A DNA stretch of 64,000 bases from NCBI RefSeq assembly GCF_000151315.2, contig NW_011887306.1:296828-360827 (forward strand), written 5' to 3'. Below the pieces are notes generated by a model. The model worked only from the letters and a program-made list of their open reading frames with translations. It was not told the origin of the DNA and ran no database searches. The DNA comes from Capsaspora owczarzaki ATCC 30864 (Eukaryota > Opisthokonta > Filasterea). A program made the position numbers and the translations under genes. Below are positions 1 to 64,000 of the stretch, one piece after another (positions within the stretch are counted from its first letter, which is position 1; every line of letters begins with the position of its first letter).

Positions 1-2685
1 CCTGTTCTGACTGGTGCGAATGCCAGCATGATGATGGACATGGCTCACAACCCCGAACGACCTGGCGGCGCCTTTTCGGAAGCTGCTGCCGCCGGTGCAG
101 CGGCAGCGCGGGGCATGCTGAACGCATCGGGTGTGCCATTGTCTGGTGATAGCGATCCGTACGGAGGCACCAAGCGCCAGCGAGCCAAGAAGCTGTCCAC
201 GCCCGAGCGCTGGGAAATTGAAAAGCTGATTTCCGCGGGCGTCATGGACCGCACCGAGCATCCCGAGTACGACGAAGAGCTCGGCGTGATGCGAGACGCG
301 GACGAGTTGGACGACGTGGAGGACTTGGAGGTCGAGATTGTGGAAGAGGAGCCGCTCTTCCTGCGCGGCCAGACCAAGTTTGCACAGGCTGCCAGTCCCG
401 TCAAAATTGTGAAAAACCCCGACGGCTCGCTGCAGCGCGCGGCCATGACTCAGACGGCCTTGTCCAAGGAGCGCAAAGAAGTGCGCGATGCACAGCGTGC
501 GGCGGAGACCGATGTCGCTCCCGCCCAGCTCACCAAAGGTTGGATTGACCCCATGGCGCGCGACGACGAGCGCTCGTTGGCGCAGGGCGTCCGCGGCATG
601 AACGCGGCTGCTAGCGCCCCTCAGGAGATGCCCGAGTGGAAGAAGGTGTCCATGGGCAAAGGCGCTACTTACGGCAAGGTGACTTCGCTCAGCATTGTCG
701 AGCAGCGAAAAACGCTCCCAATCTACAAGCTCCGCTCGCAGCTGCTGCAAGCCGTCGAGGAAAACCAAATTCTCATCGTTATCGGTGAAACTGGCTCTGG
801 CAAGACGACCCAGATCACCCAGTACCTGGCCGAAGCTGGTCTCACTGCTCGTGGACGTATCGGATGCACGCAGCCACGTCGTGTTGCCGCCATGTCGGTG
901 GCCAAGCGCGTCTCGGAGGAGTTTGGCTGTCGTCTGGGCGCCGAAGTGGGCTACACGATTCGCTTTGAGGATTGCACGTCACAGGAGACCCAAATCAAGT
1001 ACATGACAGACGGCATGCTCTTGCGCGAGTGCCTGATTGATGGCGACTTGAAATCCTACTCTGTCATCATGCTCGACGAAGCCCACGAGCGCACCATCCA
1101 CACCGATGTCATGTTTGGTCTGCTGAAGAGCTGCGCCCAGCGCCGTCCCGACCTCAAGCTGATTGTGACCTCGGCCACGTTGGACGCGGAAAAGTTTTCG
1201 TCCTACTTTTTCGGCTGCCCGATCTTCACCATCCCCGGTCGTACCTTCCCCGTGGAAGTGCTGTACTCGCGCGAGCCCGAGAACGACTACTTGGACGCGT
1301 CTTTGATGACCGTCATGCAAATCCATCTGACCGAGCCCCCAGGCGACATTCTCGTGTTTTTGACGGGTCAAGAGGAAATTGACACGTCCTGCGAAATCTT
1401 GTACGAGCGCATGAAGTCGCTCGGGCCGGACGTGCCAGAGCTGATCATCCTTCCCGTGTACTCTTCGCTGCCCAGCGAGATGCAGACGAAAATCTTCGAC
1501 CCGGCTCCGCCCGGCGGCCGCAAGGTCATTATTGCAACCAACATTGCAGAAACGTCGCTCACCATCGACGGCATCTACTATGTCGTCGATCCGGGCTTTG
1601 TCAAGCAGAACGTGTACAATCCCAAGACCGGCATGGACGCGCTTGTCGTCACGCCCATCTCTCAAGCTCAGGCCCGCCAGCGCGCAGGCCGCGCGGGTCG
1701 AACAGGCCCTGGCAAGTGCTATCGCTTGTACACCGAGCGTGCCTACCGCGACGAAATGCTGCAGACCAACGTCCCCGAAATCCAACGGACCAACATGGCC
1801 AGCACGGTGCTGTCGCTGAAGGCGATGGGTATCAACGATCTCATCACGTTTGACTTTATGGATCCCCCACCGCCGCAGACGCTCATCAGTGCCATGGAAA
1901 ACCTCTTCTCGTTGGGCGCCCTGGACGACGAAGGCCTGCTGACACGCCTCGGCCGGAAAATGGCCGAGTTCCCTCTCGAGCCGCCGTTGGCCAAGATGCT
2001 CATCCAGTCGGTCGAGTTTGGCTGTTCGGACGAACTGCTCACGGTTGTCGCCATGCTCTCGGTGCAGAATGTCTTTTTCCGACCCAAAGACAGGCAGGCG
2101 ATTGCAGACCAAAAGAAGGCCAAGTTTCACCAGGCGGAGGGCGATCACTGCACGCTGCTTGCGGTGTACAATGGCTGGAAGGCCAACAAGTTTAGCCAGC
2201 CGTGGTGCTTTGAGAACTTTTTGCAAGCTCGAACCTTGCGCCGAGCTGCCGATGTGCGCAAGCAGATGCTTGGTATCATGGACCGGTACCAGTTGGACAT
2301 TGTCTCTGCTGGCAAAAACTTCAACAAGGTGCGCCGCGCCATCTGCTCTGGCTTTTTCAAGAACGCCGCCAAGAAAGACCCCACGGAAGGGTACAAGACC
2401 ATGGTCGACAACCAGGTTGTGTACATCCATCCCTCGAGCGCACTCTTCAACCACCAGCCCCAGTGGGTGATTTACCACGAGCTCGTGCTCACCACCAAAG
2501 AGTACATGCGAGAGTGCACCGCCATCGAGCCAAAGTGGCTTGTTGAGCTCGCTCCCGCCTTCTTCAAGGTCGCCGACCCCGCGTATCTGTCCAAGCGCAA
2601 GCGCATGGAGCGCATCGAGCCAATGTACAACAAGTACGAGGAGCCAAACGCCTGGCGTATTTCCAAGCAACGTCGCAAGAAATGA
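1..2685 (+). CDS. DHX8: Pre-mRNA splicing DEAH-box helicase DHX8/Prp22, 5' end outside the window
   Basis: ATP-dependent RNA helicase that releases spliced mRNA from the spliceosome in the nucleus. The frame is open from base 1, so the N-terminus is cut off; the first in-window ATG is at 28, but family members are about 1,200 residues and carry an S1 RNA-binding domain that is missing here. Seen in order from the ATG: acidic linker, Walker [10 protein letters not shown] (about residue 253), DEAH box (about 350), SAT motif, ITGQEEIDT-type motif, the helicase motif [20 protein letters not shown], then HA2 and OB-fold regions. The C-terminal [15 protein letters not shown] is the DHX8/Prp22 signature ending, which separates it from DHX15, DHX16 and DHX38. 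The visible part is one uninterrupted exon ending TGA at 2685. The gene converges on the T-box gene downstream. Confidence 0.96.
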
Positions 2686-3265
2686 GCATGTTTTTTGTTT
2701 TTGCTGCTTCTTTTTTTTTTTGGTTCGAGCTTTTTTTCGAGCTTGTTTTGCTTTTGATTTCTTTTTAAATTGGCGTGTTCTTGTTGTGCCGCTTTGTGTT
2801 TTGTTTGTGGAATGTATCATTTCGCTGAAAGCTTTTGTTCTATGCTCCGACTACAATCTTGTTTTGAAGTGTTCCAAAGTACGTATATTGTCATGAAGAA
2901 CATCACGCCAATCAGCTGTACAAACCATCTGGCGAAAAAACGAAAGGTAAATGGGTAAAACGCAAAATCAAACTAAAATGAAAATCAGCAGAAAAAATAA
3001 TCAAAACCAAGCAACAACCAAAAAGCAAGAAAATTCACAAAGGCAAACAACGGGAGGAGGGTAAATGAGGCAAAGTAAATAACAAAAACGAGATAGGACT
3101 TGAGACGATTTTAAAAAAAAACAACAACAACAAAAAAAAAAAAAAAAAAACAAAAAAAAAAAAACTTGAGACGGAAACAACGCTTGAGATGATAACAACT
3201 CGAGACGATAAAAATATGGATAACAAAAACAAAGGGGGCTGGTGGTGTGAAGATCAGTGTGATTT
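2686..3265. other. 3' intergenic region between convergent DHX8 and T-box genes
   Basis: About 580 bp without coding signal. It holds T-rich sequence just after the DHX8 stop, then A-rich sequence with A runs near 3113-3165, which read as T runs for the minus-strand gene. Both 3' UTRs probably end here. No polyadenylation signal can be assigned with certainty. Confidence 0.6.
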
Positions 3266-5627
3266 TCACATGTAGGCGTGCCAAGAACGTCGTTCGATGC
3301 ACCTGACGAGGTGCTGCTTGAGCAAAGCAGGAGGGAGCGGCTCATACAAGACGTCTTCAACACCGCTTGCCAGGATGCTGTCAATCAGCGAGGGCAGTGT
3401 GTTGGGAGGAACGACCACCATCAGTGACAAGTCGGCCGAGACGGGGTTTGCCCGCAGGCGCTGAAGAGTGGTCGGGGTGAACACAGCGAGGTCGCAAACG
3501 ACAATTTGGATTTTGGCGTCGTTCATGGCCAGCTTCACTTGATGCGCATACTCCTCCGAGGAGCGGAACTGAGGCGAAGTTGCGTGCATCTTTGTCATCA
3601 TTTCTATGGCAGCCTCCTTGGCAGAGCGGGCTACAGCGCCAATCAAGCCTTCAAGCTCTTCGACAGTCGAGGTGTTGGCACTGTCCAGGTTGGCCGACTG
3701 TGTAGCGTGCTGAAACGCGTCCCAGTTGGCGCGGTTTTGGGAAATGCTCATCACACGCGGACGCGCGGTGGGTTGCGTTCCTTGCGTCCCAGAGTGTCCG
3801 AGACCCGGAGTGGGCAATGGAGTTGAGTCCGCCGAGCTTCCGGGAAAGTACGTGTGGCTCAGGTGCGGCAAGCCCGCGGAGCGCGAATTCGTGGAAGCCA
3901 TGGAGCTGCAAGATGCCGAGGTCGTCAAGCCGCCGTGGCCACTGTTGCGGGCATTGGCATTGGAGAACATGCGCTGGGCGTCGAGCAGCAAGTCTGAAAA
4001 GTCACTGGAATACATCGACTCGAATGAGAGCTTGCGAGCACCACCTCCCAGAGACGTGATCGACCTGAGACCCTGCGAGTGGTCCAAGCGAGCGCGCTTT
4101 GGCGATGCACTTGGGAGGGTCGTGAATGGGAAGGCAGTGCTGCCTTGCTGGATCATGGGCGAAGGCGTGTGGTTGCGGCTCGCCAGAGAGTGCGCGGGCG
4201 AGAGACTGGCGGTCGAGTCGACGGCATCCATCTCGGAGACGGTCCGGTTTCGTCGGGCGGTGATGCGTGTCGGAATCGGCGTGGGCGGAGTCGGCGCCGA
4301 GGACAGCGCCGCTGAGCGTGAGCGTTCCGGCTCAAAGCAGAGCGGCAAGAATTGCGGGCGCAGCGGCGTGCCGTCGTCCGTGGTGGCCGGGGAGAGCATG
4401 TCGGCGCCGCCAAACGACGAGCGACGCACGGGTGCTCGCTGAGGTCCCACCATTGCCACTGGGATGGGCGACGCCTCGCCTGCGGACGAGTCGTCCTGAT
4501 TCTCCAGCGCTTGAGTGAGGGCGCGCGCCGTCTCAATGTCGCCCCTGGCACGGTCGGTGAAGGCGCGGGCGAACGGGTTGTGGCTAATCTTGAGGGCGCG
4601 AATGTTGGGGTTGCAGTAGGCGGTGACGGCAATAAATTGGGTCTCTTCAAACAGCTGCGAGTGCACCAGGCGATGTCCAGGCAGGTGCATGCGGTTGGCG
4701 CCAGCTGGAGCCTCCAAGTCCACCTCGAGCATGCTGGACTCGTCCTCCGCGAGCGGCTCAAACACTTGGACGCAGAAAATGTACTTGTGGAGGGCATGCA
4801 GCAGGACGGCGTCGCTGGTAGTCGAGGTGATTTCGTTGTTGGTGATTTTAAAATCAAACATGAAGGGGTGTTCAACCCAGACCGAGCCCAACGCTGGCGA
4901 GCTGTTGTGCACAAACTGCGTCACAACATTGCAGTCCAGCGACTTGGAGGTGGGCACTTCCGCCCAGGCCTCACCGACATAGCGGTGGGCGACTTTGGAG
5001 GCCTAGACCAAGAAAAGCAACCCATCCAAACCAAATGAATACATGCACACCAAACCAACCGCAAGGAATTGAGCAAAACAAAAACAAAAAGGACGTAAAC
5101 AGACGAAGGAGAAAAATTAGCAGAGTTGGAGCGCATGTTAAAAATGACACGACTAATTAAGAACGAATTGCGAATTGCGAACAACAATGATAAGCGGTCA
5201 AGCGGTCAACGCTCAAAATGGATTGACCAATGGCTGAAGACGTGAACTGCGCAATTCGCATTCACGACCGCAACAACCGCCAGAGCGACCAACAGAAGAA
5301 GAAAAAAAAAAAAAAAAAAAAAAAAGCCAACCAGTTCCTTCAGGAATCTCCCGAGGAATGAAAGAATGGAAGGCATTCAATAGACTACGAGATGAGATAG
5401 ATATGATAGATAGGAGGACAAATAAAAAAAAGGAAACAAGAGTAGAGGAAAGCGAAACAAGCCGACAAGTCGATGACTCAGGCGGAGAAACTCCAATCCC
5501 ATCGAATGAAACAACGACTCGCACCAATGGTTCATGCCCCCTCCGCCGCCACCGTAAAAAAGCGAACTCCAATCGCACCACAATTAGCGGAGCTATTAGA
5601 AGATCAAACGCTCGACTTTTCGATGCG

Positions 5628-5663
<36 letters not shown>

Positions 5664-7794
5664 GCTCCAAAACAAGCGAATCACAAAAGACAAAATAATC
5701 CGGACCATCCGCCCACCGCTTCTTTTAAAAGAACATCAACAAAAAAGGATACGAGGAAAAAAAAAGTGGGTCTGAACTTGCTCTTCTAGCAAGCAAGAAA
5801 AAAAAAAAAGGAAAAATGCACGAGAGGGGGCTTCTTCGACGTACCGGGACAAAGTTGATGACAATGGAGAAGGAGCGGTGCTCGGGGAGGCCGGTGATGG
5901 TGAAGCTCGGCGTTGGGAAGAGGCGACGCCCCTTCTTGGTCAAAATCATCTCATTGCCGTGGCGGAAGAAAGTCCGCCAGAGCTCCTCTTTCTCCAGTGC
6001 AATGTGGACGCCGGGCATGCTGATGAGGCGGAGTGGGCTGCCCATTGTGAACTGCACGCGGCGGGAGCAGGGCTGATCGACAGAGGCAGTGCTCAGAGTT
6101 CTGCGTCGGGACCCCGATTCGGTCGCCTGCTGCTGCGGGTGCTGTCCTGCGGCCACCGACAGGGTTGATCCTGCGAGAGCTGCGCGAGTCGACATTGACG
6201 AGAGAATCTGCTGCAGCTGCTGAGCCTGCTCGGTGAGCTGGGCTGTTCCGGGCCGCGACCCAGATTGGGACGTGATTTCGCCGAATGCGGTTTGTTGGTG
6301 GAGCTGTTCGAGCCAGGGCTCGGCGGCCTCACGCTCCAGGTCCATCAGCTGCTGCTGCTGTTGATGATGATTCTGCGAAAAGCGCTGGTGGAGCTGTGGC
6401 TGCTGATGCTGCTGCGTGAGGCGCATGGGTTGCTGGTTGTCAAGGAGCATCAGGGTATGCGAAGATGTCGCGTTCGACCTGCCCAAATTTCCGCCCACGA
6501 GCGAGTCGTCATAAAAGGCCGAAACTGCGTTGCGAGCAGATGCGGGCGAGCCGTTGGGTGCTGAGCTGGTCGCGCTGCTGGCGCTGCTGTAACTCACGCG
6601 GTGAAGAGCATTTTGGTAAACAGCGCCAGTGCTGGTGCTGGTGCTGCTGCTGCTGCAGGTGTCGTGGACAATGCTGCTGCTATTGGTCATGTTACCACCA
6701 TTTTGGATATTGGTGTTTCCGCCCATTCTCACGGGTGCTGACAAGTCCATGGCGAATTGCTGCTGAGCTGCGGCCGCCTGAACCATTGCAGACGTCAATA
6801 TCGAGTGCGGTGCAGAGGCTGCAGGGGGCAGGACGTTGCGGGTGGCGGTGTTGTTGTTGTTGATGTTATTGTTGTTATTGTTGTTGTTAACGTCGGTGAC
6901 GAATTTCACACCAGAATTCCCAGCGAATGAAGAGTGCACTTCCATTTGTGTTTTGACGCCGTTGTTGTTGTTGTTGTTGTTGTTGTTTGCGGTGCTGCTG
7001 CTGCTGGCATTGGCGTGAAGGTTGTTGCTGTTGTCAATGGGCTTGCCCATGCTGAGCGAGTCGCTGGCAGCGTTGATGCGCGAGGCATTATTGGCGCTGG
7101 AATGGAAGGGGAATATTTCGTCGCCCAATTTTGGGGAGCCCGACCAATCCAACCCCTCCAACTCCTGTGACCCCAGCAGCGGCGAGAAGCCCAGCGACGA
7201 AGCGGTGGGCGACTGCGACTGCGACGACGAAAGTAGGGGCAGTGCGCTGGCCGTCAGCTTGAAGGCCGACTCGGGGCGCTGGAAGAGGAAATTCGCATTG
7301 TTGGCTGCGTTGGCTGCGTTTGCTGCGTTTGTTCCGTTTGTTGATGCTGCTACTGCGCCAGACGATGCTGCCGACGCTGCCGCCGCCTGAGTCATGGCCG
7401 CACATGTTGCCTCCGTTGTCATCGCCATTAAGGCTGGAATGGTCGCGTCGGGCATGACTACATCCGACGTAATCACGAACGGGCTTGGCGCAGATTTGTT
7501 ATTTTGATCCAAATCTTTGGTGCGTGCCAGCATTCCATTGGCGCCCTTGCTGCTGTCGTTGCTGTCGTTGCTGTCGCTGCTGGCGCTGGATGCATTGCTG
7601 GTCGACGTGTTGCTGAATCCAGCGTTCACCGAGGCTGCGCGGGCAATCGGCGGGACTGCATTTGGAGGGAAGCGTGTTGCGTCGCTGCTTCTGTTTCTGC
7701 TGTTGCTGCTACTTGTGCTGTGACTTGGTCTGCTATTGCGTGCATTGAATGGGGGTGGTTGATGCTGCTTTGTCTGATGCTGATGCTGCTGGTC
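3266..7794 (-). CDS. T-box transcription factor with a receiver-like C-terminal domain
   Basis: Sequence-specific DNA-binding transcription factor. Two exons are clear: 7794 (or further upstream) to 5845, and 5002-3266, joined in phase 0 across an 842 bp intron (GTACGT...CTAG). The T-box is split by that intron. The first half has ELWRTFFRHGNEMILTKKGR and ends IVINFVP; the second half has FKITNN, LHKY, FIAVTAYCNPNIRALKI and NPFARAF. The usual TAYQN is TAYCN here. Upstream is a long S/N/Q-rich region with poly-Q and poly-N. Downstream is a Ser/Pro-rich linker, then about 85 residues that look like the second half of a bacterial-type receiver domain. Start unresolved: the first in-frame ATG is at 7533, but the frame is open to 7794, where an in-frame TAG could be a splice acceptor (TAG|GAC), implying another 5' exon. 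From 7533 the protein would be about 1,141 residues. It is T-box by clear similarity; Brachyury versus another class cannot be decided. Confidence 0.88.
5003..5844 (-). other. Intron of the T-box gene
   Basis: An 842 bp intron, several times longer than the typical intron in this window. It contains long A runs (plus strand) near 5298-5324 and 5629-5658. Donor GTACGT after IVINFVP and acceptor CTAG before the next T-box residues keep the T-box in phase. No other gene is seen inside. Confidence 0.8.
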
Positions 7795-9148
7795 CTACGA
7801 ACGAGCGACACCCCGAAGCACGGCGCTGGATGCAAATAGAATAACCAAAAAAAAAAAAAAAAAAACAAGATCAAATTGTTGTTAGAAAATGAGATGAAAC
7901 AAGAAAAGAAAAAAAAAAAAGCGCAAGATCAAAGTTAAAAAACAAAGACTGCCTTCCAAAAGTGATCCAATGCTTAAAAACACACAGTTTTAGGATCTTA
8001 AAACTTAATTATAAAGTACAATTTGTTAATGAGGGGACGAGGGGGTTGCGCGAACGCACAAAGCATGTGATTGGAGTTTTTTTTCTTTTTCTTTTTTCTG
8101 TTTCGCGCGCGTGCAATCTCGAAAAAAAAAAAAGTTCTTCTGGTCACGAATGGTTGGAAAGCAAAGCAAGCGCTTCGTTCGGCGTTTCGTTCACGCCCCA
8201 ACTCGTCGTCGTGCAAGCCATTGTGCAGGGTGGTAAACAAAGAGCAATAAAAACACAAAAAAACGTGCCAAAATTGCAATGCTCCAAGGCAACACACACA
8301 CACCAAAAAAAAAAAAAAAAAAAAAAAAAAAGTTACGTAAAGCTCAGCTGTCATTCGTTCCACCTCGAATCATGCCTGTGTGTCTGCTGAGCTCGCATTC
8401 TGATCTTCCCCATTCCATTGCCCAAAGACGCTTCTTGCACACATCCGCAAGAGGGGGGAGGGTGCAGCAGGCGGGCGGGAAATAAGCGAGGAAAACGCAA
8501 TCAAGCCACACGACCGCGCCCCTTTCGAAAAAGAAAAAAAAAAAGCGGAAAAAACCCAAAAGCAATAGAAAAACAAAGGAACAAAGGAAAAAAAAAAAAA
8601 AAAAAACAAAACAGCGGATGGAATGGATCGCGGTTCGGGGAAAAAAACGCAAAAACAACAAAATAAAGCGCGAGGATACACGCGACAGGCAAGCACAACC
8701 ACTCGTCGTTGCTGCGACTGGCGACGCGTGGAGGGATGAGCGAAGAAGTGCTTGTCGACTCTCTTTTTTTTATTGTTTGTGTCAATGACTCATTTGGGTC
8801 TCTAATCGCTTTTGCACGAGATCCTGACCTTGAATTCGCCGAACAAAACCCGCCCCATGTCGCTTGATTCCGACAAGATCTGAAAAACCGCCCTTGTCCA
8901 ATCACGCGCGGTATGTACGCAGTGTGGAATGGAGCAACAAGGCACCAAAAAGCACAGCTGGAGCAGAGCAAGACTCTCGTCTCTCCAGAAACCCTTCTTG
9001 CTTCACAAAAACGAGTCCCTGATATGCTAAGGTACGTTGAAAAACAGAGTCCGGGTGTGTTTTGTTGTTGTGTTGAATCTTGATGGAATGTTTTGTTGTT
9101 TTTGTTGTCGGTTTTTGTTTTTTAAGGCAACAGCAATAAACCAACGAA

Positions 9149-9202
<54 letters not shown>

Positions 9203-12200
9203 CAAAAAAACAAAACGAGGAGGGTGATCCATCTCGAAACCAGGTGCAACTAGCCGTGTCCAACGAGTGCTGAGATAAACAACCAATCACAGAAAAACGA
9301 TCGCCACCGCAGCCGATAGACGGTCGCACGACTGTGCGAACGAGCCATCAACACAGAGAGAGAGCGAGAGACGCCCCTCGTGGACGCTCGTGCAGGTTGA
9401 TAAAGCACAAAAACAAGGTCTCCCAAGCATTGGCTTGTCTGCAACTCGCAGGGAAGGAGAGGAAGGGGAGTATGCAAGAGGCGAGCATGTGCAGATGATT
9501 CAGCCGCCAATCGGATGAGATGTGCATGGAGGGCGGAAGAGGATGTGTTGGAAAAAATTGGATCGAGGCCCGACGGCTTGTGGTTTGTTGCATTCGCTTT
9601 TGATTCGTTTTTCCCTTTTGTGCAAGCGCTCGCGATCAACTCGGAAGCACGGGTGCTGCACTGACATGTCGGTCTCCACCGTACACCCCCCGGTCAGGCG
9701 CAACGCATTGTCATTGACGAGCTGCAGCCAAACACTTTTGCCTCAGCTGTTGTTGGTGGACTCTTTTTTTTTTTCCCTTTTTTTTTTGTTTTTCGTAGTG
9801 ATGAGACAGAAATTGAATTCTTGGTGGGGGTGACATACCAGGAATGCGAATCAATTGCTGAGATACACAAGGAGATGAAAATGAAGAATGGTCTCACCCC
9901 TCACGTCCAAATCGAGGGGGAAAACCGGCTTCAGCAGGTTTTTTTTGAATTTGCTGACCAAGATGGTGGCTGGAAGTGGCCTGCAGCTGCGACAGGTTGT
10001 AGCACAATAACGAACGAGCGCGCTCGGTTGCTTAGTCACCGCGTTCGCACTTTGCGATGGCCCCCCCTCATTGCGTCGCAACATTACTGGGCTTTTGGTC
10101 TCTGGTGCCCTTGATTGTGATTCGAATAAGAAGGCACGTACTAGCGAAAAAGCCGGGGGCCCCCATGCGAATTCTGTGGTCGGGTCGGGGCAGGTGCCCA
10201 CGATGATGACGCGGCTCGAGGCCCCAGATGCGCTCGGGGCCCCGGCAAGGTGCTCTCCGCCTGCATTGCTACCAGCTGGTGTTTCTCTTGCCATTCAGGC
10301 ACAAACAGTTGTTTGTGCTGTCAAGTAGGATGGACGAGCGTGTCACGAAAGCTGGCCTGCCCTCGAGCGTGGACCAAAAAAAGTAGCAAACAAACAGAAT
10401 CTGGCCAATTGGAGCTCGGTCCTTCCATCGATTTTGGTGATCAAGCTGGCCAATCGGCGCCATCGATTGTGTGGATTTGTCGGTAGTGATCTATCGCTCC
10501 CTGCATCACGAGAAGTGCGACTCTTGCGTGTGCGCTGCATGGTGGTTTGGCAAGACTGATTGTTTGACAGGAATTAGCTCGTGCCCGCGTTCCTGCGCTT
10601 CGTGGTGGAAGGACTCGACTCAACAGGAGGTTGCATGATAAACCAAAAAAATTCTGCGCGAGTGAACACAAATCCCCGACAAGCGCAAGACCGCTGGTGG
10701 TACTTGAACCCTGTGCTTGCGTGCGCGCGCCCCAACCGATCCTTTCAACTTGGGGCCTGTCTCCAATGGGATGCAAGCCATACGAGCCTTCGCCGCAAAG
10801 CGGAATGCGCACGAAAAGTCGTCGAATGGCCACACAACCTTGGCGCTCAACTACAGCGCCCAACCCGCAACAACTCGCCTTGGCTTTTTTTTTTTTTGTG
10901 GGACGTAGCAACGTCCGCTCGCGCTGACAAACCCGCTCGCCCTCCCCATGCAAGGGCAGCACAGTATGACCACCAACCAACTGTTGCGAAGACGAGTCGA
11001 CATAAGACGCGTTGCCAATGACACGGAGACTCTGACGAGGCGGACAAAGCCACAAGGTGTGCCAAGCCAGATTGTTGTAAATTTGCGATTCGCTTAGCTT
11101 TGGACTCAAATTGCATCAAACGAAAAAAAATCTTCCAAACTCAAGTAGTTCCCCAATAAGCGGAAAAATTCCACATAAACCCCTATTCGAGAGGTGCACG
11201 CGCAGGATTGAGCATGACTGGTTGAAAATTGAGTCAACTTTTTCATCTCTGTCCACCTCGGTTGTGCTTCCAAGCCACGGCAGCATCTTTTCGCTGCACG
11301 AGCTGTTGCTTGGCAGGCGCAGCATGGGTCGCTCTTCGAAACAACAAGTCTATGGTCCCGAGCCTCGGTACCTCTCAACAATAATGCCTCGCGCTGGACT
11401 TTGAATTCTGCGCGCATATTCACGTCCGGCTTCTACCAGACAGCGCCCTGGACCCCGGCGTCACCGTCGCTCAGGCTGCCGGGACACTGCTCGTCGACGA
11501 CCGAGGCAAGCAAGCGCCGCACAAAAGCCTTCAGCAGCGTTGGTGGATGAGAGCAGAGTAAAAAGTTTACAATGTACGAGAAAACAAAAAAAACAACATG
11601 TGCCTTTTTTTTTGTTTCCAACATTGCAATGGCAGTTGCACAGTGCAGCACAAGTTGCTTGAACAGCTCGCTTGGGTCCACGATGACTGAAGCAGTGTCG
11701 ATTGTCGCTCAAATGCAATGGCAGGAGATAGACGAACGGGGATGTGCGGGTGGGAATTCATTTGAAGCCTCGCAGCCCGAAGCCCCAGGCAAACGAACAT
11801 GACATGCGGCCACCACCAGTAGGAAACAGCGCGCAGTCGTCCACACTTGCTTTGAGGGTACTGAGGCAGGGGACGAGGGCGAGGGTTGCAGGATCGAACG
11901 AGCAGCAAAAAAGAGCATTGCTGCTCTTTACCGCTGTCCTTTGTGATGATCCTGTTTGGTGCTCGGTGGAGGAGCGTCCGCACTCCCCGCGGAGCAAGAC
12001 AAGATGGATGGACGAAAGCACTGATGATTTCTACTAGACTTACAGCTCGACGAGGGCGATCCAGCAAGAACAGAAGGACAGCACGCGCCCACACACCAAA
12101 TGGCGGAAGAACAACAAAACGCCATGCAGGGATCGAGTCCCCAATGCTGTCTGATCTCGGAAATGCATTGGCAAGGCTCTGCAAGGACTGCGAGGACTCA

Positions 12201-12581
12201 AAGAAGCGTCCGTTTGGCAGAGTGCGTGCTCTCTGATGTGCGGGTGTTGACAGCGTGGTGGCTGTGTGGGTAGGGGTGGTGGTGGGGGGAAAAGGAGGAG
12301 GCAGAAGAGACTGACCTTTGACCACCCTGACGCTGACATCCAGACATTCAGACATTGCTTTTTTTTGTCTTGTACCTCTTTTGTCGGAGTTGGTTGTCTT
12401 CCAAGCACACTATCAATTTCGAATCATCATTGACGATGATTTCTTCTCTCTGAACCTTTTTGTATGGAGCTCCATTGCTCTTTTTTTTTTTTATTTGAAT
12501 TTTCGTCTTTTTTTTTTTTTTTTTCTTGTTTCCCTGCTCTTTCGTACCCCTTCCCCACCGCCGCCGCTCTCCCAGACGACC
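7795..12581. other. Gene-poor 4.8 kb interval upstream of the T-box gene and CNOT7
   Basis: The longest interval without a recognisable gene. Short open frames occur, but none shows a domain or protein-like composition. It holds several long A runs (near 7847-7865, 8305-8331, 8589-8606 and 9150-9200, the last about 51 A). It lies between the 5' end of the minus-strand T-box gene and the plus-strand CNOT7 exon 1, so it probably carries both promoters, any upstream T-box exon and possibly distal regulatory DNA. No tRNA or snRNA gene was recognised. Confidence 0.5.
9150..9200. repeat. Poly(A) tract
   Basis: About 51 consecutive A on the plus strand within the gene-poor interval. It could be a simple homopolymer or the tail of an old retroposed sequence; no retrogene body was recognised next to it. 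Confidence 0.9.
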
Positions 12582-12707
12582 ATGCCGCCACCACTAGGGA
12601 ACAACTCGGACTGCAAGTTCGAAATCCGCGAAGTGTGGGAGTACAACTTGGAGGAGGAGATGGCAGTAATACGCGATGTTGTGCAGGACTATCCGTACCT
12701 GGCAATG
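12582..12707 (+). CDS. CNOT7: CNOT7/CAF1 deadenylase, exon 1 (orphaned from exons 2-4)
   Basis: The first 42 residues of the CCR4-NOT complex deadenylase, starting MPPPLGNN, with [13 protein letters not shown] and ending YPYLAM at a GTAACG donor. In the family the next residues are DTEFPG, which carry the first two catalytic acidic residues. Those residues start exon 2, which here lies at 15820-15627 on the opposite strand. The plus-strand sequence after the donor enters the left arm of an inverted repeat at 12887 and carries no compatible exon. As assembled, exon 1 cannot be spliced to the rest of its gene unless the intervening segment is inverted. The upstream C/T-rich stretch at 12471-12580 looks like 5' UTR or promoter. 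Confidence 0.85.
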
Positions 12708-12886
12708 GTAACGCTCTCTCTCTTTCGCTCTCACTCGCTTTCCCCCCCCCCGCCCCCTTCCGCCTCCGTCCAAAGCACTTCATTCTCATCTTCGTCCAGT
12801 TGAACTCTGTGCTTTCGTGTTCAGTGACTCAAGCGAAGGGGGGGGGGAAAGACAGTTTCCCTCTTTTTTTTTTTTCTCGTTCGTTT

Positions 12887-14283
12887 CAAGCGATGGCTGC
12901 CCCTCGAGTCCAACCCCGAAGTGCGTTTGTTTTCGTGCTTCATTACGTGCTTCATGGCGAATTGCTGGATGGAGAGAGTGAGAGTGAGAGAGCGGGATTC
13001 GCATCGTAAGTCAAAGCCTCACTGTTGAACTAACTCGTCCTTCTGTTTGGTGAATCCAGGTTATGAACAAGGTACAACACCCAAACCACATGCATCTCCA
13101 ACACATCATCCTCTCCAGGGCGCCAACGTTTCTGGGCTGGGTCGCCAGACAGACAGACAGAGAGCGAGTGATGACGAAGGCCTTTATGCTGTTCTCGATT
13201 GGCGTTTACGTCACTGCTCCCAACGCTGATCCGCTCACATCCACATCGGATGGCGCGATTCGTCATCCTTCAATTCTGATTGACTGATTGTTGTTGATTG
13301 TTGTTGATTGTTGTTGGTAGTTTGTCTGGTCGCTGGGCCTGCCGCGAAAGTGGGGCTTCACGGACGTCTACGGCCTCGATGCAGACCTCCTCGCAATGGT
13401 CCCGCAGCCCGTCGTGGCAGTCATGATGCTCTTCCCTGTCACCAAGCCACACGAAGACCACCGCGTCGCAGAGGACGAGCGCATCCAGGCAGAAGGGCAA
13501 ACACTCAGCCCCAATGTCTACCATCTGAAGCAGACCATTGCAAACGCCTGTGGCACTGTTGGCGTGCTTCATGCTGTTGCAAACAACAAGGACCGATTGG
13601 AACTCCGTATGTACCTTGACAGCGGGATGAGGCGTTGCTCTCAAAGCGAGAGTTTTGCCGATCTGACCTGAACTCTTCGTTGTTGTTGTTGCCGGTTTTC
13701 TCTGGTTGTCTGGACACACAGCGGAGGACTGCTATCTGCGCAGGTTTGTGGAGAACGGCTCCGCCAAGACGTCAGAGGAGCGCGGTGAGCAGCTCGAGGT
13801 CAGCGAAGAGGTGACCAATGTGCACGAAGAGTGTGCCAACGAGGGCCAGACTGAGGTAGGGGCTTTTCGCTTTGTAGAGTTGGAGAGTATTGTACAAAGT
13901 GTTGTTTGTGATTCTGCATGTGCTTTTGTTGCCTGTCAAGTGGTTGGATGGTGTTTGAACAAGGGTGTCTGATCTCGTCGTTTAACTTTGCACCTTTCCA
14001 ACCCTCCCCCCTTTTTATGGTTCCCCTTTCTTTGGCTCCCCTCCAACAGACACCCTCGCTTGACGATGACACCTTTTTGCACTTTGTGTGCTTGATCGAG
14101 CGTGATGGCTTCCTGTACGAGCTGGATGGCCGCAAGTCCTTCCCGATCAACCACGGCCCGTCCAGCCAGCAAACCCTGCTCGAAGACGCCGCCAAGGTCG
14201 TCCAAAAGTTCATGGATCGCGACACTTCCCAGGTGCAGTTCAACATGATTGCCTTGACCGAGTTGCCTCAGGACGCCGAGTGA
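12887..14283 (+). pseudogene. UCHL3: UCHL3-like ubiquitin hydrolase, 5'-truncated copy
   Basis: Second copy of the UCHL3 gene, in the left repeat arm. Exons by comparison with the intact copy: 12887-12920 (from within exon 1), 13060-13071, 13321-13606, 13722-13855 and 14050-14283. The first 15 residues, including the start codon, are missing because the arm begins inside exon 1; the sequence just before it is CNOT7 intron 1. Catalytic Cys (IANACGTVG), His (DTFLHFVCL) and Asp (YELDGRK) codons remain intact. With no start or promoter of its own it is probably not expressed as a normal protein, though near identity means no decay has yet occurred. Confidence 0.85.
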
Positions 14284-15458
14284 TGTTTGCTGGTGCTTTT
14301 GTTTTTCTGTTCTTTTTTTTTTTTTTTCCCTTTGTGATGTTGCTTGTTTCCACCTGTGTGTAAAGCTTTGTTGTGTTGAATGTCAATTGAACAAATCAGC
14401 TATCTTTCAACGTTTTCTTCTTTTTTTTGTTTGAAAATAAGAGTCAATGGCATCCAGATCACAAAAAGTCGACAAAAAGAAACCCAAACGAACAAAAAGG
14501 TCTTACATGTAAACGCACAGCAGACCAGAACAAGAAGCAACAAGGACATCATTCAACGGGAGGGGTGGGAGAAGCAAAAAAACTGAGGAGAGCCCAGACA
14601 GCAGACACATGTGTGCATCTTGAAAACTCGCCCAGTTTTTAGTACTTTCGTGCATTCACGACATTGTTGGCCATGACCGTGCTTGGAGACTGAGGGACGG
14701 CGTTACTGAACGGCTTGGCACCGCCGTTGAGGCCGTAGTTGCTGGGTGGTGTGCCGGGAGCACTGCTGGCGGCGTAGGTGCCGTTGCTGCCTGCTCCAGG
14801 GGTGGTTGAAGGTGAGTATGGGGCTCCGCTGGTGGCGGGCGTGGTGGCGCTTGATGCTGGCCCTTCCAACTTGCTGAGGTAGGATGTGCCGAGACCGTAA
14901 ATGTGGCCTTGGAACTTGGAGTCGTCAATGTTGTCCTCAAAGAAGAGCTGTCGCATCTTGAAGAAGGCGAACGCGGTCAGCATGCTGTCGCTGCCCGCTT
15001 GGTGTTGAGGGCCGTATCGCTCCACCTCCAGGTCGTCGCTGACGTCTTGCAGGCCGCCCTTCAAGTGCTTGCAGCTTCGCATCATGAACTTGATGTCATA
15101 AATGCAGGGGAAGTACAAGTACAACAAGGAGAAAAAGTCTGATTCTTCCGTTGGCAGCGCGGTGCACGTTAGAACCTTGAGCAAGTATGCAAAGTCGTAT
15201 CCACTGCGAGCGGAAGAGCAAGGGGCGGGTGTGAAAGAAGTGGGGAAGGCAGCAAGAGTGGCGCAAATGGGAAAAAGAAAGGGAAAAAAGTCAGACACGT
15301 GGGTGCAAGAGTGCCACACTTTGTCGAGTATGTCAAAATATCATCAACAAACCTGTGGAAGGAAATCCATTTGATTTGATCGTTCAGCACGATGCCAGAG
15401 GGAATGAGCAACTCGGCAAAGTGGTGGACATCAATGCCGTCGGCTTCAAACCGCATGA
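12887..15458. repeat. Left arm of a large inverted repeat
   Basis: This 2,572 bp segment is the reverse complement of 16072-18645. By eye I find only about four single-base differences and one 2-nt length difference in an A/T run (near 14576 versus 16948), so identity is above 99.5%. The arm starts within UCHL3 exon 1 and ends within CNOT7 exon 3. Left-arm position x pairs with about 31532-x on the outer side and 31530-x on the inner side. The outer edge shares AAGCGAT (12888-12894) with the inverted sequence at 16057-16063 near the spacer end. Confidence 0.95.
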
Positions 15459-15820
15459 AATTGATGCCAGAGCGTGTCAACAAGTCGATCGAATCCTGTG
15501 CGTATGTATCCTCTCTGTCAAGTGCAAGAACATAGCCCCCAAAGAGCAAATGGCCATGTCAGTGTCAGGTGCAGGCCATCCAAATCTCAAAATGAAACAA
15601 AAAAAAAAGTGCCTGTTCCAACTCACGATAGGCTGAACTTGAAGTTAAACTGCCATGTGCACACGTCTTTTGGTGTGTTTCCGTGCTCGTCAGTGAAGGT
15701 GATGCCCAGCTGGATCAGCTTGAGACGGTCAACGTTGCAGCGGAGGGTCTGGAACGTGAACTCGGCCTGCGATCGGAAGTTGCCCACTGGTTTTACAACC
15801 ACGCCGGGGAACTCTGTGTC
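14639..15820 (-). CDS. CNOT7: CNOT7/CAF1 deadenylase, exons 2-4 in reverse orientation
   Basis: Catalytic body of the CAF1/CNOT7 poly(A) exonuclease (DEDD family). Exon 2 is 15820-15627 (DTEFPGVVVKPVG, with the first catalytic D and E), exon 3 15514-15353 (EDTYAQDSIDLL through WISFH), exon 4 15203-14639 (SGYDFAYLLKVL, GPQHQAGSDSMLT, FFEDNIDDSKF, then a Ser/Thr/Gly-rich tail ending NARKY). Phases join cleanly, and with plus-strand exon 1 would give 348 residues. No exon 1 precedes exon 2 on this strand between 15821 and 16071. Exon 2 and the first part of exon 3 lie in the unique spacer; the rest lies in the left repeat arm and is duplicated on the plus strand at 16072-16891. As assembled this copy lacks a start codon. 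Confidence 0.85.
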
Positions 15821-16071
15821 CTATTGTTTTTGATTTCGTTTTCGGATTGTTGCAACAATTGCAAGTGACAAAGAGTCAGACGATGTGTATGGCACAGCAA
15901 AGTGATGAGTAAGCAATGGGCGATCAGTTTTGACTTGCGTTTGTCCACTCCGTCTCTCCACTCCCCCCCCCCTCCACGCCAACGCGATTCTCGTCAGTGA
16001 TCATCCATTTTCAGCATCAACGTCCAGTGACCATCCCAATGGACAGTCGTGCTGGAATCGCTTAAAGAGCC
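15459..16071. other. Spacer between the inverted repeat arms
   Basis: A 613 bp unique segment. It carries CNOT7 exon 2 and the 5' part of exon 3 on the minus strand, plus about 250 bp of intron-like DNA (15821-16071). Flipping only this segment would place exon 2 and the start of exon 3 on the plus strand, in frame with the exon 3 remainder at 16072. Confidence 0.85.
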
Positions 16072-16891
16072 TCATGCGGTTTGAAGCCGACGGCATTGAT
16101 GTCCACCACTTTGCCGAGTTGCTCATTCCCTCTGGCATCGTGCTGAACGATCAAATCAAATGGATTTCCTTCCACAGGTTTGTTGATGATATTTTGACAT
16201 ACTCGACAAAGTGTGGCACTCTTGCACCCACGTGTCTGACTTTTTTCCCTTTCTTTTTCCCATTTGCGCCACTCTTGCTGCCTTCCCCACTTCTTTCACA
16301 CCCGCCCCTTGCTCTTCCGCTCGCAGTGGATACGACTTTGCATACTTGCTCAAGGTTCTAACGTGCACCGCGCTGCCAACGGAAGAATCAGACTTTTTCT
16401 CCTTGTTGTACTTGTACTTCCCCTGCATTTATGACATCAAGTTCATGATGCGAAGCTGCAAGCACTTGAAGGGCGGCCTGCAAGACGTCAGCGACGACCT
16501 GGAGGTGGAGCGATACGGCCCTCAACACCAAGCGGGCAGCGACAGCATGCTGACCGCGTTCGCCTTCTTCAAGATGCGACAGCTCTTCTTTGAGGACAAC
16601 ATTGACGACTCCAAGTTCCAAGGCCACATTTACGGTCTCGGCACATCCTACCTCAGCAAGTTGGAAGGGCCAGCATCAAGCGCCACCACGCCCGCCACCA
16701 GCGGAGCCCCATACTCACCTTCAACCACCCCTGGAGCAGGCAGCAACGGCACCTACGCCGCCAGCAGTGCTCTCGGCACACCACCCAGCAACTACGGCCT
16801 CAACGGCGGTGCCAAGCCGTTCAGTAACGCCGTCCCTCAGTCTCCAAGCACGGTCATGGCCAACAATGTCGTGAATGCACGAAAGTACTAA
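16072..16891 (+). pseudogene. CNOT7: CNOT7/CAF1 3' fragment (end of exon 3 and exon 4)
   Basis: Starts inside exon 3 at the repeat edge (MRFEADGIDV...), splices at 16177|16178 (GTTTGT) to exon 4 at 16327, and stops at 16889-16891. The protein is the same as the minus-strand copy except one Pro/Leu change in the Ser/Gly-rich tail. The preceding bases (up to 16071) do not continue the CNOT7 reading frame. This is in the orientation expected for the ancestral gene, because exon 1 at 12582 is also on the plus strand. It would be functional if the spacer were inverted. Confidence 0.85.
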
Positions 16892-18645
16892 AAACTGGGC
16901 GAGTTTTCAAGATGCACACATTCGTCTGCTGTCTGGGCTCTCCTCAGTTTTTTTTTGCTTCTCCCACCCCTCCCGTTGAATGATGTCCTTGTTGCTTCTT
17001 GTTCTGGTCTGCTGTGCGTTTACATGTAAGACCTTTTTGTTCGTTTGGGTTTCTTTTTGTCGACTTTTTGTGATCTGGATGCCATTGACTCTTATTTTCA
17101 AACAAAAAAAAGAAGAAAACGTTGAAAGATAGCTGATTTGTTCAATTGACATTCAACACAACAAAGCTTTACACACAGGTGGAAACAAGCAACATCACAA
17201 AGGGAAAAAAAAAAAAAAAGAACAGAAAAACAAAAGCACCAGCAAACATCACTCGGCGTCCTGAGGCAACTCGGTCAAGGCAATCATGTTGAACTGCACC
17301 TGGGAAGTGTCGCGATCCATGAACTTTTGGACGACCTTGGCGGCGTCTTCGAGCAGGGTTTGCTGGCTGGACGGGCCGTGGTTGATCGGGAAGGACTTGC
17401 GGCCATCCAGCTCGTACAGGAAGCCATCACGCTCGATCAAGCACACAAAGTGCAAAAAGGTGTCATCGTCAAGCGAGGGTGTCTGTTGGAGGGGAGCCAA
17501 AGAAAGGGGAACCATAAAAAGGGGGGAGGGTTGGAAAGGTGCAAAGTTAAACGACGAGATCAGACACCCTTGTTCAAACACCATCCAACCACTTGACAGG
17601 CAACAAAAGCACATGCAGAATCACAAACAACACTTTGTACAATACTCTCCAACTCTACAAAGCGAAAAGCCCCTACCTCAGTCTGGCCCTCGTTGGCACA
17701 CTCTTCGTGCACATTGGTCACCTCTTCGCTGACCTCGAGCTGCTCACCGCGCTCCTCTGACGTCTTGGCGGAGCCGTTCTCCACAAACCTGCGCAGATAG
17801 CAGTCCTCCGCTGTGTGTCCAGACAACCAGAGAAAACCGGCAACAACAACAACGAAGAGTTCAGGTCAGATCGGCAAAACTCTCGCTTTGAGAGCAACGC
17901 CTCATCCCGCTGTCAAGGTACATACGGAGTTCCAATCGGTCCTTGTTGTTTGCAACAGCATGAAGCACGCCAACAGTGCCACAGGCGTTTGCAATGGTCT
18001 GCTTCAGATGGTAGACATTGGGGCTGAGTGTTTGCCCTTCTGCCTGGATGCGCTCGTCCTCTGCGACGCGGTGGTCTTCGTGTGGCTTGGTGACAGGGAA
18101 GAGCATCATGACTGCCACGACGGGCTGCGGGACCATTGCGAGGAGGTCTGCATCGAGGCCGTAGACGTCCGTGAAGCCCCACTTTCGCGGCAGGCCCAGC
18201 GACCAGACAAACTACCAACAACAATCAACAACAATCAACAACAATCAGTCAATCAGAATTGAAGGATGACGAATCGCGCCATCCGATGTGGATGTGAGCG
18301 GATCAGCGTTGGGAGCAGTGACGTAAACGCCAATCGAGAACAGCATAAAGGCCTTCGTCATCACTCGCTCTCTGTCTGTCTGTCTGGCGACCCAGCCCAG
18401 AAACGTTGGCGCCTTGGAGAGGATGATGTGTTGGAGATGCATGTGGTTTGGGTGTTGTACCTTGTTCATAACCTGGATTCACCAAACAGAAGGACGAGTT
18501 AGTTCAACAGTGAGGCTTTGACTTACGATGCGAATCCCGCTCTCTCACTCTCACTCTCTCCATCCAGCAATTCGCCATGAAGCACGTAATGAAGCACGAA
18601 AACAAACGCACTTCGGGGTTGGACTCGAGGGGCAGCCATCGCTTG
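16072..18645. repeat. Right arm of the large inverted repeat
   Basis: The 2,574 bp inverted copy of 12887-15458. It contains the 3' part of CNOT7 on the plus strand and almost all of UCHL3 on the minus strand. Beyond its outer end at 18645 the UCHL3 gene continues to its ATG, so the right side has the native UCHL3 context. Confidence 0.95.
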
Positions 18646-18689
18646 TTGCCAGACGGAGTTGGGCGAAAGTCGCTGGTAGACTCAGACAT
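17249..18689 (-). CDS. UCHL3: Ubiquitin carboxyl-terminal hydrolase, UCHL3/YUH1 type (intact copy)
   Basis: Cysteine protease that removes small adducts from the ubiquitin C-terminus. Exons: 18689-18612, 18472-18461, 18211-17926, 17810-17677, 17482-17249; 247 residues, close to human UCHL3 (230). Seen: WLPLESNPE, DVYGLD, the oxyanion Gln and catalytic Cys in LKQTIANACGTVG, catalytic His in DTFLHFVCLIERDG, and Asp in YELDGRKSFPINHG. Exon 2 is only 12 nt and encodes VMNK between NPE and FVWSLGL, which matches the family alignment exactly. The gene converges on CNOT7 and shares a 397 bp divergent upstream region with the ARF-like gene. A 5'-truncated near-identical copy lies at 12887-14283. Confidence 0.93.
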
Positions 18690-19086
18690 GGTGTTTGCTC
18701 AGCGTGTGAAAAAAACGAAATGAAGCAAATAAAAACTGAGCTTTACGTTTCCGAACATTTAACATTATCTCAACATTTTTCAAGTCAATTCTGCCGCACA
18801 AGGTCCTGATGCTCGTGAGATGGCTGTCAGAAAGCACAACACGGCTTTGCAAGATGTCAACAATAACCTCAAGTTGCAGTGGTTGTGCGGATCTCGGAAT
18901 TCAGAATTGAGGCCATTTCAGTCGTAAACGCTCCTTTCGCCAAGCAGACGATCCGGCAACAGTCGTCGCACGACCAGCGTCATAGCTTCATTTTTTCCAT
19001 TCAAAAACAAGCAAGTTTGAAACCAACCAAAATCTCAGTCTTCATTTCTCAAACCAACAACAACATCATCCGCAAAACAGAAACAG
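18690..19086. promoter_or_regulatory. Divergent intergenic region, UCHL3 / ARF-like gene
   Basis: 397 bp between two divergent start codons, so it should contain both promoters and 5' UTRs. No specific motif can be assigned by eye. Confidence 0.55.
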
Positions 19087-19418
19087 ATGACGTCTGAATC
19101 CAATCCGTCCGATGCCGGCTCTTCGCCGTCGCTGCTCCGCACCGTCTTCAAGGCGACCAGCGAAGATACTCCCAGGTCCATCCTGACCTTCGGTACGTGT
19201 GTCTATGGCGAGATTTTTCCATTGCCTCTTGTTCTATCGTTTGACCGACGTCATGCCCGCCATGCCGATAAACTGATGGATGATCGAATTTTTCCTTGTT
19301 TGTTGTTCTGGTTTTGTAGGCGACCTGGCGACCCAGCAGCCCTTCTTTGACTCGTTCGGCCTCGAGCTCTCCAAGTTCTCCTCCGAGAGCTACTATCAGC
19401 GTAAGTCTTTTTGCCTTT

Positions 19419-19461
<43 letters not shown>

Positions 19462-20927
19462 ACGAGCGTTGTGAAACAGGGGTTGGCGACATCACGCCGA
19501 CGTCATGGAGGTTTCATTTTTAGCCTTCTCCATTTCCTTTTTTTGAAACAAACGCCGACAACAGCCTTTCATTCAATGTTATGACGACCGATTGCGCCTG
19601 CTGAAACTCACCATCTGACAAAATACATGCTGTTGTTGTTTGGTCTTGTGCGTGTGACATTTTACCGACCTCCACACACAGCCGAGAGGGACGCGTTGAC
19701 GGCCAGCAAGGACAACCTCAAATTCCTGGCGTTCGACACGACCAGCGGTCCCATGCACGCGGATGCCTTCCTGGATTATGGTGGCCGTGGCGGCTGGGTA
19801 AGTTTTGGCTTTCTTTTTTCTTTTTGTCAACGTGGCATGGTGTGGGGCGGGGGTGTGTATCTGTATTGTTCTGAACAACTCGACAACCGTGTCGTTTTGT
19901 TTTGGTTTTGGTGTCAACTGACCATCTTCCTCCATTCTTCTCTGACACACTTCTCTTGCTATTGCAGCGCTACAGCTGGCGCATGGCCCTCATGAGCGGG
20001 CAAGGCATGCTGGCGATGGCGGATGCAACCAAGCCCGCCTCGCTTGCCAACTTGCGCCTGGAGCTCGACAGCATTACCAACATGCGCTACCGCATGTGGG
20101 ACTCTGAAAGCATCAACTCGACCACGCCTCTTTGCCTGCTGATTGCCAACGCCGACCAGCCCGAGGCCGTGGCGACTCGGACCATCATCCGCGAGCTTGG
20201 CATTGCCGACAGCTTTGCTCGCCGTGGCGTTGCCGTGTTTGCGCTTCGCGGCTCGATTGCGTATCAGCCTGCCGGTCAGAACGACGCAGCGCTGACGCAG
20301 GCCCTGCAGTGGCTGAAGGTTGGCATGGACGCTGTGCGCCGATCCCGCATGGATGACAGGAAGCGCGGCAAGTCCAAGAAGGGTTCGATCAAGGTCGCGC
20401 TGTACGACGAGGAGGAGCTGGAGGCCGAGCCCGCGCCCGCGCCACTCTCCATCTTTGACAAGGTGGCCAACTTCTTCTCCAAGTCACCCGAAAAGCCCAC
20501 CGTGACCAAGAAGCAGAGCGGCGCTCAGACATACGATCTTGGCCTCGTGTTCAGTGGCGCCGGCCAAAATGTCTCCCAGCATCTGAGGGCCGAGTACGCT
20601 GCAACCCCGGCGCCAGTCAATGAGGACGAGAAGGAGAAGCCGAAGCCTGCCGAGGAGAGCCTCGAGGACTTGTTTGAGAAGTTGACAAAGTCGTCCGAAG
20701 TCGCCAATGAAGCCGCTATCGCCGTTGAGCCGGCGGACGAGGTCCCCAAGCCGGCTGACACGACCGATTCGGATTCTGGCATTGGCGAGGATCAAGCACT
20801 GGTGCTGGCCGTGGCGGTTGCGACCAAAGAGCTCGAAGTGACTCTGCCAAAGCCCGAGGTTGTTCAGCAGCTCACCTCGTTTGATGTGGCTCTGGGTACT
20901 GCCCCGATTGTTCCGGCTGCCGTGTAA
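19087..20927 (+). CDS. Degenerate ARF/ARL-like protein with acidic C-terminal extension
   Basis: Exons 19087-19192, 19320-19400, 19682-19797, 19968-20927; 420 residues. The central 200 residues follow the ARF-family order: a strand and loop at the P-loop position (ILTFGDLATQQ), a strand ending FLAFDTTSG where WDVGGQ is expected, GMLAMADATKPASLANLRLEL (the VVDS...REEL region), PLCLLIANADQPEAVATRTI (the NKQD-loop region) and ALQWLKVGM at the end. The P-loop Lys, the DxxG motif and the complete NKxD motif are all absent, so nucleotide binding is doubtful. The last 190 residues are Lys/Glu/Ala-rich with no recognised domain. Intron 2 holds a (GT)18 repeat. The match is fold-level and by eye; it could also be an unknown family. 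Confidence 0.6.
19422..19457. repeat. (GT)n microsatellite
   Basis: About 18 GT units in intron 2 of the ARF-like gene, just downstream of its donor site. Confidence 0.9.
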
Positions 20928-21331
20928 CCAGAGATTCTGTTCCCGGGACAATTATTGAGCGATTGAAAAGACCAAAAAGAAAAACAAAGAAATGAAAAAG
21001 GAAAAGAGAAAAACCAAATAAGAAATTTACAGCTTGATTTGTCGGACTTGCATTGTTCTGTCCAAAAGATTTGAAAAGACATGTAATCGGAAAATACAAC
21101 ACACGTGAATGCATGACCATTGTTCCCTCCATACTTTGCTCAGCAATGCCAAAACATGTTTGCAAAAGCGCGCTCACAGTCAATTTTTGGTTTGTTTTTT
21201 GTTGGGCGAGTTTCTAAATGCGATGATCAATGATCACGACGGATGCATGTGCAAATGCCACACTGTATTATGCTCAATGTGTCTCAGTTCCCAATTCTCA
21301 GTCTGTCTCAGTATCTCTTTGGTTTTGTCCA
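20928..21331. other. Intergenic region between the ARF-like gene and CARS
   Basis: About 400 bp between tandem plus-strand genes, A/T-rich in its first half. It holds the 3' UTR of one gene and the promoter of the next. An in-frame ATG at 21230 could extend the CARS N-terminus. Confidence 0.5.
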
Positions 21332-23867
21332 ATGCTGGCTCGATTCCATGCGACGAGTCGCTCTGCCGTCGCATTGACTGCTAATGCCGCTGCTTCTACG
21401 ACGACGACCACTATTGCTGCTACTAATGCTGCTGCTGGTACTTCCAAGTTGATCAGCAGTGCGCTTCCAGCACAGACTCCATCTCAATCTCAGTCCATTC
21501 CAACCCTGCGTCAGGCCAAGGCGCAGTCCCACCTGCACTCTCAGTATCAAGCTCGATGGATCCACTCGCACAGTGCACCGCATCACCATCCAGCAGCAGC
21601 AGCAGCAGCAGCAGCAGCGCTCCGCGCGTACAACGCACTGACTCGCAGCGTCGCTCCACTGCTCAGTCCCGACAGCAACAGCAACAGTCATACTCGTAAC
21701 GATCTCACTCCAAACACTCTCTCGTGGTACATTTGCGGTCCAACCGTGTACGACGAGGCGCATCTGGGCCACGCAAGGTACACAGACAAGTTTTCTCAGA
21801 CGTACAAATGTGGAAATGGCGTCCACAGCTTGTTCCAACAGAATGATCATGCATGTGCAGCTGACAACGTATGCTATTTTCTCTCTTTCTCGTTCTTCCC
21901 CCATCCAATCTACAGCTGCTATGTTCGGTTTGACATCATTCGCAGGATTCTCACCGATCGAGCCGGTCTGCGCGTCTTCCAACTGATGGGAATGACGGAT
22001 ATTGACGACAAGATCATTGCGAAAGCAGCCAGCACCAACAGGTCTCACTCTGAGGTGGCGCGTCAATTCGAAGAGAGCTTTGTCCAGGACATGGCTGTAC
22101 TTGGTGTCCGTTCTTGTTCTTGTGCGTTGTGACAAACCTCTCGCTCGGTCCAAGCACCTCACACCCTTTTTGTGTGTGTGTGTGCGTGTGGATGTATCTT
22201 GCTCTTTGAAACAGGTTCGGCCGCCAGACGCCATTTCTCGCGTCACGGAAAGCATTCCGGCTATTCAGCAGTTCATTACCAACATTATCGAGCGCGGGTT
22301 TGGGTATACCGCGAGTGACGGAAGCGTCTACTTTGACACGCAAGCGTTCGGCAGTCGCTACGGCAAACTCCGACCGAGTGCTACCGCCGACAAGTCGAGC
22401 GCAGAAGCGACCGAGCCTGCCGACAGCAACAAGCGCTCGCCCCGCGATTTTGCACTCTGGAAAGCAACAAAGTCTGCAAGTGAACCCGGGTACCCCTCGC
22501 CCTTCTCCCAAGGGCTCGGGCGTCCAGGCTGGCATATTGAATGCTCTGCCATGTGCAGGTATGGGAGTTTTTGGTAGTTGTCAGGGACGAACTTTTGTCA
22601 TGTTGCTGAGATTCAGCTTTTTTTTTTTTGTTTTTGTTTGTGTTTTTTTGATTTTTTTTCTGCCATCATGATTGCAGCGCTGTCTTTGGACAGCATCTTG
22701 ACATCCACTCTGGTGGAATCGATCTGCTCTTTCCCCACCACGAAAACGAGATTGCACAATGCGAAGCGCATCACGGGGTGGATCAATGGGCCCACCATTT
22801 CTGGCACACTGGTACCGCTCGACGTCGTTCACTCTGGCAATGTACTTCCGAGTGTACTAGACACTGGTCGCTCACTCCATGCCCTTCTCGCTGTGTCCTA
22901 GGTCACTTGCTCATCAACAAGGAAAAAATGTCCAAGAGCTTGAACAATTTTGTCACCATCAAAGTACGCACACACGCTTGCACTGCCGCAGAGCTCGTCT
23001 CGTCTTTGTACTCACGCACCGACTCTACAGGACTTCCTCCGCAGCTACACTTCCAACCAGTTTCGTCTCTTTTGCTTGTTGACAAACTATCGACAGTCCG
23101 TCCATTTTGACGACAAAACCATGCAAGGAGCCATAGCGCTGGAGCGTAAACTCGCTCAGTTTGGTGCCGTGTTGCAGACTGCTGGGGCTACCGGAGTGGC
23201 TTGGGACAGCCCGGCTACGCGCGCCTGGGGCACTTCCGAGGTGGCTTTGCGAGATCGGTGCGTGTTCTTTGCCAAGAAATGTTGTTGTGCCAGTCTTTGT
23301 GTTTTTTTGGAAAGCTTACCTGTTCTCCTGTTGCTTCTTTGGACAGAATCCTGACCTTTGAAGCAACGGTGGATGCCGCCCTCTGCAATGACTTTGACAC
23401 GTCAACCGCAATGCAAGCGGCGATGACACTGGTGCACCACACCTATCTCTATCTCGATGCAGTACAAGGCCAGCAACCGAACAAGCTATTAGTAGGCAGT
23501 GTGGCGCGAGGCATCGATGGCCTACTCGTCTTGTTCGGATGCCAGTCTCTATTGTCGTCCCCGACAACAGCCGCGTCGGGGGCCGAGGCAGCGGCCCTGG
23601 CGTCTGCGTTTGCCGATTTCCGAGCGCAAGTCCGCAAAGTCGCAATGGCCAATCCTAAAGCAAACAAAGAGTTGTTCCAGCTTTGCGATCAAGCGCGAGC
23701 AGAGACATTCCCCAAGCTGGGCTTTGAGTTGCAGGTATGTCAAAGAGTTGCTTGACTCGATTGCTGCGCTTCGCTTTGTTGTTTCGCTGTCTCACAAATT
23801 GTTGGGAGTACTGCAGGACAACAAGTCAGGGTGGCTGCTTTCCAAGCTCGCCAAGGCGCAACCGTGA
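21332..23867 (+). CDS. CARS2: Cysteinyl-tRNA synthetase, probably mitochondrial
   Basis: Class I aminoacyl-tRNA synthetase charging tRNA-Cys. Exons: 21332-21777, 21916-22105, 22215-22558, 22678-22811, 22902-22963, 23031-23257, 23347-23734, 23817-23867. Seen: [17 protein letters not shown] (zinc Cys plus HIGH-type HLGH), [29 protein letters not shown] (zinc Cys), [20 protein letters not shown] (zinc His), and the KMSKS loop [10 protein letters not shown]. The first 130 residues are Ala/Ser/Thr/His-rich with basic residues and no acidic ones near the start, fitting a mitochondrial transit sequence. The exon 2 donor (GGT|GTCCGT) is weak but needed for frame. The start at 21332 is preferred for the transit peptide; ATG 21230 is in frame upstream. 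Whether it also serves the cytosol is unknown. Confidence 0.93.
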
Positions 23868-24020
23868 TCGTCCAATACATTCAAACGAATAAATGTTGTT
23901 CAAGTTTTTCCTTACAATTGACATCACACAAATCAAACACACACACCCACCACATACACACACCCACCACACACACATACACACCACACACACAAAACCG
24001 CGCTCAAGAAGAAAAAAAAT
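23868..24020. repeat. CA-rich low-complexity intergenic spacer
   Basis: 153 bp between the convergent CARS and OCA2-like genes; 23937-24000 is an imperfect CA/CCA/TA repeat. Confidence 0.8.
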
Positions 24021-27000
24021 TTACTGCCAGCCGAGCCAGCTGTGTGCAATCAGCAGGTAAATTGTCGCGACGACGAGAGAAACAATCATGATGGGGAAGC
24101 CCGTCTTGAAAAAGTTCAAGAACGAGATTGGATAGCCGTGCTGCTCGCTTAGACCAGCGCACACAACGTTTGCAGAGGCGCCAATCAGTGTTCCGTTGCC
24201 ACCAAGACACGCGCCAAACGCAAGTGCCCAGACCAGCGGCCCAAGAGGGAGGCCAACATCCGGATCTGTTGCGAGGTTGGTAACCACGGGGATCTGACAG
24301 AGGGGAATCAAAAAAAGAAGAGAGAGAGAGAAAAAGTGTGAGAATGGCATGCAACCAACAATCCTTTCTTCCACCAGCCAAAACAAACACTTACCATTGC
24401 GGTGGTGAAGGGAATGTTGTCAATAAAGGCAGAGGCCAGGCCAGAGACCCACAGAATAATGATGATGGCGACGGTCAGGCGGCTATCAGGATCGACCGAC
24501 TTGATCAAAGTAGCCGTTTGGTCGCCGATAAAAGTGATGAGACCGAGCTCGGAAAGGCCCTCCATTAGAATGAAAAGTGCCGCAAAGAAAAGAAGCGTGC
24601 CCCATTCGACCTTGGCGAGAATGTGCTCCATGTCGAGGTTGTTGGACAAGAGAAGCAGAGCCAACGCGCCAAGGATGGCAATCCAGCCCAAATCAAGGTG
24701 AATCTCGGGGAGCGAGTGCAGGAAGAAGAACAGGATGGAGATGCCGAGGACCAGGCACGAGTTGATAAACAGCGGAAAATTCCGCACCTTGTACTGCGCT
24801 TCCAGTTGCTTCGTGTTGATTTCCCACTGACCCATATCTTCTTGAGATGCGCGAGCCAAGTACTCGTTCAGCTGCGTGCGGACGGAATGGTTGAGACACA
24901 TCAGGCGGTGAGCATGAGGTGCGAGACAAACAAGCACACAAGCACACGAGCACACAACCAAACAAACAAACAAACAAACAAATTCAACAGTTCGACTCAA
25001 ACTGGAATCCCGACATACCTCAAGAACCTTCTTGTCCAAAAGCTCGCGAACGTGGCTTTCTTCGTGAGAAGACGCTCCAGAGACGTGGGCTGCTGCTCGA
25101 CGCCAAATCACAATCTCGCGCTTGAGCTCGGCGACCTCGGGCGAATCGTTCACCTCGAGGTTTTTGTGTCGGTACATGAAGCGCAGCATGCCATAGCACG
25201 CTGCGGTGACGAAAATGACGCCGACCATCATGTGCAGGGTGAAATTGGTAAAGTTGATGCCATTGTCGCTCATCTGCTTGTTGGCCACAATCAAGACATT
25301 CGGCGGATCACCGACAGCCGTTGCTGTGAAACAACAATGGTGCGAATTACCGGACAGGAATGGACACGCAGTGAGCGACAAATGACATCATCAAACCACC
25401 AGCATCTAGTACAACGCTCGGTACCTGTGCCTCCAATGTTGGAAAAGAGCACTTGAGCGATCAACACAGGAAGGGGATCGAGATTCAGCACTTCGCAAAG
25501 ACTGTCGACAAATCAACAACAACGTGCAGAAATGAGAGCAAGAAAATCAACGAAATGATTGTACTGTAGTTCGACAAGCCCCCTCCCGGCTTACCGAATG
25601 CAAACGGGCGTCATGATCAGAATAGTAGTGACGTTATCCTGTGCAATGGCAAACACGGAACAGAGCCGCCTCCCCACCATGAGTGACATGCATTTTTCAC
25701 CCAAACATGCAGTCTGGCAACACCGTACCAAAAAGGCAGACACGATGGTCGAGAACATGCAGAGCATGGTGACAAGATACCAAACTTTGCCTTTCGAGAA
25801 CTTGTACGCCTGGAAAAGCCGAAAGAGAGAGTGTGAGAGTGAGCACAAGACAATCGAGACATCACCAAGACACCAGACACTCTTTCAGCTGACCTTGACT
25901 GCGGCGTACTCGAAAAATCCAGTTTCGGAAAAAATGCCCACCATGGTCATCTGAGACAAAACAAAATGTGAGAGAAGAGCCTGGCAGCGGACATGAATGG
26001 ACATCATTTAGGTACGTTACCATGCCGAACAAGAGGCAAACGGTCTCGTAGTCAATCCAAGCCACAATCACCGTCAAAGCAGGTCGCTTGTTCAAGATTG
26101 CGAGAATGCCGAGCGTAAAGAAGCTGCCAAACATGGCGGCAAGAGTGCGATGAATGATTTCAAAGATGATCAGCACGTACACTCCGAGCAGGATGGTAGC
26201 GGCGAAGGCCACCTGTCGCAATAAGAAGCAAAGTGAGTTCCAGCTCAAAGAGAATAAAAAAACGAAAAGCCCGCAAAGAAATGGCACAGGCAAGAGCAAA
26301 AAACCCGCCCCCCCAAAAAAACCAAACACCCCCCCTCGTTACCTGGAAATGAATGAAATAAGGATGACCAATAACCTTGACAGAAACCGCAACTGGAAGA
26401 GGAGAGTCCGTTCCAATCACCAGCCGAAGCGCATCGACACTTCCAGTCACCTCGAATTCATGCTCCTTGTCCACGTTGATGAACGTGTCGCCGCTCGTCT
26501 CGGCCGTGGAAACATTCACAACCCACTTTGTATCTGCCAAGGACCATACTCCTTCTGAAAAGCCCCATAAATGAAACGTGACGGTGAACAGCTCGTCCGG
26601 AGAGTGCTGGCCAGGTTGCGCGATGAGATGGACTCCAATAACGTCGTAAGGGTCCGAGACGCTAATGTTGTGATCTAAACCAAAGCACAAGTCATCGATG
26701 CAAGAAAAACAATAGGTGAGCCGAGCACAGGTGAGCGATACCATTGGACCACCCTGTTCAACCCAAAAACAAAACAAAAACGCTTTACGTACAAGCTGAG
26801 GTGTTGGAGGAAATGGCATACATCGGGGAGGACTCGGACATTTCGTCATTGGCAGTAAAGATGACGGCGGCAGCAATAAAGCAGCCTAGTAGGATGATGG
26901 TCTTGAGTGCGGATGCCCAGCGGGAGCCGCCGTGCTTGGTGCCGTGGCCGCCGCCGCTTCCAGCATGGCCACCGGCGCCGTGGCCGCCTGGAGGCTTTTT

Positions 27001-28101
27001 CGCAGCGACGGGACCTTCCGAGACCTCGCCGACTGTGCCACCAAGATAGGCCATGGCCATGCCGTTCATGCTATGCGCGTTCGCGTTGGTAGGAGCGTGG
27101 CTTGTGCCTGGGCGCAGCAGCGGAGTGTTGTCGTCGTCGTCGTTGTCGGCTCCCGTCCCTTCGCCAAGGAAGCGAGTGGAGCTGATGCGGCCTCCGGTGC
27201 GACTGACCGTACGCTGCTGCTGCTGCTGGGACACGCTCCCATATCCCGACGACGTCTTGAACGTGGTGGATCGGTTCAAGCCTCGCTCGCCGTCGTCCAA
27301 GTCCTCGTCCGAGTTGGCACGGTCTCGCCATGTATTGCCCACCATGGCCGACGCCGCGGCATTTGCGTTGGCAATGTTTGTCGCTGACGAGCCAAAGCTG
27401 ATCGCAATGCTGTCGTTGAGCGGGTCGTACGCCTCTGCGAGCGCGCCAGTAGTAGCAGTAGCAGCAGTCGTGCCATCCATGATAAAGTTGTTGGCGAACG
27501 GAGATGAGGTCGCGTCCGCAGCCGCAGCCGCAGCAGTACCAGTAGTAGTAGTAGTAGTCGTCGTCATAGTAGTAGCAGTAGCACCACCACTGGCCGGTGT
27601 CTGGAAGGACGGCCGCTTCTTGAGATTGGCCACCTTGCGTCTCACTCCCGCGGGCGACGACGCAGTGAGTGATGACGGCGACGGTCTCCCGTTGAGCTCT
27701 TCCTGTTGCTGCTGCTGCTGCTGCTCAATGTTCAATGCTGCTGCTGCTGATGATGATGGTGGTGGCTGGTGCTGCTGAAGCGGTTGCACGGGTCGCTGCT
27801 GCTCAGGTGTCACACTCGTGATCCTTGCAGAAGCCGCATTGCTCGGATTGGCAGCCAATGATGATGATGATGTACTACTACTACTACTACTACTACTATG
27901 GCCACTGACAGTGAAGCTATTGCTGCTGCCCTGAGGTTGAGCCTGCTGCTGCTGCTGGTGGTGGTGATGGTGGCGAGAGTGTTGGTGCAGCGGTGAGATT
28001 GGATCAAATTCGTCCAATTCGCCATTCTCATTCTCCGATGAGACTGCTGCTGCTGCTGCTGCTGCTGCTCCGGATGCCGCTGAATGGGGATCGGTCGACA
28101 T
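24021..28101 (-). CDS. OCA2: OCA2/P-protein-type permease (ArsB/NhaD superfamily)
   Basis: Multi-spanning membrane transporter; animal OCA2 is an anion channel or permease of acidic organelles such as melanosomes. Ten exons: 28101-26793, 26674-26343, 26212-26021, 25950-25894, 25809-25729, 25638-25595, 25501-25425, 25323-25019, 24871-24395, 24293-24021; all phases join, 1,048 residues. Seen: one membrane segment near the end of exon 1, a large lumenal-loop-like domain in exon 2, then the permease core with [100 protein letters not shown] and [22 protein letters not shown], all characteristic of the P family. The first 400 residues are low-complexity (A, S, H, Q, T runs) with acidic sorting-like stretches, much longer than in human OCA2 (838 residues total). 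Its role here is unknown. Confidence 0.93.
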
Positions 28102-28710
28102 TTCTGGTTGTGTTTGTCGTCGCTCTAATCCGCGGTGGGGGGTGCAGGCTGAGGTGGGAGCGACTTTGAAAAAACAAAGAAAAGAAGAGAAGAGGTCACG
28201 CTGCTGCTGCTGGAGAGCGCTTTGTTGTTTGGCTCGAGTTCAGAATGGACGCGATGGTATCACAAGGAAAATAAAAAAGACAAGTTGAAGATTAAAAAGG
28301 ACTGCTGATTGATTGGAAAGCATCACAAGACCGTTAGCGGAGCAAATAAATAAATCAATGGGCATAAAAGGGAATTGAAAGAGAAGGAAATGGATGATGC
28401 ATGCTAATGGAAATTCAGAATGATGGTCTATGACAGAGCATACGGAAAACAAAGCCCCCTCCCCAAGAATGGGGGATCAAATGCCACCAAAGGATTGCAG
28501 AAAGAAGGGAGAAAGAAGAGAGAAAGGGAGAGTTGTCAAAATATCGAATGGAACGCTTCACGCGTATTGGCTCGTCTTCCTGTATTGCTTGCTGACTGAC
28601 ACTTTGCTTGCTTGCTTGCTCACTCAGCAATAAATACATGCACTACTAATGCATGATCATTGATGATCTTCGTTTTCTTCCAAAATCGCAAACCAAACTC
28701 GTGTCAGTCC

Positions 28711-28752
<42 letters not shown>

Positions 28753-29405
28753 CCTTTCAAGTTAGTAGTGTTTTCCATTTGCTTTGTCGCTCGTTATGAA
28801 GAATCAGACAAAACACGTCAACATTGAAGCGCAAGTCTGAACACGTCTGAACTTCCGACAACAGGCCGGTGAAAAAGTGGCTGAAAAGTGAATAAGGAAG
28901 AAGAAGAGGAAGAAGGAGGGAAGGTCACGAATTCATTACTGCAGCACTCAAATGTCACTTGACCGCTCGCCTATGAAATGACCATGAGTATATGCAGAGA
29001 CAGAGAGAGACAGAGAGAGAGAAGAGGACGACTGCTTGAGACTCGGGGCGCAAGTCCATTTCATTGAGTTCGAGCTATCCATGGCACAGGACCAGATCAC
29101 AGAGTCGAAGGGAAAAGGGAGATGGAAACGAAAAAGCCACTTGATGCGAAATCAGTCATGATGGTCACAGCCAAAACTCAAAGCCACGATCCTACCGACG
29201 AGAGAGATGGATCATTGAGAGCCGAGCATTGTTTGGGGTGTGTGTGGTGATGGTCGTGATGGTGGTGGTGCTTTGGTTGTGATCTTTGAATCAAAGCGCG
29301 CGGTTTCAATACGTGTTACTTGTATTGCGGTTTGTCGACTCTCACTTGCTACTACTTGCTTTGTTTGCTGCTGTGCTTCAGGGTCCGCTGATATCCACAC
29401 ATACA
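28102..29405. promoter_or_regulatory. Divergent intergenic region, OCA2-like / PLBD-like
   Basis: 1.3 kb between divergent genes with no coding signal. It contains a 39-base T run at 28714-28752 and GA-rich sequence around 28990-29030. Promoters of both genes should lie here. Confidence 0.55.
28714..28752. repeat. Poly(T) tract
   Basis: About 39 consecutive T on the plus strand in the OCA2/PLBD intergenic region. Confidence 0.9.
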
Positions 29406-31546
29406 ATGACTCGTCAAGCACTCGGTTGGATGGCCCTGGTGGCTGTCGTCCTCGCTGCTGCTGCTGCTGCTGCGACGGCAAACGCACTGCCGACACCAAA
29501 CGCCGCGCAACTCCAAGCCACCGTCTACATCAAGAACGGCCAGGCATCCCTCTCGATGGGCGTCCTGGACCCTTCTGGCGCTGCATACGGCACCTTTGAA
29601 GACGGCCTGATGACGACCGGCTGGGGCGTCTTTGAAGTCAAGACCAACTCGGCCTTCAAGGACGCCGAGCAGCTCTACGCCGCCGGTTTCCTCGAGGGAG
29701 CGCTCACGTACAACCGCATCTACGACCACTACCAAAACATGTTCACCTACTTTTTCCCGAACGCCTCCGACCCGTCCGTCCAGCTGTACCGCAACTGGTT
29801 CAACCAGCAGGATGCTTGGACCCGCCGCAACGTCCAGCTCAACCCCCAGGTCTCGTTCTGGGTCCAGACCGGCTCCATCCTCGCCCAGTTTGATGGTCTT
29901 GTTGCTGGTTACAACGCTGTCGCTGCCTCGTCGCGCAAGCTCGACGTCTTTGCCTTCCAAGTCCTCAACGGCAACGGCGACATTCTCGACCTCATGAACG
30001 TGCTCCAGCCCTCCACTCGTCCCAGCTGGAACGATATGACTCCCCAGCAGGCTCAGCTTGAGGTGAGCTCGGCGGACTTTGCACCAGACCTGTGTTGTTT
30101 TGTGTTGTTTTGTGTTGTTTTGTGTTGTTTGTGTTGTTTTGTTCAGTGTTTTGCTTTCTTTTTGTGACTGACCTTTTTTCCGACTTTCTGCGTGTTTGAC
30201 CCCCCCCCCATCTTCTCAGGCTTCTCGTCGCGGTCACTGCTCTGGCTTTATCAAGATGCTGCCCGGCTTTGAGGACATTTTGATCTCGCACTCGTCGTGG
30301 TTTACCTTCACTGCCACCAACCGCATCTACAAGGTATTTTCACGCGTTTCCCCCACACCCCCTTTCCAGCAATGCACATCCATCTGCTTGTTTTTTGGTT
30401 TCTTTTTTAAATGTCACCCTCTCCTCACTTGTGTGGCTTGTAACATTCGCAGCACTACAACTTCCAACTCAACGATCAGGCGACTGCTGCCAAGCGCACC
30501 TCGTTCTCGAGCTACCCCGCATACCTCTCGTCGCTCGACGACTTTTACATCATGGACTCGGGTCTCGTCATGATCCAAACCACCAACAACGTCTTCAACA
30601 TGTCGCTGTACGATCTCGTTCGCCCCGAGTCGCTCCTTGCTTGGCAGCGCGTGCGCCTTGCCAACACCATGGCCCACGATGGTCGCGAATGGAGCCACAT
30701 TGTTGCCCAGTTCAACTCTGGTGTAGGTTTTTCTGTTGTTGAATTGCAACATCAAAAAAACCGCTTTTTGGGGTTTTGTGGGTTGGCGCTCATTTTGTTT
30801 TCCCGCTTGGTCCTTTCTCTCATTCTTTACTCTACTTACAGACCTACAACAACCAGTACATGGTCGTCACTCTCGACCAGATCAAGCTCGGCCAGGCCGT
30901 CCTCGACGGTGCGCTGTGGGTGGTTGAGCAAATCCCCGGCTATGTCGAGTCTGCCGACGTTACTCCCATCCTTCGCGCTGGCTATTTCTCGAGCTTCAAC
31001 GTGCCCTTCTTTGAGCGCGTGTTCGACATGTCCGGATACCCCGCGATGGTCGCCAAGTACGGCGTCTCCTTCACCCACGACCTCGCTCCCCGCGCAGAGA
31101 TTTTCCGCCGCGACAGCAACACTGTCGTCGACTTTAGCAGCCTCAAGCAGCTGATGCGCTCCAACAGCTACAAGACCGATCCTTACTCGGGTGGCTCGCC
31201 CGCCAACGCCGTCTGCTCGCGCTACGATCTGATTGCCAACGGCGGTTCTCCCGACGGTTGCTACGACACCAAGGTACGTGAATTTTTTTGAGGGGTAGTT
31301 GAAGTGCATCAAAAAAAAAAAAAAAAAGACTAATCCTTGTTTTCCCCCACTTCGTCGCACAAAAAAACACAACAGGCGACCAACTACGCTCGTGCCCGCC
31401 TTCTCCAGGCTGATGCCCTCAACGGCCCCACCACTGCCAACTCGACCCTCCCCGCCTACTCCTGGAGCGCCTTTGCCAACCTTCCCCACGTTGGCTTGCC
31501 AGAGACGTACAACTTTGACTTTATCACCGTCCAGCCTGCACTTTGA
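29406..31546 (+). CDS. Phospholipase B-like protein (PLBD family, secreted or lysosomal)
   Basis: N-terminal-nucleophile hydrolase of the phospholipase B-like family found in lysosomes and secretions. Exons 29406-30062, 30220-30333, 30453-30722, 30842-31273, 31376-31546; 547 residues, normal for the family. Residues 1-26 form a clear signal peptide (hydrophobic Leu/Val/Ala core ending ATANA). Seen: [24 protein letters not shown], the nucleophile Cys in [27 protein letters not shown] (across an intron), and YDTKATNYARA. The Cys lies just after an intron, in the position where family members self-cleave into two chains. It cannot be assigned to PLBD1 or PLBD2 by eye. Confidence 0.93.
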
Positions 31547-31666
31547 GCAAGCCATTGTGTGATACTTGTTGATGTTCTTTTCTTTTTTTTTTTTTCATGT
31601 AATCAGAAAGTTCATTTTGTTTCACCTTTCAAGCTTCTTTCTTCGTTCCTTCACTCCACATTTACA

Positions 31667-33625
31667 ATGCGTATCCTTCGTGGAGGAGCAGCAGCAGCAG
31701 CAGCAGCGTGGCGGGAAGTCGTGGCGCCACAATCACAGTCGCTGCAATCGCTCTCGCGCGCGCTCTCCTCGACCGTCAAGCGCCGCGCCGCCCCGCAGCC
31801 ACTTCCAGCATCCACATCGGCAGTGCGCGCACTGTTTGACGCAACGACCGGGTCGTCGCACAGCAAGCAGCAGCAACAGCAGCAACAGCAACATTCGCGC
31901 AAGTCGTTTTGGCGCCAATCCAGCGCGGGCTTTCGCTCGTCCTCGACGGGGCAGCCGTGGTTCCGCCTGGGCGCCATGACGGCCATCGGGGGCGGCGCCA
32001 TCGCCTCTGTCGTCCTGCTGATTGGCGACGTGGTCTTCCCGCAGCCCATGCGGAGGGTCGTCCATGCGGTGCCGCCAGCCACGCCGAGCCATGCCGGTCC
32101 TCCAGCCAAGTCGAGCCAGGACGCCAACGCTCGTCCACGATGCTCATCAGGACTGCCGCTGGACTTTGTCACCGAGGCGAAGCTGCTGCTTGGCGACGCC
32201 ATCTCGTTTGACGACTCTGAGCCCGGGTCGCTCGTGCACGACCTGTCCTTCCATTCAGCGCCACCGCCCGCCGCAGTGGTCAGGGTCGTCTCTGCAGAGC
32301 AAGCCCGCACTGTTGTCCGGCTATGTGTGCAGTATGGCGTTCCAATCACGCCCGTGGGCGCTGGCACCTCGCTTGAAGGCCACACGCTGGCGAGCTGCGG
32401 AGGCATTGCGCTCGACATGTCGGGGCTCAACCGAGTCCTGTCCGTCCGGGTTGAGGACATGGATTGCACGGTCGAGCCAGGCGTGACATGGGAGGACTTG
32501 AACCACACACTCCGGCCGCTGGGTCTGTTTTTCCCGCCAGATCCCGGGCCGGGCGCAACCATCGGTGGCATGATCTCGACGCGGTGCTCGGGTCCCAACG
32601 CTGCCCGCTACGGCACCATCCGTGACAATGTCATCTCACTGGAGGCGATTGTGGCCACGTCGGACGATGCGCCTGTTGTTTGCACCGGGCAGCGCGCGCG
32701 CAAATCTTCCATGGGCTACGATCTCACCCGGCTCTTCATTGGCGCCGAGGGCACGCTTGGCGTCGTCACGCAAGCCACGCTCAAGCTGCAACGCCTGCCT
32801 GCGGAAATCCGTGTCGGCATTTGCTCCTTCCCCTCCATCCGCGATGCTGCGGCCGCCTCTCAGGCCTTCACTGCCGCGGGTATTCAGCTCAACCGCTGCG
32901 AAATGCTCGACGACACGATGGTGCACGGCTTGATCACGCACCACTCGGGCTCGGCCGCCGTCGGCAGTCTCTTGAAGAAGGGCATTGAGAACTTTGCGAC
33001 TCCTGCCGTCTTGTTGCTCGAGTACGCTGGCTCCAGTGCGACCATTGACGAGCAGCAGCGACGCGTTCGTGACTTGCTGTCGCACCACAGCGGTCGCGAG
33101 GTGGCCGCTGCACGAGACCCCGCGGAGTCGCAGCAGCTCTGGCAAGCCCGCAAGGACTGTCTGCTGGTTGCACAAGCCATGGATCCCAATCGGAGCGCGC
33201 TCATCACCGACGTGTGCGTCCCTCTGTCGCGCTTTCCCGAGGTGATTGGAGACACAAAGGCAGAAATCGCCGCTGCTGGATTGCTCGGCCCCATCGTTGC
33301 GCACGCTGGCGACGGCAATTTCCACGTTCTGCTCATGTTTGATTCTGAAAACGCGCAAGAAAAGGCTGCCGCTGAACGCATCAAGGAGTCCATTGTCATG
33401 CGCGCCCTCGCCGCCGACGGCACCGCGTCTGGCGAGCACGGTTGTGGTATTGGCAAGCGGCCGTACCTCGCTCCAGAACTCGGGCCAGAAGCCGTGGCCA
33501 TCATGCGTTCCATCAAGCGGTCTCTCGATCCCAAGTGGATTATGAATCCGGGCAAAATTTTGACAGTCGACGAGGCCAACACGGCCGCCTGGGGTTGTGC
33601 GCCACCAACGCATTCCTGTCAATAA
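31667..33625 (+). CDS. LDHD: D-lactate dehydrogenase (cytochrome), mitochondrial
   Basis: FAD-dependent dehydrogenase oxidising D-lactate to pyruvate and passing electrons to cytochrome c. Intronless, 652 residues. The start at 31667 gives an Arg/Ala/Ser-rich leader (MRILRGGAAAAAA...) with a poly-Q run near residue 67 and a hydrophobic segment near residues 105-125, fitting mitochondrial targeting and membrane anchoring. FAD-binding (PCMH) motifs: PVGAGTSLEGHTLASCGG, LDMSGLNRVL, PPDPGPGATIGGMI, GPNAARYGTIRDNV. The C-terminal domain has HAGDGNFHVLLMFD, SGEHGCGIGKRPYL and WIMNPGKIL. It lies 120 bp downstream of the PLBD-like gene in tandem and converges on ADCK2. Confidence 0.93.
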   Translation: MRILRGGAAAAAAAWREVVAPQSQSLQSLSRALSSTVKRRAAPQPLPASTSAVRALFDATTGSSHSKQQQQQQQQHSRKSFWRQSSAGFRSSSTGQPWFRLGAMTAIGGGAIASVVLLIGDVVFPQPMRRVVHAVPPATPSHAGPPAKSSQDANARPRCSSGLPLDFVTEAKLLLGDAISFDDSEPGSLVHDLSFHSAPPPAAVVRVVSAEQARTVVRLCVQYGVPITPVGAGTSLEGHTLASCGGIALDMSGLNRVLSVRVEDMDCTVEPGVTWEDLNHTLRPLGLFFPPDPGPGATIGGMISTRCSGPNAARYGTIRDNVISLEAIVATSDDAPVVCTGQRARKSSMGYDLTRLFIGAEGTLGVVTQATLKLQRLPAEIRVGICSFPSIRDAAAASQAFTAAGIQLNRCEMLDDTMVHGLITHHSGSAAVGSLLKKGIENFATPAVLLLEYAGSSATIDEQQRRVRDLLSHHSGREVAAARDPAESQQLWQARKDCLLVAQAMDPNRSALITDVCVPLSRFPEVIGDTKAEIAAAGLLGPIVAHAGDGNFHVLLMFDSENAQEKAAAERIKESIVMRALAADGTASGEHGCGIGKRPYLAPELGPEAVAIMRSIKRSLDPKWIMNPGKILTVDEANTAAWGCAPPTHSCQ

Positions 33626-33862
33626 CTGCCTTTTGGTTGGTTTGTTAATTTGTTTGTTGTACTTGTATCATTTTTTTTTGAAACCCATGTATGAATAAGA
33701 CTCCCGATACCCACCTCACCTGCTTTGCTTTTTTGCAGTTCTTTCGAATCATTGCCTTCCAAAAAAAACACAGTTTACTGTTAAAACTACAAGTTTGTAT
33801 GACACACACACGTACACAAAAAAAAAAAACCAAGAGATCCAACACCTCCCATGACCCTCTGA

Positions 33863-36559
33863 TCAATCCATTAGATGGAACACAATACTTGGCTGCCCGA
33901 GGAGCTCGATATCACCCTTGAAGACAACCCAGCGCACGCCAGAGAAGGCACGGGCCATGTTGCGAATGGCACCGGCTTGGGTGTTGCTCAATTGACCCGC
34001 TGTGAGGCCGCGGTTGGCCTCAACCGCCTCGAGCATCGGGAGCGCCGCGTCCAGCAGATCAATTTCGGGATTGAGACATCTGCCAATGCCCTCCAAAACC
34101 ATGATGCAGACGGCGAGCGAGACAAAGTTGCTCTCAAGCTTGACGCCATACATGCAGACCAGCGAGAACATTTCAGAAAGGATGTCTGCAATGCGCACTT
34201 TGCCGAGCGCAAGGGTCTGCACGCGCACGCGTGTTACGAGATTGTCGACAGAGCTGATAAACCCCTCACGATCGAGGTTTTCAGACTGGCCCCGCGCACG
34301 ATCCACCATGAGCTCGCCGACCGCCCGACCCTGGCCTCGAGCAACCGCCGTGAAGAGGTCGATAAAGTTGACACGGTCGACGGGGCTCAGTTCGGTGACG
34401 ATGCCTGCGTCAATGAGCAGCATCTGAACGTCCTTGGGTTTGGTTGGCTTGCCGTTGGGATAGGTCTCCTGGTACGGCTGGTAGGCGTGCTTTGCACCTG
34501 GGCGCAGGGAAAACGTAAAGCAGAGCGGGTCGTCGTCGTTGAGCACGCCAATGGGATTCTCCTCTTCGATAATCTCTGCCGTCTCTGCGTACTGGGTGGC
34601 AGACTGTACATTCACGTGAAGATGCTGCGGGACAGTGTCCAACGTATCGTCGTTGAAGGGGACGTTGTGGAGCGACCGGCTGCTCGCCAGTGCCTCGGGG
34701 GAGAGCTGGGACGCCGGGAATTGCATCTGTGCCAGCATGTTGCCAGGATGCAAATCGCCGTGGATGAAATTGTCCAAAATCATCATCTTGAGGAAGGCGC
34801 GCAGACCAAGCTCGCCGAGGTGGAGGTTGGCGGGATGGTCGTTGGCTCGAATGAAGCGATTGAGCGAGACGCCCGGCTCGTACGACTCGACCAGCATTCG
34901 CTCAGACGTCCACTCGGGAAAAACGGTGGGGAAGCGAATGCCGCGATAGTTGGCAAAGTTGCGGTTGAACTTGATCAGATTGGCGCCCTCGATGCGCAGG
35001 TCGAGCTGCCGGAGCATGAGCGACGAGAATTGCTCGACGCTTTCGACCAACGACATCCAGCGGAGTGGCGGGACGAGCGTTTCCATGGTCACCGCACAAG
35101 CGTATAGAATCAGCATGTCGCGCTCAATCTTTCGTTGGATGCCGGGGTGCAGCACCTTGAGCGCAACCACCGATCCGTCAGCCTTGAGGATGGCGCGATG
35201 CACCTGGGCCACGCAGCCAGAGCCGACGGGCTGGGGATCAATGTACGAGAAGGCATCTTCGACGGTTGCGTTGCGCTCGGCGAGCGCGGAGCGAATCACT
35301 TCTGCAGTTCGGGCAAAGCTGTGGGGTTGCGATCGGCCGTGCAGGCGCGACAACTGGGCGCACATGTCGGCCGGGAAGAGATCGCGACGCGAGCTTGCCC
35401 ACTGGGCCAGCTTGATGAAAGTGGGTCCACACGACTCGATGGTGTGCACAAGCAGCGTCCACCACCACTGTTGCCACCCTGCGACATAGTACCTCGACGG
35501 CAGGAAGACGAGCGGAGCCAGAAAAACGACTGGCGCAAACCGGAAGGCAAGCTCAAAGATGCGCAGCGGAATGAGGATGCACTCGAGCAGGGTATCGTAC
35601 AGTTTGCCAAAGAAGGTGCGCGGCTTTCTGGCGTGGCCGATCAATTCTGGCAGCGTGAGCTCTTGCGAGCCGATCGGCACGTCCTCCTGGTCGGCAAACG
35701 TCTGCTGCTCCTGGAGCCTGAGTTGGTCGAGCTTGGCTTCCCGGCGTGCACTGAGCAAGAGCGCGGCTGCGCTTGCCGCCGCAAACACGAGCAGTACGAG
35801 GTCCTTCCAGTCCTTTGAGGTGGTGCGATTCGAGGAGGACGACGTTGAAGCCGAGCTTTTGTTCGGGTTTGAGGATGACGAGCTTGATGCCACGGTACTA
35901 ATAGTAGTGTATGTTGAGAATGACCGGGTTGTCCTTGGTGTTGGTGTTGCTTGAGCATTGCATGTTGAGCTTGAGATCGGGTTGGTACATGAAGTAGAGA
36001 ATGACCGGACTGAGCCTGTAGTCAAACTTGATGCCAGTCGAGTCTTGTTTGTCCATTGCAGTAATTCTAGTCCTACGAGTTCTTGTCCTACGAGTTCTTG
36101 TCCTGGTAGTGATGATGATGGTGGTGGTGGTTCGCCACAGCTTGAGATTGAAGCGGCCGACGAGTGCAACTTTGCAGCATTGAGGACGACGACGCCGTTG
36201 CGAGGACTGCACGTCGACTGAAGCAACGGCGATGACGATGACGATGATGAGGACGATGATGGCTTGCGTTGGAGTGAAGCAGTTGAGGACGAGGACGACC
36301 GAGCGAAGGCCACGCAGAGTGATCGCCAAGACGAAGCCAGCGTAGCAGTAGCAGTAGCAGTAGCAGTCGTAGTCGCAGCAGGCAATCCAGACCACGATGA
36401 AGCGTTATTGGGATGATGATAGTGATGATAGTGACGCATTGAGACTGCTGCATTGGCGATGGACGAGGACGACGAGGACGAGGACGCCGGGATGCTCAAT
36501 GCTGCTGATCTGCCCAGCACGCGCACGCCGCCACTCATCACTCGGCACAGGGAGGCCAT
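33863..36559 (-). CDS. ADCK2: ADCK2-like ABC1/UbiB atypical kinase, mitochondrial
   Basis: Member of the UbiB/ABC1 family linked to coenzyme Q biology in mitochondria. Single exon, 898 residues from ATG 36559. An upstream in-frame TTG is disregarded. The first 300 residues are Ser/His/Ala-rich with basic residues and low complexity, followed by a likely membrane segment (LVLLVFAAASAAALLLSAR). The kinase-like region carries FIKLAQWASSRRDLFP (the KxGQ motif with Ala for Gly, as an ADCK2-type WAS sequence), GSGCVAQVHRA (Ala-rich loop), VALKVLHPG (ATP-site Lys), FIHGDLHPGNML (catalytic Asp) and LLIDAGIV (metal Asp). This combination is closer to ADCK2 than to ADCK3/COQ8. Human ADCK2 is 626 residues; the excess is the N-terminal low-complexity region. 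Confidence 0.9.
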   Translation of the reverse strand: MASLCRVMSGGVRVLGRSAALSIPASSSSSSSSIANAAVSMRHYHHYHHPNNASSWSGLPAATTTATATATATLASSWRSLCVAFARSSSSSTASLQRKPSSSSSSSSSSPLLQSTCSPRNGVVVLNAAKLHSSAASISSCGEPPPPSSSLPGQELVGQELVGLELLQWTNKTRLASSLTTGSVRSFSTSCTNPISSSTCNAQATPTPRTTRSFSTYTTISTVASSSSSSNPNKSSASTSSSSNRTTSKDWKDLVLLVFAAASAAALLLSARREAKLDQLRLQEQQTFADQEDVPIGSQELTLPELIGHARKPRTFFGKLYDTLLECILIPLRIFELAFRFAPVVFLAPLVFLPSRYYVAGWQQWWWTLLVHTIESCGPTFIKLAQWASSRRDLFPADMCAQLSRLHGRSQPHSFARTAEVIRSALAERNATVEDAFSYIDPQPVGSGCVAQVHRAILKADGSVVALKVLHPGIQRKIERDMLILYACAVTMETLVPPLRWMSLVESVEQFSSLMLRQLDLRIEGANLIKFNRNFANYRGIRFPTVFPEWTSERMLVESYEPGVSLNRFIRANDHPANLHLGELGLRAFLKMMILDNFIHGDLHPGNMLAQMQFPASQLSPEALASSRSLHNVPFNDDTLDTVPQHLHVNVQSATQYAETAEIIEEENPIGVLNDDDPLCFTFSLRPGAKHAYQPYQETYPNGKPTKPKDVQMLLIDAGIVTELSPVDRVNFIDLFTAVARGQGRAVGELMVDRARGQSENLDREGFISSVDNLVTRVRVQTLALGKVRIADILSEMFSLVCMYGVKLESNFVSLAVCIMVLEGIGRCLNPEIDLLDAALPMLEAVEANRGLTAGQLSNTQAGAIRNMARAFSGVRWVVFKGDIELLGQPSIVFHLMD

Positions 36560-36960
36560 TGTTTGTTGGAGCCCAATGAATGAATTGAATGAATTGAACG
36601 AATGAATTGAATGAATTGGGGGACGATAGAGGTTTTGAGCCTGAAACAACAAAAGGACTGGACTGAATGACTGAGATGCAACAGAACAAAGGTCTGAACA
36701 ATAAAGTTGGAGAAGTCAAATATACAGACAAAAACATAATGAGGTGGAAATGAAATGGGTCGGGCAGGGGTGGGGGGTGGGGGAGGGCAAAAGGAAGGAA
36801 AAAATCAGAGGCAACGCTGCTGAGATGCTCAGAATTGGAAGCAAGACAAGCAGGAAATGTCTCGAATGATACATCACAAGCGAACAATGCAATGGTTGAT
36901 CTACACGACTACAAGAACCGAACTAACCATGAATGCTCAAATCAGTCGTATTTCATAACA
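36560..36960. promoter_or_regulatory. Divergent intergenic region, ADCK2 / LSM4
   Basis: 401 bp between divergent ATGs, including the GAATGAATT-type short repeats at 36577-36618. Both promoters must lie here. Confidence 0.5.
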
Positions 36961-37121
36961 ATGGTGAGTGAACGTTCACCAATCCTATGAAATTGAAACC
37001 CGGCTTAAACGCTTTGTTTCCCCCATACCACTTTCTAACTAAATCGACCTTTTTTTGGTACCCTCTTCTTCATTCACAGCTGCCCTTGTCGCTGCTCAAG
37101 ACAGCCCAGGCGCACCCGATG
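36961..37121 (+). CDS. LSM4: U6 snRNA-associated LSM4, first two exons only
   Basis: Exon 1 coding part is just the ATG at 36961-36963, followed directly by the donor GTGAGT. Exon 2 (37080-37121) encodes LPLSLLKTAQAHPM, which together with the initiator Met matches the LSM4 N-terminus (MLPLSLLKTAQ.HPM). The exon ends in phase 0 at GTAATC, where the family continues with VELKNGE. No further LSM4 exon is seen in 37122-37632, where the assembly gap begins, so the rest of the Sm fold is probably in the gap or lost. LSM4 is part of the Lsm1-7 and Lsm2-8 rings used in mRNA decapping and splicing. Confidence 0.8.
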
Positions 37122-37632
37122 GTAATCACAGCTCATTGACCCCCCCCCCCGTTCTACTCTCTGATAAAGCCAACCTGTGTTCCCCCCCGCTCGAGGCTGC
37201 CTTGCTTGTCTGTCTCTATGGCGCTCCATTGGAGATCTCGTTCTTTTGAGCCATTCCCGCCCCTTCCCCCTTCGTCGCTCAACCCTGGAGCCAAGTCACG
37301 AGTGGCTTGGAGTTGACGTCAACAGCGTGCTTGTTCATTCGCGAGAGACGCGGACGCGGACGCGCCAAAAACGCTCCAAAAAGCAGGAGTGGACTTTGCA
37401 TTGGGCTTCGTTGCGCCGTCGTCGTTTTGTAGCCAGCGGTCGGGGCTGCGTCAGTCACTCAAGCGGCATTTCGTGCAGATGTGGGGTTGGGGCGTGGCGT
37501 GAGTGTGCGGCGTTGGTGACCTGAGAGAGTGGGCGCCGGAGTCCAACCGAATGAGCGAACGAGCGATGACCTGTGGTTTGGCCTTGACGAGAAAGCGACA
37601 TTGCAGAATCAACCAGTGCAGTATGCACATTG
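37122..37632 (+). other. Sequence after LSM4 exon 2, no gene recognised
   Basis: About 510 bp up to the gap. Presumably LSM4 intron 2, but far longer than neighbouring introns, and it could instead be unrelated sequence. Short open frames show no domain. Confidence 0.4.
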
Positions 37633-38619
37633 NNNNNNNNNNNNNNNNNNNNNNNNNNNNNNNNNNNNNNNNNNNNNNNNNNNNNNNNNNNNNNNNNNNN
37701 NNNNNNNNNNNNNNNNNNNNNNNNNNNNNNNNNNNNNNNNNNNNNNNNNNNNNNNNNNNNNNNNNNNNNNNNNNNNNNNNNNNNNNNNNNNNNNNNNNNN
37801 NNNNNNNNNNNNNNNNNNNNNNNNNNNNNNNNNNNNNNNNNNNNNNNNNNNNNNNNNNNNNNNNNNNNNNNNNNNNNNNNNNNNNNNNNNNNNNNNNNNN
37901 NNNNNNNNNNNNNNNNNNNNNNNNNNNNNNNNNNNNNNNNNNNNNNNNNNNNNNNNNNNNNNNNNNNNNNNNNNNNNNNNNNNNNNNNNNNNNNNNNNNN
38001 NNNNNNNNNNNNNNNNNNNNNNNNNNNNNNNNNNNNNNNNNNNNNNNNNNNNNNNNNNNNNNNNNNNNNNNNNNNNNNNNNNNNNNNNNNNNNNNNNNNN
38101 NNNNNNNNNNNNNNNNNNNNNNNNNNNNNNNNNNNNNNNNNNNNNNNNNNNNNNNNNNNNNNNNNNNNNNNNNNNNNNNNNNNNNNNNNNNNNNNNNNNN
38201 NNNNNNNNNNNNNNNNNNNNNNNNNNNNNNNNNNNNNNNNNNNNNNNNNNNNNNNNNNNNNNNNNNNNNNNNNNNNNNNNNNNNNNNNNNNNNNNNNNNN
38301 NNNNNNNNNNNNNNNNNNNNNNNNNNNNNNNNNNNNNNNNNNNNNNNNNNNNNNNNNNNNNNNNNNNNNNNNNNNNNNNNNNNNNNNNNNNNNNNNNNNN
38401 NNNNNNNNNNNNNNNNNNNNNNNNNNNNNNNNNNNNNNNNNNNNNNNNNNNNNNNNNNNNNNNNNNNNNNNNNNNNNNNNNNNNNNNNNNNNNNNNNNNN
38501 NNNNNNNNNNNNNNNNNNNNNNNNNNNNNNNNNNNNNNNNNNNNNNNNNNNNNNNNNNNNNNNNNNNNNNNNNNNNNNNNNNNNNNNNNNNNNNNNNNNN
38601 NNNNNNNNNNNNNNNNNNN
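37633..38619. other. Assembly gap (N)
   Basis: 987 undetermined bases. It separates the LSM4 start from the Tc1/mariner element. All open frames crossing it are artefacts. Confidence 0.99.
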
Positions 38620-38714
38620 CAATCCACGCGATGTTGCGGGAAGGGTTGTACCCGAATGCATTGCGGTCACACAGAGATTTTTTACGGGTAGTGTTCGACA
38701 TAGCCAACATACTA

Positions 38715-38828
38715 TCCCGATCATTAAATTTCGACCCCCCCCTCTTTTTTTCACTTTTTCGCCCTCCCTGGGACCTGTGTTGCTTTCCGTCTCGCCCCGC
38801 GGAATGTTCATTCATGGTACGGTGTACC
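38715..38828 (+). repeat. Left terminal inverted repeat of the Tc1/mariner element
   Basis: Matches the reverse complement of 40240-40351 with a few mismatches, including C-run length differences and one change in GGTACGGTGTACC. Confidence 0.93.
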
Positions 38829-38965
38829 GAACGTCTGATGAACACCGGGAGCGGGGGTTGTGAGTCATATCAGAGCAGCAGCGAGCAAAATAAAAAATAT
38901 AAGGAAACTCAAAAAATTCACTTTTCCCGCCCAAATTTTGGTTTGGGTTCAGTCTTTTTGTGCGC

Positions 38966-40075
38966 ATGACTCGCACACGCAGTCAGTCCACGTCCCGCGT
39001 GGCTCCCAGACAGCCCCCGGTATGGCTGCGTCCAACTTCACCAAAAAGACCGCTGCCCGTGCTGGACAAGATGCCCAGGGAGGTCGTCCGCGGTCAAGTG
39101 CTCGCGTTGCGAAATGCTGGCCTCTCCTACAACAAGATCGCCACCCAGCTTCACCTCCCACGTTCTACAGTGATCAGCATCACCCAACGTTTCTCGGGAA
39201 GGGCGACGACGAGCGACAGCCCCCGCCCCGGTCGCCCCAGCAAGCTCAAGTCATTTCACCGCAACAACATTGTAGCACAGATCCTCCTCGATGAGTCCGA
39301 CACCGCACCCGAAGTGGCCGCCACTATGCGCACATTGTCCAAAGTTCGTGTCTCTCCATGCACGATAAGAAGGGTGCTGCATGGTGCAGGACTTGTCAAC
39401 GGAGCGAAGGTCAAAAAAGCCCTCTTGAAAGAGACACACAAAGAGCGACGCTTGGCCTTTGCACTCGCTCATCAGCATTGGACCGTCGATGACTGGCTGA
39501 GGGTCGTCTTCTCTGACGAGACTGCTCTCTATCTCTGCAAGAACAACAACTGTGGACCGGTTGGCGAAACGTTGACCGATCGATGCGTGCAGGGCACGGT
39601 CAAGTTCGGCGGTGGCCATATCAATGTTTGGGGCGCCATCTCTCGTTTCGGAATTTCGCTTTTCTGCGAGGTCGGCGACGTCATGAACGGCGACACCTAC
39701 CTCTCAGTTTTGGAGAGCGAGTTGCTAGCAAGCATTCGCGTGTGGAACAACAAAAACGAGATGATTTTCATGCATGACAATGCCCCTTGTCACAAAAGAA
39801 AAGATGTGGCGAAGTGGTTCGAAACCAATCAGATCACCGTCCTGGACTGGCCTGCGAACTCTCCCGACCTCAACCCCATCGAAAATGCGTGGAACATGGT
39901 CAAGAACAAGATCTACCAGGAGAGGGAGATCAAGAGCAAGGCCGCGTTGTGGGAACGCTTCCAAGCGGTCTACGAAGAAGTGCTCACGCCAGAGGTCTGC
40001 CGCGATCTCATTTCATCGATGCCGCGCCGCATTCAAGCTGTGATAGATGCCAATGGTGGTTATACCAAGTACTGA
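38966..40075 (+). CDS. Tc1/mariner transposase (DD34E)
   Basis: Cut-and-paste transposase of 369 residues from ATG 38966. The N-terminal half has a helix-turn-helix region (RNAGLSYNKIATQLHLPRST) and a second one (VSPCTIRRVLHGAGL). The catalytic triad is visible: first Asp in VVFSDETALYL, second Asp in FMHDNAPCHK, Glu in SPDLNPIENAWNMVK. I count 34 residues between the second Asp and the Glu, the Tc1-type spacing. No frameshift or stop is seen, so it may be active. Confidence 0.96.
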   Translation: MTRTRSQSTSRVAPRQPPVWLRPTSPKRPLPVLDKMPREVVRGQVLALRNAGLSYNKIATQLHLPRSTVISITQRFSGRATTSDSPRPGRPSKLKSFHRNNIVAQILLDESDTAPEVAATMRTLSKVRVSPCTIRRVLHGAGLVNGAKVKKALLKETHKERRLAFALAHQHWTVDDWLRVVFSDETALYLCKNNNCGPVGETLTDRCVQGTVKFGGGHINVWGAISRFGISLFCEVGDVMNGDTYLSVLESELLASIRVWNNKNEMIFMHDNAPCHKRKDVAKWFETNQITVLDWPANSPDLNPIENAWNMVKNKIYQEREIKSKAALWERFQAVYEEVLTPEVCRDLISSMPRRIQAVIDANGGYTKY

Positions 40076-40239
40076 AGTGGAGCGAAGGCGCTGCGACACG
40101 TTGTTTGTGTGCCATGTAATGCTTTGTGAAAATTGGGCAAAAAAGCCGCTCTTTTTCTGTTTTTTTGAGTTTTCATTTTTGTCTGTTCTCGCTTCGAATC
40201 TTAACTCCCAGCCCGCTGCTTCACTTCTAAAATGTGTCT

Positions 40240-40351
40240 GGTACACTGTACCATGAATGAACATTCCGCGGGCGAGACGGAAAGCAACACAGGTCCCAGG
40301 GAGGGCGAAAAAGTGAAAAAAAGAGGGGGGGTCGAAATTTAATGATCGGGA
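40240..40351 (-). repeat. Right terminal inverted repeat of the Tc1/mariner element
   Basis: Inverted partner of 38715-38828, ending at the TA duplication at 40352-40353. Confidence 0.93.
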
Positions 40352-42307
40352 TAGTAGAGCGATTCCAGCACCACCTCGGCTTGAGATATGGAGGGTTGAA
40401 CTTGAACTCCCCACCCCTCGCGCATTTGTCGAAGGATGGTCGCTGGCAGGACCATCACAACCTGAATGTCGTAACCGATGACAGCTGGTTTCACAGTACG
40501 CTTGTACCGAACAGCACCTTGCTCATCTCGGACAATCAAATCGACAACGGGATTAGTTGTGGCATCGAAACAGCCCGGCCAGTTACGAACCACTTGAATT
40601 GCTTTCACGCGGATCGAACTTCCGTTGCTGCCCCGAGGCACTGTAACATGCAGATCCTGCAAATGCGGCAACACCTGTTCTCGTTTGATGCCCTGCACGC
40701 CTTGCCAGTACTGCGCCTCGTTCATAATGAGTTCAGCAATCTCGGCTGGTAGTGCTGGTAGCGCTGCTGATTGATCCTCCAGCTCTTGTCTGCTGGTCAG
40801 CAAGCAAAGTACTGTCTGAACATCGTCGGCGGTTGCTAATCGTGGATGTATGGAGAATGCAAGAGGGTGAAACTGGTTGCTGAGGCTGTGCAACGAACAA
40901 TTACAGTAAGTGGGCAGTCAGCACTACCATTCATGGTTCGAGGAACATTGGCAGAGGGGGGGGGAGATGGCGCTCTCATGTTCAAGTTCCAAAATGGACA
41001 CCTACGTAGGATATGCCGACCCGGTGACTGAAAGAAATGCCCTGTCGATCATTTGAATACCAGCAATGCCCATGCAATTAAAAAGTAGGCTGTTGTCCCA
41101 ATGGGGTGAGCAGGATGCACAAGCTAGCAAGATCTGGACCCGAAGTTCTGGACCCGAAGTTCTGGACCCTGGCTCAATGTCCGAGACGAGCAAAACGCAC
41201 AGCAACTTACTCGAGGTGTCTCAATGTGATATTTTGGGTGATCGCTCGAGCAAACGCAATTGCTCCAGCATCGCCAATCCGATTCATGTCCAAACTGTTA
41301 ACGCCCTAGCTCAGTGAATACTCTGAATGCTCCTCTGCTGGATGACCCACTCGTGGATGCTTCAGCAACAGTGGGATGCCTTACACGAGCGTAATCACAT
41401 TTGTGTTCACTTCGAGCGCCCGAGCCAACGCCTTCGCTCCAGCATTGCCAATCCAGTTCCGCTCAAAACTGCCCGTCTCATCCGTCAGTGAGCGCTCTGA
41501 ACGCCCTCTGCTGCAACCACCCACATCACATGCATCCGTCCAAGCGAGCTGCTTTACTTGAGCTCGGTCAGCGTCTTGTTCCCCTTGAGTGGCTCAGCAA
41601 TTGCCTTCGCTCCGGCATCGCCTATCTGATTGTTGTGCAGACTGTTCATCCCCTCCATCGGTGAGTACTGAATGCTATCTGGCTGAGTCACCCACTCACA
41701 AGCATCAGTCAAAGTGAGATGCTTTACTCAAGATAAGTCACCGTCGTGTTCACTTTGAGTGCTTCGGCGATCGCCTGCGCTCCAGCATCGCCAATCTGAT
41801 TGCTACTCAGACTGTCCCCCCCCCCAGTGAGCTTGCGATGCTCTCTACTAGATCACGCACTCCAATGCATCATTCAAAGTGAGATGCCTTACTCGAGATA
41901 TTCCAGCGTCTTGTTCACCTTGAGTGCCTCGGCAATTGCCTTCGCACCCACTTCGCCAATCAGATTCCGGTGCAGACTGTCATTCCCCTCCATCGGTGAG
42001 TTGAAACCGTCAACTCACATGCATCAGTCAAAGTGAGATCTCTCACCTGAGCCGGATCAGCGTCGTGCCCACTTTGAGTGCCTCAGCAATCGCCTGCGCT
42101 CCAGCATCGCCAACCCTACAACCAGCCAGGCTGTCCACGTCCCAATCTCTCAATGAGCACTCCAAGCAGCCCACTGCTAAAGTCGCCCACTCACATGCAT
42201 CTGCTCAAAGTGAGATGCCTTACGCGAGATCAGCCATCGTCTTGCTCACCTTGAGCGCTTCAGCAATCACTTGCGCTTCAGCAGCGCCAATCTGATCGTC
42301 CATCGCA
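40339..42307 (-). CDS. Leucine-rich-repeat protein with a conserved C-terminal domain, stop codon altered by transposon
   Basis: LRR gene of the ribonuclease-inhibitor type. Eight exons of exactly 84 nt each encode one 28-residue repeat: 42307-42224, 42130-42047, 41976-41893, 41811-41728, 41641-41558, 41468-41385, 41294-41211, 41089-41006. All are phase 2 in and out. The consensus is L..NQIGDAGAKAIAEALKVN.T with drift in the first and last repeats. The last exon starts at 40885 and encodes about 180 residues including LPAEIAELIMNEAQYWQG, a C-terminal domain I do not recognise. Without the Tc1/mariner element the reading frame would end ...LESLY-TAG; the insertion breaks that TAG, and the frame now runs into the transposon for four residues (YPDH) to a TAA at 40339. 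The 5' exon with the start codon was not found upstream of 42307, so the gene is incomplete at its 5' end. Confidence 0.75.
41006..42307 (-). repeat. Tandem array of LRR exon-intron units, about 170 bp each
   Basis: Exon starts are spaced 154-205 bp, mostly 165-177. Introns are also alike: several contain CACTCACATGCATC-type sequence followed by TCAAAGTGAGATG next to the donor. The whole exon-plus-intron unit has been duplicated in tandem. Confidence 0.85.
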
Positions 42308-42752
42308 CTGTCCCACATCCCCCCTCCCATTTTCGTCAACACATGCAGTCCGACTCGAACTGTCATCACACAGTTCCAGTACACACACGGCTTGGTTCTT
42401 CACCTGCAGAAGCGACCCTGGTCCCTGACTTTGAGATACAACTGGCGCTGTTGTGCAGTCATCACAAACGACAGCATTGCAGCTGGAAAAGGCTCCCCTT
42501 TGAAAAATGGACTGCCTTTTCACCATCATCGTTCATAGTCAAGTTCATAGTTCATGATGATGATGATGATGATGATGAGACCTGAACATCATTCAAATCC
42601 TTGTTTGACGAAAGGGATAGTGAATAAGATACAGGAAAGAACCAAAAACAAAAAAAGCTCAGTCTCCCTCCCTTTCAAGTTTGGTTTCGTTTTTCTCAGT
42701 TTTCTTCTCAGTTCTCAGACAGTCCCGTTCTCAGCAAATTCATTCCAAACAA
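42308..42752. other. Intergenic region, LRR gene / ABHD18
   Basis: About 445 bp. A (GAT)n run lies near 42554-42576. The missing 5' exon of the LRR gene may be here: an ATG at 42529 opens a frame with a possible donor at 42404|42403, but its phase 0 does not fit the phase 2 of the first repeat exon. Confidence 0.4.
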
Positions 42753-44727
42753 ATGGCAAGCAGCCTGGTCAAGGACGCGAGTCTGATCGACCGCGTCTTC
42801 CGCACCTTCATCATGCGCACAACCTTCTTCAAGGAGGGCTGGGGCAGCAAGGAGGACATGCACCGCATCATCAACCTCCGGCGCTTTGCCTTCTCCAGCC
42901 GCGAGAACTTTGCCTCGCTGCTGCCCGACGCGCTCCACCCGACCGTCCACATTGACAAGGTTTGAGCAATCGCTTTGATGTTGGGGGTTGGATGGTTGTT
43001 GTTTCGGAGTCCTTTGCGGATGACTGCGAGGTCGAAGGGTTGACTGCGGCCACATTGGTTCCTGTGTGTGCTCTTCCATCCACTTCCACTTCTCTGTCGA
43101 CTTTGCGATGACTGACACACACACACACACACACACTCTCTCTCTCTCGTTCGTTGGTCTTCATTCATAGGAGGAGCAGGTCGACAGCCGCACGCGCATC
43201 CTCAAAGGCCACTTCCAGTCGCCGCTGGTCGGCCTCCTGCCCGGCCTGCTGCCAAAGGAGTCCGAGACGGCCCACTTTGAGCTCGTGCTGCCAGTTCGCA
43301 GAAGCGCAGTCCCGCCAGCGCCGTACAAAAAGTCGCTCGAGCGCGTCGTGCGCGGCCTCGCGACGCCAGACGAGACGGTCGGCTCGGTCGGAGGGGCGCC
43401 AGGCACCGCGGCCAGATTCACGGACGGGTCCTTGCTCAATCGATGGGTGCACTCCATGCTCAACATGGCCATCCAGGTCAACTCGGAGGCCGGCTCGGGC
43501 GGCCCGTTCTCGTCCAGCGCCCGTGCTTCTGCTGGCTCTTCTTCCGCTGCTGGCCCTTCTGCGCCGTTCTCATCGGCCATGCTCAACGATTGGCTGGCGA
43601 ACGTACCTGCAGCGCGTGCCGCTATGGCGACCGCCTTGTCGCAGATGGCGGCAGCAGGATCAAAGCCGGATAGCGCCGTGGACGACATGGTGCAGCAGCT
43701 CTATGCCGCAGGACCGCAGCCCATACTCATCCAACTTGCTGGGACTGGAGATCACTACTTTTGGCGGCGACGCCACCTCCTGGCAAAGCCGTTGCTGCAC
43801 GACAGCGGCATTGGCTCAATCATTCTCGAGAATCCCTTCTATGGCCTGCGAAAGCCCGCGTACCAATGGCGATCGTCGCTGCTGCATGTGACAGACCTGT
43901 TTCTCATGGGAGTGGCTTTGATCCTCGAAACAACGGTGCTCTTGCGCTGGTGCGAAGAATCTGGCTATGGGCAGTTGGGCATGCAGGGGTTTTCCATGGG
44001 CGGCCACATGACGTCTCTCGCCGCGTCGGCCTATCCCAAGCCGCTTGCCATCATCCCCTGTCTTTCTGCGAGCACTGCCTCCGCTGTCTTTGCCGATGGT
44101 GTCATGAGCAGCGCCTGTGCATGGCCAGCGCTGACTGAGCAGCTCAATCAACTTGAAGCCGAGTCTTTGTCCTTGCCTTCCATGGTACGTCTCTTGCGTG
44201 TTTGTTTTTCGTGCATAGCTGTTCTTGAAGCACTGTGCAGCTCATCTTTTTGAGCTGTGTCGTTGGTCTGTTCCTGTTTCTTGTTTTCTTACTTTTGCTG
44301 TTTTTTCCTCTTCTTGGTTATTTTTTTTTTCGCTCTTCACTTGCAGCCGCCATCTTGCAAAGTCAAAGGAGTCCTTCGCCCAGATCTTAGTCAAACCGCT
44401 GCTCAACGTGACGTGACGCAGATGATGCGCTACTTTATGGACGAAGCGACGCACTTGTGCAACTTTTTCACGCCCGTTTCGACTGCCGCCACCGTCATCG
44501 TCGTGGCGCGCAACGATGCTTACATTCCGCTACCATATGCTGAAGAGCTGTCTCACCTGTGGCCGGGCAGCGAGGTTCGCTACGTCGGTGGTGGTCACGT
44601 TTCGTCCTTCTTGTTGCGGCAGGGTGTGTTCAAGCAAGCCACAATGGACGCGTTTGCTCGATTGGCCAAGCTACAGCTCGAAGAAACGCAAGGACAAAAG
44701 ACCAGCGCAAAATCCAACTCGGTCTGA
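42753..44727 (+). CDS. ABHD18: ABHD18-like alpha/beta hydrolase
   Basis: Alpha/beta-hydrolase-fold protein of the ABHD18 family. Exons 42753-42959, 43171-44184, 44347-44727; 533 residues. Seen: DRVFRTFIMRTTFFKEGWGS at the N-terminus, PTVHIDKEEQVDSRTRILKG, the oxyanion-region QLAGTGDHYFWRRR, ILENPFYGLRKPAYQWRSSL, the nucleophile elbow GFSMGGHMTSL, IIPCLSASTASAVF, then ARNDAYIPLPYAEELSHLWP and the catalytic His in YVGGGHVSSFLL. An Ala/Ser/Gly-rich insertion of about 130 residues separates the N-terminal region from the hydrolase core and is absent in human ABHD18. The exon 1 donor (GTTTGA) is non-optimal but keeps phase. Confidence 0.92.
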
Positions 44728-44947
44728 ACCAAAAAAAAAAGAAAAAAACGTTTAAAGTCAGATTTTGTTTCTCTTCTCTGTTGTCCTTCCTTTGTAAATT
44801 ATTGAATAGATTGTTGTGAATCGACCTGACTTTGCTCCTTTTGCTTGAAACGTTACTTTACTACACAACGCAAGTCCTGAAGCCTCAGTAACCCGAGTAA
44901 CCTGCTGAGAACACGTACTAGACACAAAACTAACTCCAGAGATAACT

Positions 44948-51453
<6,506 letters not shown>

Positions 51454-51777
51454 AATGTGCTCCTGTTTTTGTTTTCGGAAGTGTTTTCAATCCCAGATTT
51501 GCTGTCAGCCCGCTTTTGTTGATGTTGGGGGATTTTTGGTGGGTTGGAATACATGTATTCTCTGCCGCCTTTGAGCTCTTGTATCCCATAGTACAGAACA
51601 AGGTGAGCCATCGTGACGACCAAGCAAATTTCCACACCAAATTCGTTTTGCTGCCAATGACGTTGAGCACTATCGTCGTCATCCACATTCGCGCAAAGTG
51701 GTTTGGATTTGTTACACGTCGATTTTTATTTTTATTTGAGCTCAGTCACACTTTATCGCCGCACCAACAACAGCGAG
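51454..51777. other. Intergenic region, GPI / LRR-PP2C
   Basis: 324 bp between tandem genes, no recognisable element; holds the GPI 3' UTR and the promoter of the next gene. Confidence 0.5.
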
Positions 51778-54700
51778 ATGGGTGGAGGAGGCTCGAAACC
51801 GAAAAACGAAGGTAAAAACCAAAAAAAAAAAAAAAAATCAAACAAATAAGAAGCAAAAGGAAAATAAGCAACTGTAGCAAACAAAGGCAGGCCGGACCCG
51901 AGTCGCCTCCAACTCTGGCCTCTGACTCGCCATGGAAGCGCCTGCTCACTCCCACGGACGGGTGTGGCGTGTCCCTGGTCAGACCTCCATTTCCGCCGTC
52001 CGCCACAACAAACGGGCTGCGGTTCCATTGTGATTTTATTGATTTTTATTGATTTTTATTGATTTTTTTCTTTAATGCTGCCGCTCGTGTTTCGCTTTTC
52101 GTTTGCTTTTTGTGCGTTTTCTCGTGTCCGCAGCGGCGCAACTCTTCTTCGACCGCATCAAGGCGCAGTACGATGTCGGCAAGGACACCAAGGGACTGCC
52201 CAAGCCAGACGCCTCGTTCAAGGTAAACAACCAGCGGACTTGCAAAAAACAAACCCCAATTCTTTTTTTTTTTTTTTTTTTTTTTTGGTTGTTGTTGGTT
52301 GTTTGTGGATGCTCTGCCAGTGAAGCAGCAGCCGTGACAACTCTCCCCCCAGCACGAAGGATGCCATGTCGTGTGTTTTGTTTGCTTGTCGGTGGTGGTG
52401 GTGGTTTAGTTTTTTCAGCATCACTTTGCTGAATCGGACGGAGAACGGCTGCTTTTGGTTGTGTTGTGACTCCTCTGCCTGTCGGTGCATTGCGCATCCC
52501 ACCCAGCCACCCACAAACACACTCACACATACACGCAGGATGCGATGGATCGGTGTTCCATCCAACGGCGATTTGATCGAACTTGTCAAGAAGACATCAT
52601 CCGTCTGCTTGACTCACACTCTCGGGGGTTTTTACGTCTCCTGCTTACTTGCTCAACCTCTCAAATGCTCTCATGCTTGGGGGGGGGGGGAGAGACTCAA
52701 AAAGATTCCAAAAACAAAACGGATGGTGCTTGAGGGCAAAAGGAGCTCACTGCGAGAATTCTCTCGCTCTCTCTGTCTCTCTTGCTCGGATTCAGGCATT
52801 GGCTTCAGCGCTCTGCGCCATTCCTCGCGACGACGAACACGCCGTCATCAGCATTTGCAAGAAGCCCGTCAACGAAACCATCGTGGCTGCACTCACCAAG
52901 GCATTCGTGCGAAACCGAGCCATCGAAGGACTGCTCTTCTCCAAGTGTGAAGTGAGTCGTACATCTCCGTTGCATGTGCGACCAACCAAAAAAAAAAAAA
53001 AAAAAAACAGGCGGTTGCTCACTCGTGCGCGTCTGGTCTGTCATTGCAATGGTGATGGCTGCATCGGATGCCTCTACAGATGAAGGACAACGCACTGGCT
53101 GCACTGTTCCAACTCATCTTTTCAAACATTCGGATTGCCTTCTTTGACCTGTCACAAACGAGCTTATCGAGCGAGCAGCTCACTTCCCTCTGCGAGAGCC
53201 TGCTCGCGAACGAGTTTCTCCAGAGTGTCGGCATGGTTGGCCTTGGTATCACGGACGCAGAGGTGGAGCCCGTTCTCAACCTGCTGCGCAAAACACGCAC
53301 CCTGCGTGCAATCGATCTCTCCGACAACTTGTTCACCGCAAAGACACTGGAAACGCTCGTTGATATTGTAGCAGCGAACGCGACCATATGTCGCCTCACG
53401 CTTCGTGGATACATCATTCCAGCACCGCTGCAGCGACGGCTGTCCGATCTTCTTGACCGCAACACGGCCGTCACCCAAGTGCTCGATGAAATTCTCGATA
53501 ATTCCTGCAAACGCAACTTTAGCACCCGTCTTTCTGCCTTCCGCCGATCTGTCTTCCTCCGGCGAGGAGAAGAGGAACCGCAAGAGGGCGGAGTTGAAGA
53601 CGCCGCTGCACCAACGTATAAGGTGGGTATTGTGTGGGGATTGCTGGAGCTGCTGTTTTGCGTTTTGAGGGGGTGGGGTGGGTGGCAATGTTGTTGTATG
53701 GACGTTCCTCTTATGTGTCCTCTCATCCCAACAAACAACAGCTCTACCGTTCATCAACTGTGCTGAATGACAAGTTTGTGCACATTGTATCCGAGCGGTT
53801 TGCCGTGTCTTTTGGCGAATCGAAAGGCCGAAGAAGCGAAATGCAAGATGTGCTCTTTGTTCAAGGCCGATATCGTGGCGAGGTCGATCAAGATTTTTTT
53901 GCAGTGTATGACGGGCACGGCGGACGGTATGGAAAAGCTCGCACTGATGTATCAACTGAACAGGAATGGCGTGCATACTCACGTCTGTTTTTTTTTGTTT
54001 GTTTGTTGTTTGTTTCATTGATTCCTTCCCCGGACTCGTGCCTTGCAAATTTTTAGAGAGCCGGCTGCGTATTGCGCCAAGCATTTGCATTTACTAATTG
54101 CCACAGAAATGGAAAAGATCCCTGCTGGGGGCATTCCTGCCGCTTTCAAGGCTGCTTTTGCAGAATGCAATCGACGGTTATCTGCATTCTGCAGCATTCA
54201 AGGCACCACCGCGACCTGTCTGTACATTTCGCCAGAGAAAACCTTTTATTTGGGCCACGTCGGTGACTCGCGCGCCGTCTTTGCCACGCGCAGTGCGTCC
54301 GCGCCAAGCCATGCCGTCAAGCTGTCGGAAGACGACACCAAAGCCTTCCAAGATGCAGGTGTTGTGCAACTGACGCGAGACCACAATCTCAAGGACGAGG
54401 ACGAGCGGGCAGCTGTTGCAGCGCGCGGCTGCACCAACTTTGCCAACAACCGCGTGAACGGGCAGCTCACGCTTACGCGTGCCTTGGGTGATTCCAACTT
54501 GTCTTCGTACTTGTCCTGTGAACCCGACGTGTACGAGCATGCCCTCATTCAAGAGGACGAGTTTGTCATTCTCGCCTCTGACGGCATCTGGGACGTGGTG
54601 ACGCCGGTTCGAGCAGTCGAGTTTGTGCGCGAAAAGCTGGCTTCCGCCCCTCTCGACGGCATTGCGCAGCAGCTGGTCGATCTTGCCTTTGAATCCAATA

Positions 54701-54897
54701 GCATGGACAATCTTTCTGCCATCATTGTCTTTTTGCGTGCGCCAAGCAGCACCAAGCGCGCCGAGCCAGCCGAGCCAGCTGAGGCTGGATCTGCTGCCGC
54801 CGCCACAGTCGACGCGACGGCTGACCCAGCCACGCCAACCACGCCAACCACGCCAACGCCCAAGACTCCTTCCAGGCATTCTGTTGGGTTTCTCTGA
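51778..54897 (+). CDS. LRR-PP2C fusion phosphatase, possibly N-myristoylated
   Basis: Predicted Mg/Mn-dependent Ser/Thr phosphatase (PPM/PP2C) with an N-terminal leucine-rich region. Exons 51778-51811, 52134-52222, 52796-52951, 53080-53622, 53742-53926, 54057-54897; 615 residues. The start MGGGGSK fits N-myristoylation. Residues about 45-230 hold irregular LRR-like repeats (NETIVAALTKAFVRNRAIEG, TDAEVEPVLNLLRKTRTLRA, LSDNLFTAKTLETLVDIV). The PP2C domain follows with all expected motifs: RSEMQDV, DFFAVYDGHGG (metal Asp), GTTATCLYI, GHVGDSRAVF, LTRDHNLKDEDE, LTRALGD, VILASDGIWDVV (metal Asp) and SMDNLSAIIV (metal Asp, Asn). The tail has TTPTTPT repeats. The LRR-then-PP2C order recalls PHLPP-type phosphatases, but there is no PH domain. 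Confidence 0.87.
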
Positions 54898-55400
54898 GCA
54901 AGCTATGAATTGTAGCGTGCAAGAGGGGAGGGGGGCCTGTCCGATTCGTTAGAGTCTTCTTCTTTGGTGAACACTAGAAATGCTCAACGCCACGTCGAGC
55001 GAGCAAGGTTGTTCTTGTGATGAGATTCGTGTTTATGGTTTTTTTTTTTTTTATTGTGCGGATTAGCACCCGTTTGCGAAGTTCTGTTGTTGGTTTGTTT
55101 AGTTGCTTTTCGTGTGTGCTTGTGCGTGTCGTGTATGTGTGTCTCGGTGTATGTGTGTGCTCGATGTTGCGTGTGGTCAACCGTGTTGTAGCTGGATGTG
55201 TGCGATTGGAAGTTTGTTACTTTCCACTTCCTGCTCTATTCCCCCTCTTCCCGCCCTGCTGCCTTCCCTTGTCTATGTGTTTGCTTCTGACGTTGCATCG
55301 CTGGATTATGCTCCACCTCCCTTTATTCGGTGGCTCATCCCCTTCCCAGTCTTTGTTCGTCAATTCCACTCAACCCAGACTCCACAAACAACCACGAAAA
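54898..55400. other. Intergenic region, LRR-PP2C / LAMTOR1-like
   Basis: About 500 bp of T- and GT-rich sequence between tandem genes; nothing coding recognised. Confidence 0.5.
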
Positions 55401-55471
55401 ATGGGCAACTGCTGGACCGGTCTCTGCTCCAAGGAGGAGGAGTCGAACGATGTATGTTCCCCCTTTGTTCC

Positions 55472-55544
<73 letters not shown>

Positions 55545-55610
55545 TGCATCTCGTTCAGGGTGGCTGTTGTGACGATTCAAAAGGGGGAGAAAAACGAAGC
55601 GATCATCCGG

Positions 55611-55642
<32 letters not shown>

Positions 55643-56975
55643 TATGGGGTTTGCATTAGGCGCGTCTTTTTTTGCCCTTTTGTTCATCCGCCCCAACGAC
55701 CACGCACTCGCTCCACTTGTGCTCTTGCTTGGAATGAGGCCTTCGCTTCGGACAAACCCCCCGCGTGGTGATGCTGCGGCTGAGGCACAACGTTTGCCGG
55801 GGGCAAAATCGATCATCACTCAATGGAATCGCATACAACATCGCTCCAGCTCGTGACTTTTTTTTTTTTTGTTTTTTTTTTTTTTTTGGTTTCCTTGACA
55901 CAATCGACGACGACTCGCGAACTGCGACGTCTCCGAATTCGATATTCTTCTGAACGGGGTCGCGCAGTGCAAAACTTGACTCTGAGGCGGGTTTGCGTTT
56001 GACGGATGGCTTTGTTCAGCTTGGTCACGTCAAAGTGTCATTTGGCTGAGCTTCTTTGCTGTTTCCCCCCAGCCCTTGGAGGAGGGGAACTTGACATGCA
56101 ATCGCTGTGTGTTGCTTGCCGTACTGTACTTAAATCCAACACATTGGCGTGATGCAACAGATCAACTCGTCGGAACGGACACACTTGCTCAAGTCGCCCG
56201 TGATTAACAACTACCATCAGGACTCCCGCTCACAGCCTTACCCAGTCACCTCATCTTCGATATCAGGCTCGACACAGTGAGGAAGACAGATATGCAAAGG
56301 CCACTGGTGGTGTCACTGTGGCCAGTGTTGATCTGACTTTTTTTTTTTGCGCTTCGTGTGTTGCCCTTTGCCTCACGCACAACAACAACAACAACAACAG
56401 TCGAGGAAGCGCCCATTCGACAAGAAGCTCGCGCACTAGCCGAGTAGTGGAAGCCAATTATCTGGCCAAAGTAGAGGCACGGACACAAGAGTAAGAGCAC
56501 CTCAATCCTTTTGTGTCATTTAACGCCTGAGTTCTTGTCGCTTATTCGATGCCCGCACCTTGCTGTCTCGACTATAGAGCCATGATCGACGTGTACGGTT
56601 TTATGCCGCCATCAAAACGCCTAGACCGCGCTTTCGAGTACGCTGTTCGCGACGGTTGTTTGATTTGTGCTTTCACACCCTCCCCCCCCCCGCCATCTCT
56701 CACTCCCTCCCCGTTTGTGCACTTGCTTTGATTTGTATTCCTGTAGCTTTTCGGCAATTGCCAGCAAGCTGCCAAGCGTTCAATCAGTGCAATTGGTTGA
56801 CAGCTTGCCGGAGGTCAGCGACGCGGCACCCGTCCAAATCCTGCTCGCTAAGGCTCCTCTGTCGGCCAGCGAGCTCAGCAACTTTAAGCAAACGGCTGCA
56901 GCTCTGTCACGCTCAGCGTCCAAAGTCGCCATCGAGTCCAAGGACTCGTTGACTGCCAAACTTCTGGATGATTGA
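55401..56975 (+). CDS. LAMTOR1: LAMTOR1/p18-like Ragulator membrane anchor
   Basis: LAMTOR1 anchors the Ragulator complex, Rag GTPases and mTORC1 signalling to the lysosomal membrane through N-terminal lipids. Exons 55401-55451, 56161-56276, 56401-56490, 56578-56637, 56747-56975; 181 residues, near the usual 161. The start MGNCWTGLC has Gly2 for myristoylation and Cys4/Cys9 for palmitoylation. The body shows HLLKSP, EANYLAKVEARTQEAMIDVY (like the ILAKTA.NIIDV helix), a DRAFDFSAIASKL segment (like MDRARQYSTRL), and a C-terminal helical pair ending SKVAIESKDSLTAKLLDD. Similarity is moderate and based on order and spacing. Intron 1 (709 bp) contains a 68 bp CA repeat and T runs, and its acceptor is my best choice, not certain. 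Confidence 0.68.
55474..55541. repeat. (CA)34 microsatellite
   Basis: Perfect CA repeat of about 68 bp in intron 1 of the LAMTOR1-like gene. Confidence 0.95.
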
Positions 56976-57515
56976 GTAGCAGCAATATACTGCGCCACGT
57001 TCTCTCTCTCTCTCTCCCCTCCCCCTCTGCTTCAACCCTCCCACCGATCATTCCAGCGTTTTTTCTTGTTTCGTATGTTGTCGGTTTTCTTGTTTTCTGT
57101 TGAGACTTTTGTGCTATTGCTGTATCTACCGAAAATTCACGCCGATTGCCTTGATTGCTTTTCTTTCTCTTTTTTTTTTTTTTTTGTTGCTGTTTGCTGT
57201 TCCCCCCCCCCCTTCTATTTTTTTTTTTCTGTGTCTCTTCTCAATGCTTTGGCTCTGGTGCTTTTTTTTTCTCCGGATCGTCTCTTGCTGTTCGTATCGG
57301 CACAACAACCATTGCGCCGAAACAAACGCGACTGCCCGTTGAACAGTGGAAACAAAAACTTGCAAGAAAAAGTTATATTGAAAACAATCGCATCAAAACA
57401 GAGGAAAGGGGTGCCACAACAAAATCCGCAACGTAACGCGCGCGCTCTCTCAATGTTGAATTATTTGATTCAAACTCCTAAATTGAGAGCACGCAGTGAA
57501 GGAACGGTAGAGCGC
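56976..57515. other. 3' intergenic region between convergent LAMTOR1-like and AHCY genes
   Basis: 540 bp, CT-rich near 57001-57030, then T-rich with runs near 57171-57186 and 57218-57230. No gene seen. Confidence 0.5.
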
Positions 57516-58944
57516 TTAATAGCGGTAGTGGTCGGGCTTGTAGGGGCCGTTCTGGGGAACCGAAATGTAGTCAGCCTGCTCGGCCGAGAGGGTGGTGAGC
57601 TTGACACCGAGCTTCTCGAGGTGGCAGCGGGCGACCATCTCGTCGAGGTGCTTGGGGAGCATGTGGACGCCAAGGGGGTACTTCTCGGCGTGCTGCCAGA
57701 GCTCGAGCTGGGCGAGGACCTGGTTGGTGAACGAGTTGGACATGACGAACGAGGGGTGGCCACGGGCGCAGCCGAGGTTGACGAGGCGGCCTTCGGCGAG
57801 GATGATGATGTGCTTGCCAGAGGGCATGGTGTAGCGGTCGACCTGGGGCTTGATTTGGACCTTCTTGGCAATCTGGTTGAGGTAGGCAACCTCAATCTCG
57901 CAGTCAAAGTGGCCAATGTTGCAGACGATGGCGTCGTCGTGCATGTGCTCAAAGTGCTTGCGGGTGATAATGTCCTTGTTGCCGGTGGTGGTGACGAAAA
58001 TGTTGCCCTCAGCGCAGGCAACCTCCATGGTGGTGACCTGGTAGCCCTCCATGGCGGCCTGGAGAGCGTTGATGGGGTCGATCTCAGTGATGAGGACGCG
58101 GGCGCCCATCGACTTGAGGGAGGCAGCGCAGCCCTTGCCGACATCGCCAAAGCCAGCGACGACAGCGACCTTGCCGGCAATCATGACGTCGGTGGCACGC
58201 TTGATGCCGTCGATGAGCGACTCGCGGCAGCCGTACAGGTTGTCGAACTTGGACTTGGTGACAGAGTCGTTGACGTTGAACGAGGGGATCTTCAGCTTGC
58301 CCTGCTTGAACATCTTGTAGAGGTTCTTGACACCGGTAGTGGTCTCCTCAGAGATGCCGCGGATGCCAGCGAGGTACTGGGGGTACTTGTCGTGGACAAC
58401 GTTGGTGAGGTCACCGCCGTCGTCGAGAATCATGTTGAGGGGCTGGCCGTCGGGGAAGATGAGGGTCTGCTCAATGCACCAGAGGTACTCCTCGTCGGTC
58501 TCGCCCTTCCAGGCGAAGACGGGGATGCCAGCGGCGGCGATGGCAGCGGCAGCGTTGTCCTGGGTCGAGAAGATGTTGCACGACGACCACATGACCTGGG
58601 CGCCAAGAGCGGTGAGGGTCTCGATGAGGACGGCAGTCTGGATGGTCATGTGCAGGCAGCCAGAGATGCGGGCACCCTTGAGGGGCTGGGCAGCGCCGTA
58701 CTTTTCGCGCAGGTACATGAGGCCGGGCATCTCGTTCTGGGCGAGCTCGATCTCCTTGCGGCCCCACTCGGCGAGCGAGATGTCGGCTGTTCAGAAAAAC
58801 AAGGGGGAGGGGATCAAAGTTAGCAGATGATGATGATGATGACGTTGTTGTTCATCTTGGAAATGGACAAAAAAGAAGGGGAAAAGAAGGAAAGGGAGGA
58901 AAGGAAAGAAGGAAGTAAAACACATCACGTCTTTTCTTTTTTTT

Positions 58945-58976
<32 letters not shown>

Positions 58977-59061
58977 TTTTTTTGATCGTTTTGTCGTTTT
59001 GTCGTTTTTGCAGCTGTTGTCAGTGTGCCTGTCGCTGTGTGTGACTCTTGACACTACGCAC

Positions 59062-59101
<40 letters not shown>

Positions 59102-59604
59102 ATGCAGATCGATCGTCCGATTTTCCTTCTTTTTTTTTTTTCTTTTTTTTTTATGCTGCGCACATGGCGAAGACGTGGCATGATCTTCCAACCGTTTTTT
59201 CACTTGTTGGCGATTGTCCCGTGCTTCCGCTTTCCACGAACTGCATCGACGATGACGCATCTCACGCTGGAGAAACAGAGTTGCACGGAATGCAGGGCAG
59301 TGGACGCGAGACAGAGCGCGAAACCAGCACGCAACGTCGAAAGACCGTGACTTTTTTTCACTGTGGGACACCACATGTAGCGATTTTTTTTTCTTTTCTT
59401 TTTTTGCCGTTGTGCCGCTCTTTTTCGCAGTGCGCTTGACACGCGTGCGGCGAGCGCGTTGAGCAAAACGACAGAGACACAGCCAGGCGAACAAGCGAGA
59501 AGAGGATGCGAAACAGAAACGAAAGAAAAACGAAATGAAAACGCAGCAAAAAAAAAAAAAAAAAATCAAGACGTACCAACTTTGTAGTTCTGCTTGGCAG
59601 CCAT
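57516..59604 (-). CDS. AHCY: Adenosylhomocysteinase (S-adenosylhomocysteine hydrolase)
   Basis: Cytosolic NAD-dependent enzyme that hydrolyses S-adenosylhomocysteine to adenosine and homocysteine, relieving inhibition of methyltransferases. Exon 1 59604-59577 encodes MAAKQNYKV; exon 2 58786-57516 holds the rest; 432 residues, identical in length to human AHCY. Seen: [90 protein letters not shown], the NAD-binding [47 protein letters not shown], and the C-terminal KPDHYRY that completes the neighbouring active site. The 790 bp intron holds long T runs (58936-58983) and a CA repeat (59057-59098). Confidence 0.97.
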
Positions 59605-61334
59605 TGTGGGAATAATGTGTTGAGCTTCTTTCAAAAAAAGAGGAATGGAAAGATTTGGAAAATGTGAATGTGGATTTCTATTGTTACAAACATCCAATTT
59701 GCATGGGGATGGAAGATTTGACATTCCATTGAGGGGAAATTCATCTAGAAAATTGCAAACAGAACAAAAAAAAAAAAAAAAAGAGCAATTGAACAGAGCA
59801 GAACAGAAGCGAGTTATCGTTGTGTCTTTCAATGCCACGTGCATGGAGCATAGAGACATGTCAGATTCATTGTGCGAGTCGTTTCCAGATGAAATAGCGA
59901 GAAAGAACGGGGAAATAAAACAAAACTAGGAGAAAAAAAAGTAGCTGCAGTAAGACTACCCCATTGCCTCTCCTCGGCGCGCACAACGTGAGCTCGGTTG
60001 CAAAACGTCGAGAAGGCGTTCATTAACGAGGCGGCTGCATGGCTTTTGACAGCCTCGCATTAGAACACGCCTCCACTTCGCGCTCAAGCAACGAGGTTAC
60101 AGCTCATCAACCTGCATGGGAGACTTGTCTTTGTTGAGCAACAAAGACGGGATGCAGACTAAAGAAATGATCCTTTAGAGTGCGGTCTTACCGAACAAAT
60201 GCAACTGCAAAAAACTCAAATCGACAAAAAGAGGCCGAGTGCTCATCCACGTGTGACCATGAGGACGGCCGTTCGCCAAATTCGTGCGTTTCAATTATGG
60301 GAGATGGCCAAAATTACGTCTTCCTTAACAAATTGGTAGTGATAAATGAACTGTCGATGATCGACAGCCTGCTGCTTCGGACTGAGCGTGTGGCCTCGCG
60401 GGCAAACGTGATCTCGTAAAAAAAAACTTGAATAGGTCTCCCGTTGTACCGCCAATACAGCGTTCGGCTGGTTGAAAATTATCGGAATCATGTGTTTGCG
60501 TATATGGCACAAATGTGACATGCGTGTACAGCCGCAGCTGAGTTGGGAGAATGGGAGGACGGAAAGGGGGGGGGGAAGAACGCGATTCAAAAAAAGGGTT
60601 GCGCTTGCATGCCGCATTGCACTGGGGCTGGATGGAGAGTGTTAAAATCCCGGACTGGACAAGAAGGGTACTCGGGTGTGGGAGCATGGCAAGACCAGGA
60701 GTGAGGAGAGGTTGGTTGGAAAGTTGAAAACAAAAGATCGAAAAACAAAAACCTGCACGGCGTTTTCGTTTTGTATCCTGACTTGCTGACCAGTCATGTG
60801 GCTGCTGGAGCTCACTCCTCATGCTTCTTTTCCCTTCTCTATTGCATGTCTACATGTACTGTCAATACTTTTAGGGCGAAGGGACCGGTTGGTACAACGA
60901 GAGCGAGAAAGGTTGCCGGAAGAATCAACGCAGTCAAAAATCAACGCGATTGTTCGGCCATCGTTTTGTGCGCTCTAAACCAAGTCACGCCGCCCAGCAA
61001 AACCACTCCAATATTAGGTACAACCACTTCGGCCATTGAAAACTGCGAGCTCGTGTTATATTCTAAGATCGTTCCACGAGGATACGAGTAATGGGTTGAT
61101 GATGAGAGTAATAATAGGGAAACAAGAGACTTCACTTATACAAAGCAACAAGTGAACACTCAAATACAGATACAAATCAATCCATAACACCTCGACCGAG
61201 AGCGGTTTGCTTGTTTTGTTCTTTCCACTCCTTCATGTTTCAAATTGTCATTCCAGCCTGTCGACTTATTTTTCCACTTTAGTTGTGTTTCTCAGTCTTC
61301 TTTCTTTTTTTTTTTCTTTTTTTTTTTGCCAACA
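59605..61334. other. 1.7 kb region upstream of AHCY, no gene recognised
   Basis: Includes the AHCY promoter next to 59605 and the upstream region of the LRR gene at 61335. Short open frames on both strands (for example 60771-61091 plus) lack recognisable domains. No tRNA or snRNA was identified by eye. Confidence 0.45.
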
Positions 61335-61559
61335 ATGCTGTCGCATCAGAGTATGACTCGGAGACAGCGCGAGTTGTATGATAAAGTCAAGAATGCGAGA
61401 GGAGAACTGAGGTTAGTAGCCGAAGCTATTGCAACAGTGTGACTGCGCGTGTATTGACTGTACAGCATGGAGGAAAGCTTGCCAGAGGAAGAGATTGGCG
61501 ATGCTGGCGCGAAGGCGATTGCTGAGGCACTCAAAGTGAACACGACGCTGACTTGGCTC
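61335..61559 (+). pseudogene. Second LRR gene, 5' part, truncated by a LINE
   Basis: Exon 1 (61335-61411) starts MLSHQSMTRRQRELYDKV and ends in phase 2 at GTTAGT. Exon 2 starts at 61466 and encodes SMEESLPEEEIGDAGAKAIAEALKVN.TLTWL, the same repeat type as the LRR gene at 41-42 kb and in the same phase. In that gene the exon would end 2 nt after the codon at 61557-61559; here the sequence instead switches to LINE reverse-transcriptase coding. No LRR sequence follows to the window end. It shows what a 5' exon of this gene family looks like. Confidence 0.65.
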
Positions 61560-64000
61560 TCTATGCCATCTACGCCGGCGTCATCTCCGACTATGTCATC
61601 CACAAGCTGCGCGACAAGATGCTCTCTCTGGCCCTGAGGTCTGGTCCCCAAATCGTGGAACCCAGCTTGTTTGCTGACGACACTTCGATCTTCCTGTCGG
61701 ATCCCAACCACATCCATGCCCTGTTTGAAGTCTACGCAACAGTTGGCAGGGCTACCAACCTCAAGATCAACGAGGCCAAAACCTCCGTCCTGCGTCTCGG
61801 CCCCCTTCGGGATGCCGATCCGCCGGACGGCTTGGCTCATCTCCAATGGGTACCTCCTGACGGCACCACTCGAGTCCTTGGCGTGCAACTCGGCTACGGC
61901 GATCTTGCCAAAGCCAACTTCGAGCCCCTGCAAGCCAAGGTCGCGCGTGCGCTGGGTCGTTGGTCGCGCCACAGTCTCTCGATCGCTGGCAGGGTCCTGA
62001 TTGCCAACGCGATCGGACTCTCCCGCGTCTGGTACCACTGTCGCTTCATCCACATGCCCAACAAGTACTCCAAGGCGCTGTCCGACACTGTCAACAAGTA
62101 TCTCTGGAAAGGCCGATTCTCCCCGGTCGCCAGGAAGGTTGTGACCGCTCCTCCCAAAACGATCATGTTTGGGCTTGGACTCATCGATCTCCCCACCAAC
62201 ATTGCAGCGACGGCTGCCCAAGCGCTAATCAACTTCCTGTCGCCTGTCCCCAGCTTCTGGAAGTTGGTTGTCAACCACCTCGCCGAAGTGGCTGACAGAC
62301 CAGCTCGGCTCTCCGACTATCCTGTCGCCGAGTACACGGCCATGCAGCGGCTAGTCGCCAAATTCCCATTCAGACTTTCGCTCTCGGTGTTCTGGCACCA
62401 TGCCTTCAGGGCGTGGCGCAGGCTGCTCCCTTTCTCTGAGCCTCCTCGCTCGAAGAATGAACTGCTCGCCACTCCCCTCTGGCGCAACCCCATGCTTGAC
62501 ATGATCGACTTCAGGATGCTACGGAAACACGGCATCTCGTACCTCCATCATCTCCACTCTGGTAAGAAATGGCAGTCGGCCCGCGATCTCCGCGAGTTCT
62601 GCGACTCCCGTCTGCCACAGGTCGAAGCCAGACTCCAAGTGATCCGCTCCAAAGTCTCGCACATCGACCCGTCCAAACTGCGGATCGCCCCTGTGCGCTT
62701 CCGCGAGAACGATTGGGTTGTTGACTCGTGGGGCTTCCTCCGCAGAATCTTGGAAACTCCGGCCGCCGACGCCTTGTCTGTGCGCGTGAAGCCCTACGTG
62801 TTCCGCCTTCACGGTCAGGTTGTGGTGCCCAAGCACATCCTCTCAGCCAGGCTCCCGCTTGCTGAACTCACCCCAGCAGTGGTCTCGGATTGGACCTCTC
62901 CGTCTGCCAAGCCCCACACCAAGAAAAGCGACCTGCTGATGCAGCTCGCTGAAGCCTATCCTCCACCAAAACGCCCTGAGGTCGAAGGATTCTTCTTTGG
63001 CTCTCTTATGCGTCTCGACGTTGACCCATCCCGGCTGCAGCTGCGTGGCGCTCCCGAGAACATGTATCGCTCGCTCTGCATCGACAAAGACCTAGACGAC
63101 CTTCGCCGCACCGCAAATCGCTCCAGGAGGACGATGCTCGAAAGCCGCCATCCCTCTGAAATTGAGAATGCCCGCTACTGGCTGGCACTCTACCCCAAAC
63201 ACATCGAGGAGTGCAAAAAGCGCGTGCACATCGTGCGATGCACCTCATCTGACGCATCGCTGCGCAATCTTCGCCACATGCTCACGCCCGCCCCGGTCAA
63301 ACCAACTGCCCTGGTCGAGTGGGAGCAAATCCTAGGACCCGTGCACTGGTCCAAACTGCGCCGCAACATGATGACCAATCTTGTCCCGCGCAACCGTGCC
63401 GGCCTCATCTGGCGCATCGCTCACAACACCGAGTACCTGGGTGAGATTCGTCTGCTGTCTCGTCGCGACAAGCTCACCAACGAACAACTCCGCGAGGAGT
63501 CACACAGTGGCGCGTTCGCCTGCGTCCACTGCTTCCGACTTCATGGCACCCGTGCCCCTCTCGAAAACTGGCTGCACATGATTGTCCACTGCCCCCTGGC
63601 TGTGGCGGTCTGGCGCGAGGCCGAAACGCTGTTCAGCCACGCGCAAGGGCCCTGGTTCCCTAGACAGCGTTCGCAATGGCTCTTTGGCCCTATCAAGAAC
63701 AAACGCTACCACGCCTTGATGAAAGACGAAGCACTCGCTTGTCTCACCATCGTCATGCACACTGCCCGTTGGACTCTCTGGACGCTGCGCTGCACTGCCA
63801 AGTTCGGCAACACAGTGTTCACCCCCGCCGACGCGGTCCTCCGCTTTCGGTACCTCATCACACTGGCAGCGCGCCTCGAGCACTCTACCAAACCCCTCCC
63901 CAATCCCTGGAGGACTGACGACGACGGCGACGACTTTGGCGCCGCCCCTCTCCATACTGATGAGCAAGAGCATCCCCCCTTCGAAAGCAGGTGGGGAAAG
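61560..64000 (+). mobile_element. LINE (non-LTR retrotransposon) fragment, 5'-truncated
   Basis: One open frame from 61562 to the end of the window (813 codons, no stop) encodes the C-terminal part of a non-LTR retrotransposon ORF2. Seen: ...SLFADDTSIFLSD (the FADD reverse-transcriptase active site, about 61668-61700), then the thumb-like region LKINEAKTSVLRLGP, VLGVQLGYG and LSIAGRVLIANAI (typical of LINE RT connection), WKGRF, and near 63520-63610 a Cys/His cluster ACVHCFRLHG...H..HC of the zinc-binding type that follows RT in LINEs. The start lies inside the RT domain, so the 5' part is missing, as is common for target-primed insertion. The absence of stops over 2.4 kb suggests a young copy. 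No endonuclease domain is in the window. Confidence 0.88.

What the first reader, a model, noticed from the sequence alone, without database searches (positions are those of the whole stretch)
12582..18689. A 2.57 kb near-perfect inverted repeat splits CNOT7 and duplicates UCHL3
Arms 12887-15458 and 16072-18645 are reverse complements with about four single-base differences and one 2-nt indel. CNOT7 exon 1 is on the plus strand, exons 2-4 on the minus strand, and a second exon 3 remainder plus exon 4 on the plus strand. UCHL3 exists as one intact copy and one lacking its first 15 codons. CNOT7 is a core deadenylase, so a fixed disruption is surprising. An assembly error, a recent inverted duplication (template switching) or a heterozygous rearrangement could each explain it.
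Basis: partly seen in the sequence, partly recalled or inferred. Interest (0 to 1): 0.85.

Follow-up and report, generated by a model that had tools for sequence, protein, structure and literature searches.

The report
Likely misassembled duplicate splitting CNOT7 gene
A 2.6-kilobase stretch of a protist chromosome appears twice in opposite directions and cuts a key RNA-decay gene in two, but turning one block around makes both genes whole, so it is more probably an assembly mistake or a harmless recent duplication than a truly broken gene.

Summary
CNOT7 exon 1 lies on +, exons 2-4 on -; UCHL3 is present once whole and once without its first 15 codons. A family search of this 27.5-Mb draft found no other CAF1-type gene except one that reads as PARN-like. 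The CNOT7 exons are undecayed and CNOT1 keeps its CAF1-docking domain, so a fixed break is unlikely. One reversal explains the map: block 12887-16071 (3185 nt) is backwards. Turned round, CNOT7 is collinear and the arms become direct copies, like an unmerged overlap; collapsed, exon order of both genes is normal. Almost equally open is a real inverted insertion at a break in intron 1, which leaves CNOT7 intact if the 613-nt spacer faces the other way, or a heterozygous change. No reads were available. Verdict: CNOT7 is probably intact in living cells; artefact slightly favoured.

The parts
12582..12707 (+). CNOT7 exon 1 (42 codons, ends in phase 0, GT donor at 12708)
12887..15458 (+). left arm of the inverted repeat (2572 nt)
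12888..14283 (+). UCHL3 copy without its first 15 codons: exon 1 remainder 12888-12920, exons 13060-13071, 13321-13606, 13722-13855, 14050-14283 (positions mirrored by hand from the right copy)
14639..15820 (-). CNOT7 exons 2 (15820-15627), 3 (15514-15353) and 4 (15203-14639); exon 2 carries the DTE motif; an in-frame stop lies directly upstream of exon 2
15459..16071 (.). 613-nt single-copy spacer (3' part of CNOT7 intron 1, exon 2, intron 2, first part of exon 3, all on -)
16072..18645 (-). right arm of the inverted repeat (2574 nt)
16072..16891 (+). second copy of CNOT7 exon 3 remainder (16072-16177) and exon 4 (16327-16891; positions mirrored by hand from the left copy)
17249..18689 (-). 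intact UCHL3 gene, five exons, 247 aa
12887..16071 (.). 3185-nt block whose reversal restores CNOT7 exon order and turns the arms into direct copies

Best explanation
An assembly artefact in a gapped draft. A piece of 3185 nt (12887-16071 = spacer plus one arm) was joined in reverse orientation between the piece that ends in CNOT7 intron 1 (12886) and the piece that starts in CNOT7 exon 3 (16072), and the 2.57-kb overlap of the latter two was not merged, perhaps because the two versions differ by a few allelic or consensus bases. In the organism the locus would hold one CNOT7 gene on + and one UCHL3 gene on -, convergent and intact. Shown: the arrangement, the single-copy spacer, and that reversing this one block and merging the overlap puts the exons of both genes in normal order. 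Inferred: that the reversal happened in assembly rather than in the chromosome.
For: Reversing one block puts CNOT7 exons 1-2-3-4 in order on + and leaves the arms as two copies on the same strand 2572-2574 nt apart; merging these gives one CNOT7 and one UCHL3 in normal order. PF04857 gave 4 matches in the genome: three from this locus and one that reads as PARN-like (named by eye), yet the CNOT7 exons show no decay: joined, they give 348 aa without a stop and match human CNOT7 at E 1.6e-115. CNOT1 keeps its CAF1-binding domain in an open frame, E 1.3e-88. The sequence is a draft with N runs of 469, 987, 4607, 10480 and 29148 nt within 264 kb. Neither new join shows microhomology at the breakpoint itself, and both lie at arbitrary points within exons or an intron. 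The end at 12886 lies within 60 nt of a homopolymer run of at least 10, true of 10% of random window positions, a weak hint of a contig end; the other three boundaries do not.
Against: There is no N at either new join (the window's 987 N are the one run at 37633-38619), so each join should rest on at least one read or on a gap-filling step; two false joins are needed. A 2.57-kb overlap at 99.8% would normally have been merged. The arms differ at three places by substitution plus one indel, which suggests two real copies or two haplotypes. No second near-identical duplication other than the Tc1-type pair and a 159-nt direct repeat was seen in the 218 readable kb around it. How the assembly was made is not known to me, and no reads were available.
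Confidence: 0.47

Rival explanations
1. A real, recent inverted insertion. A double-strand break in CNOT7 intron 1 was repaired by fold-back or strand-switch synthesis: one end copied 2.57 kb of the neighbouring CNOT7-UCHL3 DNA backwards and the other end was captured by end joining. The direct fold-back product would be exon 1 - inverted copy - spacer in native orientation - right arm, which leaves CNOT7 intact with a 3.0-kb intron 1; the assembly then shows the spacer the wrong way round, since short reads cannot orient 613 nt between 2.6-kb inverted repeats, or recombination between the arms has flipped it in some cells. Inferred throughout; only the sequence arrangement is shown.
For: The ends at 12886 and 16071 would abut before the event, as expected of one break, though the artefact reading predicts the same. 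Reversing only the spacer restores CNOT7 exon order, with intron 1 of 3004 nt. Seamless joins and sequence differences between the arms. The shape, inverted copies around a single-copy spacer, is that of fold-back duplications (PMC3907307, abstract and passages), and yeast makes small foldback insertions captured by NHEJ (PMC11724301, abstract and passages). Ku family matches exist on two contigs (3 matches).
Against: No microhomology exactly at either join, as far as the inferred pre-event site can tell; the nearby shared AAGCGAT 7-mer is expected by chance in 7% of random 40-nt pairs. A 3.0-kb intron would be far longer than the six unaffected introns of these two genes (112-249 nt). The yeast foldback insertions range from 2 to about 150 bp, the majority under 14 bp, far shorter than 2.57 kb.
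Confidence: 0.25
2. A real rearrangement present on only one of two homologous chromosomes (or in part of the culture); the other allele carries intact CNOT7, and the draft shows the rearranged one or a mosaic.
For: The only CAF1 gene found would be disrupted otherwise; arm differences of about 0.2% could be allelic.
Against: Ploidy of this organism is unknown. The searches found no second copy of the spacer and no third copy of the arm on any contig, though a collapsed draft would not show one.
Confidence: 0.18
3. A fixed disruption: the organism has lost functional CNOT7, and CNOT7 exon 1 may now splice in frame to UCHL3 exon 2 (both phase 0), making a CNOT7-UCHL3 fusion.
For: Literal reading of the assembly; exon 1 and UCHL3 exon 2 are in matching phase and give one open frame. 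On - the exon 2-4 fragment has a stop directly upstream of exon 2, which begins with the catalytic DTE motif.
Against: No substitute CAF1 was found; CNOT1 keeps its CAF1-binding domain; the CNOT7 exons are undecayed.
Confidence: 0.05

Closest known systems
False duplication or mis-oriented contig in draft assemblies (known from general knowledge; one search gave a listing only)
   Same: Near-identical copies as from an unmerged overlap, restored by one block reversal and one merge; a conserved single-copy gene is broken only in the assembly.
   Different: Usually marked by N at the joins (recalled); here both joins are seamless.
Fold-back inverted duplications with a single-copy spacer (human CNVs, PMC3907307; yeast foldback insertions at breaks, PMC11724301; abstracts and passages seen)
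   Same: Two inverted copies around a non-duplicated spacer.
   Different: Here the inverted copy is interstitial and rejoined to the other side; no inverted microhomology at the joins; yeast insertions are much shorter.
CNOT7/CAF1 deadenylase and UCHL3 (Peptidase C12)
   Same: The joined exons match human CNOT7 (E 1.6e-115, query residues 13-272) and human UCHL3 (E 1e-80, query residues 15-240).
   Different: Only the arrangement of the exons is odd; the proteins are ordinary.
Invertible DNA segments between inverted repeats (recalled, no call)
   Same: A short spacer between long inverted repeats whose orientation decides whether a gene is whole.
   Different: No sign of both orientations was seen, and no recombinase was searched for.

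Membership tests
CNOT7/CAF1 (PF04857) | full-length nuclease domain when exons 1-4 are joined in the presumed original order | tested here: met
   348-aa frame aligns to human CNOT7 residues 10-271; the catalytic roles of the conserved DTE, GYD and GSD residues are recalled
CNOT7/CAF1 (PF04857) | one continuous gene able to make that protein in the assembly as given | tested here: not met
   exon 1 on +, exons 2-4 on -; stop directly upstream of exon 2
UCHL3 (PF01088) | whole C12 peptidase with start codon | tested here: met
   right copy 247 aa, residues 15-240 align to human UCHL3; the left copy lacks the start and first 15 codons
Assembly artefact (mis-oriented piece plus unmerged overlap) | one block reversal and a merge restore the exon order of both genes | tested here: met
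Assembly artefact (mis-oriented piece plus unmerged overlap) | N at the joins | tested here: not met
   the 987 N of the window are one run at 37633-38619
Assembly artefact (mis-oriented piece plus unmerged overlap) | single-copy read depth over arms, no spanning reads | not testable with these tools
   no reads held
Fold-back inverted duplication | single-copy spacer between inverted copies | tested here: met
   613-nt spacer, one match in the genome
Fold-back inverted duplication | inverted microhomology of 2 bp or more at the spacer-duplication join | tested here: not met
   no shared bases at the exact joins; PMC3907307 reports 2-8 bp in 13 of 18 non-repeat junctions and insertions in the other five
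Invertible DNA switch | both spacer orientations present in one population | not testable with these tools
   no reads held; the assembly shows one orientation
Capsaspora owczarzaki ATCC 30864 (as source organism) | published coYki homology arms present in the genome | tested here: inconclusive
   0 matches for both 90-nt arms and for 30 nt with up to 2 mismatches; the DNA searches carry the tool's warning that an empty answer without a positive control shows nothing, and I ran no such control

The most novel reading that the evidence does not exclude
The inverted repeat is real and the 613-nt spacer flips by recombination between the arms, so that the cell's only CAF1 deadenylase gene switches between an on state (exon 1 joined to exons 2-4 through a 3-kb intron) and an off state (the assembled one, with a possible in-frame CNOT7-UCHL3 fusion transcript).
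Probability: 0.04. Interest if true: 0.8.

Novelty: not a real feature. Interest (0 to 1): 0.2.

Why it matters
If the duplication is an artefact, gene sets made from this draft would wrongly report CNOT7 as fragmented and UCHL3 as duplicated, and any statement on deadenylase loss in this lineage would be false. If it is real, it would be a recent kilobase-scale inverted insertion in a core RNA-decay gene, and a natural case for asking whether spacer inversion can switch a housekeeping gene. One long-range PCR or a few long reads would settle which.

Tried and rejected
Simple inversion polymorphism: a haplotype with only the block inverted would join the spacer to the flank at 18646, not to 16072; the observed second join excludes it, and merging two such haplotypes by overlap would need shared sequence at 16071/16072, which is not there. 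A transposon explanation: the arms hold CNOT7 and UCHL3 with their introns and intergenic DNA, gave only two matches in the genome, and the Tc1-type element lies 20 kb away. A second CAF1 gene making CNOT7 dispensable: the C16 hit reads as a PARN-like protein (named by eye, no family scan was run on it). Microhomology as proof of a real event: the shared 7-mer near the join is not at the breakpoint and arises by chance in 7% of random pairs. A hairpin at the left join was not stronger than in shuffles (167 of 200 shuffles folded at least as well). A frame leading into exon 2 on the - strand was looked for and ends in a stop at its border. An 18S rRNA search failed on the machine side and was not repeated. 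The Capsaspora guess came from genome size, contig layout, T-box genes and the Tc1-type family; three tests with published coYki sequence were empty. No paper in the held library has both 'Capsaspora' and 'CNOT7'. In one search the line on abutting arms found the first copy twice and shows nothing; the spacing is taken from the exon positions in the same output.
Full report
What was checked. The inverted repeat is present as described: 12887-15458 against 16072-18645, 2572 and 2574 nt, with four substituted bases at three places and one 2-nt indel in an A run. A search of the 27.46-Mb, 29-contig genome gave two matches for the arm and one for the 613-nt spacer.

Genes. Exon joins give CNOT7 of 348 aa from + 12582-12707 and - 15820-15627, 15514-15353, 15203-14639, and UCHL3 of 247 aa from - 18689-17249; the CNOT7 intron ends that were printed are GT and AG. 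They match human CNOT7 (E 1.6e-115, human residues 10-271) and human UCHL3 (E 1e-80, query residues 15-240). The left UCHL3 copy starts with the last base of codon 15; the first 14 residues lie outside the part aligned with human UCHL3, but the start codon is lost. In the assembled order I see no way to encode CNOT7: the frame into exon 2 on - ends in a stop at the exon border, and exon 2 begins with the DTE motif. Exon 1 and UCHL3 exon 2 share phase 0, so an in-frame fusion by splicing is possible; there is no evidence that it is made.

Is CNOT7 needed here? A PF04857 search of the whole genome gave 4 matches: three from this locus and one on contig C16 whose translation reads as PARN-like. 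The CAF1-binding domain of CNOT1 is intact on C2 (one match, E 1.3e-88). UCH-type peptidases: 8 matches, 6 from the two arms and 2 close together on C2, probably one other gene. Thus CNOT7 would be the only CAF1 found, its partner is kept, and its exons are undecayed. A fixed loss is improbable.

Why one orientation matters. Write A for sequence up to 12886, S for the spacer, R for the right arm, rc for reversal. The assembly reads A - Rrc - S - R - flank. Since Rrc - S is the reverse of (Src - R), the assembly is A - (Src R)rc - R - flank: one 3185-nt block placed backwards. Turning it gives A - Src - R - R - flank, in which CNOT7 exons are in order and the two R copies lie on the same strand, end to end; merging them gives convergent CNOT7 and UCHL3 in normal order, with intron 1 of 430 nt. 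Turning S alone gives A - Rrc - Src - R - flank: CNOT7 exons in order with the inverted copy inside a 3004-nt intron 1. Because the arms are nearly identical, the junction sequences of the assembled and the spacer-turned forms are the same locally; only molecules spanning a whole arm can tell them apart.

Artefact or real. For an artefact: a gapped draft (N runs of 469, 987, 4607, 10480, 29148 nt in 264 kb of C15; the 4607-nt one starts at the first base after the window and may be a withheld stretch), the economy of one reversal and one merge, no microhomology at the joins, a homopolymer run near 12886 (10% of random positions have as much), and the biology of CNOT7. For a real event: both joins are seamless, the arms differ by substitutions including two isolated transitions, and the only other near-identical repeats in the 218 readable kb around it were the Tc1-type pair and a 159-nt direct repeat.

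If real, how. A single break in CNOT7 intron 1 suffices (inference). Either the right end folded back onto exon 3 and copied R until the left end captured it, which gives the CNOT7-intact form directly; or the left end annealed at the UCHL3 side, copied R and S to the broken end, and was ligated to the right end after that had lost 613 nt, which gives the assembled form directly. Fold-back duplications with single-copy spacers are described for human CNVs (PMC3907307, abstract and passages seen), and foldback synthesis with NHEJ capture for yeast (PMC11724301, abstract and passages seen), there at 2 to about 150 bp. Ku family matches exist on C8 and C11. The absence of microhomology at the joins fits these only in part.

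Organism. But published coYki homology arms gave no match in three tests, without a positive control, and PMC9170242 speaks of missing NHEJ components in Capsaspora whereas Ku matches are present here. I therefore do not name the organism, and ploidy remains unknown.

Verdict. Observation confirmed; disruption of CNOT7 in the living organism not supported; artefact about 0.47, real duplication with intact or heterozygous CNOT7 about 0.43, fixed loss about 0.05. Read data would decide at once.

Noticed in passing
window 38736-40331 (two-copy alignment extends to about 38707-40360): Tc1/mariner-like element with terminal inverted repeats of about 90-120 nt; 19 of the 97 matches listed in the genome (itself included) cover the query end to end at 98-100% identity, so it was recently active.
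   Followed up: partly
window 37633-38619: 987-nt run of N next to the Tc1-type element, the only N in the window.
   Followed up: partly
window 4556-5011 and 5839-6003, - strand: Two PF00907 (T-box) matches, E 7.6e-23 (one stop inside) and 4.5e-14, perhaps exons of one gene; the other four matches lie on contig C9.
   Followed up: no
window 59945-60189, - strand: U3 small nucleolar RNA (Rfam RF01848, 62.9 bits).
   Followed up: no
window 41357-42332: Six tandem copies of 137 nt at 154-177 nt spacing, five of them 61-80% like the reference copy, with inverted relatives at 61492-61559; longest open stretch 96 aa.
   Followed up: partly
G000 C15:360828-365434 (just right of the window): 4607-nt run of N that begins at the first base after the window, perhaps a withheld stretch rather than an assembly gap.
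   Followed up: no
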